Positions 1 to 51,480 of a DNA stretch of 51,480 nt are shown here, piece by piece (the first letter of the stretch is position 1; each line of letters begins with the position of its first letter). The position numbers were made by a program, and so were the translations under genes. Source of the stretch: Oscillospiraceae bacterium. Its GTDB lineage: Bacteria; Bacillota; Clostridia; Oscillospirales; Ruminococcaceae. The notes under the pieces are model-generated. The model was not told the origin of the DNA, did not search any database, and saw only the letters and a program-made list of their open reading frames with translations. Location: the NCBI GenBank assembly GCA_017550285.1, contig JAFZPP010000035.1, positions 1-51,480 on the forward strand. The letters run 5' to 3'.

Positions 1-185
1 AAAAGCCGCCGGAGCGTATCGGGCTTTTGTTACAGTCAGCCCTCCGGAGCGCTTTCGATCAATGGAGCGCGCACTGCGCAGTCAGAGCATATTATTACGC
101 AAAAGCCGCCGGAGCGTATCGGGCTTTTGTTACAGTCAGCCTTCCGGAGTGCTTTAGATCAATGGAGCCGCGCACTGCGCGGTTA
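1..185. repeat. Tandem duplication (100 bp period) of the ispG 3' end and downstream DNA
   Basis: Bases 1-88 and 101-189 are two near-identical direct copies spaced exactly 100 bp apart, each starting aaaagccgccggagcgtatc. The second copy runs through the ispG stop codon (TAA at 185-183) into its last codons, so the duplicated unit includes the gene's tail. Read leftward, each copy has a GC-rich hairpin with an AGT loop, then a conserved stretch (TTGATC-AAAGC-CTCCGG), then an inverted repeat AAAAGCC/GGCTTTT ending in a short T-run that could act as a weak terminator. A third related copy lies at 51090-51128. Confidence 0.8.
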
Positions 186-1220
186 GAGCTTTTCGATTTC
201 TGCAAGCAGCGCGGGGACGATTTCCGATTCCGGCACCTTGCCGAGAATCTGCTCGCCCTTGAAGAGCACCGCACAGCCGTCGCCGCCTGCAATGCCGATA
301 TCCGCTTCTCTTGCCTCGCCGGGACCGTTCACGACGCAGCCCATGACCGCGACCTTGATATTCTTCTCGCAGCCGCGCAGCGCTTCCTCAACCGCCTTTG
401 CCGTGCTGATGAGGTCGATGCGCGTTCTGCCGCAGGTCGGGCAGGAGACAAGCTGTACACCGCCGCGCTTGCCGATTGCCTTGAGGATATCCTGTGCCGC
501 AGCAATCTCCTCGACCGGATCGGCGGTCAGTGAAACACGGATCGTTTCACCGATGCCGTCGCAGAGCAGCGAACCGATGCCCGCTGCGGATTTGATCAGA
601 CCCATGCGCGCCGTACCTGCCTCGGTGACGCCGAGATGCAGCGGATAATCGCAGGATTCCGCCGCGAGCCGGTAGCAGGCGATCATATTCTGCACATTCG
701 AGGATTTGATCGAAATGACAATATCATTGAAGTCATATTTTTCGAGCAGCTTCGCGTGATTCAGCGCACTCTCGACCATTGCCTGCGGGGTCGGACCGCC
801 GTATTTTGCGAGCAGGTCCTTTTCCAGCGAGCCGGAGTTCACGCCGATGCGGATCGGGATATTTTTCTCACGGCACTTGTCCGCGACTGCCTTGACGCGG
901 TCCATTGAGCCGATATTGCCGGGATTGATGCGGATTTTATCAATGCCTGCGTCCGCCGCAGCGAGCGCCAGCTTATAGTCAAAATGAATGTCTGCGACGA
1001 GCGGAATCGAAACTGCCTCCTTGATTGCCGGAATCAGCGCGACCGCGTCCATATTCGGGATTGCGGCGCGGACAATCTCACAGCCCGCCGCCTCGAGCGT
1101 CTTTGCCTGTGCGACCGAAGCCGCGATATCGTCCGAGCGCGTGTTGAGCATGGACTGGATGTAGATATGCTTGCCGTCGAGCAGACATTGCCCGACCTTG
1201 ACAGGATGCAGATTTCTCAT
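183..1220 (-). CDS. ispG: 4-hydroxy-3-methylbut-2-enyl-diphosphate synthase (flavodoxin-type), IspG/GcpE
   Basis: IspG is the cytosolic iron-sulfur enzyme of the MEP pathway that reductively opens methylerythritol cyclodiphosphate to HMBPP, the precursor of IPP and DMAPP. The 345-residue protein matches the compact bacterial form: a TIM-barrel N-terminal half (VADIHFDYKLAL near 75, RINPGNIG near 97) and a C-terminal 4Fe-4S domain with Cys260 and Cys263 in the CPTCGRT motif, Cys295 in CVVNGPGEA, and Glu302 as the likely fourth ligand. The start is supported by AAAGGA 11 bases upstream. It is the last gene of the leftward pyrH operon, 75 bp after a small membrane protein gene, and shares the MEP pathway with dxr in the same operon. 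Its 3' end is duplicated downstream. Confidence 0.97.
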   Translation of the reverse strand: MRNLHPVKVGQCLLDGKHIYIQSMLNTRSDDIAASVAQAKTLEAAGCEIVRAAIPNMDAVALIPAIKEAVSIPLVADIHFDYKLALAAADAGIDKIRINPGNIGSMDRVKAVADKCREKNIPIRIGVNSGSLEKDLLAKYGGPTPQAMVESALNHAKLLEKYDFNDIVISIKSSNVQNMIACYRLAAESCDYPLHLGVTEAGTARMGLIKSAAGIGSLLCDGIGETIRVSLTADPVEEIAAAQDILKAIGKRGGVQLVSCPTCGRTRIDLISTAKAVEEALRGCEKNIKVAVMGCVVNGPGEAREADIGIAGGDGCAVLFKGEQILGKVPESEIVPALLAEIEKL

Positions 1221-1295
1221 GATATTACGTCCTTTCAGATAAAATGGCGGACTGCGCCGCGCCGGCTGCTGACGGTCAGCCCGTGCAGCGGATGA

Positions 1296-1895
1296 TCAGG
1301 TTTCTTCCTGTTCCGCTGTTTCGGCTGCGGGGGATTCCGCCCGTGCCGGTTCCGCCGTATCCGCATCGAGCCCCATTGTGCTCGGTACAGGCACATCGTC
1401 GTTATGATGCACTGCCTGCCATGTCGTCATGCGGTTATACTGCACGATAATCAGCGCATTTGCAAAGGAGCTGTCGCCGGAAAGCCGCAGCTCATATTTT
1501 CCGTCCGGCAGATAGCAGACCGCATAGCTGCCGGTCAGACCGCTGTCGATATGGTGAATCGGAATCTGCATCATCGTCGCAGAATCGTCGATTTTACTGC
1601 GTATACTGAGCACGATTGCCGCAATGCCGCAGACTGCCGCCGTAATGCCGACCGCAATGCTGTATTTATAGGCGCCGAGCAGCAGTCCGGCGAGCATGAC
1701 GACGACCGCGATGCAGACGCCTTCTATGAGCACCTTTCTGTTTTGCAGGAATCTGTCGCGCGTTTCCCAGAGCAGATCATCGGGGACCGGCTTCCGTTCG
1801 GGCATTTCTGCCGCAGCGATCATGGATTCCTCATCGGATGTAAGATTTTTCGTAACCCTGCGCACAAACGGCGCATGAAGGATTGCGTCTTTCAT
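1296..1895 (-). CDS. Hypothetical membrane protein, paralogous to its upstream neighbour
   Basis: The 199-residue protein has a soluble N-terminus, two predicted membrane segments (about residues 58-76 and 79-98), and a soluble C-terminal half ending in an acidic, Ala/Pro/Glu-rich tail. No named family is recognised. The segment IDDSATMMQIPIHH, then YAVCYLPDGKYELRL, then a T-W ending is clearly related to IDDSAIFTVIPVHH, YLVFYQPDGRYVLRI and VTWMPV in the preceding gene, so the two are diverged tandem duplicates. The start at 1895 overlaps the upstream stop as ATGA and has a GGAGGAA ribosome site; an in-frame extension to 1976 is rejected because it lies inside the upstream gene. Its place between rseP and ispG suggests an envelope role, but that is only inference from position. 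Confidence 0.8.
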   Translation of the reverse strand: MKDAILHAPFVRRVTKNLTSDEESMIAAAEMPERKPVPDDLLWETRDRFLQNRKVLIEGVCIAVVVMLAGLLLGAYKYSIAVGITAAVCGIAAIVLSIRSKIDDSATMMQIPIHHIDSGLTGSYAVCYLPDGKYELRLSGDSSFANALIIVQYNRMTTWQAVHHNDDVPVPSTMGLDADTAEPARAESPAAETAEQEET

Positions 1896-2638
1896 AAGAA
1901 TTCCTCCGGAATCAGCGTGCTGACCGGCATCCATGTCACATTGCCCTGACAGGTCACGACGACCACAGCGCGGCATTCTCCGGCATTTCGGGGAATGCGC
2001 AGGACATATCTGCCGTCCGGCTGATAGAATACCAGATAGTTGACATACCGTGTTTCATATAGGGGAAATGTCTGCACGTAGCGATGCCGGACATAATGCT
2101 TCACATCGTAGCAGTGATGCACCGGAATCACCGTAAATATCGCAGAATCGTCGATACTGAGCCAGCTTGCGCCTCTGCCCTTCCGCAGCATGGTCACGAT
2201 AAAGCCGATCAGTCCGCCGAACACTGCCGCAGGCAGTGCAAGCTCCGGATGCGGCGGCTGGAGACTGTGGCGGGGCGGCAGCAGGAAGAACAGTCCCGCG
2301 GCAGCACCGATCACAATGCTGCCGAGCATCATAGACGAAATAGATTCCTGCGTATCGGAATATTTTGCGTTGATCATCCTGCGCACCTTCTCATTGACCG
2401 GATGCCAGAGCGGAGACTGCGATTGCGCAATCAGGTCGCGCTCCTCCTCGGAAAGATGCTGTTCAATCAGCAGGCAGACGGTCATGGAGAGCAGAAATGC
2501 CGCGATCATGACGATCACAGGGGGGATATTGAGATCAAACGAGATGACGATCAGCGGCAGGATCGTTGCAGCGATGCAGGATACGTACAGCGGATACTTC
2601 TTGCCGTTGAACGGGTGCAGATATTTCAGTTTTTTCAT
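1892..2638 (-). CDS. Hypothetical multi-pass membrane protein (pair with 1296-1895)
   Basis: A 248-residue protein with four predicted membrane segments: two near residues 17-58 (LYVSCIAATILPLIVISF; IVMIAAFLLSMTVCLL) and two near 104-149 (MLGSIVIGAAAGLFFLL; LPAAVFGGLIGFIVTML). A soluble C-terminal region of about 95 residues carries the conserved IDDSA...IPVHH...PDGRY signature shared with the next gene. It has a lysine-rich start (MKKLKY) and lies 24 bp after rseP, overlapping the following gene by 4 bp, so the pair is translationally coupled. The function is unknown. The shared domain contains adjacent histidines (VHH) that could bind a ligand or metal, but no known family is assigned. Confidence 0.82.
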   Translation of the reverse strand: MKKLKYLHPFNGKKYPLYVSCIAATILPLIVISFDLNIPPVIVMIAAFLLSMTVCLLIEQHLSEEERDLIAQSQSPLWHPVNEKVRRMINAKYSDTQESISSMMLGSIVIGAAAGLFFLLPPRHSLQPPHPELALPAAVFGGLIGFIVTMLRKGRGASWLSIDDSAIFTVIPVHHCYDVKHYVRHRYVQTFPLYETRYVNYLVFYQPDGRYVLRIPRNAGECRAVVVVTCQGNVTWMPVSTLIPEEFL

Positions 2639-2662
2639 AGTCTTTTCCTTTACTGTCAGAAT

Positions 2663-3712
2663 TTAACGTGTAAATATTTTTGAAATGTCCTGGAAGGTGA
2701 TGACAACCATGAGCAGCATCAGAGCGGCGAGCCCGCAGAAGTGGATCATGCCCTCGACCTTTGCAGGGCAGGGCTTGCGGCGGATTGCCTCGACAATGAG
2801 GAAGACGAGTCTGCCGCCGTCCAGCGCGGGAAACGGAATCAGATTGAAGATGCCGACATTGATTGTGATAAAGCCGAGGATATCGAACATCGTCGTGAGC
2901 TTTTCGCGGAAGGTCTCGCTCATGTTGACAACGGTTGTTGTCGCGTCGATGATGCCGACCACGCCGGAGAGATCATGGAAGCCGTATTTTCCGCTGAGCA
3001 GATCGACCAGCGAAATCCAGATCAGGCGCGCGGTTGTGAGATAGTATTTGCAGGTGTGGCTGATGATCGTCAGCGGGGTCTTTTCATCGCGCAGCAAATA
3101 AAAATCGAGCAGACCCTGCGTTTCCGTATTGAGGAAGGTGACATCGTCATAGGTGAGGAGCTGTCCGTTGCGCTCGACCGTGACCTGAAAGGTATCGCAG
3201 GTATCATTCTGCAAGGCATAGGAGATATCCTGCCACGTAAAGATTTTCAGCCCGTTGATCGAGACAAAGCGGTCATTTTCCTGTAGCCACTGCGAGGAGG
3301 TCGAGATGCTCTCGCCTGCATCATTTGTACGGAACTGCGCGATTTTCGTCGAGGTCATCGGCTGATCGAGACAGACATAGCCGAAGATCAGAACGAAGCC
3401 GAGGATCAGGTTCATGACGGCGCCTGCCACGGTGACAAGCATCCGCTTCCAGACCGCCTGTTTGCGGAATGCACGCGGATCGTCGCTGTTTTCGTCCTCG
3501 CCCTCCATGGCGCAGTAGCCGCCGATCGGCAGGATGCGGAGCGAATATTTTGTCTCGCCCTTTTGCTTGGAGAAGATTGCGGGTCCCATGCCGATGGAAA
3601 ATTCAAGCACGCGGATGCCGCATTTTTTTGCGACGAAGAAATGTCCTGCCTCGTGCAGCATGATGATGATGCCGAAGCCGAGAATCGCCGCGAGTACAGT
3701 CAGAATGGTCAT
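2663..3712 (-). CDS. rseP: Site-2 intramembrane zinc metalloprotease RseP/RasP
   Basis: RseP-family proteases cut membrane-embedded substrates, typically anti-sigma factors already trimmed by a site-1 protease, and clear remnant signal peptides. The 349-residue protein has the zinc motif HEAGH at residues 20-24 in the first membrane helix, followed by GPAIFSKQKGETKYSLRILPIGGY, and a C-terminal second active-site motif NLIPFPALDGGRLVF that gives the third zinc ligand. Between them is one PDZ-like region (about 125-200), as in Gram-positive RasP. The operon position after dxr is the usual one in Firmicutes, although a CPBP gene is inserted here. Two sigma factors in the window (27475 and 32287) make anti-sigma cleavage a plausible but untested role. 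Confidence 0.96.
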   Translation of the reverse strand: MTILTVLAAILGFGIIIMLHEAGHFFVAKKCGIRVLEFSIGMGPAIFSKQKGETKYSLRILPIGGYCAMEGEDENSDDPRAFRKQAVWKRMLVTVAGAVMNLILGFVLIFGYVCLDQPMTSTKIAQFRTNDAGESISTSSQWLQENDRFVSINGLKIFTWQDISYALQNDTCDTFQVTVERNGQLLTYDDVTFLNTETQGLLDFYLLRDEKTPLTIISHTCKYYLTTARLIWISLVDLLSGKYGFHDLSGVVGIIDATTTVVNMSETFREKLTTMFDILGFITINVGIFNLIPFPALDGGRLVFLIVEAIRRKPCPAKVEGMIHFCGLAALMLLMVVITFQDISKIFTR

Positions 3713-3815
3713 AGATCAGGTTCCTTTCGCATCAGAATAGAGAATGTATACCGTCAATAGAATACCCGAAAAGCATGGAAATTCCTGATGCATCAGGTGA
3801 AAATTTCGGAAAAAT

Positions 3816-4490
3816 TCAGTATTTGAAGATCAGCAGGATGCCGACCGCATTGATTGCAAGATTGGCGCAGCCGTGGACAAGCCAGCTTGCCTTGACGCTG
3901 TCATAATGGTCGCAGATCGCCTGCAAAAAGAGTGCCGCGGCGAAAAGCGCCGCAATGCAGAGCAGCAGCATCGGAATACTGAGCCACGAATCGACGATGC
4001 CGAGATGATAGACAGCGAATGCCAGCGCACTGAGCATGCTGCCCGCCTTTGCAAGTCCTGCACGCCGGAAGGCTTCCGTCAGAAATCCGCGGAAGAATGC
4101 CTCCTCCAGAAATGAGTTAATCAGCGCGATATATGCAAAGACGAACAGGCAGTTTTCCTTTGTGAGCTGTTCCTTCTGCATGAGATTCTGCCGGATTGCG
4201 GGCAGATCGAGAAAGCCGCGCAGCAGCCAGAAGCCGAGCAGAACCGTCGGAATCACGGCAATCATAAAAACAATGAGCTTTCCGGCTTTCTGCATCGGTT
4301 TGAAGCGGATGCATTCTTTCAGACCGGTTCCGGAGAATGCCGTGCCGGCGCCGATCAGGATGCAGGTCAGGAGCAGCTTGATGAGACTTTTGAGGAAATA
4401 GGGCGGCGCGAGCATCTGCTCGGTGACGAACATGACGCCGAGAAAGAGCAGTGCCGCGCATGCCGGAATCAGGATTTGTCTGCGCTTCAT
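3816..4490 (-). CDS. CPBP-family intramembrane metalloprotease (Rce1/Abi-like)
   Basis: The 224-residue protein has about six to seven membrane segments and the CPBP motifs: EEAFFRG (motif 1, residues about 128-134), a histidine in AVYHLGIVDSW (motif 2), and HGCAN (HxxxN, motif 4) near the C-terminus. The family includes the eukaryotic CAAX protease Rce1 and bacterial members linked to bacteriocin self-immunity and envelope protein processing; the substrate cannot be told from sequence. It sits 15 bp after dxr and 103 bp before rseP, so two unrelated intramembrane proteases are consecutive in one lipid-synthesis operon. That insertion is unusual, since dxr and rseP are normally adjacent. Confidence 0.88.
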   Translation of the reverse strand: MKRRQILIPACAALLFLGVMFVTEQMLAPPYFLKSLIKLLLTCILIGAGTAFSGTGLKECIRFKPMQKAGKLIVFMIAVIPTVLLGFWLLRGFLDLPAIRQNLMQKEQLTKENCLFVFAYIALINSFLEEAFFRGFLTEAFRRAGLAKAGSMLSALAFAVYHLGIVDSWLSIPMLLLCIAALFAAALFLQAICDHYDSVKASWLVHGCANLAINAVGILLIFKY

Positions 4491-4505
4491 GCTGCATCCC
4501 GCCTT

Positions 4506-5654
4506 TCAGGAGGCGATTGCCGCTGCGACAAATTCGCGTGCGCTGCGGTCCGCGGCGACAACATCCTCATAGCAGGTCAGCGGTGCGGACGGAATGCTGT
4601 CGAGCGCTTCGGTCACGAGTTCGCCGATGCGCAGGAACGAAATCTTCCGCTGTAGGAATGCCGCAACTGCCGCCTCATTCGCACCGTTTGCGATTGCCGG
4701 TGCACTGCCGCCGGTTTCGCTCGCACGGATGCAGGCGGTCAGGCAGTCGAAAGTATCGTAATCCGGCTTTGCGAAGGTCAGCGTACCGTAATCGGTCAGC
4801 GAGAGCGGCTTTGTCGGGCAGGGGAGCCGGTCGGGATAGAGCAGCGCATACTGAATCGGAATCTTCATATCCGGCACGCCCATTTGTCCGATCATCGAAT
4901 CGTCCTGATAGACGACCGCGGAATGCAGCACACTCTGCCGGTGGACAACAATCTCAATCTGATCTGGTTTCAGGTCAAAGAGCCAGCGCGCCTCGATGAA
5001 TTCGAGCCCTTTGTTCATCAGCGTCGCAGAGTCGATTGTGATTTTATTGCCCATGCTCCAGTTCGGATGATTGAGCGCCTGCTCGACGGTTGTTTCGGCG
5101 AGATCGGCTTTTGTTTTGCCGAAGAACGGTCCGCCGGAAGCCGTCAGGATAATCTTTTTGAGCTGACTGCGCTTGTTTCCCTGCAAGCACTGGAAAATCG
5201 CGGAATGCTCGCTGTCAATCGGATAGATCGGGAGACCGCGGTCGGCGGCAGCCTTCATGACGAGTGCACCGCCTGCGACGAGCGTTTCCTTGTTTGCCAG
5301 CGCAATCGGTTTATTCGCTTCGATTGCGGTCAGCGTCGGCAGCAGACCGACCATGCCGACCACGGAATTGAGCAAAGTGCCCGTGCTCTGATGCCGTGCA
5401 ATTTCGCACAAACCGTCCATTCCTGCCAAAAGGCGGCAGCCAAGACCGGCTGCCGCTTCCTTGAGAGCAGAATAACGGGATTCATCCGCGATGCACAGCA
5501 GCTCGGGCTTCAGCAGGCGCGCCTGCTTTACCAGCTCCTCAACACGGGAATTCGCGGCAAGCGCCGTCACACGGATGCCGTGCATCTGTGCAACCTCAAT
5601 CGCCTGCGTACCGATGCTTCCCGTCGAGCCGAGGATTGCGATACTGTCTGTCAT
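4506..5654 (-). CDS. dxr: 1-deoxy-D-xylulose-5-phosphate reductoisomerase
   Basis: Dxr converts DXP to methylerythritol 4-phosphate with NADPH, the first committed MEP-pathway step. The 382-residue sequence begins with the NADPH-binding motif GSTGSIGTQAI (residues 9-19). It contains NKETLVAGG, the metal and substrate segment IDSEHSAIFQCLQG, and the catalytic-loop region GNKITIDSATLMNKGLEFIEA, and ends with GANEAAVAAF and a helical C-terminal domain. Length is normal for the family. It lies 22 bp after cdsA and 15 bp before the CPBP protease gene, with AAGGAGC upstream of its ATG. Confidence 0.98.
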   Translation of the reverse strand: MTDSIAILGSTGSIGTQAIEVAQMHGIRVTALAANSRVEELVKQARLLKPELLCIADESRYSALKEAAAGLGCRLLAGMDGLCEIARHQSTGTLLNSVVGMVGLLPTLTAIEANKPIALANKETLVAGGALVMKAAADRGLPIYPIDSEHSAIFQCLQGNKRSQLKKIILTASGGPFFGKTKADLAETTVEQALNHPNWSMGNKITIDSATLMNKGLEFIEARWLFDLKPDQIEIVVHRQSVLHSAVVYQDDSMIGQMGVPDMKIPIQYALLYPDRLPCPTKPLSLTDYGTLTFAKPDYDTFDCLTACIRASETGGSAPAIANGANEAAVAAFLQRKISFLRIGELVTEALDSIPSAPLTCYEDVVAADRSAREFVAAAIAS

Positions 5655-5676
5655 TTTGATGAAGCTCCTTTGTTTT

Positions 5677-6513
5677 TTAAGCTAATTCAAAGAAATTCGT
5701 TGCCTGAACGAACGCAGTAAAGAACGGCAGAACGAGCAGGACACTGTCAAACCGGTCGAGTACGCCGCCGTGACCGGGCATAATGTCGCCGTAATCCTTG
5801 AGCCCGAGCTGACGCTTGAGCGTCGAGGCTGCAAGGTCGCCGAGTGTGCCGAGCACTGCGCAGACCATGCTGATCAGGACGGTTGCGAACCAGTTGACGC
5901 CCATCGGGATGCCCTTCTTTGTCATGATTGAGCTGTAGACCGCGCAGAACGCGACAAAGAAGATGATATTCGCAACGATGCCGCCGATAAAGCCGACAAC
6001 GGTCTTTTTCGGGCTGATCTGCGGGCAGAGCTTTGCCTTGCCGAATGCAGAGCCGACGAAATATGCGCCGGTATCGGCAATCCATGCGCCGCAGAGCGCA
6101 AGCACGAGATAGGCAACGCCGTGATTCTCATGCGTTTTGTTCAGCGTGACAGCGGCAGCCATGGCAGGCGGGATCAGGAACATGCCTGCGAGAAATGCGA
6201 AGAATGTCTTATCTGCCATTTTCTTCTGGTGACGGACATAATCAAACAGCACGCAGCAGATCGCGGCAATCATCATCATGGAACGGTATCTTGCAACGAT
6301 GCCGACCTGCAAAAACGGCAGCAGGAATGCGTAGCTGAGCGCTGCAACGGAAGAAAGATGATAGCGCAGCAGCTTGTTTGCACGCAGGAGCTCATAGAGC
6401 GCCACGGCGGAAATAATACCTGCCGCAAGCGGTAAGGCGAACGTATTGTGGAAAAACAGTACGATCAGCGCAATCAGAATGCCGATCGCTGCGGTAATCA
6501 AACGTGTGACCAT
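5677..6513 (-). CDS. cdsA: Phosphatidate cytidylyltransferase
   Basis: CdsA makes CDP-diacylglycerol from phosphatidate and CTP, the branch point to all membrane phospholipids. The 278-residue protein is a polytopic membrane protein with the family signature near the C-terminus: STLKRQLGLKDYGDIMPGHGG followed by LDRFDS. Start choice: an in-frame TTG at 6585 belongs to a TTGACA promoter box and is unlikely to be a start, and an ATG at 6555 lies at the expected -10 region with no ribosome site. The ATG at 6513 gives the usual MVTRLITAAIGI N-terminus directly before the first helix, although the nearest purine-rich site is 25 bases away. The exact start is therefore uncertain, while the identity is firm. 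Confidence 0.95.
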   Translation of the reverse strand: MVTRLITAAIGILIALIVLFFHNTFALPLAAGIISAVALYELLRANKLLRYHLSSVAALSYAFLLPFLQVGIVARYRSMMMIAAICCVLFDYVRHQKKMADKTFFAFLAGMFLIPPAMAAAVTLNKTHENHGVAYLVLALCGAWIADTGAYFVGSAFGKAKLCPQISPKKTVVGFIGGIVANIIFFVAFCAVYSSIMTKKGIPMGVNWFATVLISMVCAVLGTLGDLAASTLKRQLGLKDYGDIMPGHGGVLDRFDSVLLVLPFFTAFVQATNFFELA

Positions 6514-6555
6514 ATGTGTCTGCGGCGGAGATGCCGCGCCTCCAATCCAATTCAT

Positions 6556-6585
6556 CAAATACGCAGAGCGTATCTGCTCTGTCAA
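6556..6585 (-). promoter_or_regulatory. Probable internal promoter upstream of cdsA
   Basis: On the minus strand TTGACA (6585-6580) matches the -35 consensus exactly and is followed after 17-18 bp by a weak -10 (GTATTT/TATTTG). The 200-bp gap between uppS and cdsA is the largest within this operon, which fits an internal promoter. Confidence 0.45.
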
Positions 6586-6713
6586 TTATCATATGTGTAT
6601 GCCAAATACACGGACAGAGCAGGCAGTTCTGCAAAACAAATCAAAAGAGCAGATCCGTTTTGTGCAGCGGTTCTGTTGTGATATCCTATGCTGCGGATCT
6701 GTATATCATGCGC

Positions 6714-7442
6714 TCAGAGTCCGCCGAAGCGTCTGGTACGGCGCGCAAATTCGACAATCGCCTTGTCCAGCTCCTTGGAATCGAAATCCGGAAAGAGCGT
6801 ATCGCAGAAATAGAATTCCGCATAGGCGTTCTGCCAGAGCAGGAAGTTCGAGAGACGCTGCTCGCCGCCCGGACGGATCATCAGATCGACATCGGGCATA
6901 TCCTTTGTATAAAGGTGCTGCGAGATCATATCCTCGGTGATCTCCTCGGGCTCGAGCTTGCCTTCCTTGACGAGCTGTGCGAGCTCTTTGCAGGCATGCG
7001 TGATCTCATTGCGCGAGCCGTAGTTTGCAGCGATGCCGGCGGTCATGCGCTCGAAATCGACGGTATCCTTCTGGATATCAATATACTGCTGCCGGAGGTC
7101 TGCCTCAAAGCCGTCCTCATCGCCGAGCAGCACGAAGCGCGTGCGCAGATCGAAATGGTCGTAGGCTTCTTTCAGGTACTTGCGCATCAGATCCATGAGC
7201 GCATGTACCTCATCATCCGGACGCTTCCAGTTTTCGGTTGAGAATGCATAGAACGACATGTACTTCACGCCGATGTCATTTGCATAGCGCAGGAGCTTGC
7301 GGAAGGCAAGCGCGCCCTGCACATGACCGTAGGTACGCGGCATACCGCGCTTTTTCGCCCATCTGCCGTTGCCGTCCATGATAATGGCGATATGCTGCGG
7401 CATCATATCCGCCGGTACCGGCGGTTCATTTTTCTTTGCCAT
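6714..7442 (-). CDS. uppS: Isoprenyl transferase (undecaprenyl diphosphate synthase)
   Basis: UppS adds eight IPP units to farnesyl diphosphate to give C55 undecaprenyl diphosphate, the lipid carrier used by MraY and MurG encoded later in the window. The 242-residue protein has the cis-prenyltransferase signature: HIAIIMDGNGRWAKKRG with catalytic Asp23, FYAFSTENWKRP, and a C-terminal RPGGEQRLSNFLLWQ. The last usually reads RTSGE in this family, so Pro-Gly is a small variation next to the IPP-binding Arg. It lies between frr (33 bp) and cdsA (about 200 bp). Confidence 0.97.
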   Translation of the reverse strand: MAKKNEPPVPADMMPQHIAIIMDGNGRWAKKRGMPRTYGHVQGALAFRKLLRYANDIGVKYMSFYAFSTENWKRPDDEVHALMDLMRKYLKEAYDHFDLRTRFVLLGDEDGFEADLRQQYIDIQKDTVDFERMTAGIAANYGSRNEITHACKELAQLVKEGKLEPEEITEDMISQHLYTKDMPDVDLMIRPGGEQRLSNFLLWQNAYAEFYFCDTLFPDFDSKELDKAIVEFARRTRRFGGL

Positions 7443-7475
7443 GAATAACTCCTCAGATTTTATTTGAGCGTCTGC

Positions 7476-8042
7476 TTAAAGGCTCATGATCTCCTTTTCC
7501 TTTTCGGAGACGATCTTATCAATTTCCTCGGTATAGCGGTCGGTCAGGGTCTGTGCCTTCTTCTCGGCAGCCTTCTGATCGTCCTCGGTGATCTCGGAAT
7601 CCTTCTTCATCTTCTTGAACTTGTCCATGAGATCGCGGCGCTCGTTGCGGACAGCGACCTTTGCCTCATCGCCGTATTTCTTCGCCATTTTAGCGAGCTC
7701 CTTACGACGGTCCTCCGTCGGCTGCGGGAATACGAGGCGGATCGTCTTGCCGTCATCGGTCGGGGTGATGCCGAGCTCGGAGGCAAGGATCGCCTTCGTG
7801 ATCGGACGGATCATCTGCGGGTCCCACGGCGTAATCAGGAGCATTCTGCCCTCGGAGACGGATACGGCAGCGACCTGATTGATCGGTGTCGGGGTGCCGA
7901 AGTAGTCCACGGGAATCTTATCGAGCACGGCAGGATTTGCTCTGCCGGCGCGGATCGAGCCGTATTCCTTCTGGAGCCGATCCACGATTTTTTTCATGTT
8001 CTTTTCGGATGCGTCGATTTTTTCCTTCAAAATATCAAGCAT
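7476..8042 (-). CDS. frr: Ribosome recycling factor
   Basis: RRF works with EF-G to split post-termination ribosomes. The 188-residue protein is colinear with the family: an N-terminal helix (MLDILKEKIDASEKNMKKIVDRLQKEY), the RAGRANPAVLDKI segment, a small beta domain (GTPTPINQVAAVSV), and C-terminal helices with the conserved RRDLMDKFKK and DRYTEEIDKIV regions. The start at 8042 is chosen because AAGGAG (8057-8052) is 9 bases away. An ATG at 8051 directly abuts that site and would leave no spacer. It follows pyrH by 57 bp, the usual neighbour. Confidence 0.97.
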   Translation of the reverse strand: MLDILKEKIDASEKNMKKIVDRLQKEYGSIRAGRANPAVLDKIPVDYFGTPTPINQVAAVSVSEGRMLLITPWDPQMIRPITKAILASELGITPTDDGKTIRLVFPQPTEDRRKELAKMAKKYGDEAKVAVRNERRDLMDKFKKMKKDSEITEDDQKAAEKKAQTLTDRYTEEIDKIVSEKEKEIMSL

Positions 8043-8099
8043 TGATTTCATCTCCTTGAAATAGTATATTGTACTATATAATATATAGTATATTCAGAA

Positions 8100-8810
8100 T
8101 TATGACGGAACAACGAGTGTACCGACATTGTTGCCCATGCAGGCATCATAGATATTGTCCGGTCTGCTGAGATCGAAGACGAGCATGGTCGTCTTGTTGT
8201 CGCGGCAGAGTGCAGCAGCAGTTGCGTCCATGACGCCGAGCTGCTTGGTGACAACATCGGTAAAGGTCAGGGTATCGTATTTTTTGGCATCTGCAAACTT
8301 ATGCGGGTCCTTATCGTAAACGCCGTCAACCATAGTAGCCTTCATGAGAATATCGGCTTCGATTTCGGCAGCGCGGAGTGCCGCCGCAGTATCGGTCGAG
8401 AAGAAGGGGTTGCCGGTGCCGCAGCCGAAGATGACGACTCTGCCTTTTTCAAGGTGCCGGACGGCTCTGCCGCGGATATAGGGCTCTGCGACGCTTGCCA
8501 TCGTCAGCGCAGTCTGGACGCGCGTTTCCACGCCGAGCCCCTCGAGTGCATCTGCAAGTGCAAGTGCGTTCATCGCCGTAGCAAGCATACCGATGTGGTC
8601 GGCTCTGGTGCGGTCCATTGCACCGGAGGAGCGTCCGCGCCAGAAGTTTCCGCCGCCGACGACGATACCGACCTCAATGCCTGCTTCTGCGCAGCGCTGA
8701 ACGGTTTTGCAGATCGGCATGATCACATCGAAGTCAAGACCGGTTTTCTTGTCACCGGCGAGCGCTTCGCCGCTGAGCTTCAAAAGGACACGCTTGTATT
8801 TCAGTTCCAT
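8100..8810 (-). CDS. pyrH: UMP kinase
   Basis: PyrH phosphorylates UMP to UDP, feeding both RNA precursors and the UDP-sugars needed for peptidoglycan. The 236-residue protein belongs to the amino-acid kinase fold, with [12 protein letters not shown] at the N-terminus, [12 protein letters not shown] near residue 50, [12 protein letters not shown], and the C-terminal [20 protein letters not shown] nucleotide-binding segment. It is the first gene of the leftward operon, with GGAGG 9 bases before the ATG and a consensus promoter just upstream. Confidence 0.98.
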
Positions 8811-8846
8811 TGGATGATACCTCCGAAGTCAAAATATACAATATTT

Positions 8847-8875
8847 ATTATACACGATTTTTTTAATATTGTAAA
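8847..8875 (-). promoter_or_regulatory. Sigma-A-type promoter of the pyrH-ispG operon
   Basis: On the minus strand TTTACA (8875-8870) and TATAAT (8852-8847) are separated by exactly 17 bp, giving a start site about 30 bases upstream of the pyrH ATG. Confidence 0.85.
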
Positions 8876-8907
8876 GAGGTAACTTGAAAAAAACCGGATT
8901 TTTCTGT

Positions 8908-9152
8908 TTTTGCCCACCGCACAGGGTGCGGCTCCGATTCTGCACCGAAAGAAAAACCATGAGATAACAGGTCAATACTCGTCTTTTGTACGCGGTCAAG
9001 CGCCTGACTATAAGCGTTGCAAGGGCTGCGCCTGTTCGGGCGGCGGCGGGCATCAATGGGCAGCATTATGATCGTAAAGGAGCGAAACAGCGCATGCCGA
9101 CGGCTTCGCAAACAATGCGCTTTAGAAGATGGAGGCGGGGACTGCCCGCCTG
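8908..9152. repeat. Direct repeat, copy 1 (about 245 bp)
   Basis: Bases 8908-9152 and 9238-9489 match closely at an offset of 330-337 bp. The 220-bp core starting ccgattctgcaccg is nearly identical, with about one single-base insertion. Each copy ends with the perfect hairpin GGCGGGgactGCCCGCC. Both copies are in the same orientation and no transposase or coding content is seen, so this looks like a non-coding repeat or a non-autonomous element. Confidence 0.85.
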
Positions 9153-9237
9153 CCCATTGCTGCCCATGCTTTGACATAAGCTGTATTTCTGTACCTGCGA
9201 ATGCCCTTGCTGCACCGCGGACGAAAAATCACTGCCT

Positions 9238-9489
9238 TTTCCTGCCCGCCGCGCAGGCAGTGCCCGCAGCCGATTCTGCACCGAAAGAAAAACCATGAGA
9301 TAACAGGTCAATACTTGTCTTTTGTACGCGGGCAAGCGCCTGACTATAAGCGTTGCAAGGGCTGCGCCTGTTCGGGCGGCGGCGGGCATCAATGGGCAGC
9401 ATTATGATCGTAAAGGAGCGAAGCAGGCGCATACTGACGGTTTCGCAAACAATGCGCTTTAGAAAATGGAGGCGGGGACTGCCCGCCCG
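9238..9489. repeat. Direct repeat, copy 2 (about 250 bp)
   Basis: Second copy of the element at 8908-9152. The extra base falls near 9425 (gcaggcgcat versus acagcgcat). The 85 bp between the copies is unrelated sequence. Confidence 0.85.
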
Positions 9490-9862
9490 CTGGAATATGT
9501 AGAGCGAATGTTCGGCTTTTAGCATTGAAACACTATATCTTGTGTTCTGCTCGCTGAATATCCACAGGATATAGCACACGCGAAAATACGACGAAAATTC
9601 GGCGAAACGACGAAAAATAAACATTTTTCGGATGCATAATGTAGCGCATTTCATCATAAACTATTTACGGGTATGTGCATTTTTTTACGCAGCTGCGCCA
9701 AAAATGCCTTCTTTCGCTGCGCTGTCTGCCGGATGCTTTCACATACGAAATTGTCCGGCGAAGATTTGAAAAAACACGCAGATACGTCGATAGCAGATTG
9801 ACGAAACACTTGTTTTATTTCCGCGAAATCGGCTTCGGACCGATTTTTTTGAAAATATGCTA

Positions 9863-9891
9863 TTGACTTTATGAATAGATTGTTATATAAT
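9863..9891 (+). promoter_or_regulatory. Promoter of the dcw cluster (mraZ)
   Basis: TTGACT (9863-9868), a 17-bp spacer, and TATAAT (9886-9891). It lies about 280 bp upstream of the mraZ start, so the transcript should carry a long 5' leader. Confidence 0.85.
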
Positions 9892-10035
9892 ATGTTCAGG
9901 GAGTAAAAGGCGGTCGAAGCACAGTGAGTGTCAGTAAAAGGCAGCCAGTGTGATTCGGGTTATAAAAATAAACGCCGGCTCCGGAAATAAACAAACAAAA
10001 CGTGTGGAACAAAAGTAAGAAGGCAGCAGGACGAC

Positions 10036-10108
10036 GGTACCGTCCGCTGGGTACCGATGCTCCGAAGCATACAAGGTGACGCCTGATGCAAACAGAAAGA
10101 ATCAGGCG
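10036..10108 (+). promoter_or_regulatory. Structured 5' leader of mraZ (three tandem hairpins)
   Basis: Three hairpins follow each other in the long mraZ leader: GGTACC (10036-10041) with GGTACC (10050-10055); ATGCT/AGCAT (10057-10070); and CGCCTGAT (10080-10087) with ATCAGGCG (10101-10108) around an A-rich loop. No T-run follows the last one that would make a strong terminator. The role is unknown. Confidence 0.5.
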
Positions 10109-10174
10109 GCTTTGTATTCTCCGGAGCCGGTTCAGGGGTGTCTCCTGCCGCAAACGCGAAAGGAGGCGCTGATC

Positions 10175-10663
10175 ATGGGACAGACTTGCATGTCAGGAAG
10201 GCAGACTGTTCAGCTCGATCAGCGCAACCGCATCAGCTACCCGGTCAGTTACAGAAATGCAATCGGCGATATCCTTTTTATCTCGCCCGATCAGCGCAGC
10301 AGAGGTTATCTCGTCATGCGCTCGAAGGAGGGCTATGAGAAGGAGCTCGACCGGATTGAACAGGAATGTACCGAACAGGGCGACGACCGCGAAGAAATTG
10401 AGGACGCACGCCGCGATTTCGCAGGCGCTACGCAGAATCCCGTTCCGGACAAGAATAACCGCATCACGCTGAATAAGGAGCTCATTGAATATGCAGACCT
10501 GAAAGGCGCTGTTGTGATTATCGGTATCGGCGAATATGCCGAAATCTGGGATGCGGACAGGCTGAAAGCGTATGAGGAGGAGCGCGCACGCCTGAAGGCA
10601 GCAAAACGTGCCAAGAAGGATGCAGAAAAGCGTGCGAAGATGGCAGCAGAGGAAGAGGCATAA
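10175..10663 (+). CDS. mraZ: MraZ-like transcriptional regulator of the dcw cluster
   Basis: MraZ is a DNA-binding protein of the AbrB/SpoVT fold that binds repeats in its own promoter and tunes dcw expression. The 162-residue product has two MraZ-type half domains: VQLDQRNRISYPVSYRNAIG (about residues 11-30) and PDKNNRITLNKELIEYADLKG (about 90-110). They are joined by a charged helix and followed by a long K/E/R-rich helix (130-162) beyond the usual MraZ length of about 140. Similarity to textbook MraZ is weak, so the call leans on position immediately before rsmH. The start at 10175 has AAAGGAGG 8 bases upstream; an in-frame ATG at 10076 has no such site and falls in the leader hairpins. 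Confidence 0.78.
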   Translation: MGQTCMSGRQTVQLDQRNRISYPVSYRNAIGDILFISPDQRSRGYLVMRSKEGYEKELDRIEQECTEQGDDREEIEDARRDFAGATQNPVPDKNNRITLNKELIEYADLKGAVVIIGIGEYAEIWDADRLKAYEEERARLKAAKRAKKDAEKRAKMAAEEEA

Positions 10664-10666
10664 GAT

Positions 10667-11596
10667 ATGTCCGAAAACACAGTCTATCATGTGCCTGTCA
10701 TGCTGGAGGAGGTACTCAGCGACCTGAATATCAAGCCCGATGGTGTGTATTTGGACGGCACCTGCGGCGGAGCGAATCATTCGTATGCGATTGCGGCAAA
10801 ACTCACGTGCGGCGGACAGTTGTACGCGATGGATCAGGATCCGGATGCGATTGCAGAGGCGACTGTGCGGCTCGCCGGAATGCCGGCGGTAATCGTGCAC
10901 GCGAACTTCACGGAGCTGGGAAAGGTACTGGCAGAGCATCATACGAAAGCAGACGGAATTCTGCTTGATCTCGGAGTCAGCAGCCATGAGCTGGACGAAG
11001 GGTCACGGGGCTTTTCCTATCATCAGGATGCACCGCTCGACATGCGCATGTCACAGACGGGACGGACAGCCGCCGATCTGGTGAATACGCTGACGGAACG
11101 GGAGCTCAGTGATATCATCTTTCGTTACGGAGAAGAAAAATTCTCTCGTCAGATCGCTGCGCAGATTGTTGCAGCACGAGAGCAGAAACCCATTGAAACC
11201 ACACTGGAACTTGCCGAGCTCATTAAAAAGGGCGTACCGGCAAAAGTAAGACGCGAAAAGAATCCCTGCAAAAAGACGTTTCAGGCAATCCGCATTGCGG
11301 TGAATGATGAACTGAACTGTCTGACCTCCGCACTGGATACGGCGTTTGATGCGCTGAAGCCGGGCGGCAGACTGGTCATTCTGACATTCCACAGCCTTGA
11401 GGACAGAATCGTCAAGCAGGCATTCGCAAAACGGTGTACCGGATGTACCTGTCCGCCGGAGTTTCCTGTCTGCGTATGCGGCAGAAAGCCCGAAGGCAGA
11501 CTCCTGCACCGCAAGCCGCTGACAGCATCCGCTGAGGAGCTCGCACGCAATCCGCGGTCTCACAGCGCAAAGCTGCGCAGCATCGAAAAAATCTGA
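10667..11596 (+). CDS. rsmH: 16S rRNA (cytosine-1402-N4) methyltransferase
   Basis: RsmH (MraW) methylates N4 of C1402 in the ribosomal P site using S-adenosylmethionine. The 309-residue protein has HVPVMLEEVL at the N-terminus, the SAM motif YLDGTCGGANHS (about 28-39), DGILLDLGVSSHELD (about 96-110), PLDMRM, and the C-terminal LTFHSLEDRIVKQ and NPRSHSAKLR blocks. Its ATG comes 3 bp after the mraZ stop, with the ribosome site inside the end of mraZ, so the two are coupled. Confidence 0.98.
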   Translation: MSENTVYHVPVMLEEVLSDLNIKPDGVYLDGTCGGANHSYAIAAKLTCGGQLYAMDQDPDAIAEATVRLAGMPAVIVHANFTELGKVLAEHHTKADGILLDLGVSSHELDEGSRGFSYHQDAPLDMRMSQTGRTAADLVNTLTERELSDIIFRYGEEKFSRQIAAQIVAAREQKPIETTLELAELIKKGVPAKVRREKNPCKKTFQAIRIAVNDELNCLTSALDTAFDALKPGGRLVILTFHSLEDRIVKQAFAKRCTGCTCPPEFPVCVCGRKPEGRLLHRKPLTASAEELARNPRSHSAKLRSIEKI

Positions 11597-11738
11597 GTGC
11601 GGCAGAATATCCGCACAGCATCAGAGGAAACGGAAGACACAACACGATAAACGAACGAAAGACCTGTTTTCCGCAGGGATGCGGAAACTTACCGATAAGA
11701 AGAACAGCACAAAACGAGTGTGACCTTTATGCTGCGGG

Positions 11739-11770
11739 GACCGGCTGAGATAAAAACAAACCAGCCGGTC
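11739..11770 (+). promoter_or_regulatory. Strong hairpin in the rsmH-ftsL gap
   Basis: GACCGGCTG (11739-11747) pairs perfectly with CAGCCGGTC (11762-11770) around a 14-nt A-rich loop. No T-run follows, so it is not a typical terminator. It lies 38 bases before the ftsL start, and may be an RNA-processing or stability element. Confidence 0.6.
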
Positions 11771-11808
11771 GGCGCGGCGCACAGCAAATGCCATGGGAGG
11801 TGACCTCG

Positions 11809-12717
11809 GTGGCAGAAGACTTCGTGACGCATTTTACCAATCTGACAGCGTCATTCTCCGAAGGAGAAGATCACCTGAGCGCTGAGGAGCGCCGGCTGAT
11901 GTCGCTGCGGAATTTTGCGATGAGCAAGGCTTCAAAAGCCCGTAAGAAACGAAAGAAGCAGCGGACGGAACCGCAGTCGGGAAAGATGACCGATGCGGAA
12001 CGCCGTTCGAGAGAGCAGGAACGCATCCGCGAGGAACGTGAAACGAGAAGCGCACGTTCCGAGGAGAACCGCCGTCAGGCGGGGATCGGCGGAGGCGAAG
12101 CACCGGCTCCGAATCCCGATCCGAAGCGCGGAAAACAAAAAGCGCCGGAGAAGGAATCCCGAAAGGCTGCGCCGGATCCGGCAGAGGCGGAGATCGACAT
12201 TGAGATCCCGACCGAGAAAAAGCCGGAGCGCACAAAGCAGCCCGTGGTCAAATCAAAGAAAACAAAGAGAACAAAACAACAATCCGAAACGCAGACCCGC
12301 GCAACTTCTGCTGCCCGCTATTCCAAGTCCGGTGCGCCCGAGCGTCCGAACAGGATCACGACCGGCGGCGCCGTGACACTCGGCATCCTCACAGGCGTTC
12401 TGATCGGCACGGTAATATACGGCCGTGTGCAGACGAATGAGATATATACGGAAATTGCAGAATTACAGACGGAATATGACGATCTGACGGCACGAAATAT
12501 CAGTATGAAATCTGAAATGGAAGGCAAGATGACCGTCAAGAAAATCGAGGAATATGCAGAGGACGTCCTCGGACTCCGCCCTCTGAACCAGTCGCAGATT
12601 GAGTACATTCAGCTGCAAACGGAAGATGAGGTCACGGTCTCCGAGCCGGAGAGCAACTTTTTCGTGACGGTCAATGACTACCTCGTGAGCATCTGGGAAT
12701 TTTTGCGCGGAAAGTAA
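11809..12717 (+). CDS. FtsL/DivIC-like septum protein with a long basic cytoplasmic tail
   Basis: FtsL-type proteins are single-pass division proteins that form a complex with DivIB (FtsQ) and DivIC and activate FtsW and PBP2B. This 302-residue protein has about 184 N-terminal residues rich in Lys, Arg, Glu, Pro and Ala, probably disordered. One membrane helix follows (AVTLGILTGVLIGTVIYG, about 188-205), then a coiled coil (206-245) and the motif AEDVLGLRPLNQSQIEYIQL typical of FtsL/DivIC. Usual family members are about 100-130 residues, so the tail is exceptional. A GTG start at 11809 is chosen for GGGAGG 8 bases upstream; the ATG at 11788 precedes that ribosome site. Confidence 0.85.
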   Translation: MAEDFVTHFTNLTASFSEGEDHLSAEERRLMSLRNFAMSKASKARKKRKKQRTEPQSGKMTDAERRSREQERIREERETRSARSEENRRQAGIGGGEAPAPNPDPKRGKQKAPEKESRKAAPDPAEAEIDIEIPTEKKPERTKQPVVKSKKTKRTKQQSETQTRATSAARYSKSGAPERPNRITTGGAVTLGILTGVLIGTVIYGRVQTNEIYTEIAELQTEYDDLTARNISMKSEMEGKMTVKKIEEYAEDVLGLRPLNQSQIEYIQLQTEDEVTVSEPESNFFVTVNDYLVSIWEFLRGK

Positions 12718-13094
12718 CATAGAAATAAATAAAAGCGCCGAAGGCAGAGACTGCTGCCGGAGGCGGGGCTTGCATAGATAAAAAATACAGGTCAAATTCA
12801 AGATGTGTAGAACAAAGGAAACGGAGCGGCAATGCCGGAAGGATGTGGAACGAAATTTATTCTGCATCGGCAGCGGCGGTACCTTGTACCGCTGCATGGC
12901 TCCGCACTGTATAGCGAACAACAGGCGAGCAGACTGTGTGCAACCAGATCCTCTGCATACAGGGTACGGACGGCTTATGGGGTGCCGCCGTACCGGCGCT
13001 GCTTTCCTGTCATGATCTCAGGCGGGGCAGAAATTGTGCTCCGCCTTTTTCTTTCGGCAGAGCAGGAGAAAGCATCCGGAAAGGGGTGAGAGAT
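12718..13094 (+). other. 377-base leader before the PBP gene
   Basis: No coding region is seen. The gap has a strong hairpin at 12870-12895 (GCAGC...GGTAC-CTT-GTACC-GCTGC) and a terminator-like structure at 13020-13050. A pyrimidine-rich CCGCC stretch upstream (near 12985) could pair with the 5' arm of the terminator and act as an antiterminator. An open frame running in from 12936 crosses the terminator and lacks a ribosome site. Confidence 0.55.
13020..13050 (+). terminator. Terminator-like hairpin (candidate attenuator) upstream of the PBP gene
   Basis: AGGCGGGGC (13020-13028) pairs with GCTCCGCCT (13038-13046) and is followed by a run of five T. It sits inside the dcw cluster 45 bases before the PBP start, so complete termination would cut off the downstream genes; partial readthrough or attenuation is more likely. 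Confidence 0.7.
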
Positions 13095-15506
13095 ATGCCG
13101 GATCAGACGGAAAAGCATGCGCGCGGCAAAATTACCGCGTCGAAAAAACAGGTATGGAAGCGAGGATACCGTTCGCAGGGCCCCTCGACCAGCATGAAGG
13201 TCCGGACGAATATTGTTGTGCAGACGATTGTCCTGCTTGCAGCAGCCGGCTTGATCGTCAATCTTGCGCATATTATGCTCTTCCAGCACGACAAATATAC
13301 CGATATGGCGAATTCGCGTCAGTTCGGCACGATCACGTTGCCTGCGGCGCGCGGCACGATTTATGATGCAAACGGCGGCGTCGTGGCGCAGAGCGCGACC
13401 GTCTATAAAATCTTCCTTGACCCGGGACTTTTCCGCAAGGAAATGGAGCTTGTTGAGAAACGCAATGAGGAGCTCCGGACCGCTGCCGAACGGGAGGAGG
13501 AAAAGGGCGACGCCGTCAAGCCGGATATTGTCGATCCGGCGGATGTCCGTGCGCAGCTGATCAAGTATCTTGCCGAGATTCTTGAGGAGCCGGAAAGCAA
13601 GATCACCGAAGCGTTTGACAAGCAGAATAACTACGTTGTCCTGAAAGAACAGGTTGAAAAGAGCCGCGCAGACCGCATCCTCGAATTTATCGGCGATATT
13701 CATGTACCGGGCAGTGCGCGGAAAATCTCGCTCTCCTCGGTCCGGCGCGAATCCGATACCAAGCGCTATTATCCGCAGAATGAGCTCGCCGCATCGGTCA
13801 TCGGCTTTACAAATAAGGAAGGCAGAGGCTTTTACGGCGTCGAGAAGAAATATGACGAATATCTCTCCGGCATCGACGGGCGGAACGTCACCGCGCGCGA
13901 TGCAAACGGAAACGATATGCCGTACCGCTATTCCAAGACCTATCCTGCACAGGACGGCGACGATGTCTATCTGACGATTGACATGACGCTGCAAACCTAT
14001 CTCGAAAGCGAACTGACCGAAATGGTCAATCAGTTCCAGATTGCAAAGCGTGCCTGCGGCGTGATGCTCAACGCAAAGACCGGCGCTGTCATGGCAATGG
14101 CAAGTGTCGGCGGCTTCGATGCAAATAAACCGTATGAAATCTTTGACAAAGAGACTGCCGCAAGGATCAAGAACATCCGCAATGAGGAAGAACAGACCAA
14201 GGCACGCAATGAAGCATGGGAGACGCAGTGGAAAAATAAATGTGTTTCCGAGATTTATGTTCCCGGTTCGGTATTCAAGGTCTTTACGGCAAGCGCCGGA
14301 CTGGAAGAAAATGTCATTGATTACTATAATTACAGATATACCTGCACAGGCTCGATCATCCCCTATGAGGGTGAGAAGCCGATCGGCTGTACTGGCGTGC
14401 ACGGGACACAGACCTTTGAGCTGATTCTCAGAAACTCCTGCAACCCTGCGTTTATCTCGATCGGACAGACGCTCGGCAGGACCATGTTCTGCCGGTATTT
14501 TGAGACATTCGGTCTGGCAGAAAAGACCGGCATCGACCTGCCGGGTGAAACAAAATCCTATTCCAGACTGGATGACATGGGACCGGTTGACCTTGCCGCG
14601 AGTGCTTACGGTCAGCGCAATTCCCTGACGCCGATTGAAATGGTCACGGGATATGCGGCGGTCGTCAACGGCGGCTATCTGCTCCAGCCTTATGTTGTCA
14701 GCAAGGTTGTTGATCAGCAGGGGAATGTGGTGCTCTCCAATGACAAGACGGTGCGCCGTCAGGTCATCTCCGAGGAGACTTCCGCCGAGATGCGCAGAGC
14801 ACTGCAAACGGTTGTTGACGGCAACCACGGCGGAAACGCATACATCAAGGGCTACAAGATCGGCGGTAAATCCGGTACGTCCCAGAAGCTGGAAAACATG
14901 GTCGATGCAGCGAAGGCGGAATATGTTGCTTCCTACTGCTGCTTCACGCCCGCGGACGATCCGGAGATCGTGCTGCTGATTATGGCGGATGAGCCGAACA
15001 AGAATATCTCCTACTACGGCGCAACGGTCGTCGTGCCGTATTCGCGCCGCGTACTCGAAAAGGCGCTGCCGTATCTCGGCATTTATCCGGAATATTCCGA
15101 GGAGGAGGAGGCACACAAGGACGTCAGCGTTCCTTTGCTGATTGACACGCCGACTGCCTCTGCAATCGACAAGCTCGAGGATTACGGTCTGAATTATGAA
15201 ATCGTCGGCGAGGGCTCGACCGTCCTCGAACAGATGCCTGCGACCGGTACGCCGGTTGCCAAGGGCGGTACGGTCGTGCTCTATACGAGAAAGATGACCC
15301 CGACACCGGTGACGGTGCCGAATGTGGTCGGCTGTACGCTTGCCGAGGCGAATCAGATTCTCACGGAGGCAAAGCTCAATTATGTCTCCAAGGGTTCTCT
15401 GCATCAGGATGCAAGAGTGCTGATGCAAAGCGAGCCCTACGGCAAAACGGTGAAGCCGTGGACCGTCATCACGCTCGATGTCGGCTACGACGAGGATGCC
15501 GGTTAA
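13095..15506 (+). CDS. Class B penicillin-binding protein with PASTA domains (PBP2B/SpoVD type)
   Basis: This is the monofunctional septal transpeptidase partner of FtsW. The 803-residue protein has a short basic cytoplasmic tail, one membrane anchor (NIVVQTIVLLAAAGLIVNLAHI, about 39-60), and a dimerisation domain (FGTITLPAARGTIYDANG and following). The transpeptidase domain has SVFK (Ser392, Lys395), SCN (448-450) and KSGT (592-595), and two C-terminal PASTA domains follow (about 676-735 and 736-800), which may sense muropeptides. The start at 13095 has AAGGGGTGAG just upstream. Whether it is vegetative PBP2B or the sporulation form SpoVD cannot be settled from sequence; its dcw location before murE fits either. 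Confidence 0.95.
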   Translation: MPDQTEKHARGKITASKKQVWKRGYRSQGPSTSMKVRTNIVVQTIVLLAAAGLIVNLAHIMLFQHDKYTDMANSRQFGTITLPAARGTIYDANGGVVAQSATVYKIFLDPGLFRKEMELVEKRNEELRTAAEREEEKGDAVKPDIVDPADVRAQLIKYLAEILEEPESKITEAFDKQNNYVVLKEQVEKSRADRILEFIGDIHVPGSARKISLSSVRRESDTKRYYPQNELAASVIGFTNKEGRGFYGVEKKYDEYLSGIDGRNVTARDANGNDMPYRYSKTYPAQDGDDVYLTIDMTLQTYLESELTEMVNQFQIAKRACGVMLNAKTGAVMAMASVGGFDANKPYEIFDKETAARIKNIRNEEEQTKARNEAWETQWKNKCVSEIYVPGSVFKVFTASAGLEENVIDYYNYRYTCTGSIIPYEGEKPIGCTGVHGTQTFELILRNSCNPAFISIGQTLGRTMFCRYFETFGLAEKTGIDLPGETKSYSRLDDMGPVDLAASAYGQRNSLTPIEMVTGYAAVVNGGYLLQPYVVSKVVDQQGNVVLSNDKTVRRQVISEETSAEMRRALQTVVDGNHGGNAYIKGYKIGGKSGTSQKLENMVDAAKAEYVASYCCFTPADDPEIVLLIMADEPNKNISYYGATVVVPYSRRVLEKALPYLGIYPEYSEEEEAHKDVSVPLLIDTPTASAIDKLEDYGLNYEIVGEGSTVLEQMPATGTPVAKGGTVVLYTRKMTPTPVTVPNVVGCTLAEANQILTEAKLNYVSKGSLHQDARVLMQSEPYGKTVKPWTVITLDVGYDEDAG

Positions 15507-15537
15507 CCAGCGAACTTCGCTCAATCCTTTCGTTCCT

Positions 15538-15567
15538 GCCGGACGGTGTTCCTGATTGCCGTCCGGC
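15538..15567 (+). promoter_or_regulatory. Strong hairpin in the PBP-murE gap
   Basis: GCCGGACGG (15538-15546) pairs perfectly with CCGTCCGGC (15559-15567) around a 12-nt loop, without a following T-run. It is the third such structure between dcw genes. Confidence 0.6.
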
Positions 15568-15629
15568 GGGACAACTGCAACAGGAACCTGAGCTGATACA
15601 GAATGATATGCCAAAATGGGGAGAATACC

Positions 15630-17087
15630 ATGAAACTGCATGCCCTGCTTGAAAACAGAAAGACGGTGCTCGCCGATACGGAAGTGACCGGCGTGACCGA
15701 TGATACCCGCGTCCTGCAAAAGGACATGATCTTTGTCTGCATCCGCGGTGCAAAATATGACGGACACGATGCCGCAGCCGCGATGCTGGAAAAGGGTGCC
15801 GTGCTCGTCATTACAGAGCGCCCGCTCGGACTCGGTGACCGTGAGCTTACGGTCAGCAATACGCGCCGCGCCTACGGCGATCTCTGTGCTGCATGGTACG
15901 GACATCCGGAACGGAAAATGCGCTTTGTCGGCGTGACCGGCACAAACGGCAAGACCACGACTGCAACGCTCATCAAGGAGATGCTGAAAAAGACCGGACA
16001 GCGTGTCGGTCTGATCGGCACGGTGCAGTATGAGATCGGCGATGAGATTCTGCCCTCTCCGAATACCACGCCGCTGACGGATGCATATTTTGCACTGCTT
16101 GCGAAAATGGCAGAGGCAAAGATTGAGACCGTTGTCATGGAGGTATCGTCCTTCGGTCTGGAGCAGTACCGCATCGGTCCGACGCATTTTGATGCGGCAG
16201 TGTTCACGAATCTGACGCAGGATCATCTCGATGTGCACGGCACAATGGAGAATTATTATCTCGCAAAGCGGATGCTCTTTGACCGCTGCGATTTTGCGGT
16301 CATCAACGGAAACGATGATTACGGCAAGCGTCTGTGTCAGGAAATCGGATGCGAAAAAATGACCTACGGCATCCGTCAGAATCCGTCCGACAGCTTTGAT
16401 GCCATGGCGGATGAAATCTCGCTGAGCACCGAGGGAACAAAGTTCACGCTGCATCTGCACGGTGAGGCACTCCCGATGTCGATGCGCATGACCGGTATGT
16501 TCAATGTCAGCAATGCGGTCGCGGCGATTGCGGTCGGCAGAAGAATCGGCATCCCCATGGATGTGATGAACGAGCTGCTGCTCGATTATACCGGCGTCCG
16601 CGGCAGATGCGAGGTCATCCCGACGGCACTGGATTTCACGGTGATCTGCGATTATGCGCATACACCGGATGCACTGGAAAAAACACTTGCGAGCCTGCGT
16701 GAATGCACGGTCGGACGGCTGATCGCGGTCTTCGGCTGCGGCGGCAACCGCGATGCGGCGAAGCGTCCGAAAATGGCAAAGGCTGCGGCAAATCTTGCGG
16801 ATTTTGTCATGGTGACTTCGGATAATCCGCGCGACGAGGACCCGCTTGCAATCATCGGTGATATCATCGAAGGCTTGAAGGATACCGATGTCCCTTATCA
16901 GACAGAGCCCGACAGAGCCGAGGCGATCTATCTTGCGATGAAGCAGGCAAAGACCGGCGATGTCGTATTGCTTGCCGGAAAGGGCCACGAGGATTATCAG
17001 ATTATTGCCGGCGGCGTGCATCTGCATATGGATGAGCGCGAGCTGGTCGCGGATGCGGCAAAGCGCATCTTCGCGGAGAAAATGTAA
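15630..17087 (+). CDS. murE: UDP-MurNAc-L-Ala-D-Glu:meso-diaminopimelate ligase
   Basis: MurE adds the third amino acid to the peptidoglycan stem peptide in an ATP-dependent step. The 485-residue protein has the three Mur-ligase domains: an N-terminal UDP-binding domain (VTGVTDDTRVLQKDMIFVC), a central ATPase with GTNGKTT (104-110), and a C-terminal domain with DNPRDEDP beginning at 398. DNPR is the signature of enzymes that add meso-diaminopimelate rather than lysine, so the wall is probably of mDAP type. The start at 15630 has a GGGAG site 7-8 bases upstream; the earlier ATG at 15603 lacks one. Confidence 0.97.
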   Translation: MKLHALLENRKTVLADTEVTGVTDDTRVLQKDMIFVCIRGAKYDGHDAAAAMLEKGAVLVITERPLGLGDRELTVSNTRRAYGDLCAAWYGHPERKMRFVGVTGTNGKTTTATLIKEMLKKTGQRVGLIGTVQYEIGDEILPSPNTTPLTDAYFALLAKMAEAKIETVVMEVSSFGLEQYRIGPTHFDAAVFTNLTQDHLDVHGTMENYYLAKRMLFDRCDFAVINGNDDYGKRLCQEIGCEKMTYGIRQNPSDSFDAMADEISLSTEGTKFTLHLHGEALPMSMRMTGMFNVSNAVAAIAVGRRIGIPMDVMNELLLDYTGVRGRCEVIPTALDFTVICDYAHTPDALEKTLASLRECTVGRLIAVFGCGGNRDAAKRPKMAKAAANLADFVMVTSDNPRDEDPLAIIGDIIEGLKDTDVPYQTEPDRAEAIYLAMKQAKTGDVVLLAGKGHEDYQIIAGGVHLHMDERELVADAAKRIFAEKM

Positions 17088-17116
17088 AAGCGATTGTTTC
17101 GGAGGTTCTGGTTTCT

Positions 17117-18142
17117 ATGCCTATCTGGTTGACTTTATGTTCTGCGGTCACCGCTGCGGTGATTGCTGCGCTGCTCGGATTTGTCCTGATTCCGTTTCTG
17201 CGCAAGATTCATTTCGGGCAGACGATTCTCGAGGAGGGACCTGCGTGGCACAAATCCAAGCAGGGCACCCCGATCATGGGCGGTTTTCTGTTCATCATCG
17301 GCAGCATTGCGGCGACGGTGCTGGGCTATACGGTCTGGCGGATGCGCGGCGGTCCCGATCTGACCTCTGCCGATACCACAACCCATGCACTCAAGCTGCT
17401 GACGGTCATTCTGTTCTCGCTGTTCTATTCCGGCGCATGCGGCTTCACCGATGATTTCATCAAGGCGGTCAAGAAGCGCAACGAGGGACTGAATCCGAAG
17501 CAGAAAATTCTGTTTCAGGTTGTATTTTGCAGTGCATTTCTGGCAATAATGTATGCGCTGGGCGATCATGAGACTACAATCGACCTGATTTTCATGAAGC
17601 TGAATTTCGGCTTTCTCTATTATCCGGTCATGCTGCTGTTCATGATCTACATGATCAACGCAGTGAACCTGACCGACGGCATCGACGGGCTCTGCGGCTC
17701 GGTGACGGTTGTCTCAATGCTCTGCATGACGATTCTCTGCGCAACCTTCGGTGAGCTGGAGCTCTCGCTTTATGCAATTACGATTGCGGGCGGCTGCATC
17801 GGCTTCCTTTTCTGGAATCTGCATCCGGCGAAGTGCTTTATGGGCGACACCGGTTCGATGTATCTCGGCGGCGCATTCACGGCACTCGGCATTGCATGCA
17901 GAATGCATCTGCTGCTGGTGATTGTCGGCATTGTCTATGTGCTCGACTGCCTGAGCGTTGTCATTCAGACGACCTATTTCAAATATACGCGCAAAAAGTA
18001 CGGTGAGGGGCGCCGTATCTTCAAAATGTCCCCGATTCATCATCATTTTGAACTCTGCAAATGGAGCGAATACAAGATTGTAATTGTCTTTTCGCTGTTC
18101 GGACTGGTGTTCGGCGTGCTTGCCGTTGCATCCCGTCTGTGA
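17117..18142 (+). CDS. mraY: Phospho-N-acetylmuramoyl-pentapeptide transferase
   Basis: MraY moves phospho-MurNAc-pentapeptide from UDP to undecaprenyl phosphate, making lipid I at the inner face of the membrane. The 341-residue protein has about ten membrane helices and the family motifs: TPIMGGFLF near the N-terminus, FTDDFIKAVKKRNEGLNPKQK with the catalytic aspartates, NLTDGIDGL, and the C-terminal MSPIHHHFEL. Length is normal. It follows murE directly, where murF would usually stand. Confidence 0.98.
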   Translation: MPIWLTLCSAVTAAVIAALLGFVLIPFLRKIHFGQTILEEGPAWHKSKQGTPIMGGFLFIIGSIAATVLGYTVWRMRGGPDLTSADTTTHALKLLTVILFSLFYSGACGFTDDFIKAVKKRNEGLNPKQKILFQVVFCSAFLAIMYALGDHETTIDLIFMKLNFGFLYYPVMLLFMIYMINAVNLTDGIDGLCGSVTVVSMLCMTILCATFGELELSLYAITIAGGCIGFLFWNLHPAKCFMGDTGSMYLGGAFTALGIACRMHLLLVIVGIVYVLDCLSVVIQTTYFKYTRKKYGEGRRIFKMSPIHHHFELCKWSEYKIVIVFSLFGLVFGVLAVASRL

Positions 18143-18173
18143 TGTGCAGAGCAGGAGAAGGAGCTGATTCAAC

Positions 18174-19385
18174 ATGGCGTCTGCATCCAAACAGACACGG
18201 CAGCGCAGCGGTGCGCGCGTGCGGCCTGCCGGCAGAGGCTGGCGTCTGATCGACAGCGAGCTCGACGGCGTCCTGCTCGGAACGGTCATCGCGCTGCTGG
18301 TCATCGGCATCCTCATGATGTTTTCGGCATCCTATCCGGCTGCAATCGAGGACGGTCTGAGCGGTACCTATTACGCAACGCGCCAGCTTGCTTTTGCCGG
18401 CATGGGTCTTGCCCTGATGTTTATTCTCAGCATTGTCCCGTATCATTTCTATGAAAAGCTGTGGGTTTCGGGTTCTGCGTTCGGCGTGGCGATTATCATG
18501 CTGATTCTCGTACTGATTCCGGGCATCGGCTCGAAGCAGGGAACCTTCGCGCGCCGCTGGATTGCAATCGGCGGCGACGGCGGTCTGACCTTTCAGCCCT
18601 CGGAGCTGATGAAAATAGCGATCGTGCTGTTTTTTGCAACGCTGATTGTCCGCAATGAGCACCGCATGAAGACATTTCTTTACGGTATCGTGCCGTATAT
18701 GCTGATGCTCGGCGCGGTTGCCGGACTGATGATGCTGGAACCGCATGTTTCCGGTACGCTGATTATCGGCGTGATTGCGCTGACACTGATTTTTGTCGGC
18801 GGAGCCAGACCGACGCATTTTGCGGTTCTGATCGGAATCGGCGTTGTGGGCTTGAGCTGCGTCGTACTCTATATGATGAAGAAAAGGGGTCTCGACTACT
18901 TTGCAGTCAGATTCCAGTCTTATGTCGATCCGTTCAATCCCGACCTGATGCTGAGTGATACATGGCAGACCTGTCAGTCGTTAATTGCAATCGGCTCGGG
19001 CGGCATGTTCGGACTGGGTCTCGGTGCATCGCGGCAGAAGTATCAGTATCTGCCGGAAGCGCAGAATGACTATGTATTTGCGATTCTCTGCGAGGAATTC
19101 GGATTTGTCGGCGCGGTGACGGTGATTCTGCTGTTCTGCCTGCTGATCTTCCGCGGATTCTATATCGCGGCAAAGGCGAAGGATAAATTCGGTATGCTGG
19201 TTGCCGTCGGCTTTACCATGCATATCGGCTTGCAGGCGCTGCTGAATATTGCCGTTGTCAGCAAGGCGATTCCGCCGACCGGCATTTCGCTGCCGTTCTT
19301 CTCATACGGCGGTACGGCACTGATGATGCAGCTTGCCGAAATGGGCGTGCTGCTCAATATTTCAAGACATGCAAAGCTGAACTGA
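18174..19385 (+). CDS. ftsW: SEDS peptidoglycan glycosyltransferase FtsW (SpoVE-like)
   Basis: SEDS proteins polymerise lipid II into glycan strands together with a class B PBP, here most likely the product of 13095-15506. The 403-residue protein has a basic cytoplasmic tail of about 35 residues, then about ten membrane helices. Family motifs are present: MFSASYP in helix 1, FARRWIAIGG with FQPSELMKIA, and the C-terminal IPPTGISLPFFSYGGTALM. The start ATG is preceded by AGGAGAAGGAG. FtsW and SpoVE are not distinguishable here. murD, often upstream, is missing. Confidence 0.95.
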   Translation: MASASKQTRQRSGARVRPAGRGWRLIDSELDGVLLGTVIALLVIGILMMFSASYPAAIEDGLSGTYYATRQLAFAGMGLALMFILSIVPYHFYEKLWVSGSAFGVAIIMLILVLIPGIGSKQGTFARRWIAIGGDGGLTFQPSELMKIAIVLFFATLIVRNEHRMKTFLYGIVPYMLMLGAVAGLMMLEPHVSGTLIIGVIALTLIFVGGARPTHFAVLIGIGVVGLSCVVLYMMKKRGLDYFAVRFQSYVDPFNPDLMLSDTWQTCQSLIAIGSGGMFGLGLGASRQKYQYLPEAQNDYVFAILCEEFGFVGAVTVILLFCLLIFRGFYIAAKAKDKFGMLVAVGFTMHIGLQALLNIAVVSKAIPPTGISLPFFSYGGTALMMQLAEMGVLLNISRHAKLN

Positions 19386-19418
19386 CCGTTCGGCTTCTGA
19401 CGGAAGGAGGCGGTTCCG

Positions 19419-19922
19419 GTGACAACAGAAGTGCTGGATTTATATGACAGCACAGGTACGCATATCTGCGGTATGGTCGAGCGCGGAACCCCGATTCCGC
19501 AGGGCAAATGCCTGATGCTGACCGCGGTCATGACGCTGCGCAGCGACGGGCGTTTCCTGATGACGCGCAGAGCATCTGCAAAAAAATACGCAGGGCGCTG
19601 GGAGATTACCGGCGGCTGCGTGCAGTCCGGCGAGACTGCGGTGCAGGGGGCGGTCCGCGAGCTCTTTGAGGAGACCGGCATCCAAACGACGGAATCGGAG
19701 CTGATACCCTGCGGCGTATACCGGCGCGCAGGATATTTCCACGCATTTTTCCTGCTGCGGCGCGATGTGCCCGACAGCATTCTCCGGATGCAGAACGGCG
19801 AGACCGATGCGTACCGCTGGGTGACGACCGACGAATACAAAGCGCTGATTGAAGCGCATCTGACCATTCCGCAGCATACATCTCTGATCGCGCGTGCATA
19901 CGGAACATATATCAGTTTATAA
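19419..19922 (+). CDS. Nudix hydrolase (IDI-like domain)
   Basis: The 167-residue protein has a complete Nudix box, GGCVQSGETAVQGAVRELFEETGI (about residues 66-89), with the G-x5-E-x7-REL-x-EE-x-G pattern needed for Mg-dependent hydrolysis of a nucleoside diphosphate linked to another moiety. The N-terminus, DLYDSTGTHICGMVERGTPIPQGK, resembles Nudix proteins of the isopentenyl-diphosphate isomerase-like group, but the substrate is not predictable. GTG start with GGAAGGAGG 8 bases upstream. It lies between ftsW and murG with gaps of 33 and 16 bp, so it is part of the transcription unit; a Nudix enzyme here is not standard for dcw clusters. Confidence 0.9.
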   Translation: MTTEVLDLYDSTGTHICGMVERGTPIPQGKCLMLTAVMTLRSDGRFLMTRRASAKKYAGRWEITGGCVQSGETAVQGAVRELFEETGIQTTESELIPCGVYRRAGYFHAFFLLRRDVPDSILRMQNGETDAYRWVTTDEYKALIEAHLTIPQHTSLIARAYGTYISL

Positions 19923-19938
19923 AAAACGGGAGATCATT

Positions 19939-21057
19939 ATGAGGTATCTGATTTCCTGCGGCGGTACGGGCGGACATATCAACCCGGGACTTGCCATTGC
20001 AGGCATCATCGCAGAGCATGACAAAGCGGCGGAGTTTCTCTTCGTCGGCACACCGGACGGCATGGAGGCAACGCTTGTCCCCGCCGCCGGATACAAAATG
20101 GAATTTGTGCAGTCCGCAGGCTTTCAGCGGAGCTTCAGTCCGGAAAATATCAAACGGAATCTGAAAGCCGTCCGCTATCTGATGACGGCAGGCGGACATG
20201 CCAAAAAGATCGTCCGCGAATTTCAGCCCTGTCTTGCAATCGGCACGGGCGGCTATGCCTCGGGACCTGTGATCCGTGCGGCACAGCAGCTCGGCATCCC
20301 GACTGCCGTCCATGAACAGAACGCATTTCCGGGCGTGACAAACAAGCTGCTTGCGAAGAAAGCGAAGGCGGTCATGATGACCTTTGCCGAAGCGGAAAAA
20401 TATTTTCCGGAGGGGACAAACTGTGTCATGACCGGACTGCCTGTCCGCGGCAGCATGACAAAGGTCAACAGAGAACAGGCGCGCCGTCAGCTCGGCTATC
20501 CGGACGGCATGCTGATTGTCTCCTTCGGCGGCAGTCAGGGCGCGAAATGTCTCAATGACATGATGCCGGAGCTGATGAAATGGCATCTGGATTCGGACAT
20601 GCAGATCAATCATATTCATGCATACGGCAAGCACGGCAGGGATACGATGCTGGATGCCCTGAAGCAGTGCGGCATTGCGGATGATCCGCGGCTGCGCGTC
20701 ACGGAGTACATTCACGATATGGATATCTGTCTTGCGGCAGCCGATCTGGTGATCAGCCGCGCCGGTGCATCGACGCTCAGCGAGCTGGAGGCAGTCGGCA
20801 GGGCATCCATTCTGATTCCGTATCCGGCAGCAGCGGAAAATCATCAGTATTATAATGCAATGGTGCTCGGCAAGCCGGGCGCGGCAATCGTCATCGAACA
20901 GAAAGACCTGACGATTGAAAAGATGAAGCAGCAAATCGAGTCGCTTTATCACGATCCGGAAAAGCGCGCGGCAATGCATCAGCGTGCGGGTGCGCTGTTC
21001 CTGACCGATACAAATGACCGTATCTGGCAGGTCATAGAGGGAATCCGTCAGCAATAA
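19939..21057 (+). CDS. murG: UDP-N-acetylglucosamine:lipid I N-acetylglucosaminyltransferase
   Basis: MurG converts lipid I to lipid II at the cytosolic membrane face (glycosyltransferase family 28). The 372-residue protein starts with SCGGTGGHINPGLAIA, the donor and acceptor loop motif. It continues with GTGGYASGPVIRAAQ, HEQNAFPGVTNKLLAKKA and VSFGGSQGAKCLND, and has the C-terminal UDP-GlcNAc site AADLVISRAGASTLSELEA. The start at 19939 lies 16 bp after the Nudix stop with GGGAG upstream; an in-frame ATG at 19894 lies inside the Nudix gene and is not used. Confidence 0.97.
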   Translation: MRYLISCGGTGGHINPGLAIAGIIAEHDKAAEFLFVGTPDGMEATLVPAAGYKMEFVQSAGFQRSFSPENIKRNLKAVRYLMTAGGHAKKIVREFQPCLAIGTGGYASGPVIRAAQQLGIPTAVHEQNAFPGVTNKLLAKKAKAVMMTFAEAEKYFPEGTNCVMTGLPVRGSMTKVNREQARRQLGYPDGMLIVSFGGSQGAKCLNDMMPELMKWHLDSDMQINHIHAYGKHGRDTMLDALKQCGIADDPRLRVTEYIHDMDICLAAADLVISRAGASTLSELEAVGRASILIPYPAAAENHQYYNAMVLGKPGAAIVIEQKDLTIEKMKQQIESLYHDPEKRAAMHQRAGALFLTDTNDRIWQVIEGIRQQ

Positions 21058-21154
21058 AAGTATCGAATTTTGCAGTCTCTGCACAGAATCTGCAAAATCT
21101 GCATACGCTAAAGACAAACGGCGGATACCGCCTTACGGTTTGAGGTGATGCAAT

Positions 21155-22462
21155 ATGACAGAGGAAATACTGAAAATCTCCGGCGGCAGACCGCTGCACG
21201 GCGAGATTTCCGTTCAGGGCGCAAAGAACAGTGCACTTCCGCTGATGGCGGCGGCGCTGCTCTGTGAGGGAGAGACCGTCCTGACAAATGTACCGCAGCT
21301 TTCGGATGTCTATGCGGCATGCCGGATCCTGAACCGGCTCGGATGCCGTTCGACGGCGGAGGGAAATACGATCCGGATTGTGCGCGAATCGGCGGAGCTC
21401 TATGAGATTCCGGATGAGGATATGCGCGCGATGCGTTCTTCGATTATGTTTCTCGGACCGATTCTCGGCAGCATGAAGCGCTGCACGCTGACCATGCCCG
21501 GCGGCTGTGAGCTCGGTCCGCGCCCGATCAATCTGCATCTCGATGCGATGCGCGCAATGGGCGTGCGCATCCGTGAGGGTGCAGGCAGAATCTTCTGTAC
21601 GGCGGAGAAGCTGACCGGCGCGAAGATTCATCTGCCGATCCCGTCCGTCGGCGTGACGGAGAATGTGCTCATGGCGGGCGTCTATGCAGAAGGGGAGACC
21701 GTTCTGACGAATGCAGCCTGTGAGCCGGAGATCACCGATCTCGCAAACTTTCTCAATCAGTGCGGCGCGGAGATCAGAGGCGCCGGCACGCATACGGTTG
21801 TCATCCGCGGCGGCAGGAAGCTCCGCGGCACGGAATACCGTGTGATGCCCGACCGCATCGCAGCGATGAGTTATCTTTGTGCGGGTGCGGCGGCAGGCGG
21901 GGAAATCTGCCTGAAGGATACCGCGCCGGACGATATGAAAAGCTGTCTGGATGTGCTGGAGCAGGCGGGCTGCCGGATCGGCGTCTGCGGCGACCGCATC
22001 TTTCTGGACCGCACCGGACCGCTCCGGAGCATCAGCTACATACGGACGATGCCGTATCCCGGTTTCCCGACCGATGCGCAGGCGCTGATTTCAGCGGTGC
22101 TCTGTACGGCAAGCGGCACGAGTATGCTGGAAGAAACGATCTTTGAAAACCGTTTCAAGCATATGGGTGAGCTGGCGCGCATGGGTGCGGATATCCGCGT
22201 ATCCGGCAGAACGGCGGTCATTACAGGCGTACCGAAGCTGCACGGCGCATCCGTCACGGCAATGGATTTGCGTGGCGGCGCGGCACTCGCGGCAGCGGCT
22301 GCCGGCGCAGAGGGAATCACCTATCTGTCCGGTCTGCATCATCTGGATCGCGGATATGAACATTTTGCAGAGACTTTCAACAGCCTCGGCATCCTGACAG
22401 AGCGCGGAACGTTTTCAGCCTTAGAGCACACATTTTCCGCCGCGAATGCCAAAAAATGTTGA
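21155..22462 (+). CDS. murA: UDP-N-acetylglucosamine 1-carboxyvinyltransferase
   Basis: MurA transfers enolpyruvate from PEP to UDP-GlcNAc, the first committed step of peptidoglycan synthesis. The 435-residue protein has Lys24-Asn25 of the active site in VQGAKNSALP, and the fosfomycin-target Cys118 in PGGCELGPRPINLHLDAM, so it should be fosfomycin sensitive at the enzyme level. The C-terminal half has GFPTDAQALISAVL and the DLRGGAALAAAA loop. Its presence in the dcw cluster is a clostridial trait. A 97-bp gap after murG holds no promoter of note. Confidence 0.97.
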   Translation: MTEEILKISGGRPLHGEISVQGAKNSALPLMAAALLCEGETVLTNVPQLSDVYAACRILNRLGCRSTAEGNTIRIVRESAELYEIPDEDMRAMRSSIMFLGPILGSMKRCTLTMPGGCELGPRPINLHLDAMRAMGVRIREGAGRIFCTAEKLTGAKIHLPIPSVGVTENVLMAGVYAEGETVLTNAACEPEITDLANFLNQCGAEIRGAGTHTVVIRGGRKLRGTEYRVMPDRIAAMSYLCAGAAAGGEICLKDTAPDDMKSCLDVLEQAGCRIGVCGDRIFLDRTGPLRSISYIRTMPYPGFPTDAQALISAVLCTASGTSMLEETIFENRFKHMGELARMGADIRVSGRTAVITGVPKLHGASVTAMDLRGGAALAAAAAGAEGITYLSGLHHLDRGYEHFAETFNSLGILTERGTFSALEHTFSAANAKKC

Positions 22463-22565
22463 AAACTCGGTTGAAAAAGTGCAAAACTGTCCCTCCGGCG
22501 GGGGAAAACAGCCGGTTTTCGCGTAATACGGGCATTTATGTGTTGAAAACTCTGTTGAACTTGTG
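22457..22565 (+). repeat. Pair of direct repeats TGTTGAAAACTC between murA and ftsQ
   Basis: TGTTGAAAACTC occurs at 22457-22468 (overlapping the murA stop) and at 22541-22552. The match extends to 21 of 25 bases (TGTTGAAAACTC-GTTGAA--GTG). The spacing is 84 bp. Confidence 0.7.
22494..22519 (+). terminator. Weak terminator-like hairpin after murA
   Basis: CCGGC (22495-22499) and GCCGG (22511-22515) form a short stem followed by TTTTC. The stem is short, so termination would be partial. Confidence 0.35.
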
Positions 22566-22664
22566 GGAAAATCCACGCTGTTACGTCGGCGGAGTCTGAG
22601 ATGCATCTCAGAAAAATCGGGGCAATATTGTCCAAAAAATATTTCGTGAGAGGAGTGAATGCGG

Positions 22665-23558
22665 ATGCAGGAGGTCGTCAAGCAGAATGTCAGGCGGCAG
22701 CGCAGCAGCAAACGGCGGCGCAGAAGGACACGCAGTCACAGGGCATATATTCTGCTCGTGATCGTGCTTGTCATCGGGCTGGCAGCAGCGCTTTCCATGA
22801 CGCTTTTTTTCAATGTCACCGAGATTATCGTCAACAACGAAACCGATACGCCGGATGAACAGATTGTCGAGCTCAGCGGCATCCGCTATCAGGATAATCT
22901 GATCCGGCTCGATACGCTGATTGCCGCGGAACGCATCCGCGCGAATGTGGTCTATGCCGAAAAGGTGACGGTCAAGCGGCGGTTCCCGTCTGCGGTTGAG
23001 ATCAATGTGGAACGGGCGGTTCCGGTTGCGAATATCACGCAGAGCTACGGCTATCTGCTCGTCAGCGCCTCAAACCGCGTGCTCGAGGAGCTGAAAGAGG
23101 ACCCGTACCCCGGACTGCTGATTATTTCCGGCTACAATCCGGCGGAGGGCTCGATCGGCATGGTGCTGCATTCGGAGGACGAAAAGCGCGATAATATCTT
23201 GAAAACGCTGACGTCTGCCGTTGCCGGATGCGGCGATCCGATGATCTGGTCGGTGGACATGGCGGAACAGAGCGATATTCTTGTGTACATCGGCAGCAAT
23301 GCGGTCTTTCATATGGGCAATGCAAACGATGCAGATTATAAGCTCAAGCTCGCGCTCGATGTCTACGGCAGACTGAATCAGATCAATGCTTCAAAGAAAT
23401 ATAAGCTGACAATGGTCAACAATAACCAGATATCCGTTCTGCCGCAGGAGAGCATCGAAAATCCCGTAACTGCGCCTGCCTGGCTCAGCACATTGACGCA
23501 GACAGCCGCACCGGAAACGGAAACTGCAACGGAGACAACGTCAACTGCCATAGAATGA
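22665..23558 (+). CDS. ftsQ: Cell division protein FtsQ/DivIB
   Basis: DivIB/FtsQ is the bitopic scaffold that links FtsL/DivIC to the septal synthase. The 297-residue protein has a strongly basic cytoplasmic tail (a run of Arg/Lys), one membrane helix (about 29-50), a POTRA domain starting NVTEIIVNNETDTPDEQIVEL, and an FtsQ domain with VYAEKVTVKRRFPSAVEINVERAVPVA. It ends in a Thr/Ala/Glu-rich extracellular tail. The ribosome site AGGAG is 9 bases from the ATG at 22665 and only 3 from the ATG at 22659, so the later start is preferred. Confidence 0.93.
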   Translation: MQEVVKQNVRRQRSSKRRRRRTRSHRAYILLVIVLVIGLAAALSMTLFFNVTEIIVNNETDTPDEQIVELSGIRYQDNLIRLDTLIAAERIRANVVYAEKVTVKRRFPSAVEINVERAVPVANITQSYGYLLVSASNRVLEELKEDPYPGLLIISGYNPAEGSIGMVLHSEDEKRDNILKTLTSAVAGCGDPMIWSVDMAEQSDILVYIGSNAVFHMGNANDADYKLKLALDVYGRLNQINASKKYKLTMVNNNQISVLPQESIENPVTAPAWLSTLTQTAAPETETATETTSTAIE

Positions 23559-23610
23559 CAGAATAAACACCGGAATTATTCGTTATCTTGCACAAAATCA
23601 AAAAATCTGC

Positions 23611-23639
23611 TTGCAATCACATCAAAACTGTGATAAAAT
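23611..23639 (+). promoter_or_regulatory. ftsZ promoter with an operator-like palindrome in the spacer
   Basis: TTGCAA (23611-23616) and TAAAAT (23634-23639) are 17 bp apart. The whole spacer is the inverted repeat TCACA-TCAAAAC-TGTGA (23617-23633), which would place a bound regulator exactly on the promoter and block polymerase. Confidence 0.65.
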
Positions 23640-23703
23640 AACTATATGTTTGTAGGCGGCTCTCCCGAGCGGAACCTTGGGCTGTCGAAATGGAGGAACT
23701 TTG

Positions 23704-24864
23704 ATGACTGATTTTGTTTATGAAGATTCATTTGATCCGCAGGTGAATATTAAAGTCGTCGGTGTCGGCGGCGGCGGCGGAAATGCTCTGGACTGCATGG
23801 TACAGGCCGATGTGAAAAACATTGAGTATATTGCGGTGAACACGGATGCCAAGGCGCTGCTCAACTCGAAAGCACCGACCAGAATCCAGATCGGCGCAAA
23901 GCTGACGAAGGGCAGAGGCGCAGGCAACCGTCCCGAAGTCGGAAGACAGTCCGCAGAAGAGAACCGCGATGAGATCAGCAATGCACTCAAGGGTGCAGAT
24001 ATGATTTTCATTACCGCAGGTATGGGCGGCGGTACCGGTACCGGTGCGGCTCCCGTTGTTGCGCAGATCGCACAGGAGCTCGGGATCCTGACGGTCGCTG
24101 TTGTCACAAAGCCGTTCGCGTTTGAGCGCGAGCAGAAAATGGCACAGGCGGAGCGCGGTATCGAGACATTAAAAAAATATGTTGATTCGCTTGTAATTAT
24201 TCCGAATGAGCGTCTGCTCGTCGGTCTGGACAAGCCGCTGACCATGCGTCAGAGCTTTGCCATGGCGGATGACGTGCTCAAGACCGGTGTCAAGTCGATC
24301 TCTGATCTGATCGTCGAGGACGGCTATATCAACCTCGACTTCGCCGATGTGTCCACGATCATGAAGGGCGCAGGCTTTGCACATATGGCAATCGGTCACG
24401 GAAGCGGCAAGAATAAGGCGGATGAGGCTGCTTCTGCGGTTATCTCCAGCCCGCTGCTCGAAACCTCGATCACGGGTGCAAAGCGCCTGCTCATCAATAT
24501 CGCAATGAGCGAGGATGTGCTCTCTGCTGAGGTCGATGCCGCAACGCAGAAGATTACCGAGACCGCAGCGCCGGGCGTTGAGGTCATCCTCGGTACTGCC
24601 TTCAAGGAGGATATGAGCGATGAAATGGTCATCACCGTCATCGCTGCCGGCTATGAGGACAAGACACCGGATATGATCGACGATGTTCCGCTGCCGACCG
24701 ATAAGAAGAAGAAGGAGCCGATTGAGGTCAAGAATCCGCTCGTGGACAACTTTGCTTCGGTTGAGCCGAGAAAGCCGTCCCAGCAGCGTCAGTCCGCGGC
24801 AATCCCGCGCCTCGACGATGACGACGATCTCTCCGAAATCTTCAAGATTCTCGATAAGAAATAA
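23704..24864 (+). CDS. ftsZ: Cell division GTPase FtsZ
   Basis: FtsZ is the tubulin homologue that forms the Z ring. The 386-residue protein has the N-terminal NIKVVGVGGGGGNAL, the tubulin signature GGGTGTGAAPVVAQ, the T7 catalytic loop NLDFADVSTIMKGAG, and a charged linker after residue 320. The C-terminal end reads IPRLDDDDDLSEIFKIL; the usual tail peptide for FtsA/SepF/ZapD-type partners is closer to IPAFLRR, so the tail is divergent and acidic, fitting the absence of ftsA nearby. Start chosen for GGAGG 7 bases upstream. Confidence 0.98.
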   Translation: MTDFVYEDSFDPQVNIKVVGVGGGGGNALDCMVQADVKNIEYIAVNTDAKALLNSKAPTRIQIGAKLTKGRGAGNRPEVGRQSAEENRDEISNALKGADMIFITAGMGGGTGTGAAPVVAQIAQELGILTVAVVTKPFAFEREQKMAQAERGIETLKKYVDSLVIIPNERLLVGLDKPLTMRQSFAMADDVLKTGVKSISDLIVEDGYINLDFADVSTIMKGAGFAHMAIGHGSGKNKADEAASAVISSPLLETSITGAKRLLINIAMSEDVLSAEVDAATQKITETAAPGVEVILGTAFKEDMSDEMVITVIAAGYEDKTPDMIDDVPLPTDKKKKEPIEVKNPLVDNFASVEPRKPSQQRQSAAIPRLDDDDDLSEIFKILDKK

Positions 24865-24875
24865 GATTTTACAGA

Positions 24876-24902
24876 ACAGACTGCTCCGGCAGTCTGTTTT
24901 TG
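24876..24902 (+). terminator. Rho-independent terminator after ftsZ
   Basis: ACAGACTGC (24876-24884) pairs with GCAGTCTGT (24889-24897), followed by a T-run. It ends the dcw transcription unit. Confidence 0.9.
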
Positions 24903-25045
24903 TTTACCGGAGATTGCGGAAAAACGCCTGAAATCGGGACGAATGCGGCATAAATGATTCTGTTTTTGTCGATTGTTCCGGAAATTGACTAAGATATATG
25001 GTGAAGTTGCACGAAAAACAAGCGGATATTTCTACATATAGCGGC

Positions 25046-25074
25046 TTGCAAAAAATGCGAAAATATGTTATCAT
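25046..25074 (+). promoter_or_regulatory. Promoter of the DivIVA-like gene
   Basis: TTGCAA (25046-25051), a 17-bp spacer, and TATCAT (25069-25074). The rest of the 350-bp gap between ftsZ and the next gene (24903-25045 and 25075-25214) contains a leader of about 135 nt with no recognised motif. Confidence 0.75.
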
Positions 25075-25214
25075 ATAATATGTACTTGCAGGCTGATATG
25101 TGATCTGCTGCCCTGAGACGGATGCTGTGTCCGCGAACAGCTTATGTCGGGCGGTGATGAGCAGTCTGCACCCGTGCATTATCATTTTTATTGCGGAGGA
25201 TTGGAGCGTTACTT

Positions 25215-26696
25215 ATGGATCAGCCAAATGTTTTGAGAACCACGAAAATCGGCGGCGGTTTCGTCAAAGAAGATGTTTTAGCTTATGTTGATGAACTGAA
25301 TTCCCAGATTTATGCCTTACAGGAAGAGCGCGATGAACTGAAAAAGAAAGCGCAGTCCGGAGGCTCTGCCGACGCTGAAATGAAAGCCGAATATGAAGCT
25401 GAACTCTCTCGCCTCCGCGGTGAACTGGGTACGACGAAGAATCAGCTTCGTGCTGCACAGGATGAACTGAAAAACCGTCCTGTCATCGACAGCACCGGAG
25501 CCGGTGTCGTGACTGAGGATGCATTCGCAGCCGCACAGCAGGAAGCTGTCGATGCAAAGGCAGACCTCGCTTCTGCTCAGGCTGAGCTGGAACTGGCACA
25601 GGAGGAGCAGAACGAACTGAAAAATCAGATCACCGAGCTGGAAAGCCGCCTGACGACCCTGAATGAGGACAATGAGACCCTGCGTCAGGACCTCGCAGAG
25701 GCTGCCGCACAGGCACTCTCCGGCGGCGGTGCGGATTCTGAGGCGGTCGCACAGCAGATCGCTGATTTCCAGGCACAGCTGAGCGAGAAGAACAGCACAA
25801 TCGAGACCCTTGAGGCAAGTGCTGCCGAGACCGCTGCGGAACTGGAAACACTCCGCGCCGAGCTCGAAGCTAAGAATACGATGATCGAGGAGACCGCAGG
25901 TCTTTCGAGCGAATCCGATCTCCAGAAGCTCGCTGAGTATGAGGCTGTAATCTCCGAGCAGAGCAGCAGCCTTGCCGAGAAGGACCGCGAGCTTGAGCAG
26001 CTCCGTCAGGAGAATGCGGACCTCAAGGAAAACGGCGGCGATGCAGGCTTCGATATGAGCGCACTGTTCATGGAAGCACAGATGACCGCAAAGAAGGTCG
26101 CTACCGAAGCAAACAAGAAGGCGGCAGCCATTACGAAGGATGCCGAGGAAAAGGCTGCAAAGGCAATCGCAGATGCGAACGCTCAGGCTGAGCAGACCAT
26201 TGCAGATGCCAATGCACAGGCTGAGCAGACCATTGCAGATGCAAACAAGCAGGCTGACGAAACAATCAGCAATGCAAATGCAGAAGCAGAGAAGAAGCTC
26301 AACGACGCAGATGCACAGGCAATCAAAACTGTCGCAGATGCGGAAGAATCCGTCCGCGCTTCGATTGAGGATGCTGAGCGCAGAACCAAGACCACGACCG
26401 AAACTGCAAGAACAGTCCGTGCACTGCTCCGCAGCGAGATCGACAGCGTTTCCAAGAAGTTCAATGAGATTTCTCTCGTTCTGGAAAATCTCTCCGGTCA
26501 GGCAGGCAGCCGTCTCTCCGAGGCGAAGAATGTCATTTCCGAAGCACGCTCCACGGTCGGTGACGATGACGATGTTCCGAGCTTTGAGAGCTTCGACGAG
26601 GTCGCTTCCAAGTCCTTTGAGAAGGTCGGCAAGAGCGAATTCAATTTCGATGATCTTGCAGAGAGCGCAGGCGACAACGGCAGCGGCTGGAACTAA
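25215..26696 (+). CDS. DivIVA-like coiled-coil protein
   Basis: The 493-residue protein begins with TTKIGGGFVKEDVLAYVDELNSQI, which resembles the N-terminal DivIVA/GpsB helix-turn motif (G-F-xx-DV-xx-YVDEL) used for membrane or septum targeting. It continues as an almost unbroken coiled coil. Residues about 310-400 contain an 11-residue repeat (ADANAQAEQTI type, several tandem copies) like that in F-type ATPase b-subunit or stalk proteins. The C-terminus is acidic. No membrane helix is seen. Lying directly after ftsZ and rich in coiled coil, it may be a polar or septal scaffold; this is inference. It overlaps the next gene by one base (TAATG). Confidence 0.8.
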   Translation: MDQPNVLRTTKIGGGFVKEDVLAYVDELNSQIYALQEERDELKKKAQSGGSADAEMKAEYEAELSRLRGELGTTKNQLRAAQDELKNRPVIDSTGAGVVTEDAFAAAQQEAVDAKADLASAQAELELAQEEQNELKNQITELESRLTTLNEDNETLRQDLAEAAAQALSGGGADSEAVAQQIADFQAQLSEKNSTIETLEASAAETAAELETLRAELEAKNTMIEETAGLSSESDLQKLAEYEAVISEQSSSLAEKDRELEQLRQENADLKENGGDAGFDMSALFMEAQMTAKKVATEANKKAAAITKDAEEKAAKAIADANAQAEQTIADANAQAEQTIADANKQADETISNANAEAEKKLNDADAQAIKTVADAEESVRASIEDAERRTKTTTETARTVRALLRSEIDSVSKKFNEISLVLENLSGQAGSRLSEAKNVISEARSTVGDDDDVPSFESFDEVASKSFEKVGKSEFNFDDLAESAGDNGSGWN

Positions 26697-27274
26697 TGGA
26701 ATATCATTGCAATGTATCCGATCTGCCGGCAATGGTGCGGGAGCAGCAGCTCCTGCACGCCGGAGATCGTGTGATTCTGTCCGGAACAGTCTATACCTCG
26801 CGTGATGCGGCACATAAGCGGCTGACGGCTGCCATGCGCACAGACGGTGTGCAGGCGCTTCCGTTTCTGCTGAAGGATGCCGTGATCTATTATGCGGGTC
26901 CGACGGCGGCGCCTCCGGGACGTCCGATCGGTGCCTGCGGTCCAACAACCTCCGGCAGAATGGACCCCTATGCCCCGATGCTGCTCGATGCAGGGCTGCT
27001 TGCCATGATCGGCAAGGGCGAACGGTCACAGGCTGTCTGTGAGGCAATCGAGCGGAATCATGCGGTGTATTTCTGTGCAGTCGGCGGTGCGGGCGCACTC
27101 GCTGCGGCACATATTACAAAATGCGAGGTCATTGCTTATGAGGACCTCGGCTGTGAATCGGTCAAGCGGCTCGAGCTGACGGATTTCCCGCTGCTCGTTG
27201 CGATTGATTCACAGGGCGGAAATCTTTTCCGCGACGGAAGGGCAGCGTTTGCAGCCGGTCCGGATTTGGCTTAA
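26696..27274 (+). CDS. Fumarate hydratase class I beta-subunit-like protein (TtdB/FumB C-terminal family)
   Basis: The 192-residue protein matches the C-terminal domain of class I, iron-sulfur fumarases and tartrate dehydratases: LHAGDRVILSGTVYTSRDAAHKRL near residues 20-43, IYYAGPTAAPPGRPIGACGPTTSGRMD (about 65-91), MIGKG, and AVGGAGALAAAHI. In two-subunit enzymes this beta part pairs with an alpha subunit that carries the 4Fe-4S cluster; no alpha gene is next to it here. It is translationally coupled to the DivIVA-like gene, an odd partner for a TCA-type enzyme. It may pair with an alpha subunit encoded elsewhere. Confidence 0.88.
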   Translation: MEYHCNVSDLPAMVREQQLLHAGDRVILSGTVYTSRDAAHKRLTAAMRTDGVQALPFLLKDAVIYYAGPTAAPPGRPIGACGPTTSGRMDPYAPMLLDAGLLAMIGKGERSQAVCEAIERNHAVYFCAVGGAGALAAAHITKCEVIAYEDLGCESVKRLELTDFPLLVAIDSQGGNLFRDGRAAFAAGPDLA

Positions 27275-27341
27275 TTGCCGAATAACATATGTTGAAAGCT
27301 GTGGATATTGCTGTTTTTCTGCGTATCAGGCTGGAAAAGAC

Positions 27342-27370
27342 TTGACAAATACACGGCTTTCGGTTATCAT
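27342..27370 (+). promoter_or_regulatory. Promoter of the SigH-type sigma factor gene
   Basis: TTGACA (27342-27347), a 17-bp spacer, and TATCAT (27365-27370), about 105 bases upstream of the start codon. Confidence 0.8.
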
Positions 27371-27474
27371 GATATCAGGTCATTCTCTGCGGGATACGGT
27401 TCTGTGTATCCTGCGGATTGACAGGTGCGGCGCAATGCGCACCGGTGCTTGTTCTGCGTGAGGAGGCTATCTGC

Positions 27475-28110
27475 ATGGGCACGTTCTCTGTTGACAGGCT
27501 CACCTCTATGCCGGATGAAGCACTGGTTTCTCTCTGTGCGGATGAGCCGCAGGCGTTTGAGATTCTTCTGGAGCGCTACCGTTCGACGGTAGTCAGCATG
27601 GCACGGTCGTTTGCCGGAAATCCGGCAGATGCCGAGGATTATGCACAGGAGGGCATGCTCGGACTGCTTGCTGCGGTGACATCCTTCAAGCAGGGGAATG
27701 CGGCAGGATTCCGTACCTATGCGGTCGTCTGCATCCGCAACCGGATGCGCAATATTTCGAGAATGGAACGCACGGCGTCCCGTCTTGCAGGCTCTGAGGA
27801 TGTTTCACTGGATGATCCGGAGAACAGTATTCAGGATACGCTTGCGGATGAAGCGGATACGCCTGAGCAGGCATTCTATGAAAAAGAGCGTGTTTCCGAG
27901 CTTTATGCGAAGCTCGCAGACGTCCTCAGCAAACAGGAGCGGGAGATATTCTGGCTTTCGGTCAGCGGCCTTTCCTATGAGGAAATCGCCGGAAAGCTGC
28001 AAGTCCCGTCCAAGAGCGTCGATAACGCGATTCAGCGTGCAAGACGCAAGCTCCGCGCCGTATGGAGCAGAACGTTTACGGCGGCAGGCAGCTCCGCAGA
28101 ACCGGAGTGA
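27475..28110 (+). CDS. RNA polymerase sigma factor, SigH (Spo0H)-like
   Basis: A 211-residue sigma-70-family protein with region 2 (residues about 23-95: LLERYRSTVVSMARSFAGNPADAEDYAQEGMLGLL, then AGFRTYAVVCIRNRMRN) and region 4 (about 150-195: LSKQEREIFWLSVSGLSYEEIAGKLQVPSKSVDNAIQRARRKLR), without regions 1.1 and 3. Layout and length fit SigH/Spo0H, which in Bacillus drives early sporulation and competence genes; in non-sporulating clostridia it may do something else. The start at 27475 has AGGAGG 8 bases upstream. Confidence 0.88.
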   Translation: MGTFSVDRLTSMPDEALVSLCADEPQAFEILLERYRSTVVSMARSFAGNPADAEDYAQEGMLGLLAAVTSFKQGNAAGFRTYAVVCIRNRMRNISRMERTASRLAGSEDVSLDDPENSIQDTLADEADTPEQAFYEKERVSELYAKLADVLSKQEREIFWLSVSGLSYEEIAGKLQVPSKSVDNAIQRARRKLRAVWSRTFTAAGSSAEPE

Positions 28111-28318
28111 GCAGCCCCGCGCAGTCCGGCAGACTGTCCCGGAATGAGAAGCCGGTTATCTTCTCCACATTACCATGACCCGGCAGCATTTCTTCCAGCG
28201 CGTGCAAGTAATTCACCTGCAACCCGATTTCGCTTCTGAGCATCGCCGCAGGCGGTAAATGAGCAACAGTGATGGGATTCCGTCGAGGTCCAAATTTCAA
28301 GAATCGAGGATAATTCAA
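28111..28318. other. 208-base gap with no recognised gene
   Basis: Contains a near-palindrome GCAAGTAATTCACCTGC around 28204-28220 and several GC-rich self-complementary segments. A leftward open frame covers it but has no family resemblance. A structured RNA is possible, but no known RNA family was matched on either strand. Confidence 0.4.
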
Positions 28319-28597
28319 ATGTACGAAGACAGAACCTTAGTATGCAATGAGTGCGGACAGGAGTTCGTATTCACCGCCGGCGAGCAGGAGTTTTATGCTG
28401 AGAAAGGCTTTGCAAACGATCCGAAGAAGTGCAAGGCTTGCCGTGATGCAAGAAAGAATGCCGGTAAGACTGAGCGCGAGTATTTCACTGCTACCTGCGC
28501 AAACTGCGGCAAGGAAGCACAGGTTCCGTTCCGTCCGCGTGAGGATCGCCCTGTATATTGCAGCGAGTGCTACGCACAGCTCAAGAACCAGCAGTAA
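28319..28597 (+). CDS. Zinc-ribbon protein (CxxC...CxxC-x17-CxxC family)
   Basis: A 92-residue protein with two zinc ribbons: CNEC (residues 9-12) with CKAC, and CANC with CSEC spaced by 17 residues (CANCGKEAQVPFRPREDRPVYCSEC). It matches the widespread, uncharacterised clostridial family named for the CxxC-x17-CxxC motif. The small, basic, zinc-binding form suggests nucleic-acid or ribosome binding, but no function is established. The start at 28319 has GAGGA 8 bases upstream; upstream in-frame residues from 28259 are not counted. A strong terminator follows. Confidence 0.88.
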   Translation: MYEDRTLVCNECGQEFVFTAGEQEFYAEKGFANDPKKCKACRDARKNAGKTEREYFTATCANCGKEAQVPFRPREDRPVYCSECYAQLKNQQ

Positions 28598-28609
28598 TTT
28601 TGAAACGGC

Positions 28610-28639
28610 AGGGCGCGGCTTGGCTGCGCCCTCTTTTTT
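28610..28639 (+). terminator. Rho-independent terminator after the zinc-ribbon gene
   Basis: AGGGCGCGGC pairs with GCTGCGCCCT around a TTG loop, followed by CTTTTTT. It ends 15 bases before the next start codon. Confidence 0.85.
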
Positions 28640-28654
28640 GAAAGGATGAGTCCA

Positions 28655-28852
28655 ATGGAAATTACAAAAGAATCCGTGATCGACGATATTCTCAATGCCG
28701 ATCCTTCTACCGCACCGTTCTTCCTGGAAATGGGAATGCACTGCCTCGGCTGCCCCGCATCGCGCGGCGAGTCACTCGAGGAAGCCTGCATGGTACACGG
28801 TGTCAGTGCGGACGAGCTTGTTGAAAAGCTCAAGGCGCATTTTGCACAGTAA
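28655..28852 (+). CDS. DUF1858 small redox-motif protein
   Basis: A 65-residue protein matching DUF1858 (sometimes called hybrid-cluster-protein-associated disulfide redox domain): ITKESVIDDILNADPSTAPFFLEMGMHCLGCPASRGESLEEAC, with the conserved CLGC pair at residues 30-33. The family often accompanies redox or iron-sulfur enzymes and may act in thiol-disulfide exchange or metal transfer; no partner enzyme is adjacent here. The start at 28655 is preferred because AAAGGA is about 8-9 bases away, whereas the ATG at 28646 overlaps that site. Confidence 0.88.
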   Translation: MEITKESVIDDILNADPSTAPFFLEMGMHCLGCPASRGESLEEACMVHGVSADELVEKLKAHFAQ

Positions 28853-28899
28853 CGGTCTGAAAGCCGCCGGACGTTTCTTCGGCGGCTGCCGTTTTGTTT
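28852..28899 (+). terminator. Rho-independent terminator after the DUF1858 gene
   Basis: AGCCGCCG (28862-28869) pairs with CGGCGGCT (28880-28887), extended by ACGG/CCGT, followed by TTTTGTTTG. Confidence 0.8.
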
Positions 28900-28943
28900 G
28901 CGGCATGATCTGCCGCTGATTACAGAGAACAGGAGACAATTTC

Positions 28944-30116
28944 ATGAACCGTAAGGAACTCAATGAAATCCGGAATCATTTTAATCCGGAAGCGAAGTAT
29001 TTTACCATGGAGCGCGTGCTGACGGCGTTTGTGGACAGTCAGCGCAATGTCCGCGGCGTCAATATCCGCAGTGCTGCGAGTATTCCGTCGCCGGAAAGCC
29101 AGATTCTCTATGATACGATGAAAAAGGTGCTGAACGTCAATCTCGGCAAGCAGAGCTCCGAGCTGCCGTTCCGCAATCATGCATACGGCGAGGACGGCGC
29201 ACAGACCCGCCTTGCAAATCTGCTGCAATCGGAGCTGAAACAGGAGGATGTCGCGCTGCAATTTCTCGGAACGCTCGCGGAGCAGGTCGATTCCGATGCG
29301 CCGTATGCGGTGATTATGGCATACTGCCAGTATAATCCGCCGCGCAAGAACAAAATGGACGAGCTGGAAACGGATTTCACCGATCAGGTGTTCCGGTATC
29401 TGGTCACGGCGCTCTGCCCGATCGCAAAAACAGAGGGTGTGCTCGTCTACAATCAGTTCGACGATGAAATTCTGCGGCAGGAAAATCCGCATGCGGTCAT
29501 CAGTAAGGCGCCGGCAGACGGTTTCTTCTATCCGGTCTTCTCCGACCGTGCGACGGATGTGCACCATGTTCTGTATTATACCAAGACGCCGAATACGCCG
29601 AATGAAAAGCTCATAGATGCGTTCCTTGAATGCGATGTGGAGACGACCGTCGAGGAGGATCAGGCTGATATGAAGCAGGTGCTCGGCACGCTGCTCGGCG
29701 ATGATCTGACCTATGAGACCGTGACTGCCGTCAATGAAAAGCTGACGGAAATCGTCGCAAAGAACAAGACCGACGATTCCCCGACCGAGGTCACGGGACG
29801 CATTCTGCACCGGATGCTTGCCGAGGCAGGCGTGCCGGAGGAGAAGCTCGTCGATACGGAAAAGGTCTTTGAGGAGCATGTCGAGACTTCGCTCAAGCCG
29901 GAGCGTCTGGTCTCGCCGAAGACCGTCATCAAGACGCCGGAGATCATTGTCAATGTGAAAAATCAGGCGAAGGATAAGGTGCGGCTCGACCAGATCAACG
30001 GGCGGCACTGCATGGTGATCGAGCTCGACGATGCGCTGATTGAGGTCAACGGCTATGACCTCAGAGTGCCGGGCGTGCTTGACCCCGATACCCCGACGCC
30101 GTGGAGCCAGTCATAA
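28944..30116 (+). CDS. DUF4317 family protein
   Basis: The 390-residue protein begins MNRKELNEIRNHFNPEAKYFTMERVLTAFVDSQRNV, the usual N-terminus of DUF4317, a family common in Lachnospiraceae and Oscillospiraceae with no known function. It is soluble and acidic, has no signal peptide or membrane helix, and shows a conserved-looking core (FLGTLAEQVDSDAPYAVIMAYCQYN, then PADGFFYPVFSDRATDVHHVLYYTK). A purine-rich ribosome site (AGGAG) precedes the ATG. It stands alone between two terminators and is convergent with the next gene. Confidence 0.9.
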   Translation: MNRKELNEIRNHFNPEAKYFTMERVLTAFVDSQRNVRGVNIRSAASIPSPESQILYDTMKKVLNVNLGKQSSELPFRNHAYGEDGAQTRLANLLQSELKQEDVALQFLGTLAEQVDSDAPYAVIMAYCQYNPPRKNKMDELETDFTDQVFRYLVTALCPIAKTEGVLVYNQFDDEILRQENPHAVISKAPADGFFYPVFSDRATDVHHVLYYTKTPNTPNEKLIDAFLECDVETTVEEDQADMKQVLGTLLGDDLTYETVTAVNEKLTEIVAKNKTDDSPTEVTGRILHRMLAEAGVPEEKLVDTEKVFEEHVETSLKPERLVSPKTVIKTPEIIVNVKNQAKDKVRLDQINGRHCMVIELDDALIEVNGYDLRVPGVLDPDTPTPWSQS

Positions 30117-30121
30117 AAACA

Positions 30122-30157
30122 ACCGCCCGACCGTTCAGCATCGAACAGTCGGGCGGT
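30122..30157. terminator. Bidirectional terminator between convergent genes
   Basis: ACCGCCCGACCGTTC (30122-30136) and GAACAGTCGGGCGGT (30143-30157) form a 15-bp stem with one mismatch and a 6-nt loop, flanked by A-rich and T-rich sequence, so it can stop transcription from both sides. Confidence 0.88.
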
Positions 30158-30173
30158 TTGTGTTTTCCGGTGA

Positions 30174-31736
30174 TTATGCCGGATCCTCTGTGAAAATCAG
30201 TTCGTGATCCGAGAGCGTGACCGTGCCCCTGACAGTTTTCGGAAGGCGCGAATCAAACATCGTCAGATGCGTCATTTTCTGCGCTTTCAGCTTTCCCTCA
30301 TCCACATACAGCCGGTAGACATAGGATGCCTTCGCCGGATTGAACGGGTCATATTCTGCGCTTTCCCCCTCAGCAGGGAAGCGGTCGCCGAGCCCGTACA
30401 GCTTCTGATTTGCAATATCATATACCGTAACATATTGCATCATATCTTCGCCGAATGCACAGCGTTCAGTGGTTACGCTGTTGATGCAGATTTCCGGAAC
30501 ATCATCCCCGTTGAGGTCGGTGAAATATACATTCTGAATCAAATCCGCCGAACAAACGGATACGGTCTTGTCCGGATATTCCGCCCATAGAGAATCCTTT
30601 GTGCCTTCGGTTCTCCATGTCAGAATTGTATCCGGTGCGGCATCGAGCTGCATCTGCATTGTGGCTGCACGGTTCGCCGGAAGGAAGTTCCGCTTCCATT
30701 CATAAACCCTGCCCTCTCCCACAAAAATGCGCGGGGAATTGCATGTGCCCGATTCGTGACCGTCCGGCTCTGTGACATGCAGCTCAACCGTGATCGGATT
30801 TTCCATACCTTCGAGGTCTTTTTTGTTGATTTCAAGATAGATGCTCCAGTACTGCAAGGCTTCATCCATTGCCCAGTCTCTGTCCGCATGAATTTGCAGT
30901 ATATCGCCCTGACGGCTGACTTCGGTCACGGTCGGCAGTGCCTGCGTCCAGCAGGAAAAAACTGTGATCAGATCAATCAGCACATGATCAGCGAAAAAAT
31001 CCTCTGCATAATCTTTGGCAGGCTGCACGGCGCATTCTAAGAGCTGCTGTCTGCTGTCAATGACAGAAGGCTTCGGAACCAGCATGTCATATTGCATCTG
31101 CATGTATTGATCCAGATCAGCCTGATTGACTTTGACGACGGTAAACGGAATCGCAGAATTTTTCACCGCGGCAGCGGTTGTGGTTGTCTGCTGCGTGGTG
31201 ACGGATGCCGTAAGCGGTTTCTCCGTTTTGGATTGTGCCGCAGTTTTCGCGGCTTCGGTCTGTGCGGTTGAGGCTTTTGAATTTGTCTGCAACGCGGAAC
31301 CGTCAGCCGTTGTCACTGTCACAATGCCCCTTTGTGTCGCTGTCGCAGGCTGTTCGGTTTCTGCGTTCTGCGCAGCGGATTCGGTCGGTGCGGTTGTACC
31401 TGTTCCCGTTTCCTGCGCGGCTTCCTCGACTATGGATTCCAGACTGTTCTGCACGGGATTCTCATTCCCGCCGCGGTTGAACAAGACAAATCCGACACCG
31501 GCTGCAAATGCAAGACAGGCAGCGAGCGCGGCGGCGGTCATCCAGCGCGGTGCGGTGAAGCCCGCTTTCGGACGGTTGTGCATCTGCGGATTGTCATGCT
31601 GTGTAATCTTCGGAATTTTAGCCTGCGGAACGGCATCCTGCTGCACAGGCTTTGCTTCTGCGGATGCATCCGCGCCGTCCGGAATCAGGTCGAGCGGCAC
31701 GTTTCCGAGCGCATCCATGAGGTCCATCGCCTTCAA
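30174..31736 (-). CDS. Single-pass membrane protein coupled to an ECF sigma factor (probable anti-sigma/sensor)
   Basis: The 520-residue protein has a cytoplasmic N-terminus of about 65 residues, one membrane helix (WMTAAALAACLAFAAGVGFVLF, about 65-86), a Thr/Ala/Gln-rich linker (about 95-195), and a large extracellular domain with no recognised family. This is the architecture of membrane anti-sigma factors and RsgI-like sensors, and its start overlaps the stop of the sigma gene, so the pair is coupled. No zinc-binding HxxxCxxC motif is seen at the N-terminus. The start is TTG at 31736, supported by GGAGG 7 bases upstream; ATG at 31727 is 16 bases away. Confidence 0.72.
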   Translation of the reverse strand: MKAMDLMDALGNVPLDLIPDGADASAEAKPVQQDAVPQAKIPKITQHDNPQMHNRPKAGFTAPRWMTAAALAACLAFAAGVGFVLFNRGGNENPVQNSLESIVEEAAQETGTGTTAPTESAAQNAETEQPATATQRGIVTVTTADGSALQTNSKASTAQTEAAKTAAQSKTEKPLTASVTTQQTTTTAAAVKNSAIPFTVVKVNQADLDQYMQMQYDMLVPKPSVIDSRQQLLECAVQPAKDYAEDFFADHVLIDLITVFSCWTQALPTVTEVSRQGDILQIHADRDWAMDEALQYWSIYLEINKKDLEGMENPITVELHVTEPDGHESGTCNSPRIFVGEGRVYEWKRNFLPANRAATMQMQLDAAPDTILTWRTEGTKDSLWAEYPDKTVSVCSADLIQNVYFTDLNGDDVPEICINSVTTERCAFGEDMMQYVTVYDIANQKLYGLGDRFPAEGESAEYDPFNPAKASYVYRLYVDEGKLKAQKMTHLTMFDSRLPKTVRGTVTLSDHELIFTEDPA

Positions 31737-32287
31737 ATCAGCTCCTCCTTTCTGAGATAGTCTTTCAGTTTATTGCGGGTACGCATCAGCGTCATTTTGA
31801 CGGCGCTGACGCTCATGTGATTTGCTTCTGCGATTGCCTGAACCGGCTCAGACATAAAATACCGCTGCATGAAAATACTGCGCACTTCGGGGGAGAGCGT
31901 CCGGAGCCATGCGGTGAGGGCGTCGATCAGCACACGTTCTTCGACCTGCTTTTCGACCTGCTCACCGGACGGGAGGATTTCCGCAAGCTCATCCAGTGCC
32001 GTCTCAAACTGCGTACCGCCGCGCTTCTGCCGCTGTCTTGCTTTGAGTTTATCCATTGCGGCATGGCGAGTCAGGGAGATCAGATAGGCTTTCAGAGAAT
32101 GCGGCTCTATGGGGTTCCGGCTGTTCCAGACAGCCAGAAGCATATCGCTGACACATTCCTCTGCGTCCTGCGGATTCCCGAGAATGCGGAAGGCAAGCTG
32201 TTTGCAGAGTGTCCCGTAGGTGCTGCGGATTTCATGCAGTGCCAGTTCATCACGTTTCTGCAGCAGCGCAATGATCCGACTGTCCAA
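31733..32287 (-). CDS. ECF-type RNA polymerase sigma factor
   Basis: A 184-residue protein with sigma region 2 (IRSTYGTLCKQLAFRILGNPQDAEECVSDMLLAVW, about 21-55, then LKAYLISLTRHAAMDKLKARQR) and region 4 (LRTLSPEVRSIFMQRYFMSEPVQAIAEANHMSVSAVKMTLMRTRNKLKDYL, about 128-178). Only regions 2 and 4 are present, as in extracytoplasmic-function sigmas. It starts with TTG at 32287 with AAAGGGGTGA upstream, and overlaps the membrane protein gene by 4 bases. The target genes are unknown. Confidence 0.9.
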   Translation of the reverse strand: MDSRIIALLQKRDELALHEIRSTYGTLCKQLAFRILGNPQDAEECVSDMLLAVWNSRNPIEPHSLKAYLISLTRHAAMDKLKARQRQKRGGTQFETALDELAEILPSGEQVEKQVEERVLIDALTAWLRTLSPEVRSIFMQRYFMSEPVQAIAEANHMSVSAVKMTLMRTRNKLKDYLRKEELI

Positions 32288-32342
32288 AATATCACCCCTT
32301 TCTAATTACTATATAGACAAAACACAGTCTCCGGTCACATCT

Positions 32343-32371
32343 ATTATATCTTATTTTTTTGCGGGAATCAA
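32343..32371 (-). promoter_or_regulatory. Promoter of the ECF sigma operon
   Basis: On the minus strand TTGATT (32371-32366), a 17-bp spacer, and TATAAT (32348-32343). A second possible signal just downstream (GTGACC ... GTCTATA, 32338-32312) resembles an ECF-type promoter, but its spacing of 14 is short. Confidence 0.75.
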
Positions 32372-32382
32372 GCCGAACAGCA

Positions 32383-32580
32383 GAGAAAGGAGTTAGGAGA
32401 TAGGAGTTGCGGTATCTGCTTCGCAGATGATTTTGAGATAGTATGTAGGAAGGAGGAAGGAGCAGGGAGGAAGTGCATAAAGAATAAAATGAAGAATAAT
32501 ATTTCAAATCGCGGCGCAGCCGCACCGTAATTTCTCATTCCTAATTTCTCATTTCTCATTCTGATTTTCATTCTTCTCCC
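32383..32580. other. Low-complexity purine/pyrimidine spacer
   Basis: Non-coding. A purine run (gagaaaggagttaggag type, 32383-32470) and a pyrimidine run (CTCATTCCTAATTTCTC type, 32533-32580) are roughly inverted copies of each other, flanking the small hairpin ATCTGC-TTC-GCAGAT. No gene or promoter is seen inside. Confidence 0.6.
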
Positions 32581-32581
32581 A

Positions 32582-32610
32582 TTGAAATTTCACCGGAAAT
32601 ATGCTATAAT
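32582..32610 (+). promoter_or_regulatory. Promoter of the TerB/ATPase defence genes
   Basis: TTGAAA (32582-32587), a 17-bp spacer, and TATAAT (32605-32610), with AAGGAG at 32631-32636 ahead of the start codon. Confidence 0.8.
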
Positions 32611-32648
32611 AAAGTAGTATGTCATCGTGAAAGGAGACACCGGCTGCA

Positions 32649-34271
32649 ATGAGCATGATGAGTCTTTTGAAACGGCTGTTCCGCGCCGCAGGAGAAGCAT
32701 ATCTCGATGAAAAGCTGCCTGCATCCAAGCCGCGGCAGTCCGCATCCGGCAGCAGGAGAAAAACGGCTGCAAAGAAACCGGCATCCGCTGCGCGAAAGCC
32801 CGCATCCCAGTCGGCGCGCCGCAAAACCGGTACGGCTTCGCATTCGGCGAAGGTCTACAGTGATCAGTCGATCCTTGCAAATCCGGCTGGCATGTTCACG
32901 CCGGTGCCGCAGCAGCTCCGTCAGATGCGCACGCTCTCCGGCTACAACAATCTCGACGGCACGCGCTCTATGGAAAGTCTGTTCTATCAGCAGGGCAAAT
33001 TCATGGAGCAGTATACAGACGATTATCACGAGCCGGTGCAGTGCGGCAGAGCGGTGCCGATGTACTATAACATGAAGGATCATGAGCTGCGCGCATATTT
33101 CACATGGCGCACGCTCTACCGGCAGGGCGCACTGCCTGCTTCACAGAATGCATTTCTGCTGCTTTATGCCTATGAGATTCTGAATCTGATCGGATTTTCG
33201 TCGGCGGAGTCTGCGTATGATGCGCTCGGGAATCTGCTGCGCGATTACGGCGAGCAGTTCCCGTCAGTGAAGAAATCACTGCTGCGCTGGATGCCCGATT
33301 TTGCCGCATATTATCATCTGCCTTACCGTCTCGAGGATGAAAAAGAGGCGGCAGAGATTACGGTTCTGCGCCACAGCTCCCATTCGGCAGAGAAGCTGCT
33401 GCTCGCGCTCGATACGCTCTCGAAATATCATATCAAGGATTCCAAGCTGTATCTTGCGGAGAAGGAAAAGGTCTCTGAACTGCTGAAAGCGGTGTATCAG
33501 GCAATGCTGATGCATTACGCAGAGCAGAAGAATCAGTCATTTTCGGCGTATCTGCTCGGCGAACAGAGCCGCGCAGAGCATCTGATGTTTGAGGGCGCCG
33601 TATTCTGTCACCGCAGCATTCAGGCGGACGGCAGCTACCGTCTTTCGCCGCTCTGCGTCTATCACTGCTGCAAAGGAAAATGGGCGAAGGAAACATTCTG
33701 CTCCAAGCCGCATACCGACCGAGTCGGCGCACTGCTCCGCACCTTCGATGCGATGCTGCGCGAAAAGCTGAATTTCAAAGGGAAGCTGAAATCCGGCGAA
33801 TTGCCCGAGGGCGATGCGGAGATCATCCGGAAAGCAATCGACGACTGGTTTGCAGAGCAGGCGCGCAAAAATGCGCCGGTCATTACGCTGAATGAAGCAG
33901 AGCTTGCGGAAATCCGGAAGGCTGCCGAACATACAACCGATATGCTGACGCTGCCGGAGGATGAGATCACCGAAGCCGCTGCACCGGTCCCCGAACCGGC
34001 AGCGCCCGATGAAGACGATGAACCCGACGACAGCGAGATTCCCGATCTGCCGCTGAGCGCACCGGCAATGGCGCTGCTGATCTGCCTTGCGACGGGCGAA
34101 TCCTATCAGCCGCTTGTCGATGCCGGACAGATGCTTTCGGTCTTGGCGGATGAGATCAACGAGAACCTCTATGACAGCTTCGGGGATACGATCATCGAAA
34201 TGCAGGATGACGGTACGCCGGTGCTGATTGAAGATTATCTGGATGATGTGAAAGGAATGCTGGAAACATGA
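32649..34271 (+). CDS. TerB-N/TerB-C domain protein, SngA-like component of a Shango-type defence system
   Basis: The 540-residue protein has a basic, disordered N-terminus of about 65 residues. A TerB-N-like domain follows (about 85-300), recognised by Y-N-M-KDHELRAYFTWRTLYRQG and NAFLLLYAYEILNLIGF. A middle helical part and an acidic Pro-rich linker (about 440-470) lead to a TerB-C-like C-terminus. These domains occur in tellurite-type stress loci and in phage-defence loci. Directly downstream is a BrxD-like ATPase and, further on, an Lhr/BrxHII-like helicase; TerB protein plus ATPase plus helicase is the composition of the Shango system (SngA, SngB, SngC). Its precise role is unknown. It overlaps the ATPase gene by 4 bases (ATGA). 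Confidence 0.82.
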   Translation: MSMMSLLKRLFRAAGEAYLDEKLPASKPRQSASGSRRKTAAKKPASAARKPASQSARRKTGTASHSAKVYSDQSILANPAGMFTPVPQQLRQMRTLSGYNNLDGTRSMESLFYQQGKFMEQYTDDYHEPVQCGRAVPMYYNMKDHELRAYFTWRTLYRQGALPASQNAFLLLYAYEILNLIGFSSAESAYDALGNLLRDYGEQFPSVKKSLLRWMPDFAAYYHLPYRLEDEKEAAEITVLRHSSHSAEKLLLALDTLSKYHIKDSKLYLAEKEKVSELLKAVYQAMLMHYAEQKNQSFSAYLLGEQSRAEHLMFEGAVFCHRSIQADGSYRLSPLCVYHCCKGKWAKETFCSKPHTDRVGALLRTFDAMLREKLNFKGKLKSGELPEGDAEIIRKAIDDWFAEQARKNAPVITLNEAELAEIRKAAEHTTDMLTLPEDEITEAAAPVPEPAAPDEDDEPDDSEIPDLPLSAPAMALLICLATGESYQPLVDAGQMLSVLADEINENLYDSFGDTIIEMQDDGTPVLIEDYLDDVKGMLET

Positions 34272-35587
34272 ATATCCCGAAACGAATGGCAGGCGCGGTG
34301 ATCCATGCGCTTCAGGGCGGCGTTGTGCCGCGCATCGGACTGCAATATATTGCGGTCGGCAGAGAGAAGGAGATCGAAGCGCTGCTGCATGATATCGGCG
34401 TCATGGCAGACGGCGGTGCATCGTTCCGGTTCATCAGCGGAAAATACGGCAGCGGCAAGAGCTTCCTGCTGCAAACGGTACGCAATTACGCAATGGACAG
34501 AGGCTTTGCCGTCTGTGACGCAGACCTTTCGCCGGAGCGCAGATTGCAGGGCGCGAACGGGCAGGGCATTGCGACCTATAAGGAACTGATGCAGAATCTC
34601 TCGACGAAAACGAAGCCGGACGGCGGCGCGCTTTCGCTGATTCTCGACCGCTGGATCAACGGCATCCGGACGAATGTCGCGGCGGAAAGCGGACTGGAGC
34701 TGACCGATCCTGAATTTCATAAGCAGGTCGAAAAGCAGATTTATCAGACGGTCGATTCGCTGAGCTGCCTTGTCCACGGCTTTGATTTTGCGACGCTGCT
34801 GCGCATTTACTATCAGTCCTTTGTCAATGACGATGCGGAAACGAAGGCGAAGGTCATCAAGTGGTTCCGCGGCGAATATCAGAACAAGACCGAGGCGAAA
34901 AATGATCTCGGCGTGAGCATCTGTATCCGCGACGATGACTGGTACGAATATATCAAGCTGTTTGCGATGTTCTTAAAGCAGGCAGGCTATCAGGGGCTGA
35001 TTGTGCTCGTCGATGAGCTGGTCAATCTCTATAAGATTCCGCAGAGCATTTCGCGCGAGAAGAACTACGAAAAAATCCTGACAATGTACAATGACACGAT
35101 GCAGGGCAAGGCGCAGTATCTCGGCATTGTGATGTGCGGAACGCCGCAGTGCATGGAGGACCCGCGGCGCGGCATTTACAGCTATGAGGCGCTGCGTTCC
35201 CGTCTGGTTGACGGCAAATACTGCGACGGACAGAACAATCTGCATGCACCGATTATCCGCTTAGAGCCGCTGAGCTATGCCGAAATGCGTATTCTGGTCG
35301 AGAAGCTGGCGGAGATTCATGCGGTGCTCTATGATTATGAGCAGATTGTCACTGCGGCGGATATGGATGCCTTCATCAAGATCGAGTACGGCAGAATCGG
35401 CGCGGACAGCAATCTGACGCCGCGTGAGGTGATCCGTGACTTTATCGAAGTGCTGGATATCATGCAGCAGCATCCGGGCAGCACGGTCGCCGGACTGCTC
35501 GGCGGCGATGCAGGCTTCACCTATGCGCCGACCACCCTCGAGGAGCAGGAGACCGTCGAGGACGAATATGCGGAATTTACCGTATAA
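34268..35587 (+). CDS. BrxD-like P-loop ATPase (DUF2791), SngB-like
   Basis: The 439-residue protein has an AAA/ORC-like P-loop with Walker A GKYGSGKS at 58-65 and Walker B LIVLVDEL with Asp249-Glu250. It resembles the BREX ATP-binding protein BrxD (DUF2791), including the N-terminal RMAGAVIHALQGGVVPRIGLQYIAVGREKEI segment and the C-terminal LTPREVIRDFIEVLDI block, which looks like a winged-helix remnant. In defence systems such ATPases are thought to load or power a partner helicase. It is translationally coupled to the TerB protein. The helicase is 1.7 kb away rather than adjacent. Confidence 0.87.
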   Translation: MNIPKRMAGAVIHALQGGVVPRIGLQYIAVGREKEIEALLHDIGVMADGGASFRFISGKYGSGKSFLLQTVRNYAMDRGFAVCDADLSPERRLQGANGQGIATYKELMQNLSTKTKPDGGALSLILDRWINGIRTNVAAESGLELTDPEFHKQVEKQIYQTVDSLSCLVHGFDFATLLRIYYQSFVNDDAETKAKVIKWFRGEYQNKTEAKNDLGVSICIRDDDWYEYIKLFAMFLKQAGYQGLIVLVDELVNLYKIPQSISREKNYEKILTMYNDTMQGKAQYLGIVMCGTPQCMEDPRRGIYSYEALRSRLVDGKYCDGQNNLHAPIIRLEPLSYAEMRILVEKLAEIHAVLYDYEQIVTAADMDAFIKIEYGRIGADSNLTPREVIRDFIEVLDIMQQHPGSTVAGLLGGDAGFTYAPTTLEEQETVEDEYAEFTV

Positions 35588-35648
35588 AAAGCACGATCCG
35601 CGGACAATCCGCGTATCCATATATTCATTAACCAAAGGAGATTTTAAC

Positions 35649-36305
35649 ATGAGATTCAGAAAGAGAGCGCTGCTGAGTGCAGCTATGATGTTGATTATGA
35701 CCGCCGGTATGGCAGGCTGCGGCAATACGCAGCAGAATGATCCGGCAGCGGATATCAAGGAGGAAGTCAAGCTGAATGACAAGCAGTTTGTCATTACGCT
35801 GTATCCGGAATATGCGCCTGCCACCTGCGAGAACTTTGAAAAGCTCGTGAATGACGGCTTCTATGACGGCATCATTTTCCACCGTGTCATTGCAGACTTC
35901 ATGGCGCAGGGCGGCGACCCGACCGGTACCGGCATGGGCGGCAGCGACCAGAACATCAAGGGCGAATTCAAGAACAACGGCGTGGACAATCAGCTTTCGC
36001 ATACGCGCGGCGTGGTTTCCATGGCAAGATCGGCTGATCCGGACAGCGCATCCAGCCAGTTCTTCATCTGCTATACGGATTCCTGCAATTTCCTTGACGG
36101 CGATTATGCAGCATTCGGCAAGGTGACCGAGGGTATGGAGGTTGTCGATGACTTCCTCAAGGTCGAGCGCGATATGAGCAGCAACGGCGAGCTTTCCGTT
36201 CCGCAGACACCGATTACAATGGACAAGGTAGAGATGTACGCAAAGGATTCCGAGGGTCATGACCGCGTTCTGGTCACGATGAAGGACTTTCTGCCGAAGA
36301 AATAA
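35649..36305 (+). CDS. Secreted lipoprotein peptidyl-prolyl cis-trans isomerase (cyclophilin type)
   Basis: The 218-residue protein has a signal peptide ending in the lipobox MAG-Cys24, so it is predicted to be lipid-anchored outside the membrane. The cyclophilin domain begins about residue 43 (FVITLYPEYAPATCENFEKLVNDGFYDGIIFHRVIADFMAQGGDPTGTG), with FHRV-F-MQGGD active-site features and ASSQFFI. Its task is folding of secreted proteins, possibly including the giant dockerin protease downstream, which is speculation. Start at 35649 with AAAGGAG upstream. It lies 61 bp after the ATPase gene in the same direction and separates it from the helicase, an unusual insertion. Confidence 0.95.
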   Translation: MRFRKRALLSAAMMLIMTAGMAGCGNTQQNDPAADIKEEVKLNDKQFVITLYPEYAPATCENFEKLVNDGFYDGIIFHRVIADFMAQGGDPTGTGMGGSDQNIKGEFKNNGVDNQLSHTRGVVSMARSADPDSASSQFFICYTDSCNFLDGDYAAFGKVTEGMEVVDDFLKVERDMSSNGELSVPQTPITMDKVEMYAKDSEGHDRVLVTMKDFLPKK

Positions 36306-36309
36306 GAAA

Positions 36310-36342
36310 AACGGCAGGGATCTGATTCAGGTCCCTGCCGTT
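36310..36342. terminator. Terminator between the cyclophilin and XRE genes
   Basis: AACGGCAGGGA (36310-36320) pairs with TCCCTGCCGTT (36332-36342). The T-run is on the leftward strand, so it best terminates the XRE transcript, though it can also slow rightward transcription. Confidence 0.8.
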
Positions 36343-36397
36343 CCGGAAAATACCGTGTAACGATTTATGCGTATTTGCGGTCTGTTTATATGAAGGC

Positions 36398-36610
36398 TCA
36401 TTCCGCTTCTTCCACAAATTCCAGTATATCACCCGGCTGACAGTGCAGCGCGAGGCAGATCGCATTCAGCGTGGAGAAGCGGATTGCACTGACCTTTCCG
36501 GTTTTGAGCTTCGAGAGATTGACATTGCTGACGCCGACCTTCTCGCTCAGCTCGTTGAGACTCATTTTTCTGTCCGCCATGACGCGGTCAAGCCGTAAAA
36601 TAATCGCCAT
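36398..36610 (-). CDS. Small XRE-family helix-turn-helix regulator (YozG-like)
   Basis: A 70-residue protein that is almost only a Cro/C1-type HTH: MAIILRLDRVMADRKMSLNELSEKVGVSNVNLSKLKTGKVSAIRFSTLNAICLALHCQPGDIL. It matches the small XRE regulators that accompany DUF2975 membrane proteins in Firmicutes. It lies 8 bp after the DUF2975 gene. It could bind the repeated TTTATCGTTWATC sites at 37182-37277, but this is inference. Confidence 0.92.
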   Translation of the reverse strand: MAIILRLDRVMADRKMSLNELSEKVGVSNVNLSKLKTGKVSAIRFSTLNAICLALHCQPGDILEFVEEAE

Positions 36611-36618
36611 ACTGCACC

Positions 36619-37089
36619 TCACAGAGTTTCGTCGGATTCCTGCTGAAGCATTGCACCGTAGCGGATCGTATGTGCGATAAACAGGAACAGCAGACCTACC
36701 ACAAGCGTTCTGGATGCTTCTACAATACATGGCATGACCGTTCCGCAAAGCACGAACGCCGCACCCGTCATCACCGCGGCATCCAGCAGAAACACCGCGC
36801 CGATGATGCGTACAAAGCGTGCATTTTTTGCCGTAAACGGGATACCGTTCTGTGCAATGCGGAAAAACATCAATGCCGCGATTGCCATGATGACGGTACT
36901 GATGCAGTATGAAACCAACGACTGTAAATACGCAAACCGCCCGTAGTTATCCGTGATGTTGAAGCCGACTCCCTTCCACAGAAAGACCGCAGCGATGATT
37001 ACGACATTGAAGAGTGATGCCAGAACGCAGACAATCCCGATCCAAAGGCTGCCCTTTTTGAGTTTTTCGATAATATGATCTTTGCTCAT
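36619..37089 (-). CDS. DUF2975 family membrane protein
   Basis: The 156-residue protein has four predicted membrane helices, around residues 17-38 (IGIVCVLASLFNVVIIAAVF), 58-77, 93-112 and 121-140, and the family feature FRIAQNGIPFTAKNARFVRIIGAVFLL. DUF2975 proteins are of unknown function and nearly always come with a YozG-type regulator, as here. The pair is leftward and divergent from the helicase gene, with a consensus promoter upstream. Confidence 0.9.
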   Translation of the reverse strand: MSKDHIIEKLKKGSLWIGIVCVLASLFNVVIIAAVFLWKGVGFNITDNYGRFAYLQSLVSYCISTVIMAIAALMFFRIAQNGIPFTAKNARFVRIIGAVFLLDAAVMTGAAFVLCGTVMPCIVEASRTLVVGLLFLFIAHTIRYGAMLQQESDETL

Positions 37090-37143
37090 TGCTTTTTCCT
37101 CCGAAAATGATTTTGCGGAGCCGTTCCTCTCTCCGTTGCTTGC

Positions 37144-37172
37144 AGTATAGCACGGAAATTTATGTTTGTCAA
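37144..37172 (-). promoter_or_regulatory. Promoter of the DUF2975/XRE operon
   Basis: On the minus strand TTGACA (37172-37167), a 17-bp spacer, and TATACT (37149-37144). The site TTTATCGTTAATC lies just upstream. Confidence 0.88.
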
Positions 37173-37181
37173 CTAGAATTT

Positions 37182-37277
37182 AACGATTAACGATAAATAT
37201 TATATGTTTGCACAATCCGGCATGACGGATTGACAGGCACCTTTATGCATTTTGTCATTAAATTTTTATCGTTTATC
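37182..37277. promoter_or_regulatory. Inverted pair of TTTATCGTTWATC sites around the helicase promoter
   Basis: On the minus strand 37197-37185 reads TTTATCGTTAATC; on the plus strand 37265-37277 reads TTTATCGTTTATC (12 of 13 identical, opposite orientation, about 67 bp apart). Between them TTGACA (37230-37235) and TGTCAT (37253-37258) form a possible helicase promoter with 17-bp spacing. The arrangement looks like an operator pair controlling both divergent units. Confidence 0.6.
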
Positions 37278-37303
37278 ATAAAATATACGGAGGGACAATG
37301 CGC

Positions 37304-39544
37304 ATGGATGCATTTGAACGCTATGCCCCCTTTATTCAGGAATATATTTACCGTTCGGGCTGGGAGAAGCTCAGAGCGGTACAGGTCGCGGCTGCGGATG
37401 CAATTTTCAATACTGAGGATAATGTCCTGATTTCGGCATCGACGGCATCGGGCAAGACCGAGGCGGCTTTTTTTCCCGTGCTGACGCTGCTGGAGGAGAA
37501 TCCGCCTGCTTCTGTCGGCGCGATCTATATTGCGCCGCTGAAAGCGCTCATCAACGATCAGTTCAGTCGCATGACAGAGCTTTGTGAACCTGCGGATATC
37601 AAGGTCTGGCGCTGGCACGGCGACGTCGGACAGTCGCAGAAGGCGAAGCTACTGAAAAATCCGTCCGGCATTCTGCAAATTACGCCGGAGTCGCTCGAAG
37701 CGCTGATGCTGCATAAGCATGCGATGATTCCGGCGCTGTTCCGCGATCTGCGCTTTGTTATCATCGACGAGGTGCATTCATTGCTGCGCGGCGACCGCGG
37801 CGGGCAGACGCTTTGCCTGATTGAACGGCTCTCGGATTTATCCGGCGCAAAACCGCGCAGAATCGGACTTTCCGCGACGATCGGCGACATTGAGCAGACT
37901 GCGGAATATCTTGGAACAGGCTCGGGCAGAAATACGGTTATCCCGCAGATTGCTGCGCAGAAATCGACATGGCGGCTTTCGATGGAGCATTTTTATGCAA
38001 TGGATACGCAGGCGGCGGAGGGCAAAGAGGTCGATGCACCGGAGCCGCTGGAGCAGGAAACCGACCATGCGCCGAACCACGCTGACCCTGCATACGGCTA
38101 TATTTTTTCGCATACGCAGGGGAAAAAATGTCTTGTGTTTGTCAATTCGCGCGAGGAATGCGAAGCGGTGACAACCTCGCTGCGGCAATACTGCGAATGG
38201 AATGACGAGCCGGACAGATTCCTGATTCACCACGGCAATCTGTCGGCAGCGATCCGCGAGACAGCGGAGGCGGTCATGAAGGACGAGGAGCAGATTCTGA
38301 CGACGGTCACGACCGCGACGCTCGAGCTCGGCATTGATATCGGAAAGCTGGAGCGCGCTTTTCAGCTTGATGCACCGTTTACGGTCTCCTCGTTCTTGCA
38401 GCGCATGGGACGCACCGGCAGGCGCGGTCTGCCGCCGGAGATGTGGTTTGTGATGCGTGAGGAGGAGCCGGAGGCGCGCGCGATGCTGCCCTCGACGGTG
38501 CCGTGGAAGCTGTTGCAGGGGATCGCGCTCGTGCAGCTTTATGCGGAGGAGCACTGGGTTGAGCCGCCGAAGCTCGACCGTCTGCCGTTCAGCCTGCTCT
38601 ATCATCAGACCATGAGCACGCTTGCCGCAAACGGTGAAATGACACCGGCGCAGCTTGCGGGCAGAGTGCTGAAATTGCAGCCGTTTCACCGCATTACGCA
38701 GGATGATTACCGCATTCTGCTGCGGCATCTGATTGAGAAGGATCATATTCAGCGCACGGAGCGCGGCGGTCTGATTGCAGGACTTGCCGGTGAGCGCGTC
38801 ATCAACAACTATAAATTTTATGCGGTATTTCAGGACAGCGAGGAATTTACGGTGCGTTCCGAATCACAGGAGATCGGAACGATTGTGCAGCCGCCGCCTG
38901 CCGGTGAAAAGATTGCGATTGCAGGACATGTGTGGGTCGTCGATGAGGTCGATTTTGACCGCCATGTTGTCTACTGTACCATGGTCAAGGGCAAGGTGCC
39001 GGCGTATTTCGGCGACTGTCCCGGCGATATCCAGACGAAGATTCTCGAGCGGATGCATCAGGTTTTGCAGGAGGATCAGCAGTATCCTTACCTGATGAAA
39101 AATGCGGTTGCGCGGCTGGAGCTTGCCCGTCATACGGCGGCGAATTCCGGCTTGCTGGAGGAGCCGCTGATCTGTCTCGGCGGCGATATGTGGGCGCTGT
39201 TCCCGTGGCTCGGCAGCTATGCATTTCTGGCAATGGAGCGTTTCCTGAAGGTGAAATGTGCGCAGAGGCTGTTTTTATCGGGACTGTCGCCGTCCAGACC
39301 GTATTTCCTGACATTTAAGATGAAGGTCGGCAAGGCGGAGTTTTTCCGGATTCTTGCAGAAGCGGCACAGGAGGCGTTTGATCCGATGGATTTGGTCTAT
39401 CCGGATGAGATTCCGCTTTTTGAGAAATATGATGAGTATGTTCCGGCGGAGCTGGTGCGCAAGGGCTTTGCATACGGCATTCTTGCCGTCGATGAGATGA
39501 AGGCGCGCATTCAGCAATGGTCTGAAAAATATACGGCAGGCTGA
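37304..39544 (+). CDS. Lhr/BrxHII-like DEAD/DEAH-box helicase, SngC-like
   Basis: The 746-residue superfamily 2 helicase has Walker A ASTASGKTEAA with Lys51, Walker B DEVH at 155-158, motif III SAT, motif V LELGIDIG and motif VI QRMGRTGRRG (366-375). It has a long C-terminal region as in Lhr-type and BrxHII proteins (winged-helix and beta-rich parts). This is the helicase part of Shango-like and related defence loci. The start at 37304 is preferred because GGAGGG is 9 bases away; ATG at 37298 would have a 3-base spacer. It is divergent from DUF2975/XRE and ends 26 bp before the dockerin protease. Confidence 0.9.
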   Translation: MDAFERYAPFIQEYIYRSGWEKLRAVQVAAADAIFNTEDNVLISASTASGKTEAAFFPVLTLLEENPPASVGAIYIAPLKALINDQFSRMTELCEPADIKVWRWHGDVGQSQKAKLLKNPSGILQITPESLEALMLHKHAMIPALFRDLRFVIIDEVHSLLRGDRGGQTLCLIERLSDLSGAKPRRIGLSATIGDIEQTAEYLGTGSGRNTVIPQIAAQKSTWRLSMEHFYAMDTQAAEGKEVDAPEPLEQETDHAPNHADPAYGYIFSHTQGKKCLVFVNSREECEAVTTSLRQYCEWNDEPDRFLIHHGNLSAAIRETAEAVMKDEEQILTTVTTATLELGIDIGKLERAFQLDAPFTVSSFLQRMGRTGRRGLPPEMWFVMREEEPEARAMLPSTVPWKLLQGIALVQLYAEEHWVEPPKLDRLPFSLLYHQTMSTLAANGEMTPAQLAGRVLKLQPFHRITQDDYRILLRHLIEKDHIQRTERGGLIAGLAGERVINNYKFYAVFQDSEEFTVRSESQEIGTIVQPPPAGEKIAIAGHVWVVDEVDFDRHVVYCTMVKGKVPAYFGDCPGDIQTKILERMHQVLQEDQQYPYLMKNAVARLELARHTAANSGLLEEPLICLGGDMWALFPWLGSYAFLAMERFLKVKCAQRLFLSGLSPSRPYFLTFKMKVGKAEFFRILAEAAQEAFDPMDLVYPDEIPLFEKYDEYVPAELVRKGFAYGILAVDEMKARIQQWSEKYTAG

Positions 39545-39570
39545 CCGGAATACTGCGGGGAGAAATGGAT

Positions 39571-42500
39571 ATGATAAAAAAACGCATTTGTGGCTTCGGA
39601 CTTGCGGCGGCGGTTGCCTGTCAGGTGATTCTGCCTGCGTTTCCGTCTGTGACTGCATCCGCTGCGGCAGAACGGGTCTGCTCGCTGGACGAATTTTCCG
39701 AGGATGTGCGCGAAGTCATGCGGACGGATGCCGACCGGCAGTTCTATGATTCGATTGTCTATGATGCGCAGGCGGGGACGCTTTCTGCCGACGGCGGCAA
39801 GCCGGTTTCCGGCTGCGGTGATCTGCGTATCAAAAACGGCGAGCTGATGCTCCGGACGGACGGCGATGCTGCATCCGGAACGGCATGGGAATCCTTTGCC
39901 GATGCCGCCGAAGACTGGGGCTATGAAACCGCGCAGCAGAACGGCAGAATGACGATCACCAATGAATTTCAGACCGCCCGTCTGATTGTCAAGGCGGAGG
40001 GCGGGATTGACCGGCACGGTGCCGTGTCGGCGGCGGAGGGCTACCGCGGTCTGCATATTCTGCAATATGCGGATTCGGCAGCGGCATACAGCGCCTATCA
40101 GGCATATCTCAGCGATCCTGCCGTGGAATATGTGCAGCCCTCGCACCGCATTACGCTCGATGCCGAGGCGCTTGCGGATGCGCAGGCAGAGGTATCGGGC
40201 AATGCACAGGTCGCGGATGTGGAAAGCGGCGTCTACAATTCATGGGGCGTTCCGCTGATCGGCACGGAGGACTTCATCAAAAAGTATCTCGATGCAGAGG
40301 TGCTGCCGGATGTGACCGTCGCGGTCATTGATACGGGCATCAATCCGGTTCCGGCGCTGTTTCAGGGCAGAATTCTCGAGGACGGCATCAATATCTCCGA
40401 TTCCGGTGATGACAGCGTGAATGATGACCTCTATCACGGCACGCATGTCACCGGCACAATCTGTGAAATGACGCCGAAGAATGTCAAAATTCTGCCGATC
40501 AAGGTGTTCGATGAGAACGGCAGCGCGTCCGATGAGCAGATTTATCTCGGTCTGATGTATGCGATTGAAAAGAATGCGGATATTGTCAATATGAGCTTCG
40601 GCGGTCTGGGTGTCAGTCCGCTGGAAATCGAGGCAATGACGATTGCGGATGAAGCCGGTATGATCTGCTGTGCGGCGGCAGGCAACAACGGCGACGATGC
40701 CGGATACTACTATCCGGGCAGTATCGCAAGCTGCATTACGGTCGGTGCCGTGACGCAGGATATGGAACGTGCGACCTTTTCCAATTTCGGCAAATTCGTC
40801 GATGTGGTCGCACCGGGCTTCGGCATCCGGAGCTATGTGCTCGGCGAGGACAGCCATCTTGAAGCGAAGAACGGTACCAGTATGGCTACGCCGCATGTAT
40901 CCGCATGCTGTGCACTGCTGCGGAGCTATGACAAGAAAATGACACCGCAGCGTGCGGAGATGCTGCTGCGGCTCAATGCAAAGGATCTGGGACCCGAGGG
41001 CTTTGACAAGGATTTCGGCTGGGGCTTTATCAATATGGAAAAGTTCCGCTGGGATGACGGTATCTGTCCGGCGCCGGAGTTTTCGGTCGAATCCGGCAAC
41101 TTCGGTCAGGCGCAGGAGGTTGAGATCACGGTTGATCTGGACGATGCGGAGATCTGGTATACAACGGACGGGACGAAGCCTTCTCCGGAGAACGGTACAC
41201 GCTATGAAAAGCCGCTGACGGTTGCAGAAACCACGCGGATTCTGGCAGTGACCGCGCGCAAGGGCTGGATCGGCAGCGCGGCAGCCGAGGCGGTCTATAC
41301 AATCAACGGCAAGGATGTCAGCGAGGCATATACCGTAAAGGACGGCGTTCTGGTATCTTACCGCGGCATCCGGAAGAAGGTCACCGTGCCGGATCAGTAT
41401 GACGGCAAGCCGCTGCGCGAGGTCGCGGCGGATGCGTTTGCGGGCAATCATTTTGCGGAGGAGATTCAGCTGCCGTCCTCCGTGAAGAAAATCGGCGACA
41501 GGGCATTTGCAAACTGCTCGGAGCTGGTGCGCATCTTTGCGACCGGTGCAGAGGAACTCGGCGAAGAAGCCTTTGCAGACTGCGAAAAGCTGCATGAGGT
41601 ACAGCTTGCCGACGGCGTGAAAACGGTCGGCGAAGGTGCATTCCGCGGCTGTACCGCACTGATGCGGCTTGATCTGGAAGGCTTGCAGACGCTGCCGGAG
41701 TCGGTATTCGAGGACTGTGCGATGCTGAAAACCGTGCATCTGCCGCATGTAACAGTCATCGGCGAAAATGCCTTCCGGAACTGCATTGCGCTGACAGAGC
41801 CGGAAATCTACTGGCAGCATGTGACCGCAGTCGGCAGCCGTGCCTTTGAAAACTGTACCGCATGGGAGGGCGATGTGCGCTTTTCCGCGCTGGAAACGCT
41901 CGGCACTGCCGTATTCTCCGGCGATATCATGCTGCGCAGTGTGATGCTGCCGGAAACATTCACCGTATTGCCGACAGACTGCTTCTACCGCTGCACCGGA
42001 CTGCGGCAGCTCGATCTGCCCGGCATTACGAAGATCGAAAGCGGTGCGCTCGCCACGCAGACCGGCAGAATGCAGCTGCTGTACAGCATCGACTATGCAA
42101 AAATTACGTATGTCGGGACAAATGCGTTCAGCGGATGCATGCTCGGCAGCGGACTGGATACACTGCGGTTTGATGCGCTTGAAAAGCTCGAATACCGCGC
42201 ATTCGGCGGCGCAATCGCCGGAACACTCGAATTTCCGAAGCTGACGGAGGTCGGCGATGCATCCTTTGCGGATGCACAGATCGACTGCGTCCGGCTGGAA
42301 CATGCAGAGAAGCTCTCCGCGCGGTCGCTGACGGGAGCCCGTTCGGTCTATCTGACAAATCAACTGCAATCTGCTGCGGACAGCGCGTTTGCGCAGAATG
42401 CGTATATTGTATCGGATGCGCCGGTTTCTGCTGTGAAGCTGCTGGCGGAAATGAAATTCTGCGATGAACCGCTGGTTCTGCGGCGGAGCAGCGAAAAGAC

Positions 42501-45500
42501 GGTGCTGACGCAGCATGATGCAGGCGCACTGCGCGTTCTGGCATGCGGCAATGCACTGCAATATCAGTGGTACTCAGTCAGCGGTGAGACGCAGACGCCG
42601 GTTGAAGGCGCCGTGATGCCGGAGCTGTATCCGGATACGTCCGCGGCGGGTGAATTTACCTACCGCTGCGTCATGACCGATGCGCAGGGCAAAACTGAGC
42701 AGGTGACATTCTCCGTCAGTGTGACGGAATCGGAGACGCTTCCTGAACTGCATCCGGATCAGTTCTGCGAACCGTCCGGAAGCGGCAGAGCCATGTGGAC
42801 GGTGATTCCGGCGGAATCTGGCACATACCGGATTTCCGCGTCCGGCGCGGCAGCGGTCTCCGGCGTGCTGACCGATGCTGCCGGTCAGGTGCTCGGCATG
42901 CTGAAAAGTCAGGCGGCAGGCGGCGAATTGCTCGAAGCCGAACTGACGAAGGACAAGCCCTGTTATCTCCGGACGGAGGCACTCTGGAAGGACGATTATG
43001 CGCTCTTTCTGACATCCGCTGCACCGGCGGAGATTGATATTGCCGCATGTACGCTGCAAGTCACGGTACAGCGCGCCTGCGAATTCGGATCGGGGTATCA
43101 GCCGGAGGTCGCTGTGCGGCAGCCGGGCGGTACGAAGCTCATTCCGGAGCAGGATTATGTACTGCGCTATACCAGACACAATCAGGAGGTTCGGATTCTG
43201 GCATACGGAATCGGACGCTGCTGCGGCTGCGGTGAAACATCCGTTACGGTCTATGAGCGGATTCCGCAGGATACGCCGGTACCGGTTCAGATCGGCTATG
43301 AAAAGGAAGAAGCGGTGTATATCTTTGTGCCGCAGACGACCGGAAAATACCGGTTCTACGGCAATGCGACCGCAGGCTATGCCGAAGAGCAGGCAGCGTT
43401 CAACCGTTCCGGCAGATATGCAGGCGGACAGAACCATGTCGGCATCAAGACAGAATGCTGGATTGCGGATACGCCGGAGCATGATGACAAGATATTTGCG
43501 CAGAGCGATTATTCGACGTCTTCCGGCAGCTATTTCAATTCGACTGTGATGCTCAATGCCGGACAGAGCTATTATATTGTCTGCACCGGTTCTGTCGGCG
43601 CGGATTATGCGCTGGTAATCTCGGCGGAGCGCTATGATCTCAGCGAGGCGACTGTCACCGGCGGCTTCATGGCAAGCTATGAGCCGGGCGAATATCATTT
43701 CCCGCGCATCAAGGTGCGCCACGGAGAGACCGTGCTCGAAGAGGGTGTCGATTATCAGCGGATTGACAACCGGAACGACATCCCTGGACTTGCGGAGATT
43801 ACGCTTGTCGGCATGGGCAAATATTACGGCAAACTCGTCAAGCAGTATGAGATGATCTATGAATCGCCGGCGGTTTCCGAGACGATGCTTGCGCTGGATA
43901 CGCCGGTCGAGGTCAGCTGTTCCGACAGCCGGCTCGAAACGCTCTGGTTCAAGGTCGATCAGTGCAAAACGGAAAACGAAACGATCCGCTACCGCGTGCT
44001 GAATGAACGCATCAGCGGCAGTATGATGCTCTATACACTCTATCGCTATGACGAAACGCTGCATACCTGTGCACGTGTGAAGCAGATGAACGGCGAACAG
44101 AATGACTATCTGCTCGGCAACGGCACATATATCATTGCGGTCGCAAGGCAGTATCCCGAGACGGCAGCAAAGGCAAAATTCTCCGTGCTGATTCCGTATT
44201 CGGTGACGGATGCAGAGCTGATTGTGACCGATCAGCCGTATACGGGCAGCGAGGTACCGATCCCCGTAAAGCTGCGCAATGCAGACGGCACCGAGCTCCA
44301 GTCGGGCAAGGATTTCCGCATTGTGTATAAGGACAGCAATATCATGCTCGGTGAGCAGCCGTTCGCGCTGTATGCGACAAACCGTACCTACGGCTATCAG
44401 GAAGGCGTTGTCAATATTTATCCGGCGCTTCCGGCGGATGCACCGCTGCTGGCGGTCGGCGAACACAGCGTCAAGGTCACGAAGCAGGACCGCCTTGCGG
44501 TTTACCGCGTGACTCCGGAAACAGAGACTGAATATGTGCTCTGCACTTCGGATGTTGCGGATATTGTCCTGCGTGTTTTCTCGCCGGAAGGGGAGATGCT
44601 CGAGCAGGATTACGGCGCCGGTACAAAGTCGGTGCGGTTTACAGTGCCTGCCGGTGAGACGCGCTTTGTCATGGTAAAATTCAACGGCACGGCGCGTGAA
44701 GGTACGATCAGTTTCCGTCTGGAAACTTCGCTGCGGCTGCTTTCGGAGTGTGAGATCACCGCGGAACCGCATGTCTGGACGGGCGAGGTCATCGCGCCGC
44801 AGGTGACATTCAAAGACGGCGACTATACGCTCATTGAGGGCACGGACTACCGTCTGCGCTATACGGCGGATGATGTCAATATCGGTACGGCGACGGCAAA
44901 CTATACCGGTCTCGGAAAATACTTCGGAAACTGCGACGTGGAATTTGAAATCATACCGGAGCAGCTGAAAGAAGCGGAATTCTTTGATCCGGTGCCGCTT
45001 GCGCTCGATGAATCCTACCGCTTCAATAAGAAGGAGCAGCAGTATGTGGTATTCAGCTACACCTCCGGCATTGACGCGGAGCTGAATGCTTCGTTCTATG
45101 AGGCGATGTGCAAGCTGACTGTACAGTGCTATGACAGCGAAGGCAATTTCCTGCAATATATCTTTTTCAAGACGACAGGCGAAATGAAGCAGAATGTGAA
45201 AGCAGGGGAGACAATCTACTTTGTGGTTTCGGCAACCGATATTTCCAGCCGGAATCAGACCTTCTGTCTGCTGCTGCATGATGACGGCAGTACGCATATG
45301 CGGCGGGTGCAGGATCAGGCGGGCGGCTTCGGCTACCGCATCGCGGCAGAGGGCGGTTATGCGGAAGCCTATGAAGTTCTCTCGGGCAAGCGCGACAGCT
45401 ATCAGCTTCTGCCGGAGATTGAAGGCGTGCCGGTGACATTCGTGCCGGAATCGCTGTTTGCCGATCTGCCGGCGGAGAAGGTTGTGATCGGATACGAAGG

Positions 45501-45762
45501 CTGTGCGGCTGCGGATTATGCCGACCGCTACGGGTTTATCTATCAGCAGGCGCGTTCGCCGGAGCATGAACCGGTGAAGGGCGATCTCAACGGCGACGGC
45601 AAATGCTCCGCAGCGGATATCACGGTATTCTCGGCGCTGCTTGCAGAGCACACGGGACTGGATCCCGAACTGATTCCCTTTGATGCAGCCGATCTCAACG
45701 GCGATGCAATCCTTGATATTCAGGATCTGTTCGCGCTGATGCGGCTGATCGTACAGGCATAA
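39571..45762 (+). CDS. Giant secreted S8 protease with BspA leucine-rich repeats and C-terminal dockerin
   Basis: The 2063-residue protein has a signal peptide (about 1-32, ending TASAAA), a propeptide-like region, and a subtilisin domain with catalytic Asp254 (VIDTG), His289 (HGTHVTG) and Ser437 (NGTSMATPH). A CHB_HEX_C-type beta-sandwich follows (about 503-575), then BspA-type leucine-rich repeats (about 600-965; repeated IGDRAFANCSEL-like units) and an Ig-like domain. A long series of repeated beta domains runs from about 1060 to 1980. The C-terminal dockerin type I (about 2002-2061) has two calcium loops, GDLNGDGKCSAADIT and ADLNGDAILDIQDL. The dockerin should bind a cohesin on a scaffoldin or cell-surface protein. 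The start at 39571 is 8 bases after GGGGAG. Confidence 0.93.
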   Translation: MIKKRICGFGLAAAVACQVILPAFPSVTASAAAERVCSLDEFSEDVREVMRTDADRQFYDSIVYDAQAGTLSADGGKPVSGCGDLRIKNGELMLRTDGDAASGTAWESFADAAEDWGYETAQQNGRMTITNEFQTARLIVKAEGGIDRHGAVSAAEGYRGLHILQYADSAAAYSAYQAYLSDPAVEYVQPSHRITLDAEALADAQAEVSGNAQVADVESGVYNSWGVPLIGTEDFIKKYLDAEVLPDVTVAVIDTGINPVPALFQGRILEDGINISDSGDDSVNDDLYHGTHVTGTICEMTPKNVKILPIKVFDENGSASDEQIYLGLMYAIEKNADIVNMSFGGLGVSPLEIEAMTIADEAGMICCAAAGNNGDDAGYYYPGSIASCITVGAVTQDMERATFSNFGKFVDVVAPGFGIRSYVLGEDSHLEAKNGTSMATPHVSACCALLRSYDKKMTPQRAEMLLRLNAKDLGPEGFDKDFGWGFINMEKFRWDDGICPAPEFSVESGNFGQAQEVEITVDLDDAEIWYTTDGTKPSPENGTRYEKPLTVAETTRILAVTARKGWIGSAAAEAVYTINGKDVSEAYTVKDGVLVSYRGIRKKVTVPDQYDGKPLREVAADAFAGNHFAEEIQLPSSVKKIGDRAFANCSELVRIFATGAEELGEEAFADCEKLHEVQLADGVKTVGEGAFRGCTALMRLDLEGLQTLPESVFEDCAMLKTVHLPHVTVIGENAFRNCIALTEPEIYWQHVTAVGSRAFENCTAWEGDVRFSALETLGTAVFSGDIMLRSVMLPETFTVLPTDCFYRCTGLRQLDLPGITKIESGALATQTGRMQLLYSIDYAKITYVGTNAFSGCMLGSGLDTLRFDALEKLEYRAFGGAIAGTLEFPKLTEVGDASFADAQIDCVRLEHAEKLSARSLTGARSVYLTNQLQSAADSAFAQNAYIVSDAPVSAVKLLAEMKFCDEPLVLRRSSEKTVLTQHDAGALRVLACGNALQYQWYSVSGETQTPVEGAVMPELYPDTSAAGEFTYRCVMTDAQGKTEQVTFSVSVTESETLPELHPDQFCEPSGSGRAMWTVIPAESGTYRISASGAAAVSGVLTDAAGQVLGMLKSQAAGGELLEAELTKDKPCYLRTEALWKDDYALFLTSAAPAEIDIAACTLQVTVQRACEFGSGYQPEVAVRQPGGTKLIPEQDYVLRYTRHNQEVRILAYGIGRCCGCGETSVTVYERIPQDTPVPVQIGYEKEEAVYIFVPQTTGKYRFYGNATAGYAEEQAAFNRSGRYAGGQNHVGIKTECWIADTPEHDDKIFAQSDYSTSSGSYFNSTVMLNAGQSYYIVCTGSVGADYALVISAERYDLSEATVTGGFMASYEPGEYHFPRIKVRHGETVLEEGVDYQRIDNRNDIPGLAEITLVGMGKYYGKLVKQYEMIYESPAVSETMLALDTPVEVSCSDSRLETLWFKVDQCKTENETIRYRVLNERISGSMMLYTLYRYDETLHTCARVKQMNGEQNDYLLGNGTYIIAVARQYPETAAKAKFSVLIPYSVTDAELIVTDQPYTGSEVPIPVKLRNADGTELQSGKDFRIVYKDSNIMLGEQPFALYATNRTYGYQEGVVNIYPALPADAPLLAVGEHSVKVTKQDRLAVYRVTPETETEYVLCTSDVADIVLRVFSPEGEMLEQDYGAGTKSVRFTVPAGETRFVMVKFNGTAREGTISFRLETSLRLLSECEITAEPHVWTGEVIAPQVTFKDGDYTLIEGTDYRLRYTADDVNIGTATANYTGLGKYFGNCDVEFEIIPEQLKEAEFFDPVPLALDESYRFNKKEQQYVVFSYTSGIDAELNASFYEAMCKLTVQCYDSEGNFLQYIFFKTTGEMKQNVKAGETIYFVVSATDISSRNQTFCLLLHDDGSTHMRRVQDQAGGFGYRIAAEGGYAEAYEVLSGKRDSYQLLPEIEGVPVTFVPESLFADLPAEKVVIGYEGCAAADYADRYGFIYQQARSPEHEPVKGDLNGDGKCSAADITVFSALLAEHTGLDPELIPFDAADLNGDAILDIQDLFALMRLIVQA

Positions 45763-45846
45763 GAGAAACACGGGCGGGGTCTGCTGTCAGGCGGCAGGCT
45801 CCGTACCCGCTGTTTCAGGCATCTGACAATAATTTTGAAAAAGTGC

Positions 45847-45875
45847 TTGACAAATCAAACCGGATATGCTATAAT
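45847..45875 (+). promoter_or_regulatory. Promoter of the rplJ-rplL operon
   Basis: TTGACA (45847-45852), a 17-bp spacer, and TATAAT (45870-45875): a perfect consensus promoter. Confidence 0.93.
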
Positions 45876-45879
45876 AAAT

Positions 45880-46020
45880 AGGCTTGAATAAAACATACGA
45901 ATCCCGTATTCCACAGACAGCCGGCAGCGCAGCATGCGCAGAAGTCCAGCCGAGGAGTGCCGGTCGTTCCCGTATGATACGTGAACTCCGCCTCTCCGAT
46001 GTTTCGGGAGAGGCTTTTTT
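45880..46020 (+). ncRNA. L10-leader-like regulatory RNA with terminator-like hairpin
   Basis: The 200-nt untranslated region before rplJ has paired segments (GCCGGCAGCGCAGCATGCGC region, 45919-45938, with the distal GTGCCGGT) and ends with GCCTCTCC (45990-45997) / GGAGAGGC (46007-46014) followed by TTTTTT. In Firmicutes the L10(L7/L12)4 complex binds such a leader and represses its own operon. The call rests on position and structure; the exact L10-binding kink-turn was not verified. Confidence 0.7.
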
Positions 46021-46074
46021 ATATGCCTCCGTTCGATGTTTGTTCAGCCGATTACAAAACCGGAGGTGAAAAAT

Positions 46075-46584
46075 ATGCCTAGTGAAAAGGTTTTGCAGGC
46101 AAAGCAGGAAAAGGTCGCTGCGCTGACCGAGCAGCTCAAGAGTGCTGCTGCATGCGTGCTCGTGGATTACAAGGGTATCACCGTTGAGGAGGATACCAAG
46201 CTGCGTAAGGAGCTCCGTGAAGCAGGCGTCAGCTACGCTGTTCAGAAGAACACCCTGATCCGCCTTGCTATGCACAACATCGGCTTCGAGCAGTTTGACA
46301 GCATCCTCGAGGGTACGACCGCAATCGCTACCTGCGAGGGCGACCAGACTGTCGCAGCCAGAATCCTCGGCGAATTCGCTGAGAAGTCCAACGGAAAGTT
46401 CAGCCTGAAGGCTGGTTTCGTTGACGGTGAGTTCTATGACGCAGACGGCGTCAAGGCGCTCTCCAAGATCCCGTCCAAGGACGTCCTGCTTGCACAGCTC
46501 CTCGGCTCCCTTCAGGGTCCGATGCAGAAGCTCGCTGCAACGCTTCAGGCTCTCGTGGACAAGAAGAACGAAGAGGCTGCCTGA
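46075..46584 (+). CDS. rplJ: Large ribosomal subunit protein uL10
   Basis: L10 anchors the L7/L12 stalk to 23S rRNA and, with L7/L12, represses its own mRNA. The 169-residue protein has the N-terminal rRNA-binding domain (VLQAKQEKVAALTEQLKSAAACVLVDYKGITVEEDTKLRKELREAGVSYAVQKNTLIRLA) and a C-terminal helix that binds L12 dimers (SLQGPMQKLAATLQALVDKKNEEAA). The start at 46075 has GGAGGTG just upstream. rplK and rplA are not upstream; the dockerin protease is. Confidence 0.98.
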   Translation: MPSEKVLQAKQEKVAALTEQLKSAAACVLVDYKGITVEEDTKLRKELREAGVSYAVQKNTLIRLAMHNIGFEQFDSILEGTTAIATCEGDQTVAARILGEFAEKSNGKFSLKAGFVDGEFYDADGVKALSKIPSKDVLLAQLLGSLQGPMQKLAATLQALVDKKNEEAA

Positions 46585-46638
46585 GTTTAAGGCCGCCTAA
46601 AATCCAAATTATTTTTATTTTTGAAAAGGAGAATTATC

Positions 46639-47013
46639 ATGGCTTCCGAAAAGACAATGAAGTTTATCGAAGATATCAAGGCACTCTCCGTTCTCGAGCT
46701 GGCTGAGCTGGTCGAGGCAATTCAGGAAGAGTTTGGCGTGACTGCTGTTGTTGCAGCAGCAGGTCCGGCAGCAGGCGCAGGCGCCGGTGCCGGTGAGGCA
46801 GAGAAGAGCGAGTTCGACATCGTTCTCAAGTCCTTCGGCGACGGCAAGATGAATGTCATCAAGGCTGTCAAGGATATTCTTGGTCTCGGCCTGAAGGAGG
46901 CTAAGGCTGCTGTTGAGGGCCTCGGCACTCTGAAAGAGGGCGTTGCTAAGGCAGAAGCTGAGGAAATCAAGAAGAAGCTCGAAGAGGCTGGCGCTACCAT
47001 CGAGCTGAAGTAA
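46639..47013 (+). CDS. rplL: Large ribosomal subunit protein bL12
   Basis: L7/L12 forms the flexible stalk that recruits translational GTPases. The 124-residue protein has the N-terminal dimerisation helices ([28 protein letters not shown]), an Ala/Gly hinge, and the C-terminal domain [40 protein letters not shown] lies before the ATG at 46639; residues in frame from 46621 are not part of the protein. It follows rplJ by 54 bp and is closed by a strong terminator. No rpoB follows, so the usual rplJL-rpoBC link is broken. Confidence 0.98.
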
Positions 47014-47031
47014 TTTTTGCTTCATCAATCA

Positions 47032-47069
47032 AAGACTGCATATCCCGAGCGGATATGCAGTCTTTTTGT
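47032..47069. terminator. Terminator after rplL (shared with the convergent DUF3021 gene)
   Basis: AAGACTGCATATCC (47032-47045) pairs with GGATATGCAGTCTT (47051-47064) with a 5-nt loop, followed by TTTTTG. Confidence 0.93.
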
Positions 47070-47070
47070 T

Positions 47071-47532
47071 TTATGAAGCATGGTCGGATTTGTATTTTGT
47101 GAGTGCATCGGCAAGCGCCTTGTTATTTGCTGCTTCACTGCGAAACAGTCTCATTGCATTCAGAATGATCGCGCACACAGAGCACGGAATGAATACGAGC
47201 AGTCCGCATGTCGGGAACCATCCGCAGACCAGAATAAAGCAGGTCATCGTGAGCAGCGAGCTCACCAGAAACAGAATGACGCGCGGGCTTGGTTTCATGT
47301 TCCGGATGCATAAATCGCTGAGGAACAGCTTGCGCAAAGCCATAACGATCATATCGGCAATCAGAAATTGCAGCAGAAATGCGGTCGGGATTCCTTCGCT
47401 GCCGAGCAGGGTCATGCCGGTTTCTCCTTTGATCGTATCACCGACCAGTATGATGATGACGGTCAAAAACGCGGTCGTCAGTCCAAAGCTGAACATGACA
47501 TTCAGAAAATAAGTCCAAAGATGCTTTTTCAT
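47071..47532 (-). CDS. DUF3021 family membrane protein
   Basis: The 153-residue protein has four membrane helices (about residues 10-32, 50-67, 84-103, 108-128) and fits DUF3021, a family almost always found next to a LytTR-type regulator, as it is here. It starts 1 bp after the LytTR stop codon, so the two are one operon. The membrane protein may modulate the regulator, but no mechanism is established. Confidence 0.87.
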   Translation of the reverse strand: MKKHLWTYFLNVMFSFGLTTAFLTVIIILVGDTIKGETGMTLLGSEGIPTAFLLQFLIADMIVMALRKLFLSDLCIRNMKPSPRVILFLVSSLLTMTCFILVCGWFPTCGLLVFIPCSVCAIILNAMRLFRSEAANNKALADALTKYKSDHAS

Positions 47533-47533
47533 A

Positions 47534-47974
47534 TTATTTCACTCCCAGATGTTGTTTGAGCGCGTCGGCATACTGACGCGACACGATGATTTGTTCGCCG
47601 GTCTCGAGTGTCAGGCGAAGTCTGCGGTCGAGCTCGGTGCGGAGCGAACGGATCATTTTCACCTGAACAATGCAGGATTTGCTGATGCGCAGGAATCCGC
47701 AGGGCTCGAGCAGCTCCTCCAGTTCATAGAGGCGCAGCTTTGTTTCGTGACATGCAGATTGCGTATAGACAAAGGTTTTGCGGTCAACAGATTCCGCATA
47801 GATAATCGCGGCAGCATCGAGGACGGCTGTTTCGCCGCCGTTTGTCACGGTGATTTTCCGTTCCAGCAGATGCAGTGCTGCGATGAGCTGTTCGATCTCC
47901 GGTGTGAGCTTGGGGCTGCGTATGAGGATTTCGGTTTCTTCATATGCGCCGTCGATTTGCATTGAGATTTTCAC
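47534..47974 (-). CDS. LytTR-type transcriptional regulator without a receiver domain
   Basis: The 146-residue protein has an N-terminal part of about 45 residues and a C-terminal LytTR DNA-binding domain (about 47-145: AIIYAESVDRKTFVYTQSACHETKLRLYELEELLEPCGFLRISKSCIVQVKMIRSLR...IIVSRQYADALKQHLG). LytTR domains bind direct repeats as dimers and often control bacteriocin, competence or wall genes. The response-regulator domain is missing, as is typical for the LytTR/DUF3021 pair. Start GTG at 47974, with GAGAGGTGA upstream. Confidence 0.92.
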   Translation of the reverse strand: MKISMQIDGAYEETEILIRSPKLTPEIEQLIAALHLLERKITVTNGGETAVLDAAAIIYAESVDRKTFVYTQSACHETKLRLYELEELLEPCGFLRISKSCIVQVKMIRSLRTELDRRLRLTLETGEQIIVSRQYADALKQHLGVK

Positions 47975-47995
47975 GTGATCACCTCTCTTGTGCTT

Positions 47996-48024
47996 ATCAT
48001 AGCACAGAATCGTTTTCTGCGCAA
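47996..48024 (-). promoter_or_regulatory. Promoter of the LytTR/DUF3021 operon
   Basis: On the minus strand TTGCGC (48024-48019), a 17-bp spacer, and TATGAT (48001-47996). Confidence 0.7.
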
Positions 48025-48070
48025 GACCCCGTGACGTATCCTGTCCGATTATGATACTGAAATGCACAAA

Positions 48071-48105
48071 AAGCGCCCTGTGCATATACACAGAGCGCTT
48101 TGAGA
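48071..48105 (-). terminator. Terminator after the small membrane protein gene
   Basis: AAGCGCCCTGTG (48071-48082) and CACAGAGCGCTT (48089-48100) form a 12-bp stem with one mismatch; the leftward strand continues with a T-run. Confidence 0.88.
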
Positions 48106-48106
48106 T

Positions 48107-48508
48107 TTATTCGGATTTCTGACCGTCCTTCCGGTAGGAGAGCAGCGTCAGCAGGAACAGGGCGCCGCCGAGCAGGGGATAGACGAGCAGCAGCTTATGG
48201 TCTCTGCCGCTGATATGCAGAATACCTGCGGCAATGCTGCCGACTGCGCATGCTGCGGTCGATGCATGGAGCAGGAACAGCGTGCGCGCCTGCGGAAGAT
48301 GCATCCGGAGCACGGTAAACAGCAGCAGTAAGCCGGAGATCAGCGGGTAGATGAATGCATAGATCATATCATTGGAATAGACCCCAAAGCTGAAATGCTC
48401 ATAGACTGCGCCGAAACCTGCCAGACACAGTGCAGCGATAAACTCCGCCGCAGCGTGATGCAGAATCTGCTGCCGACCGGTATCAATATCCGATGTAGAC
48501 AATGTCAC
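48107..48508 (-). CDS. Hypothetical four-helix membrane protein
   Basis: The 133-residue protein has four predicted membrane helices (about 18-37, 46-66, 77-98, 104-122) and a short charged C-terminus (SYRKDGQKSE). No family is recognised. GTG start at 48508, 5 bases after AAAGGAG, giving a 26-bp overlap with the 3' end of the glycosidase gene, so the two are probably co-translated. It may be a membrane partner of that protein. Confidence 0.75.
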   Translation of the reverse strand: MTLSTSDIDTGRQQILHHAAAEFIAALCLAGFGAVYEHFSFGVYSNDMIYAFIYPLISGLLLLFTVLRMHLPQARTLFLLHASTAACAVGSIAAGILHISGRDHKLLLVYPLLGGALFLLTLLSYRKDGQKSE

Positions 48509-49706
48509 TCACGCTCCTTTCCTTGATTGATCTGCCGCTGGTTGTCGGATTGTTAATGAGACTGCCGTTGAAGATCATGGTTGAGGAGCCGCCGCCGTCG
48601 AGATTATAGGCGGTATATGCGCCGAGACTCTGCATGAAATATGCAAGCTCACTCAGCGAGAGACCGTCGCTGTCCGAGGTTCTGCCGTCGGAGACGACAA
48701 AGAGATAATGCAGGTCATCGACAATGCCGATTGCCGTCCGCGGATTGCTTGCCATTGCGCGCGCGACCTCGGAGTTGTCATCGACCGTGACCGCACCGTT
48801 TTCGATCAAGCGCGGACCGAACATGAAGCACTGCCATGCGCCCATATCGAGCAGCTCCTGCGCAGAGTATTCATCACTGGTTGTAATGAAGAAGCTGCCG
48901 TCCGCCATAATACTGAGAAAATCGGTATTATTGCGCGGCGTATCACGGTAAAGCACGCCGTTGCGGATGACATAGCCGGAATTATGCGTGCCGTAGAAAT
49001 CGCCGTTGATTGCAAGAATAGCGCCGTGCGCCGCGGCAATATCCGATGTCGGCGCGGTGATATTCTTGCCGTAGGTATCATTCGCAAATGCGGTTTTGAG
49101 GAATTGTGCCGAGCTGACATGCACATCCGCGACATAGATCGAGGTATCGTTCTCGATATACTGCGAGAGTGCAATGCTGATATTTTCATCCTGATACGCG
49201 GTATCATTGATGATGAATTGCGGTTCCGGTTCGGTTTCCTCTGTGGTTGTCGTTGTTGTCACGGTTGTCGCAGTCGTTGTGTTTTTTTCGGATTTTGTTG
49301 TTTTTGCGGAATCGGATTTCGTGTTTTCTGTTTTGCTTTGATCGTCCGATTTTTCATTGTTGACGGTTTTCTGCGTGACAGATGCCTGCTTTGCAGTTCC
49401 GGTCTGTGTTTCTTCGCCGGAGCCGGATGCCGTGCCGGAAGCAGTTGTTGTCACGGTGCCGTTTTTTTGCGCGGCAGCAGCGGTCAGTTCCTTTTCGGTG
49501 TCGGTTGCCGGTTCCGCAGAATCCGTCTGCTCTGTTGCAGTTGTCGTTCTCGCTTTTGTTTCCTCTGCAAACAAAGAGAGATTCATTTCGGTTGCACCGG
49601 TCTGCTTGGCGGAGCTGAGCACGAAGGTATCCAGCATCAGAAAACCTGTGAATCCGAGCAGCGCCGCGCCGTAAGCAATGGCTGCCGTCTTGTAGGATTT
49701 CGCCAT
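48483..49706 (-). CDS. Membrane-anchored phosphodiester glycosidase-family (NAGPA domain) protein
   Basis: The 407-residue protein has an N-terminal membrane anchor (AIAYGAALLGFTGFLMLDTFVL, about 9-30), a Thr/Ser/Glu-rich linker of about 130 residues, and a C-terminal NAGPA domain. Conserved pieces are VHVSSAQFLKTAFAN, GAILAINGDFYG, NPRTAIGI and the family hallmark YNLDGGGSSTM. The family includes the enzyme that uncovers mannose 6-phosphate in animals, and bacterial members act on wall or exopolysaccharide phosphodiesters; the substrate here is unknown. The start at 49706 has AAAGGAGGAAAC upstream, and the in-frame extension to 49823 is not used. Confidence 0.92.
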   Translation of the reverse strand: MAKSYKTAAIAYGAALLGFTGFLMLDTFVLSSAKQTGATEMNLSLFAEETKARTTTATEQTDSAEPATDTEKELTAAAAQKNGTVTTTASGTASGSGEETQTGTAKQASVTQKTVNNEKSDDQSKTENTKSDSAKTTKSEKNTTTATTVTTTTTTEETEPEPQFIINDTAYQDENISIALSQYIENDTSIYVADVHVSSAQFLKTAFANDTYGKNITAPTSDIAAAHGAILAINGDFYGTHNSGYVIRNGVLYRDTPRNNTDFLSIMADGSFFITTSDEYSAQELLDMGAWQCFMFGPRLIENGAVTVDDNSEVARAMASNPRTAIGIVDDLHYLFVVSDGRTSDSDGLSLSELAYFMQSLGAYTAYNLDGGGSSTMIFNGSLINNPTTSGRSIKERSVSDIVYIGY

Positions 49707-49748
49707 ATGTTTCCTCCTTTGAGTCTGCCCACCCATTTTCCATTCTGC

Positions 49749-49776
49749 ATTATAGCACCGAATTATGACAGTTAAA
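49749..49776 (-). promoter_or_regulatory. Promoter of the glycosidase-family gene
   Basis: On the minus strand TTTAAC (49776-49771), a 16-bp spacer, and TATAAT (49754-49749). Confidence 0.6.
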
Positions 49777-49793
49777 AGAAAAACAGATGAAAA

Positions 49794-49828
49794 AAACAGT
49801 GCGCACCGGCATGCGGCACGCACTGTTT
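49794..49828 (-). terminator. Terminator after the AraC-family gene
   Basis: AAACAGTGCG (49794-49803) and CGCACTGTTT (49819-49828) form a 10-bp stem followed by a T-run on the leftward strand. It ends just upstream of the glycosidase promoter. Confidence 0.85.
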
Positions 49829-49834
49829 GTCAAA

Positions 49835-50734
49835 TCAGATATCGTTTGGTGAGACAGTCTGCATCGGACCCTTTCCGGCGGAGCAGTAGAAGCGCTGATA
49901 GCTGGAAGGCGTGCAGTGCTTGATCTCCTTGAAGATGCGGTTGAAGGTTGAGAGACTGGAGAAGCCTGCCTGCATGGCGACCTCGGTGATCGGGATTGAG
50001 GGATCGAGCAGGAGCGTCTCCGCAGCGCGGGTGCGCCGGAGATTGATGTACTGCAAATAGGACATCGAATTGAACTGCTTGAAGATACGCGAGAAATGAA
50101 ATTTGCTGTAGCCGGCGATTTCGGCAAGCGTGTCCAGTGAAATGTCATACATATAATTCTGGTCGATATATTTGAGCACCTGCTTGAATTTCTCGTTATA
50201 CTGCACCATTTTGTCCTTGGCGCAGGCGAGTGTTTCGCGCGCCTGATCAAGCTGGAACTCGCGGATTGCAACGAGCATATTTGCCAGATTCAGATAGATT
50301 TTCACATCCGCGATCTCGGAATCCTCATAGTAATCAGAATAGATATCGAGCATTGCCTTTTTGGCGCGCAGATAGAGGTCGCGGTCGGTTTCGGGCGTCA
50401 CCTGCAAGGGCGCATTGAGCACAGCCATGACGGGTTCGAGTGCCTGATTGCTGAGCAGCACCGCCTGATCGCACTGGAAGATGATGCGTCTGCCGGGCTG
50501 TGCAGGCAGCGTGTGCAGCTCACCGGCAGGAATGATCAGGATTTCGCGCTCATTCAGCCGGAACTCCGTGCCGCCGGTCTCGACGATAAAGCCGTTTTCA
50601 ATCGGCATGATGATCTCAATGGCATTGTGCCAGTGTGTCGGATAGAATTCGGTTTCGACATTGTCATAGAGCATGACAAACCGTTTGTCTTCATATTCAA
50701 CGGTTTCAAAATTATCATTCAGATGTTTAATCAT
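49835..50734 (-). CDS. AraC-family transcriptional regulator with cupin sensor domain
   Basis: The 299-residue protein has an N-terminal cupin-like sensing domain (HWHNAIEIIMPIENGFIVETGGTEFRLNEREILIIPAGELHTLPA, about 36-80) and a C-terminal AraC DNA-binding domain with two HTH motifs (DISLDTLAEIAGYSKFHFSRIFKQF, and ITEVAMQAGFSSLSTFNRIFKE). Such regulators usually sense sugars; no transporter or glycoside hydrolase is adjacent to reveal the ligand. The start at 50734 has GAGGGGGAG upstream. Confidence 0.94.
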   Translation of the reverse strand: MIKHLNDNFETVEYEDKRFVMLYDNVETEFYPTHWHNAIEIIMPIENGFIVETGGTEFRLNEREILIIPAGELHTLPAQPGRRIIFQCDQAVLLSNQALEPVMAVLNAPLQVTPETDRDLYLRAKKAMLDIYSDYYEDSEIADVKIYLNLANMLVAIREFQLDQARETLACAKDKMVQYNEKFKQVLKYIDQNYMYDISLDTLAEIAGYSKFHFSRIFKQFNSMSYLQYINLRRTRAAETLLLDPSIPITEVAMQAGFSSLSTFNRIFKEIKHCTPSSYQRFYCSAGKGPMQTVSPNDI

Positions 50735-50813
50735 ATGCAACTCCCCCTCTTTATTGCACTGCTTCACTTTCCTTTCTGTTTTCGCCGGACAGCAATATTT
50801 GAACTCTCATTCT

Positions 50814-50842
50814 ATTATATCGCAAAATTTGAAAAAAGTAAA
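50814..50842 (-). promoter_or_regulatory. Promoter of the AraC-family gene
   Basis: On the minus strand TTTACT (50842-50837), a 17-bp spacer, and TATAAT (50819-50814). Confidence 0.78.
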
Positions 50843-51480
50843 GCGGTTTTACCGTTTTTTTATCAAATTTTCAGAAAGAGATGTACAGTCGGATTGTGAT
50901 TTTGTACAAAATAGTGCGATAAGAAAGCTGATGCGTGATTTTTCTTAATTTTAAGCGTAAAAGCAGCAAAGCGGCGATTTGTAACTGAATTGTCATTTTT
51001 TCACACAGATACGAAAAAACCGAAGTGGTGTATGACTGCTTGGTGATATTGTATTTTGATTCAGTTACTATGCTAACAGAATTTGTCGGCAGTGCCGACA
51101 GCCGTTGATCTAAAGCATTCCGGCGGCGTCCTGAAAGATTGATAAGTCAGACTGTTTCCATGGACGCAATTATAATAAATAAGAATTTGGCGGCTTAACG
51201 CTCCCAATCAATCACATAAAACCATAAGCGTCACTTTCCCCCACGGAACGGGGGTGACAACCCAAGGGGAAGGAGGAAGTTCGCAAGGCTCACATTCCCC
51301 CTTCCCCTTAGGTTTTCGCCCCCGAGCCCCCGCTTTCCTGAACCCTATCCCCCTAAGCTCCGCTCTCCTCAGGAGCCTCGCTCTCTAGGGGTAAGAGGAT
51401 TAGGGAAGGGAGAGCGCGAGAGGGAAACCCTAAGGAGAGAGGGGAATGCGAGCGCAGCGAGTTTCCCTTCTCGCCTTGGG
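50843..51480. other. Non-coding end of the window
   Basis: No convincing open frame in 640 bp. It holds a 10-bp inverted repeat (GTAACTGAAT 50981-50990, ATTCAGTTAC 51059-51068), a copy of the dispersed hairpin element (51090-51128), and, from about 51230, a strongly C/G-skewed block with several self-complementary parts, for example CCCCC-ACGGAAC-GGGGG and AAGGGGAAGG with CCTTCCCCTT. Confidence 0.6.
51090..51128 (+). repeat. Third copy of the dispersed hairpin element
   Basis: GTCGGC-AGT-GCCGAC (51089-51104) is followed by TTGATCTAAAGCATTCCGG; read on the minus strand, the copy at 139-184 has CCGCGC-AGT-GCGCGG followed by TTGATCTAAAGCACTCCGG. The stems differ in sequence but keep pairing and the AGT loop, while the tail is nearly identical. 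Confidence 0.7.

Follow-up and report, generated by a model that had tools for sequence, protein, structure and literature searches.

The three genes at 32649..39544 of the window (the whole 51,480-nucleotide stretch of DNA analysed here) are supported by PADLOC and Pfam profiles as a complete Shango set, and in this genus of uncultured gut bacteria the set belongs to the core genome, is not patchily distributed and has been inherited largely vertically. The positions of two operator-like boxes, and the way in which their conservation follows that of a neighbouring HTH_26 regulator, suggest that the helicase gene, sngC, probably answers to a membrane-linked switch of its own.

Identity of the trio

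A sequence-only reading of this DNA had proposed a TerB-domain protein, an ATPase and a helicase in the Shango order, SngA, SngB, SngC, with the first two genes coupled by an ATGA overlap and the helicase 1.7 kb away. The open reading frames, Pfam and PADLOC agree on the three proteins; order and common strand are retained, the overlap was found at 34268-34271, and sngC begins 1,710 bp after the end of sngB.

32582..32610, + strand: sngA promoter-like hexamers, TTGAAA-17-TATAAT (by eye, unscored)
32649..34271, + strand: sngA, TerB_N/TerB_C protein, 540 aa (ORF, Pfam, PADLOC)
34268..35587, + strand: sngB, BrxC/BrxD-type AAA+ ATPase, 439 aa (ORF, Pfam, PADLOC)
37298..39544, + strand: sngC, DEAD/DEAH (BrxHII-like) helicase, 748 aa (ORF, Pfam, PADLOC)

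This is the composition of the Shango systems of Pseudomonas aeruginosa PA14 and Escherichia coli (TerB protein, ATPase and DEAD/DEAH helicase). SngA matched the Shango SngA profile of PADLOC at 1.9e-57 and, in Pfam, both TerB_N (1.7e-16) and TerB_C (1.3e-16) above their cut-offs. SngB matched BrxC_BrxD (Pfam, 6.4e-164) and has intact ATPase motifs, GKYGSGKSF and LVDEL, which we take to be Walker A and Walker B, while SngC has DEAD and Helicase_C domains (Pfam) and the helicase sequences DEVH and QRMGRTGR. Contiguity of the three genes is usual in Shango, although not formally defining; full contiguity is absent here, with three other genes in the gap between sngB and sngC, and we therefore class the trio as a Shango variant.

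The ATPase and helicase belong to families related to BrxD and BrxHI/BrxHII of BREX, and both proteins do match those profiles, so that the trio might be read as a BREX remnant (BrxD plus BrxHII). We regard this as very improbable. In the Shango–BREX profile comparison that the earlier reading had proposed, Shango was well ahead in PADLOC both for SngB (7.6e-182, against 3e-54 for BrxD) and for SngC (2.7e-276, against 3.1e-123 for the runner-up, BrxHI|BrxHII), by approximately 420 and 506 bits, respectively, and SngB reached only 183 bits of the 350-bit cut-off of the NCBIfam BrxD equivalog, NF033438. The two TerB domains of SngA also argue against a remnant, as does the PADLOC scan, which covered 39 ORFs of the window (all but a few short ones) and turned up no PglZ, BrxC, BREX methyltransferase or further component of BREX. 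Genome-wide, BrxC_BrxD gave one strong match, SngB itself, and a marginal one of 22.2 bits elsewhere.

The sngB–sngC junction and its paired boxes

The junction holds an inserted gene, a two-gene regulatory module facing sngC, and the following sites.

35649..36305, + strand: cyclophilin-type PPIase with a signal-like start and a MAGC lipobox-like sequence; inserted gene (Pfam; lipobox by eye)
36398..36610, − strand: HTH_26 (Cro/C1-type) regulator (profile, 1.8e-23)
36619..37089, − strand: DUF2975 hydrophobic (membrane) protein, on the same strand as and upstream of HTH_26 (Pfam)
37144..37172, − strand: promoter-like site of DUF2975-HTH_26, TTGACA-17-TATACT, 11 of 12 (hexamer scan)
37183..37197, − strand: box 1, TTTATCGTTAATCGT, one mismatch to TTTATCGTTTATCRT, adjoining the −35 of the regulator genes
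37252..37279, + strand: promoter-like site of sngC, TTGTCA-16-TATCAT, 10 of 12, its second hexamer within box 2 (hexamer scan)
37265..37279, + strand: box 2, TTTATCGTTTATCAT, no mismatches, ending 18 bp before the first sngC ATG

The cyclophilin gene matched Pro_isomerase (Pfam, 5.6e-45); its MAGC was read by eye alone, a stricter scripted lipobox pattern giving no match. The DUF2975 assignment (7.6e-6) scored 26.3 bits, just under the Pfam cut-off of 27. Within the genus, HTH_26 copies at the locus are 87-99% identical where found. In Bacillus subtilis the partners bear the names YozG and YoaS; a literature search on these names gave no relevant paper among the matches listed, and the matches of a full-text search for DUF2975 were, by title and opening abstract, on other subjects.

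In related genomes the set proved to be contiguous elsewhere. The three genes adjoin one another in two deep members of the genus (G020 and G024), and of 60 named loci beyond the genus, 46 have sngB and sngC no more than 101 bp apart; the split is therefore derived. Unrelated genes occupy the same junction in other lineages too. In the comparison of sngA–sngB gaps among named loci, L134, L140, L151, L167 and L170, with an empty SngA frame, were set aside.

The proposal that the helicase has its own promoter region is supported, at the level of sequence, by promoter-like hexamers, present on either strand immediately before sngC, and by the conserved box pair. The hexamer scan of the region gave three sites against a mean of 2.1 in shuffles, so that hexamers alone prove nothing, and the box pair is the stronger evidence. 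The operator-like 15-mer has two copies in the genome (at most one mismatch), both between DUF2975 and sngC and 82 bp apart, box 2 lying over the predicted sngC core promoter. Across the genus, the pair precedes sngC in 12 of the 13 loci with a near-full HTH_26 match, and 22 of the 24 boxes at those 12 have at most one mismatch; in G002 and G016 the pair stands before a gene inserted immediately upstream of sngC. G023 has a full HTH_26 match and no recognisable boxes. Where HTH_26 is truncated or gone (G003, G021 and G029), all six boxes have two or three mismatches, and the pair was found at none of the six other loci without HTH_26. HTH_26 is missing from eight of the 22 genus sngC loci examined, all of which keep sngC. 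Twelve of the 30 genomes were searched whole, and all eight perfect copies of the box were at the Shango locus.

The locus belongs to a set that we defined in this study, HTH_26 next to DUF2975 with an upstream box. Among the 30 further best-matching HTH_26 loci, 20 have a box with up to two mismatches upstream, against approximately 0.006 per locus in mononucleotide shuffles; ten have none, including both HTH_26 paralogues of this genome. By a lax scan, a second box lies 76-92 bp from another in six of 31 HTH_26 loci, and box 2 therefore need not have evolved for sngC. Separate control of the helicase, suggested in the earlier reading, thus gains operator-like boxes as evidence, the control itself being predicted.

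Distribution, inheritance and neighbours

SngB was found in 25 of 30 genomes of the genus and in all 13 of the good ones, only six of which carry HSDR_N, a typical restriction gene. It was present in 29 of 221 good family genomes, five of the 29 being from this genus, and strong Shango matches occurred in 22 of 398 genomes of a phylum sample. A locus fixed in all relatives, which the sequence-only reading had named as evidence against its proposal, is thus what we see among the good genomes of the genus, but not in the family or the phylum sample. The available text of PMC10250203 places PA14 Shango, with its three genes, in a variable defence hotspot, unlike the core, largely vertical set seen here, which is split by the cyclophilin gene and the regulator module.

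In 29 of the 30 genus genomes, SngB either occurs together with a strong match to SngC (E<1e-100) or both are missing; in the sole exception, G025, the sngB contig ends before sngC. Purifying selection acts on each of the three genes (dN/dS over ten pairs, three of which have a dS above 1 in one or more genes, making the ratio unsure there), SngA evolving at several times the rate of SngB and SngC. Co-occurrence and selection lend indirect support to the idea that the split set may still work as one system.

Shango distances correlated with those of rpoB (r = 0.85, 0.76 and 0.82 for SngA, SngB and SngC; 0 of 9,999 permutations as high) in 16, 16 and 15 chosen main-clade genomes, respectively, a sample without G003, G014, G016, G025, G026 and G027, which had no usable rpoB, and, by choice, without G017, G020 and G024, of which G017 would have lowered the fit. 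The main-clade Shango trees largely track the rpoB tree (24 of the 30 genomes; bootstrap not settled), with the exception of G017, which branches deep there but is grouped with the main clade by SngB. The SngB tree omits the duplicate or partial entries L213, L123, L119, L122, L165 and L210, sequences shorter than 340 aa and the named records L094-L113 of the genus, which is represented by its G handles; in this tree, G020 and G024 join the main clade with a support of only 80. The site is occupied in G020 and empty, otherwise intact, in its rpoB sister, G013; both belong to a clade of small genomes, together with G005 and G012.

The window neighbours are core genes without a convincing defence match (PADLOC, the same 39 ORFs). 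One conserved neighbour follows sngC.

39565..45762, + strand: secreted-looking subtilase with BspA-type LRR and a sub-threshold dockerin

This gene is probably a bystander. We rejected it as a fourth Shango part: full-length relatives (39-40% identity) occur in G005, G012 and G013, which have no SngB, and in G010 and G017 the copy is on a different contig from sngC, with other genes before it. Nor did the three Shango-free subtilase genomes, none of them profiled for defence, support a defence hotspot upstream of the subtilase; that site holds a GTPase gene in G013, a contig end in G005 and, judged from opening residues only, other genes in G012.

A predicted switch and its alternatives

From gene content, order and conservation and from the positions and specificity of the boxes, all directly observed, we infer a scheme whose predicted elements are binding, whether regulation is negative or positive, the nature of the signal, and a defensive role in this host. 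With moderate confidence, we regard the locus as an ancestral contiguous Shango that is now vertical core DNA, with sngC under an HTH_26/DUF2975 switch. The genus ancestor probably carried a contiguous sngA-sngB-sngC cassette in its chromosome, the junction of which would have been opened in the main clade by the cyclophilin lipoprotein gene and the DUF2975-HTH_26 module facing sngC. The overlap-coupled sngA and sngB would probably be made together from the sngA promoter, and sngC from its own. The HTH_26 protein probably binds beside its own promoter, at box 1, and across the core promoter of sngC, at box 2, and the helicase would likely be repressed until a signal reaches the DUF2975 membrane protein, whereupon SngC would join SngA and SngB against invading DNA. 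Box 1, upstream of the −35, is placed as fittingly for activation as for repression. We propose more tentatively that SngA and SngB stand ready while SngC serves as a safety catch, withheld by HTH_26/DUF2975 and freed by a signal from the envelope, of which phage entry would be an example, Shango having become core and conditionally armed, and no longer a mobile cassette.

It is conceivable, at rather less than even chances, that DUF2975-HTH_26 landed here by chance and regulates only itself, sngC having a constitutive promoter and the system being an unexceptional Shango in which the insertion does no harm. The other genes found at this junction in other lineages, the recurrence of paired boxes at HTH_26 loci and the retention of sngC without HTH_26 are all in keeping with this, but box 2 overlaps or adjoins the core promoter of sngC, the boxes are closely conserved at the 12 loci with regulator and pair, and their match is poorer at loci with a truncated or missing HTH_26. 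We think it unlikely that a cell function, such as chromosome upkeep under envelope stress, has taken over from phage defence as the main role of a domesticated set. Its presence in every good genome, largely vertical descent and purifying selection, its core-gene surroundings and its union with a membrane-linked regulator would suit such a role; against it, the set is absent from the otherwise intact site of G013, and is therefore not essential, and SngA evolves at the faster rate that a component exposed to a changing adversary would be expected to show. Moreover, Shango protects P. aeruginosa and E. coli against phages, according to the available text of PMC10250203.

The switch that we favour has partial parallels. 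BrxR-family WYL regulators are described, in the available part of PMC9122601, as local transcription factors controlling defence loci; a local factor is likewise predicted here, but it is of the HTH_26 and not the WYL type, has a DUF2975 membrane protein as its partner and, in a further difference from BrxR as described there, would act on one subunit gene. Shango of P. fluorescens is induced by a Gac/Rsm-type (GRP) system, as the accessible text of PMC11888443 has it, so that Shango can be under host regulation, although by a global system there and, as predicted, a local module here.

The predicted switch consists of one DNA box and one 70-residue protein and is therefore directly testable, and the box suggests a candidate operator for the widespread family of HTH_26 regulators found with DUF2975. 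Within one genus there is a graded series, from contiguous cassette and empty site to split cassette and loss of the module with weakened boxes, which touches on two open questions: how hosts are spared harm from their defence systems, and how a mobile system turns into a core one.

The Shango trio and its surroundings

ORF reading confirmed the three genes that the sequence-only reading had placed at 32649–39544, and each of the three proteins scored better on its PADLOC Shango profile than on any other defence profile, which bears out their identification as SngA, SngB and SngC. The described ATGA overlap of sngA and sngB was found at 34268–34271, and the helicase gene does lie 1.7 kb away, with 1,710 bp between the end of sngB and the start of sngC. 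By sequence the trio belongs to Shango, but the contiguity usual for that system is absent here, and we therefore call it a Shango variant. Modelling suggests that SngB is an AAA+ ATPase, weakly like RdrA, HslU and ORC; no clear PDB match was found for SngA, and the closest sequences to SngC were Ski2-like helicases (ASCC3, Slh1, Brr2) and the entries 5v9x and 7lhl, both named ‘ATP-dependent DNA helicase’ and taken here as Lhr. The gap between sngB and sngC contains the following genes:

35649–36305, cyclophilin with a lipobox-like sequence
36398–36610, minus strand, HTH_26 regulator
36619–37089, minus strand, DUF2975 hydrophobic protein

Core genes flank the trio in the window: upstream are rsmH, murE, mraY, murG, murA and ftsZ, which all exceed their NCBIfam cut-offs, as well as a spoVD-like PBP and an FtsW-like protein that fall below theirs, and downstream are L10 and L7/L12. 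A PADLOC search of 36 further window ORFs (the HTH_26 gene and a few short ORFs left out) gave no convincing defence protein beyond the trio, the matches being generic only (methyltransferase, PBP, coiled coil, sigma factor, subtilase). Shango genes have been described outside defence islands too (PMC10924106), and rumen genomes have been found to carry Shango among other systems (PMC13356809); among the matches listed, the titles and opening abstracts of the Shango literature describe neither a genus-wide core Shango nor a local regulator.

Distribution and descent

Of the 30 genomes of the source genus, 25 carried SngB, including all 13 with completeness of 90% or more and contamination of 5% or less; the five lacking it were 75–88% complete. 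For comparison, HSDR_N, a restriction domain, occurred in 6 of those 13 genomes. SngB and a strong SngC match were jointly present or jointly absent in 29/30 genus genomes. Across the family SngB was found in 39/297 genomes (29/221 good ones, of which five belong to the source genus), and in a phylum sample in 47/398, 22 of them at E < 1e-100. By SngB, the closest named records were MAGs labelled Oscillospiraceae, Clostridia(les) or Ruminococcus sp.; rumen or other herbivore gut appears in many of their titles. Among 80 loci kept of 220, SngB identity was 79–99% in 20 and at most 66% in the remainder. Plasmid-borne relatives of SngB (<60% identity) were present in 691 records, 542 predicted to be conjugative, a count that takes Shango and other ATPases together. 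Four loci of genus g95 (L054–L057) carry SngB relatives at 55–58% identity, with SngC at 40% adjoining in two and SngA not detected by tblastn; they may represent a Shango subtype whose first gene differs.

In the SngB tree (96 rows), the 18 rows of the main clade form a single group with support of 100 and a long stem, and the rpoB tree of 24 genomes repeats subgroups such as G010 + G011 + G028, G021 + G029 and G007 + G023. The rpoB subgroups also take in two genomes without Shango, G015 (with the first of these) and G018 (with the last), where its absence may reflect incomplete assembly (75–77% complete). Pairwise distances track those of rpoB (r = 0.85 for SngA, 0.76 for SngB and 0.82 for SngC; none of 9,999 permutations as high). 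Counter to vertical descent, however, G017 is deep by rpoB and nested by SngB, and the deep members G020 and G024 join the main clade in the SngB tree at a support of only 80. Values of dN/dS were 0.017–0.084 for SngB (ten close pairs), 0.027–0.106 for SngC (nine pairs) and 0.046–0.337 for SngA (ten close pairs), and mean identities were 86–87% for SngB and SngC, 62% for SngA and 90% for rpoB; SngA is the fast-evolving part of the trio.

G020 has the order EF-G/YacP-type GTPase gene (minus strand), sngA–sngB–sngC, subtilase, and in its rpoB sister G013 (support 100/100; 88% complete) 192 bp separate the GTPase gene from the subtilase. Aligned with G020, this empty site has a strongly homologous left flank, short weak matches on the right and approximately 47 bp unaligned between. 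A homologue of the GTPase gene (>40% identity) also precedes sngA in the main-clade genomes G004 and G023, so the trio has probably occupied this site for long and been lost from it in G013. On inspection, neither an integrase-like gene nor a repeat stood out at the edges of the site. In most of the genus loci read, sngC is followed by the subtilase (39565–45762 in the window; 2,065 residues, BspA-type LRR, sub-threshold dockerin), a fast-evolving protein, at approximately 40–50% identity to most genus counterparts, that occurs without Shango too.

The comparison with relatives proposed earlier showed the trio to be mostly contiguous elsewhere. Outside the genus, sngB and sngC lie within 101 bp in 46 of 60 named loci, and the exact 4-bp overlap of sngA with sngB recurs in 39 of 55 usable ones; the corresponding figures for 20 family loci, which overlap the named set in some genomes, are 13/17 and 11/14 with both genes. 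The deep members are contiguous (sngB–sngC distance 14 bp in G020, 2 bp in G024) and the main-clade gap is 0.8–4.8 kb. The split of sngC from sngAB is, by gene order, apparently a derived state, and the junction open to change is that between sngB and sngC. The cyclophilin has its best genome-wide match at the Shango locus in 22/30 genomes. Unrelated small genes also separate sngB from sngC elsewhere, named here from sequence reading: a P-loop-like 163-residue ORF or a 60-residue ORF in the R. albus group (L122, L135, L137, L157), NUDIX-like genes in L119 and AbrB/PIN-like ORFs in L059; L142 and L060 also have such insertions. G010 (L077, 10597–11871) has a tandem cyclophilin pair there, apparently a single 434-residue frame. 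G017 (L092, 1453–5667) is the sole main-clade genome read in which the sngA–sngB coupling is clearly broken too, these genes being 1.3 kb apart and sngC on a separate contig, and the draft genome G014 (L017/L210) has one TAG stop within the sngB frame, from error or decay.

A box pair upstream of sngC

The helicase gene is preceded by two copies of TTTATCGTTTATCRT approximately 82 bp apart, near −112 (box 1) and −31 (box 2) from the start codon. A minus-strand promoter-like site, TTGACA-17-TATACT, adjoins box 1, and the best plus-strand promoter match has its second hexamer within box 2. The pair (at most 3 mismatches) was found at 15 of 22 sngC loci: 12 of the 13 with a near-full HTH_26 match (the exception being G023; in G014 separate contigs carry the HTH_26 gene and sngC), G003, whose HTH_26 match is truncated, and two of the eight without a match, G021 and G029. 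In the 12, 22/24 boxes had at most 1 mismatch; in G003, G021 and G029, which have a common upstream neighbour, each of the six boxes had 2–3. In G002 and G016 the pair precedes a hydrolase-like gene inserted ahead of sngC. When 12 genomes were searched whole, 11 of the 20 box matches with no more than 1 mismatch were at the Shango locus, as were all eight perfect ones; a reversed control pattern gave four matches. In the source genome the only two such matches are the pair itself; G011, G021 and G029, searched whole, gave none to either pattern, and G011 lacks both a box at sngC and, genome-wide, any HTH_26 relative with E ≤ 0.001.

Among 31 HTH_26 loci (28 of the best from a family list, two source-genome paralogues and L247, the own locus of G009), 21 had the box at no more than 2 mismatches, or 20/30 without L247; the mononucleotide-shuffle expectation is 0.006 per locus. 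No sngC-like ORF was seen within the 2–3 kb examined at those 20 loci, and a lax scan (reach 1.3 kb, L247 missed) gave two boxes 76–92 bp apart without sngC in 6/31. Across the family loci L248–L275 the box, as TTTAWYGTTTATCRT, is common to HTH_26 genes, mostly adjoining DUF2975 and often approximately 10 bp ahead of a TTGACA-like −35. These genes seem to form an uncharacterised regulator family whose putative operator is readable, and we take the box as the predicted operator of the HTH_26 regulator.

Proposed control of sngC

In the mechanism that we propose, sngA and sngB are coupled and sngC has a separate start. On the simplest reading, HTH_26 bound at box 2 would block sngC, and DUF2975, in the membrane, would lift the block upon a signal; we infer both the direction of this regulation and the nature of the signal. 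The HTH_26 paralogues in the source genome lack the box, which very slightly lowered our confidence in the overall explanation. We nevertheless consider it somewhat favoured that the genus carries a core Shango in which sngC is under an HTH_26/DUF2975 switch.
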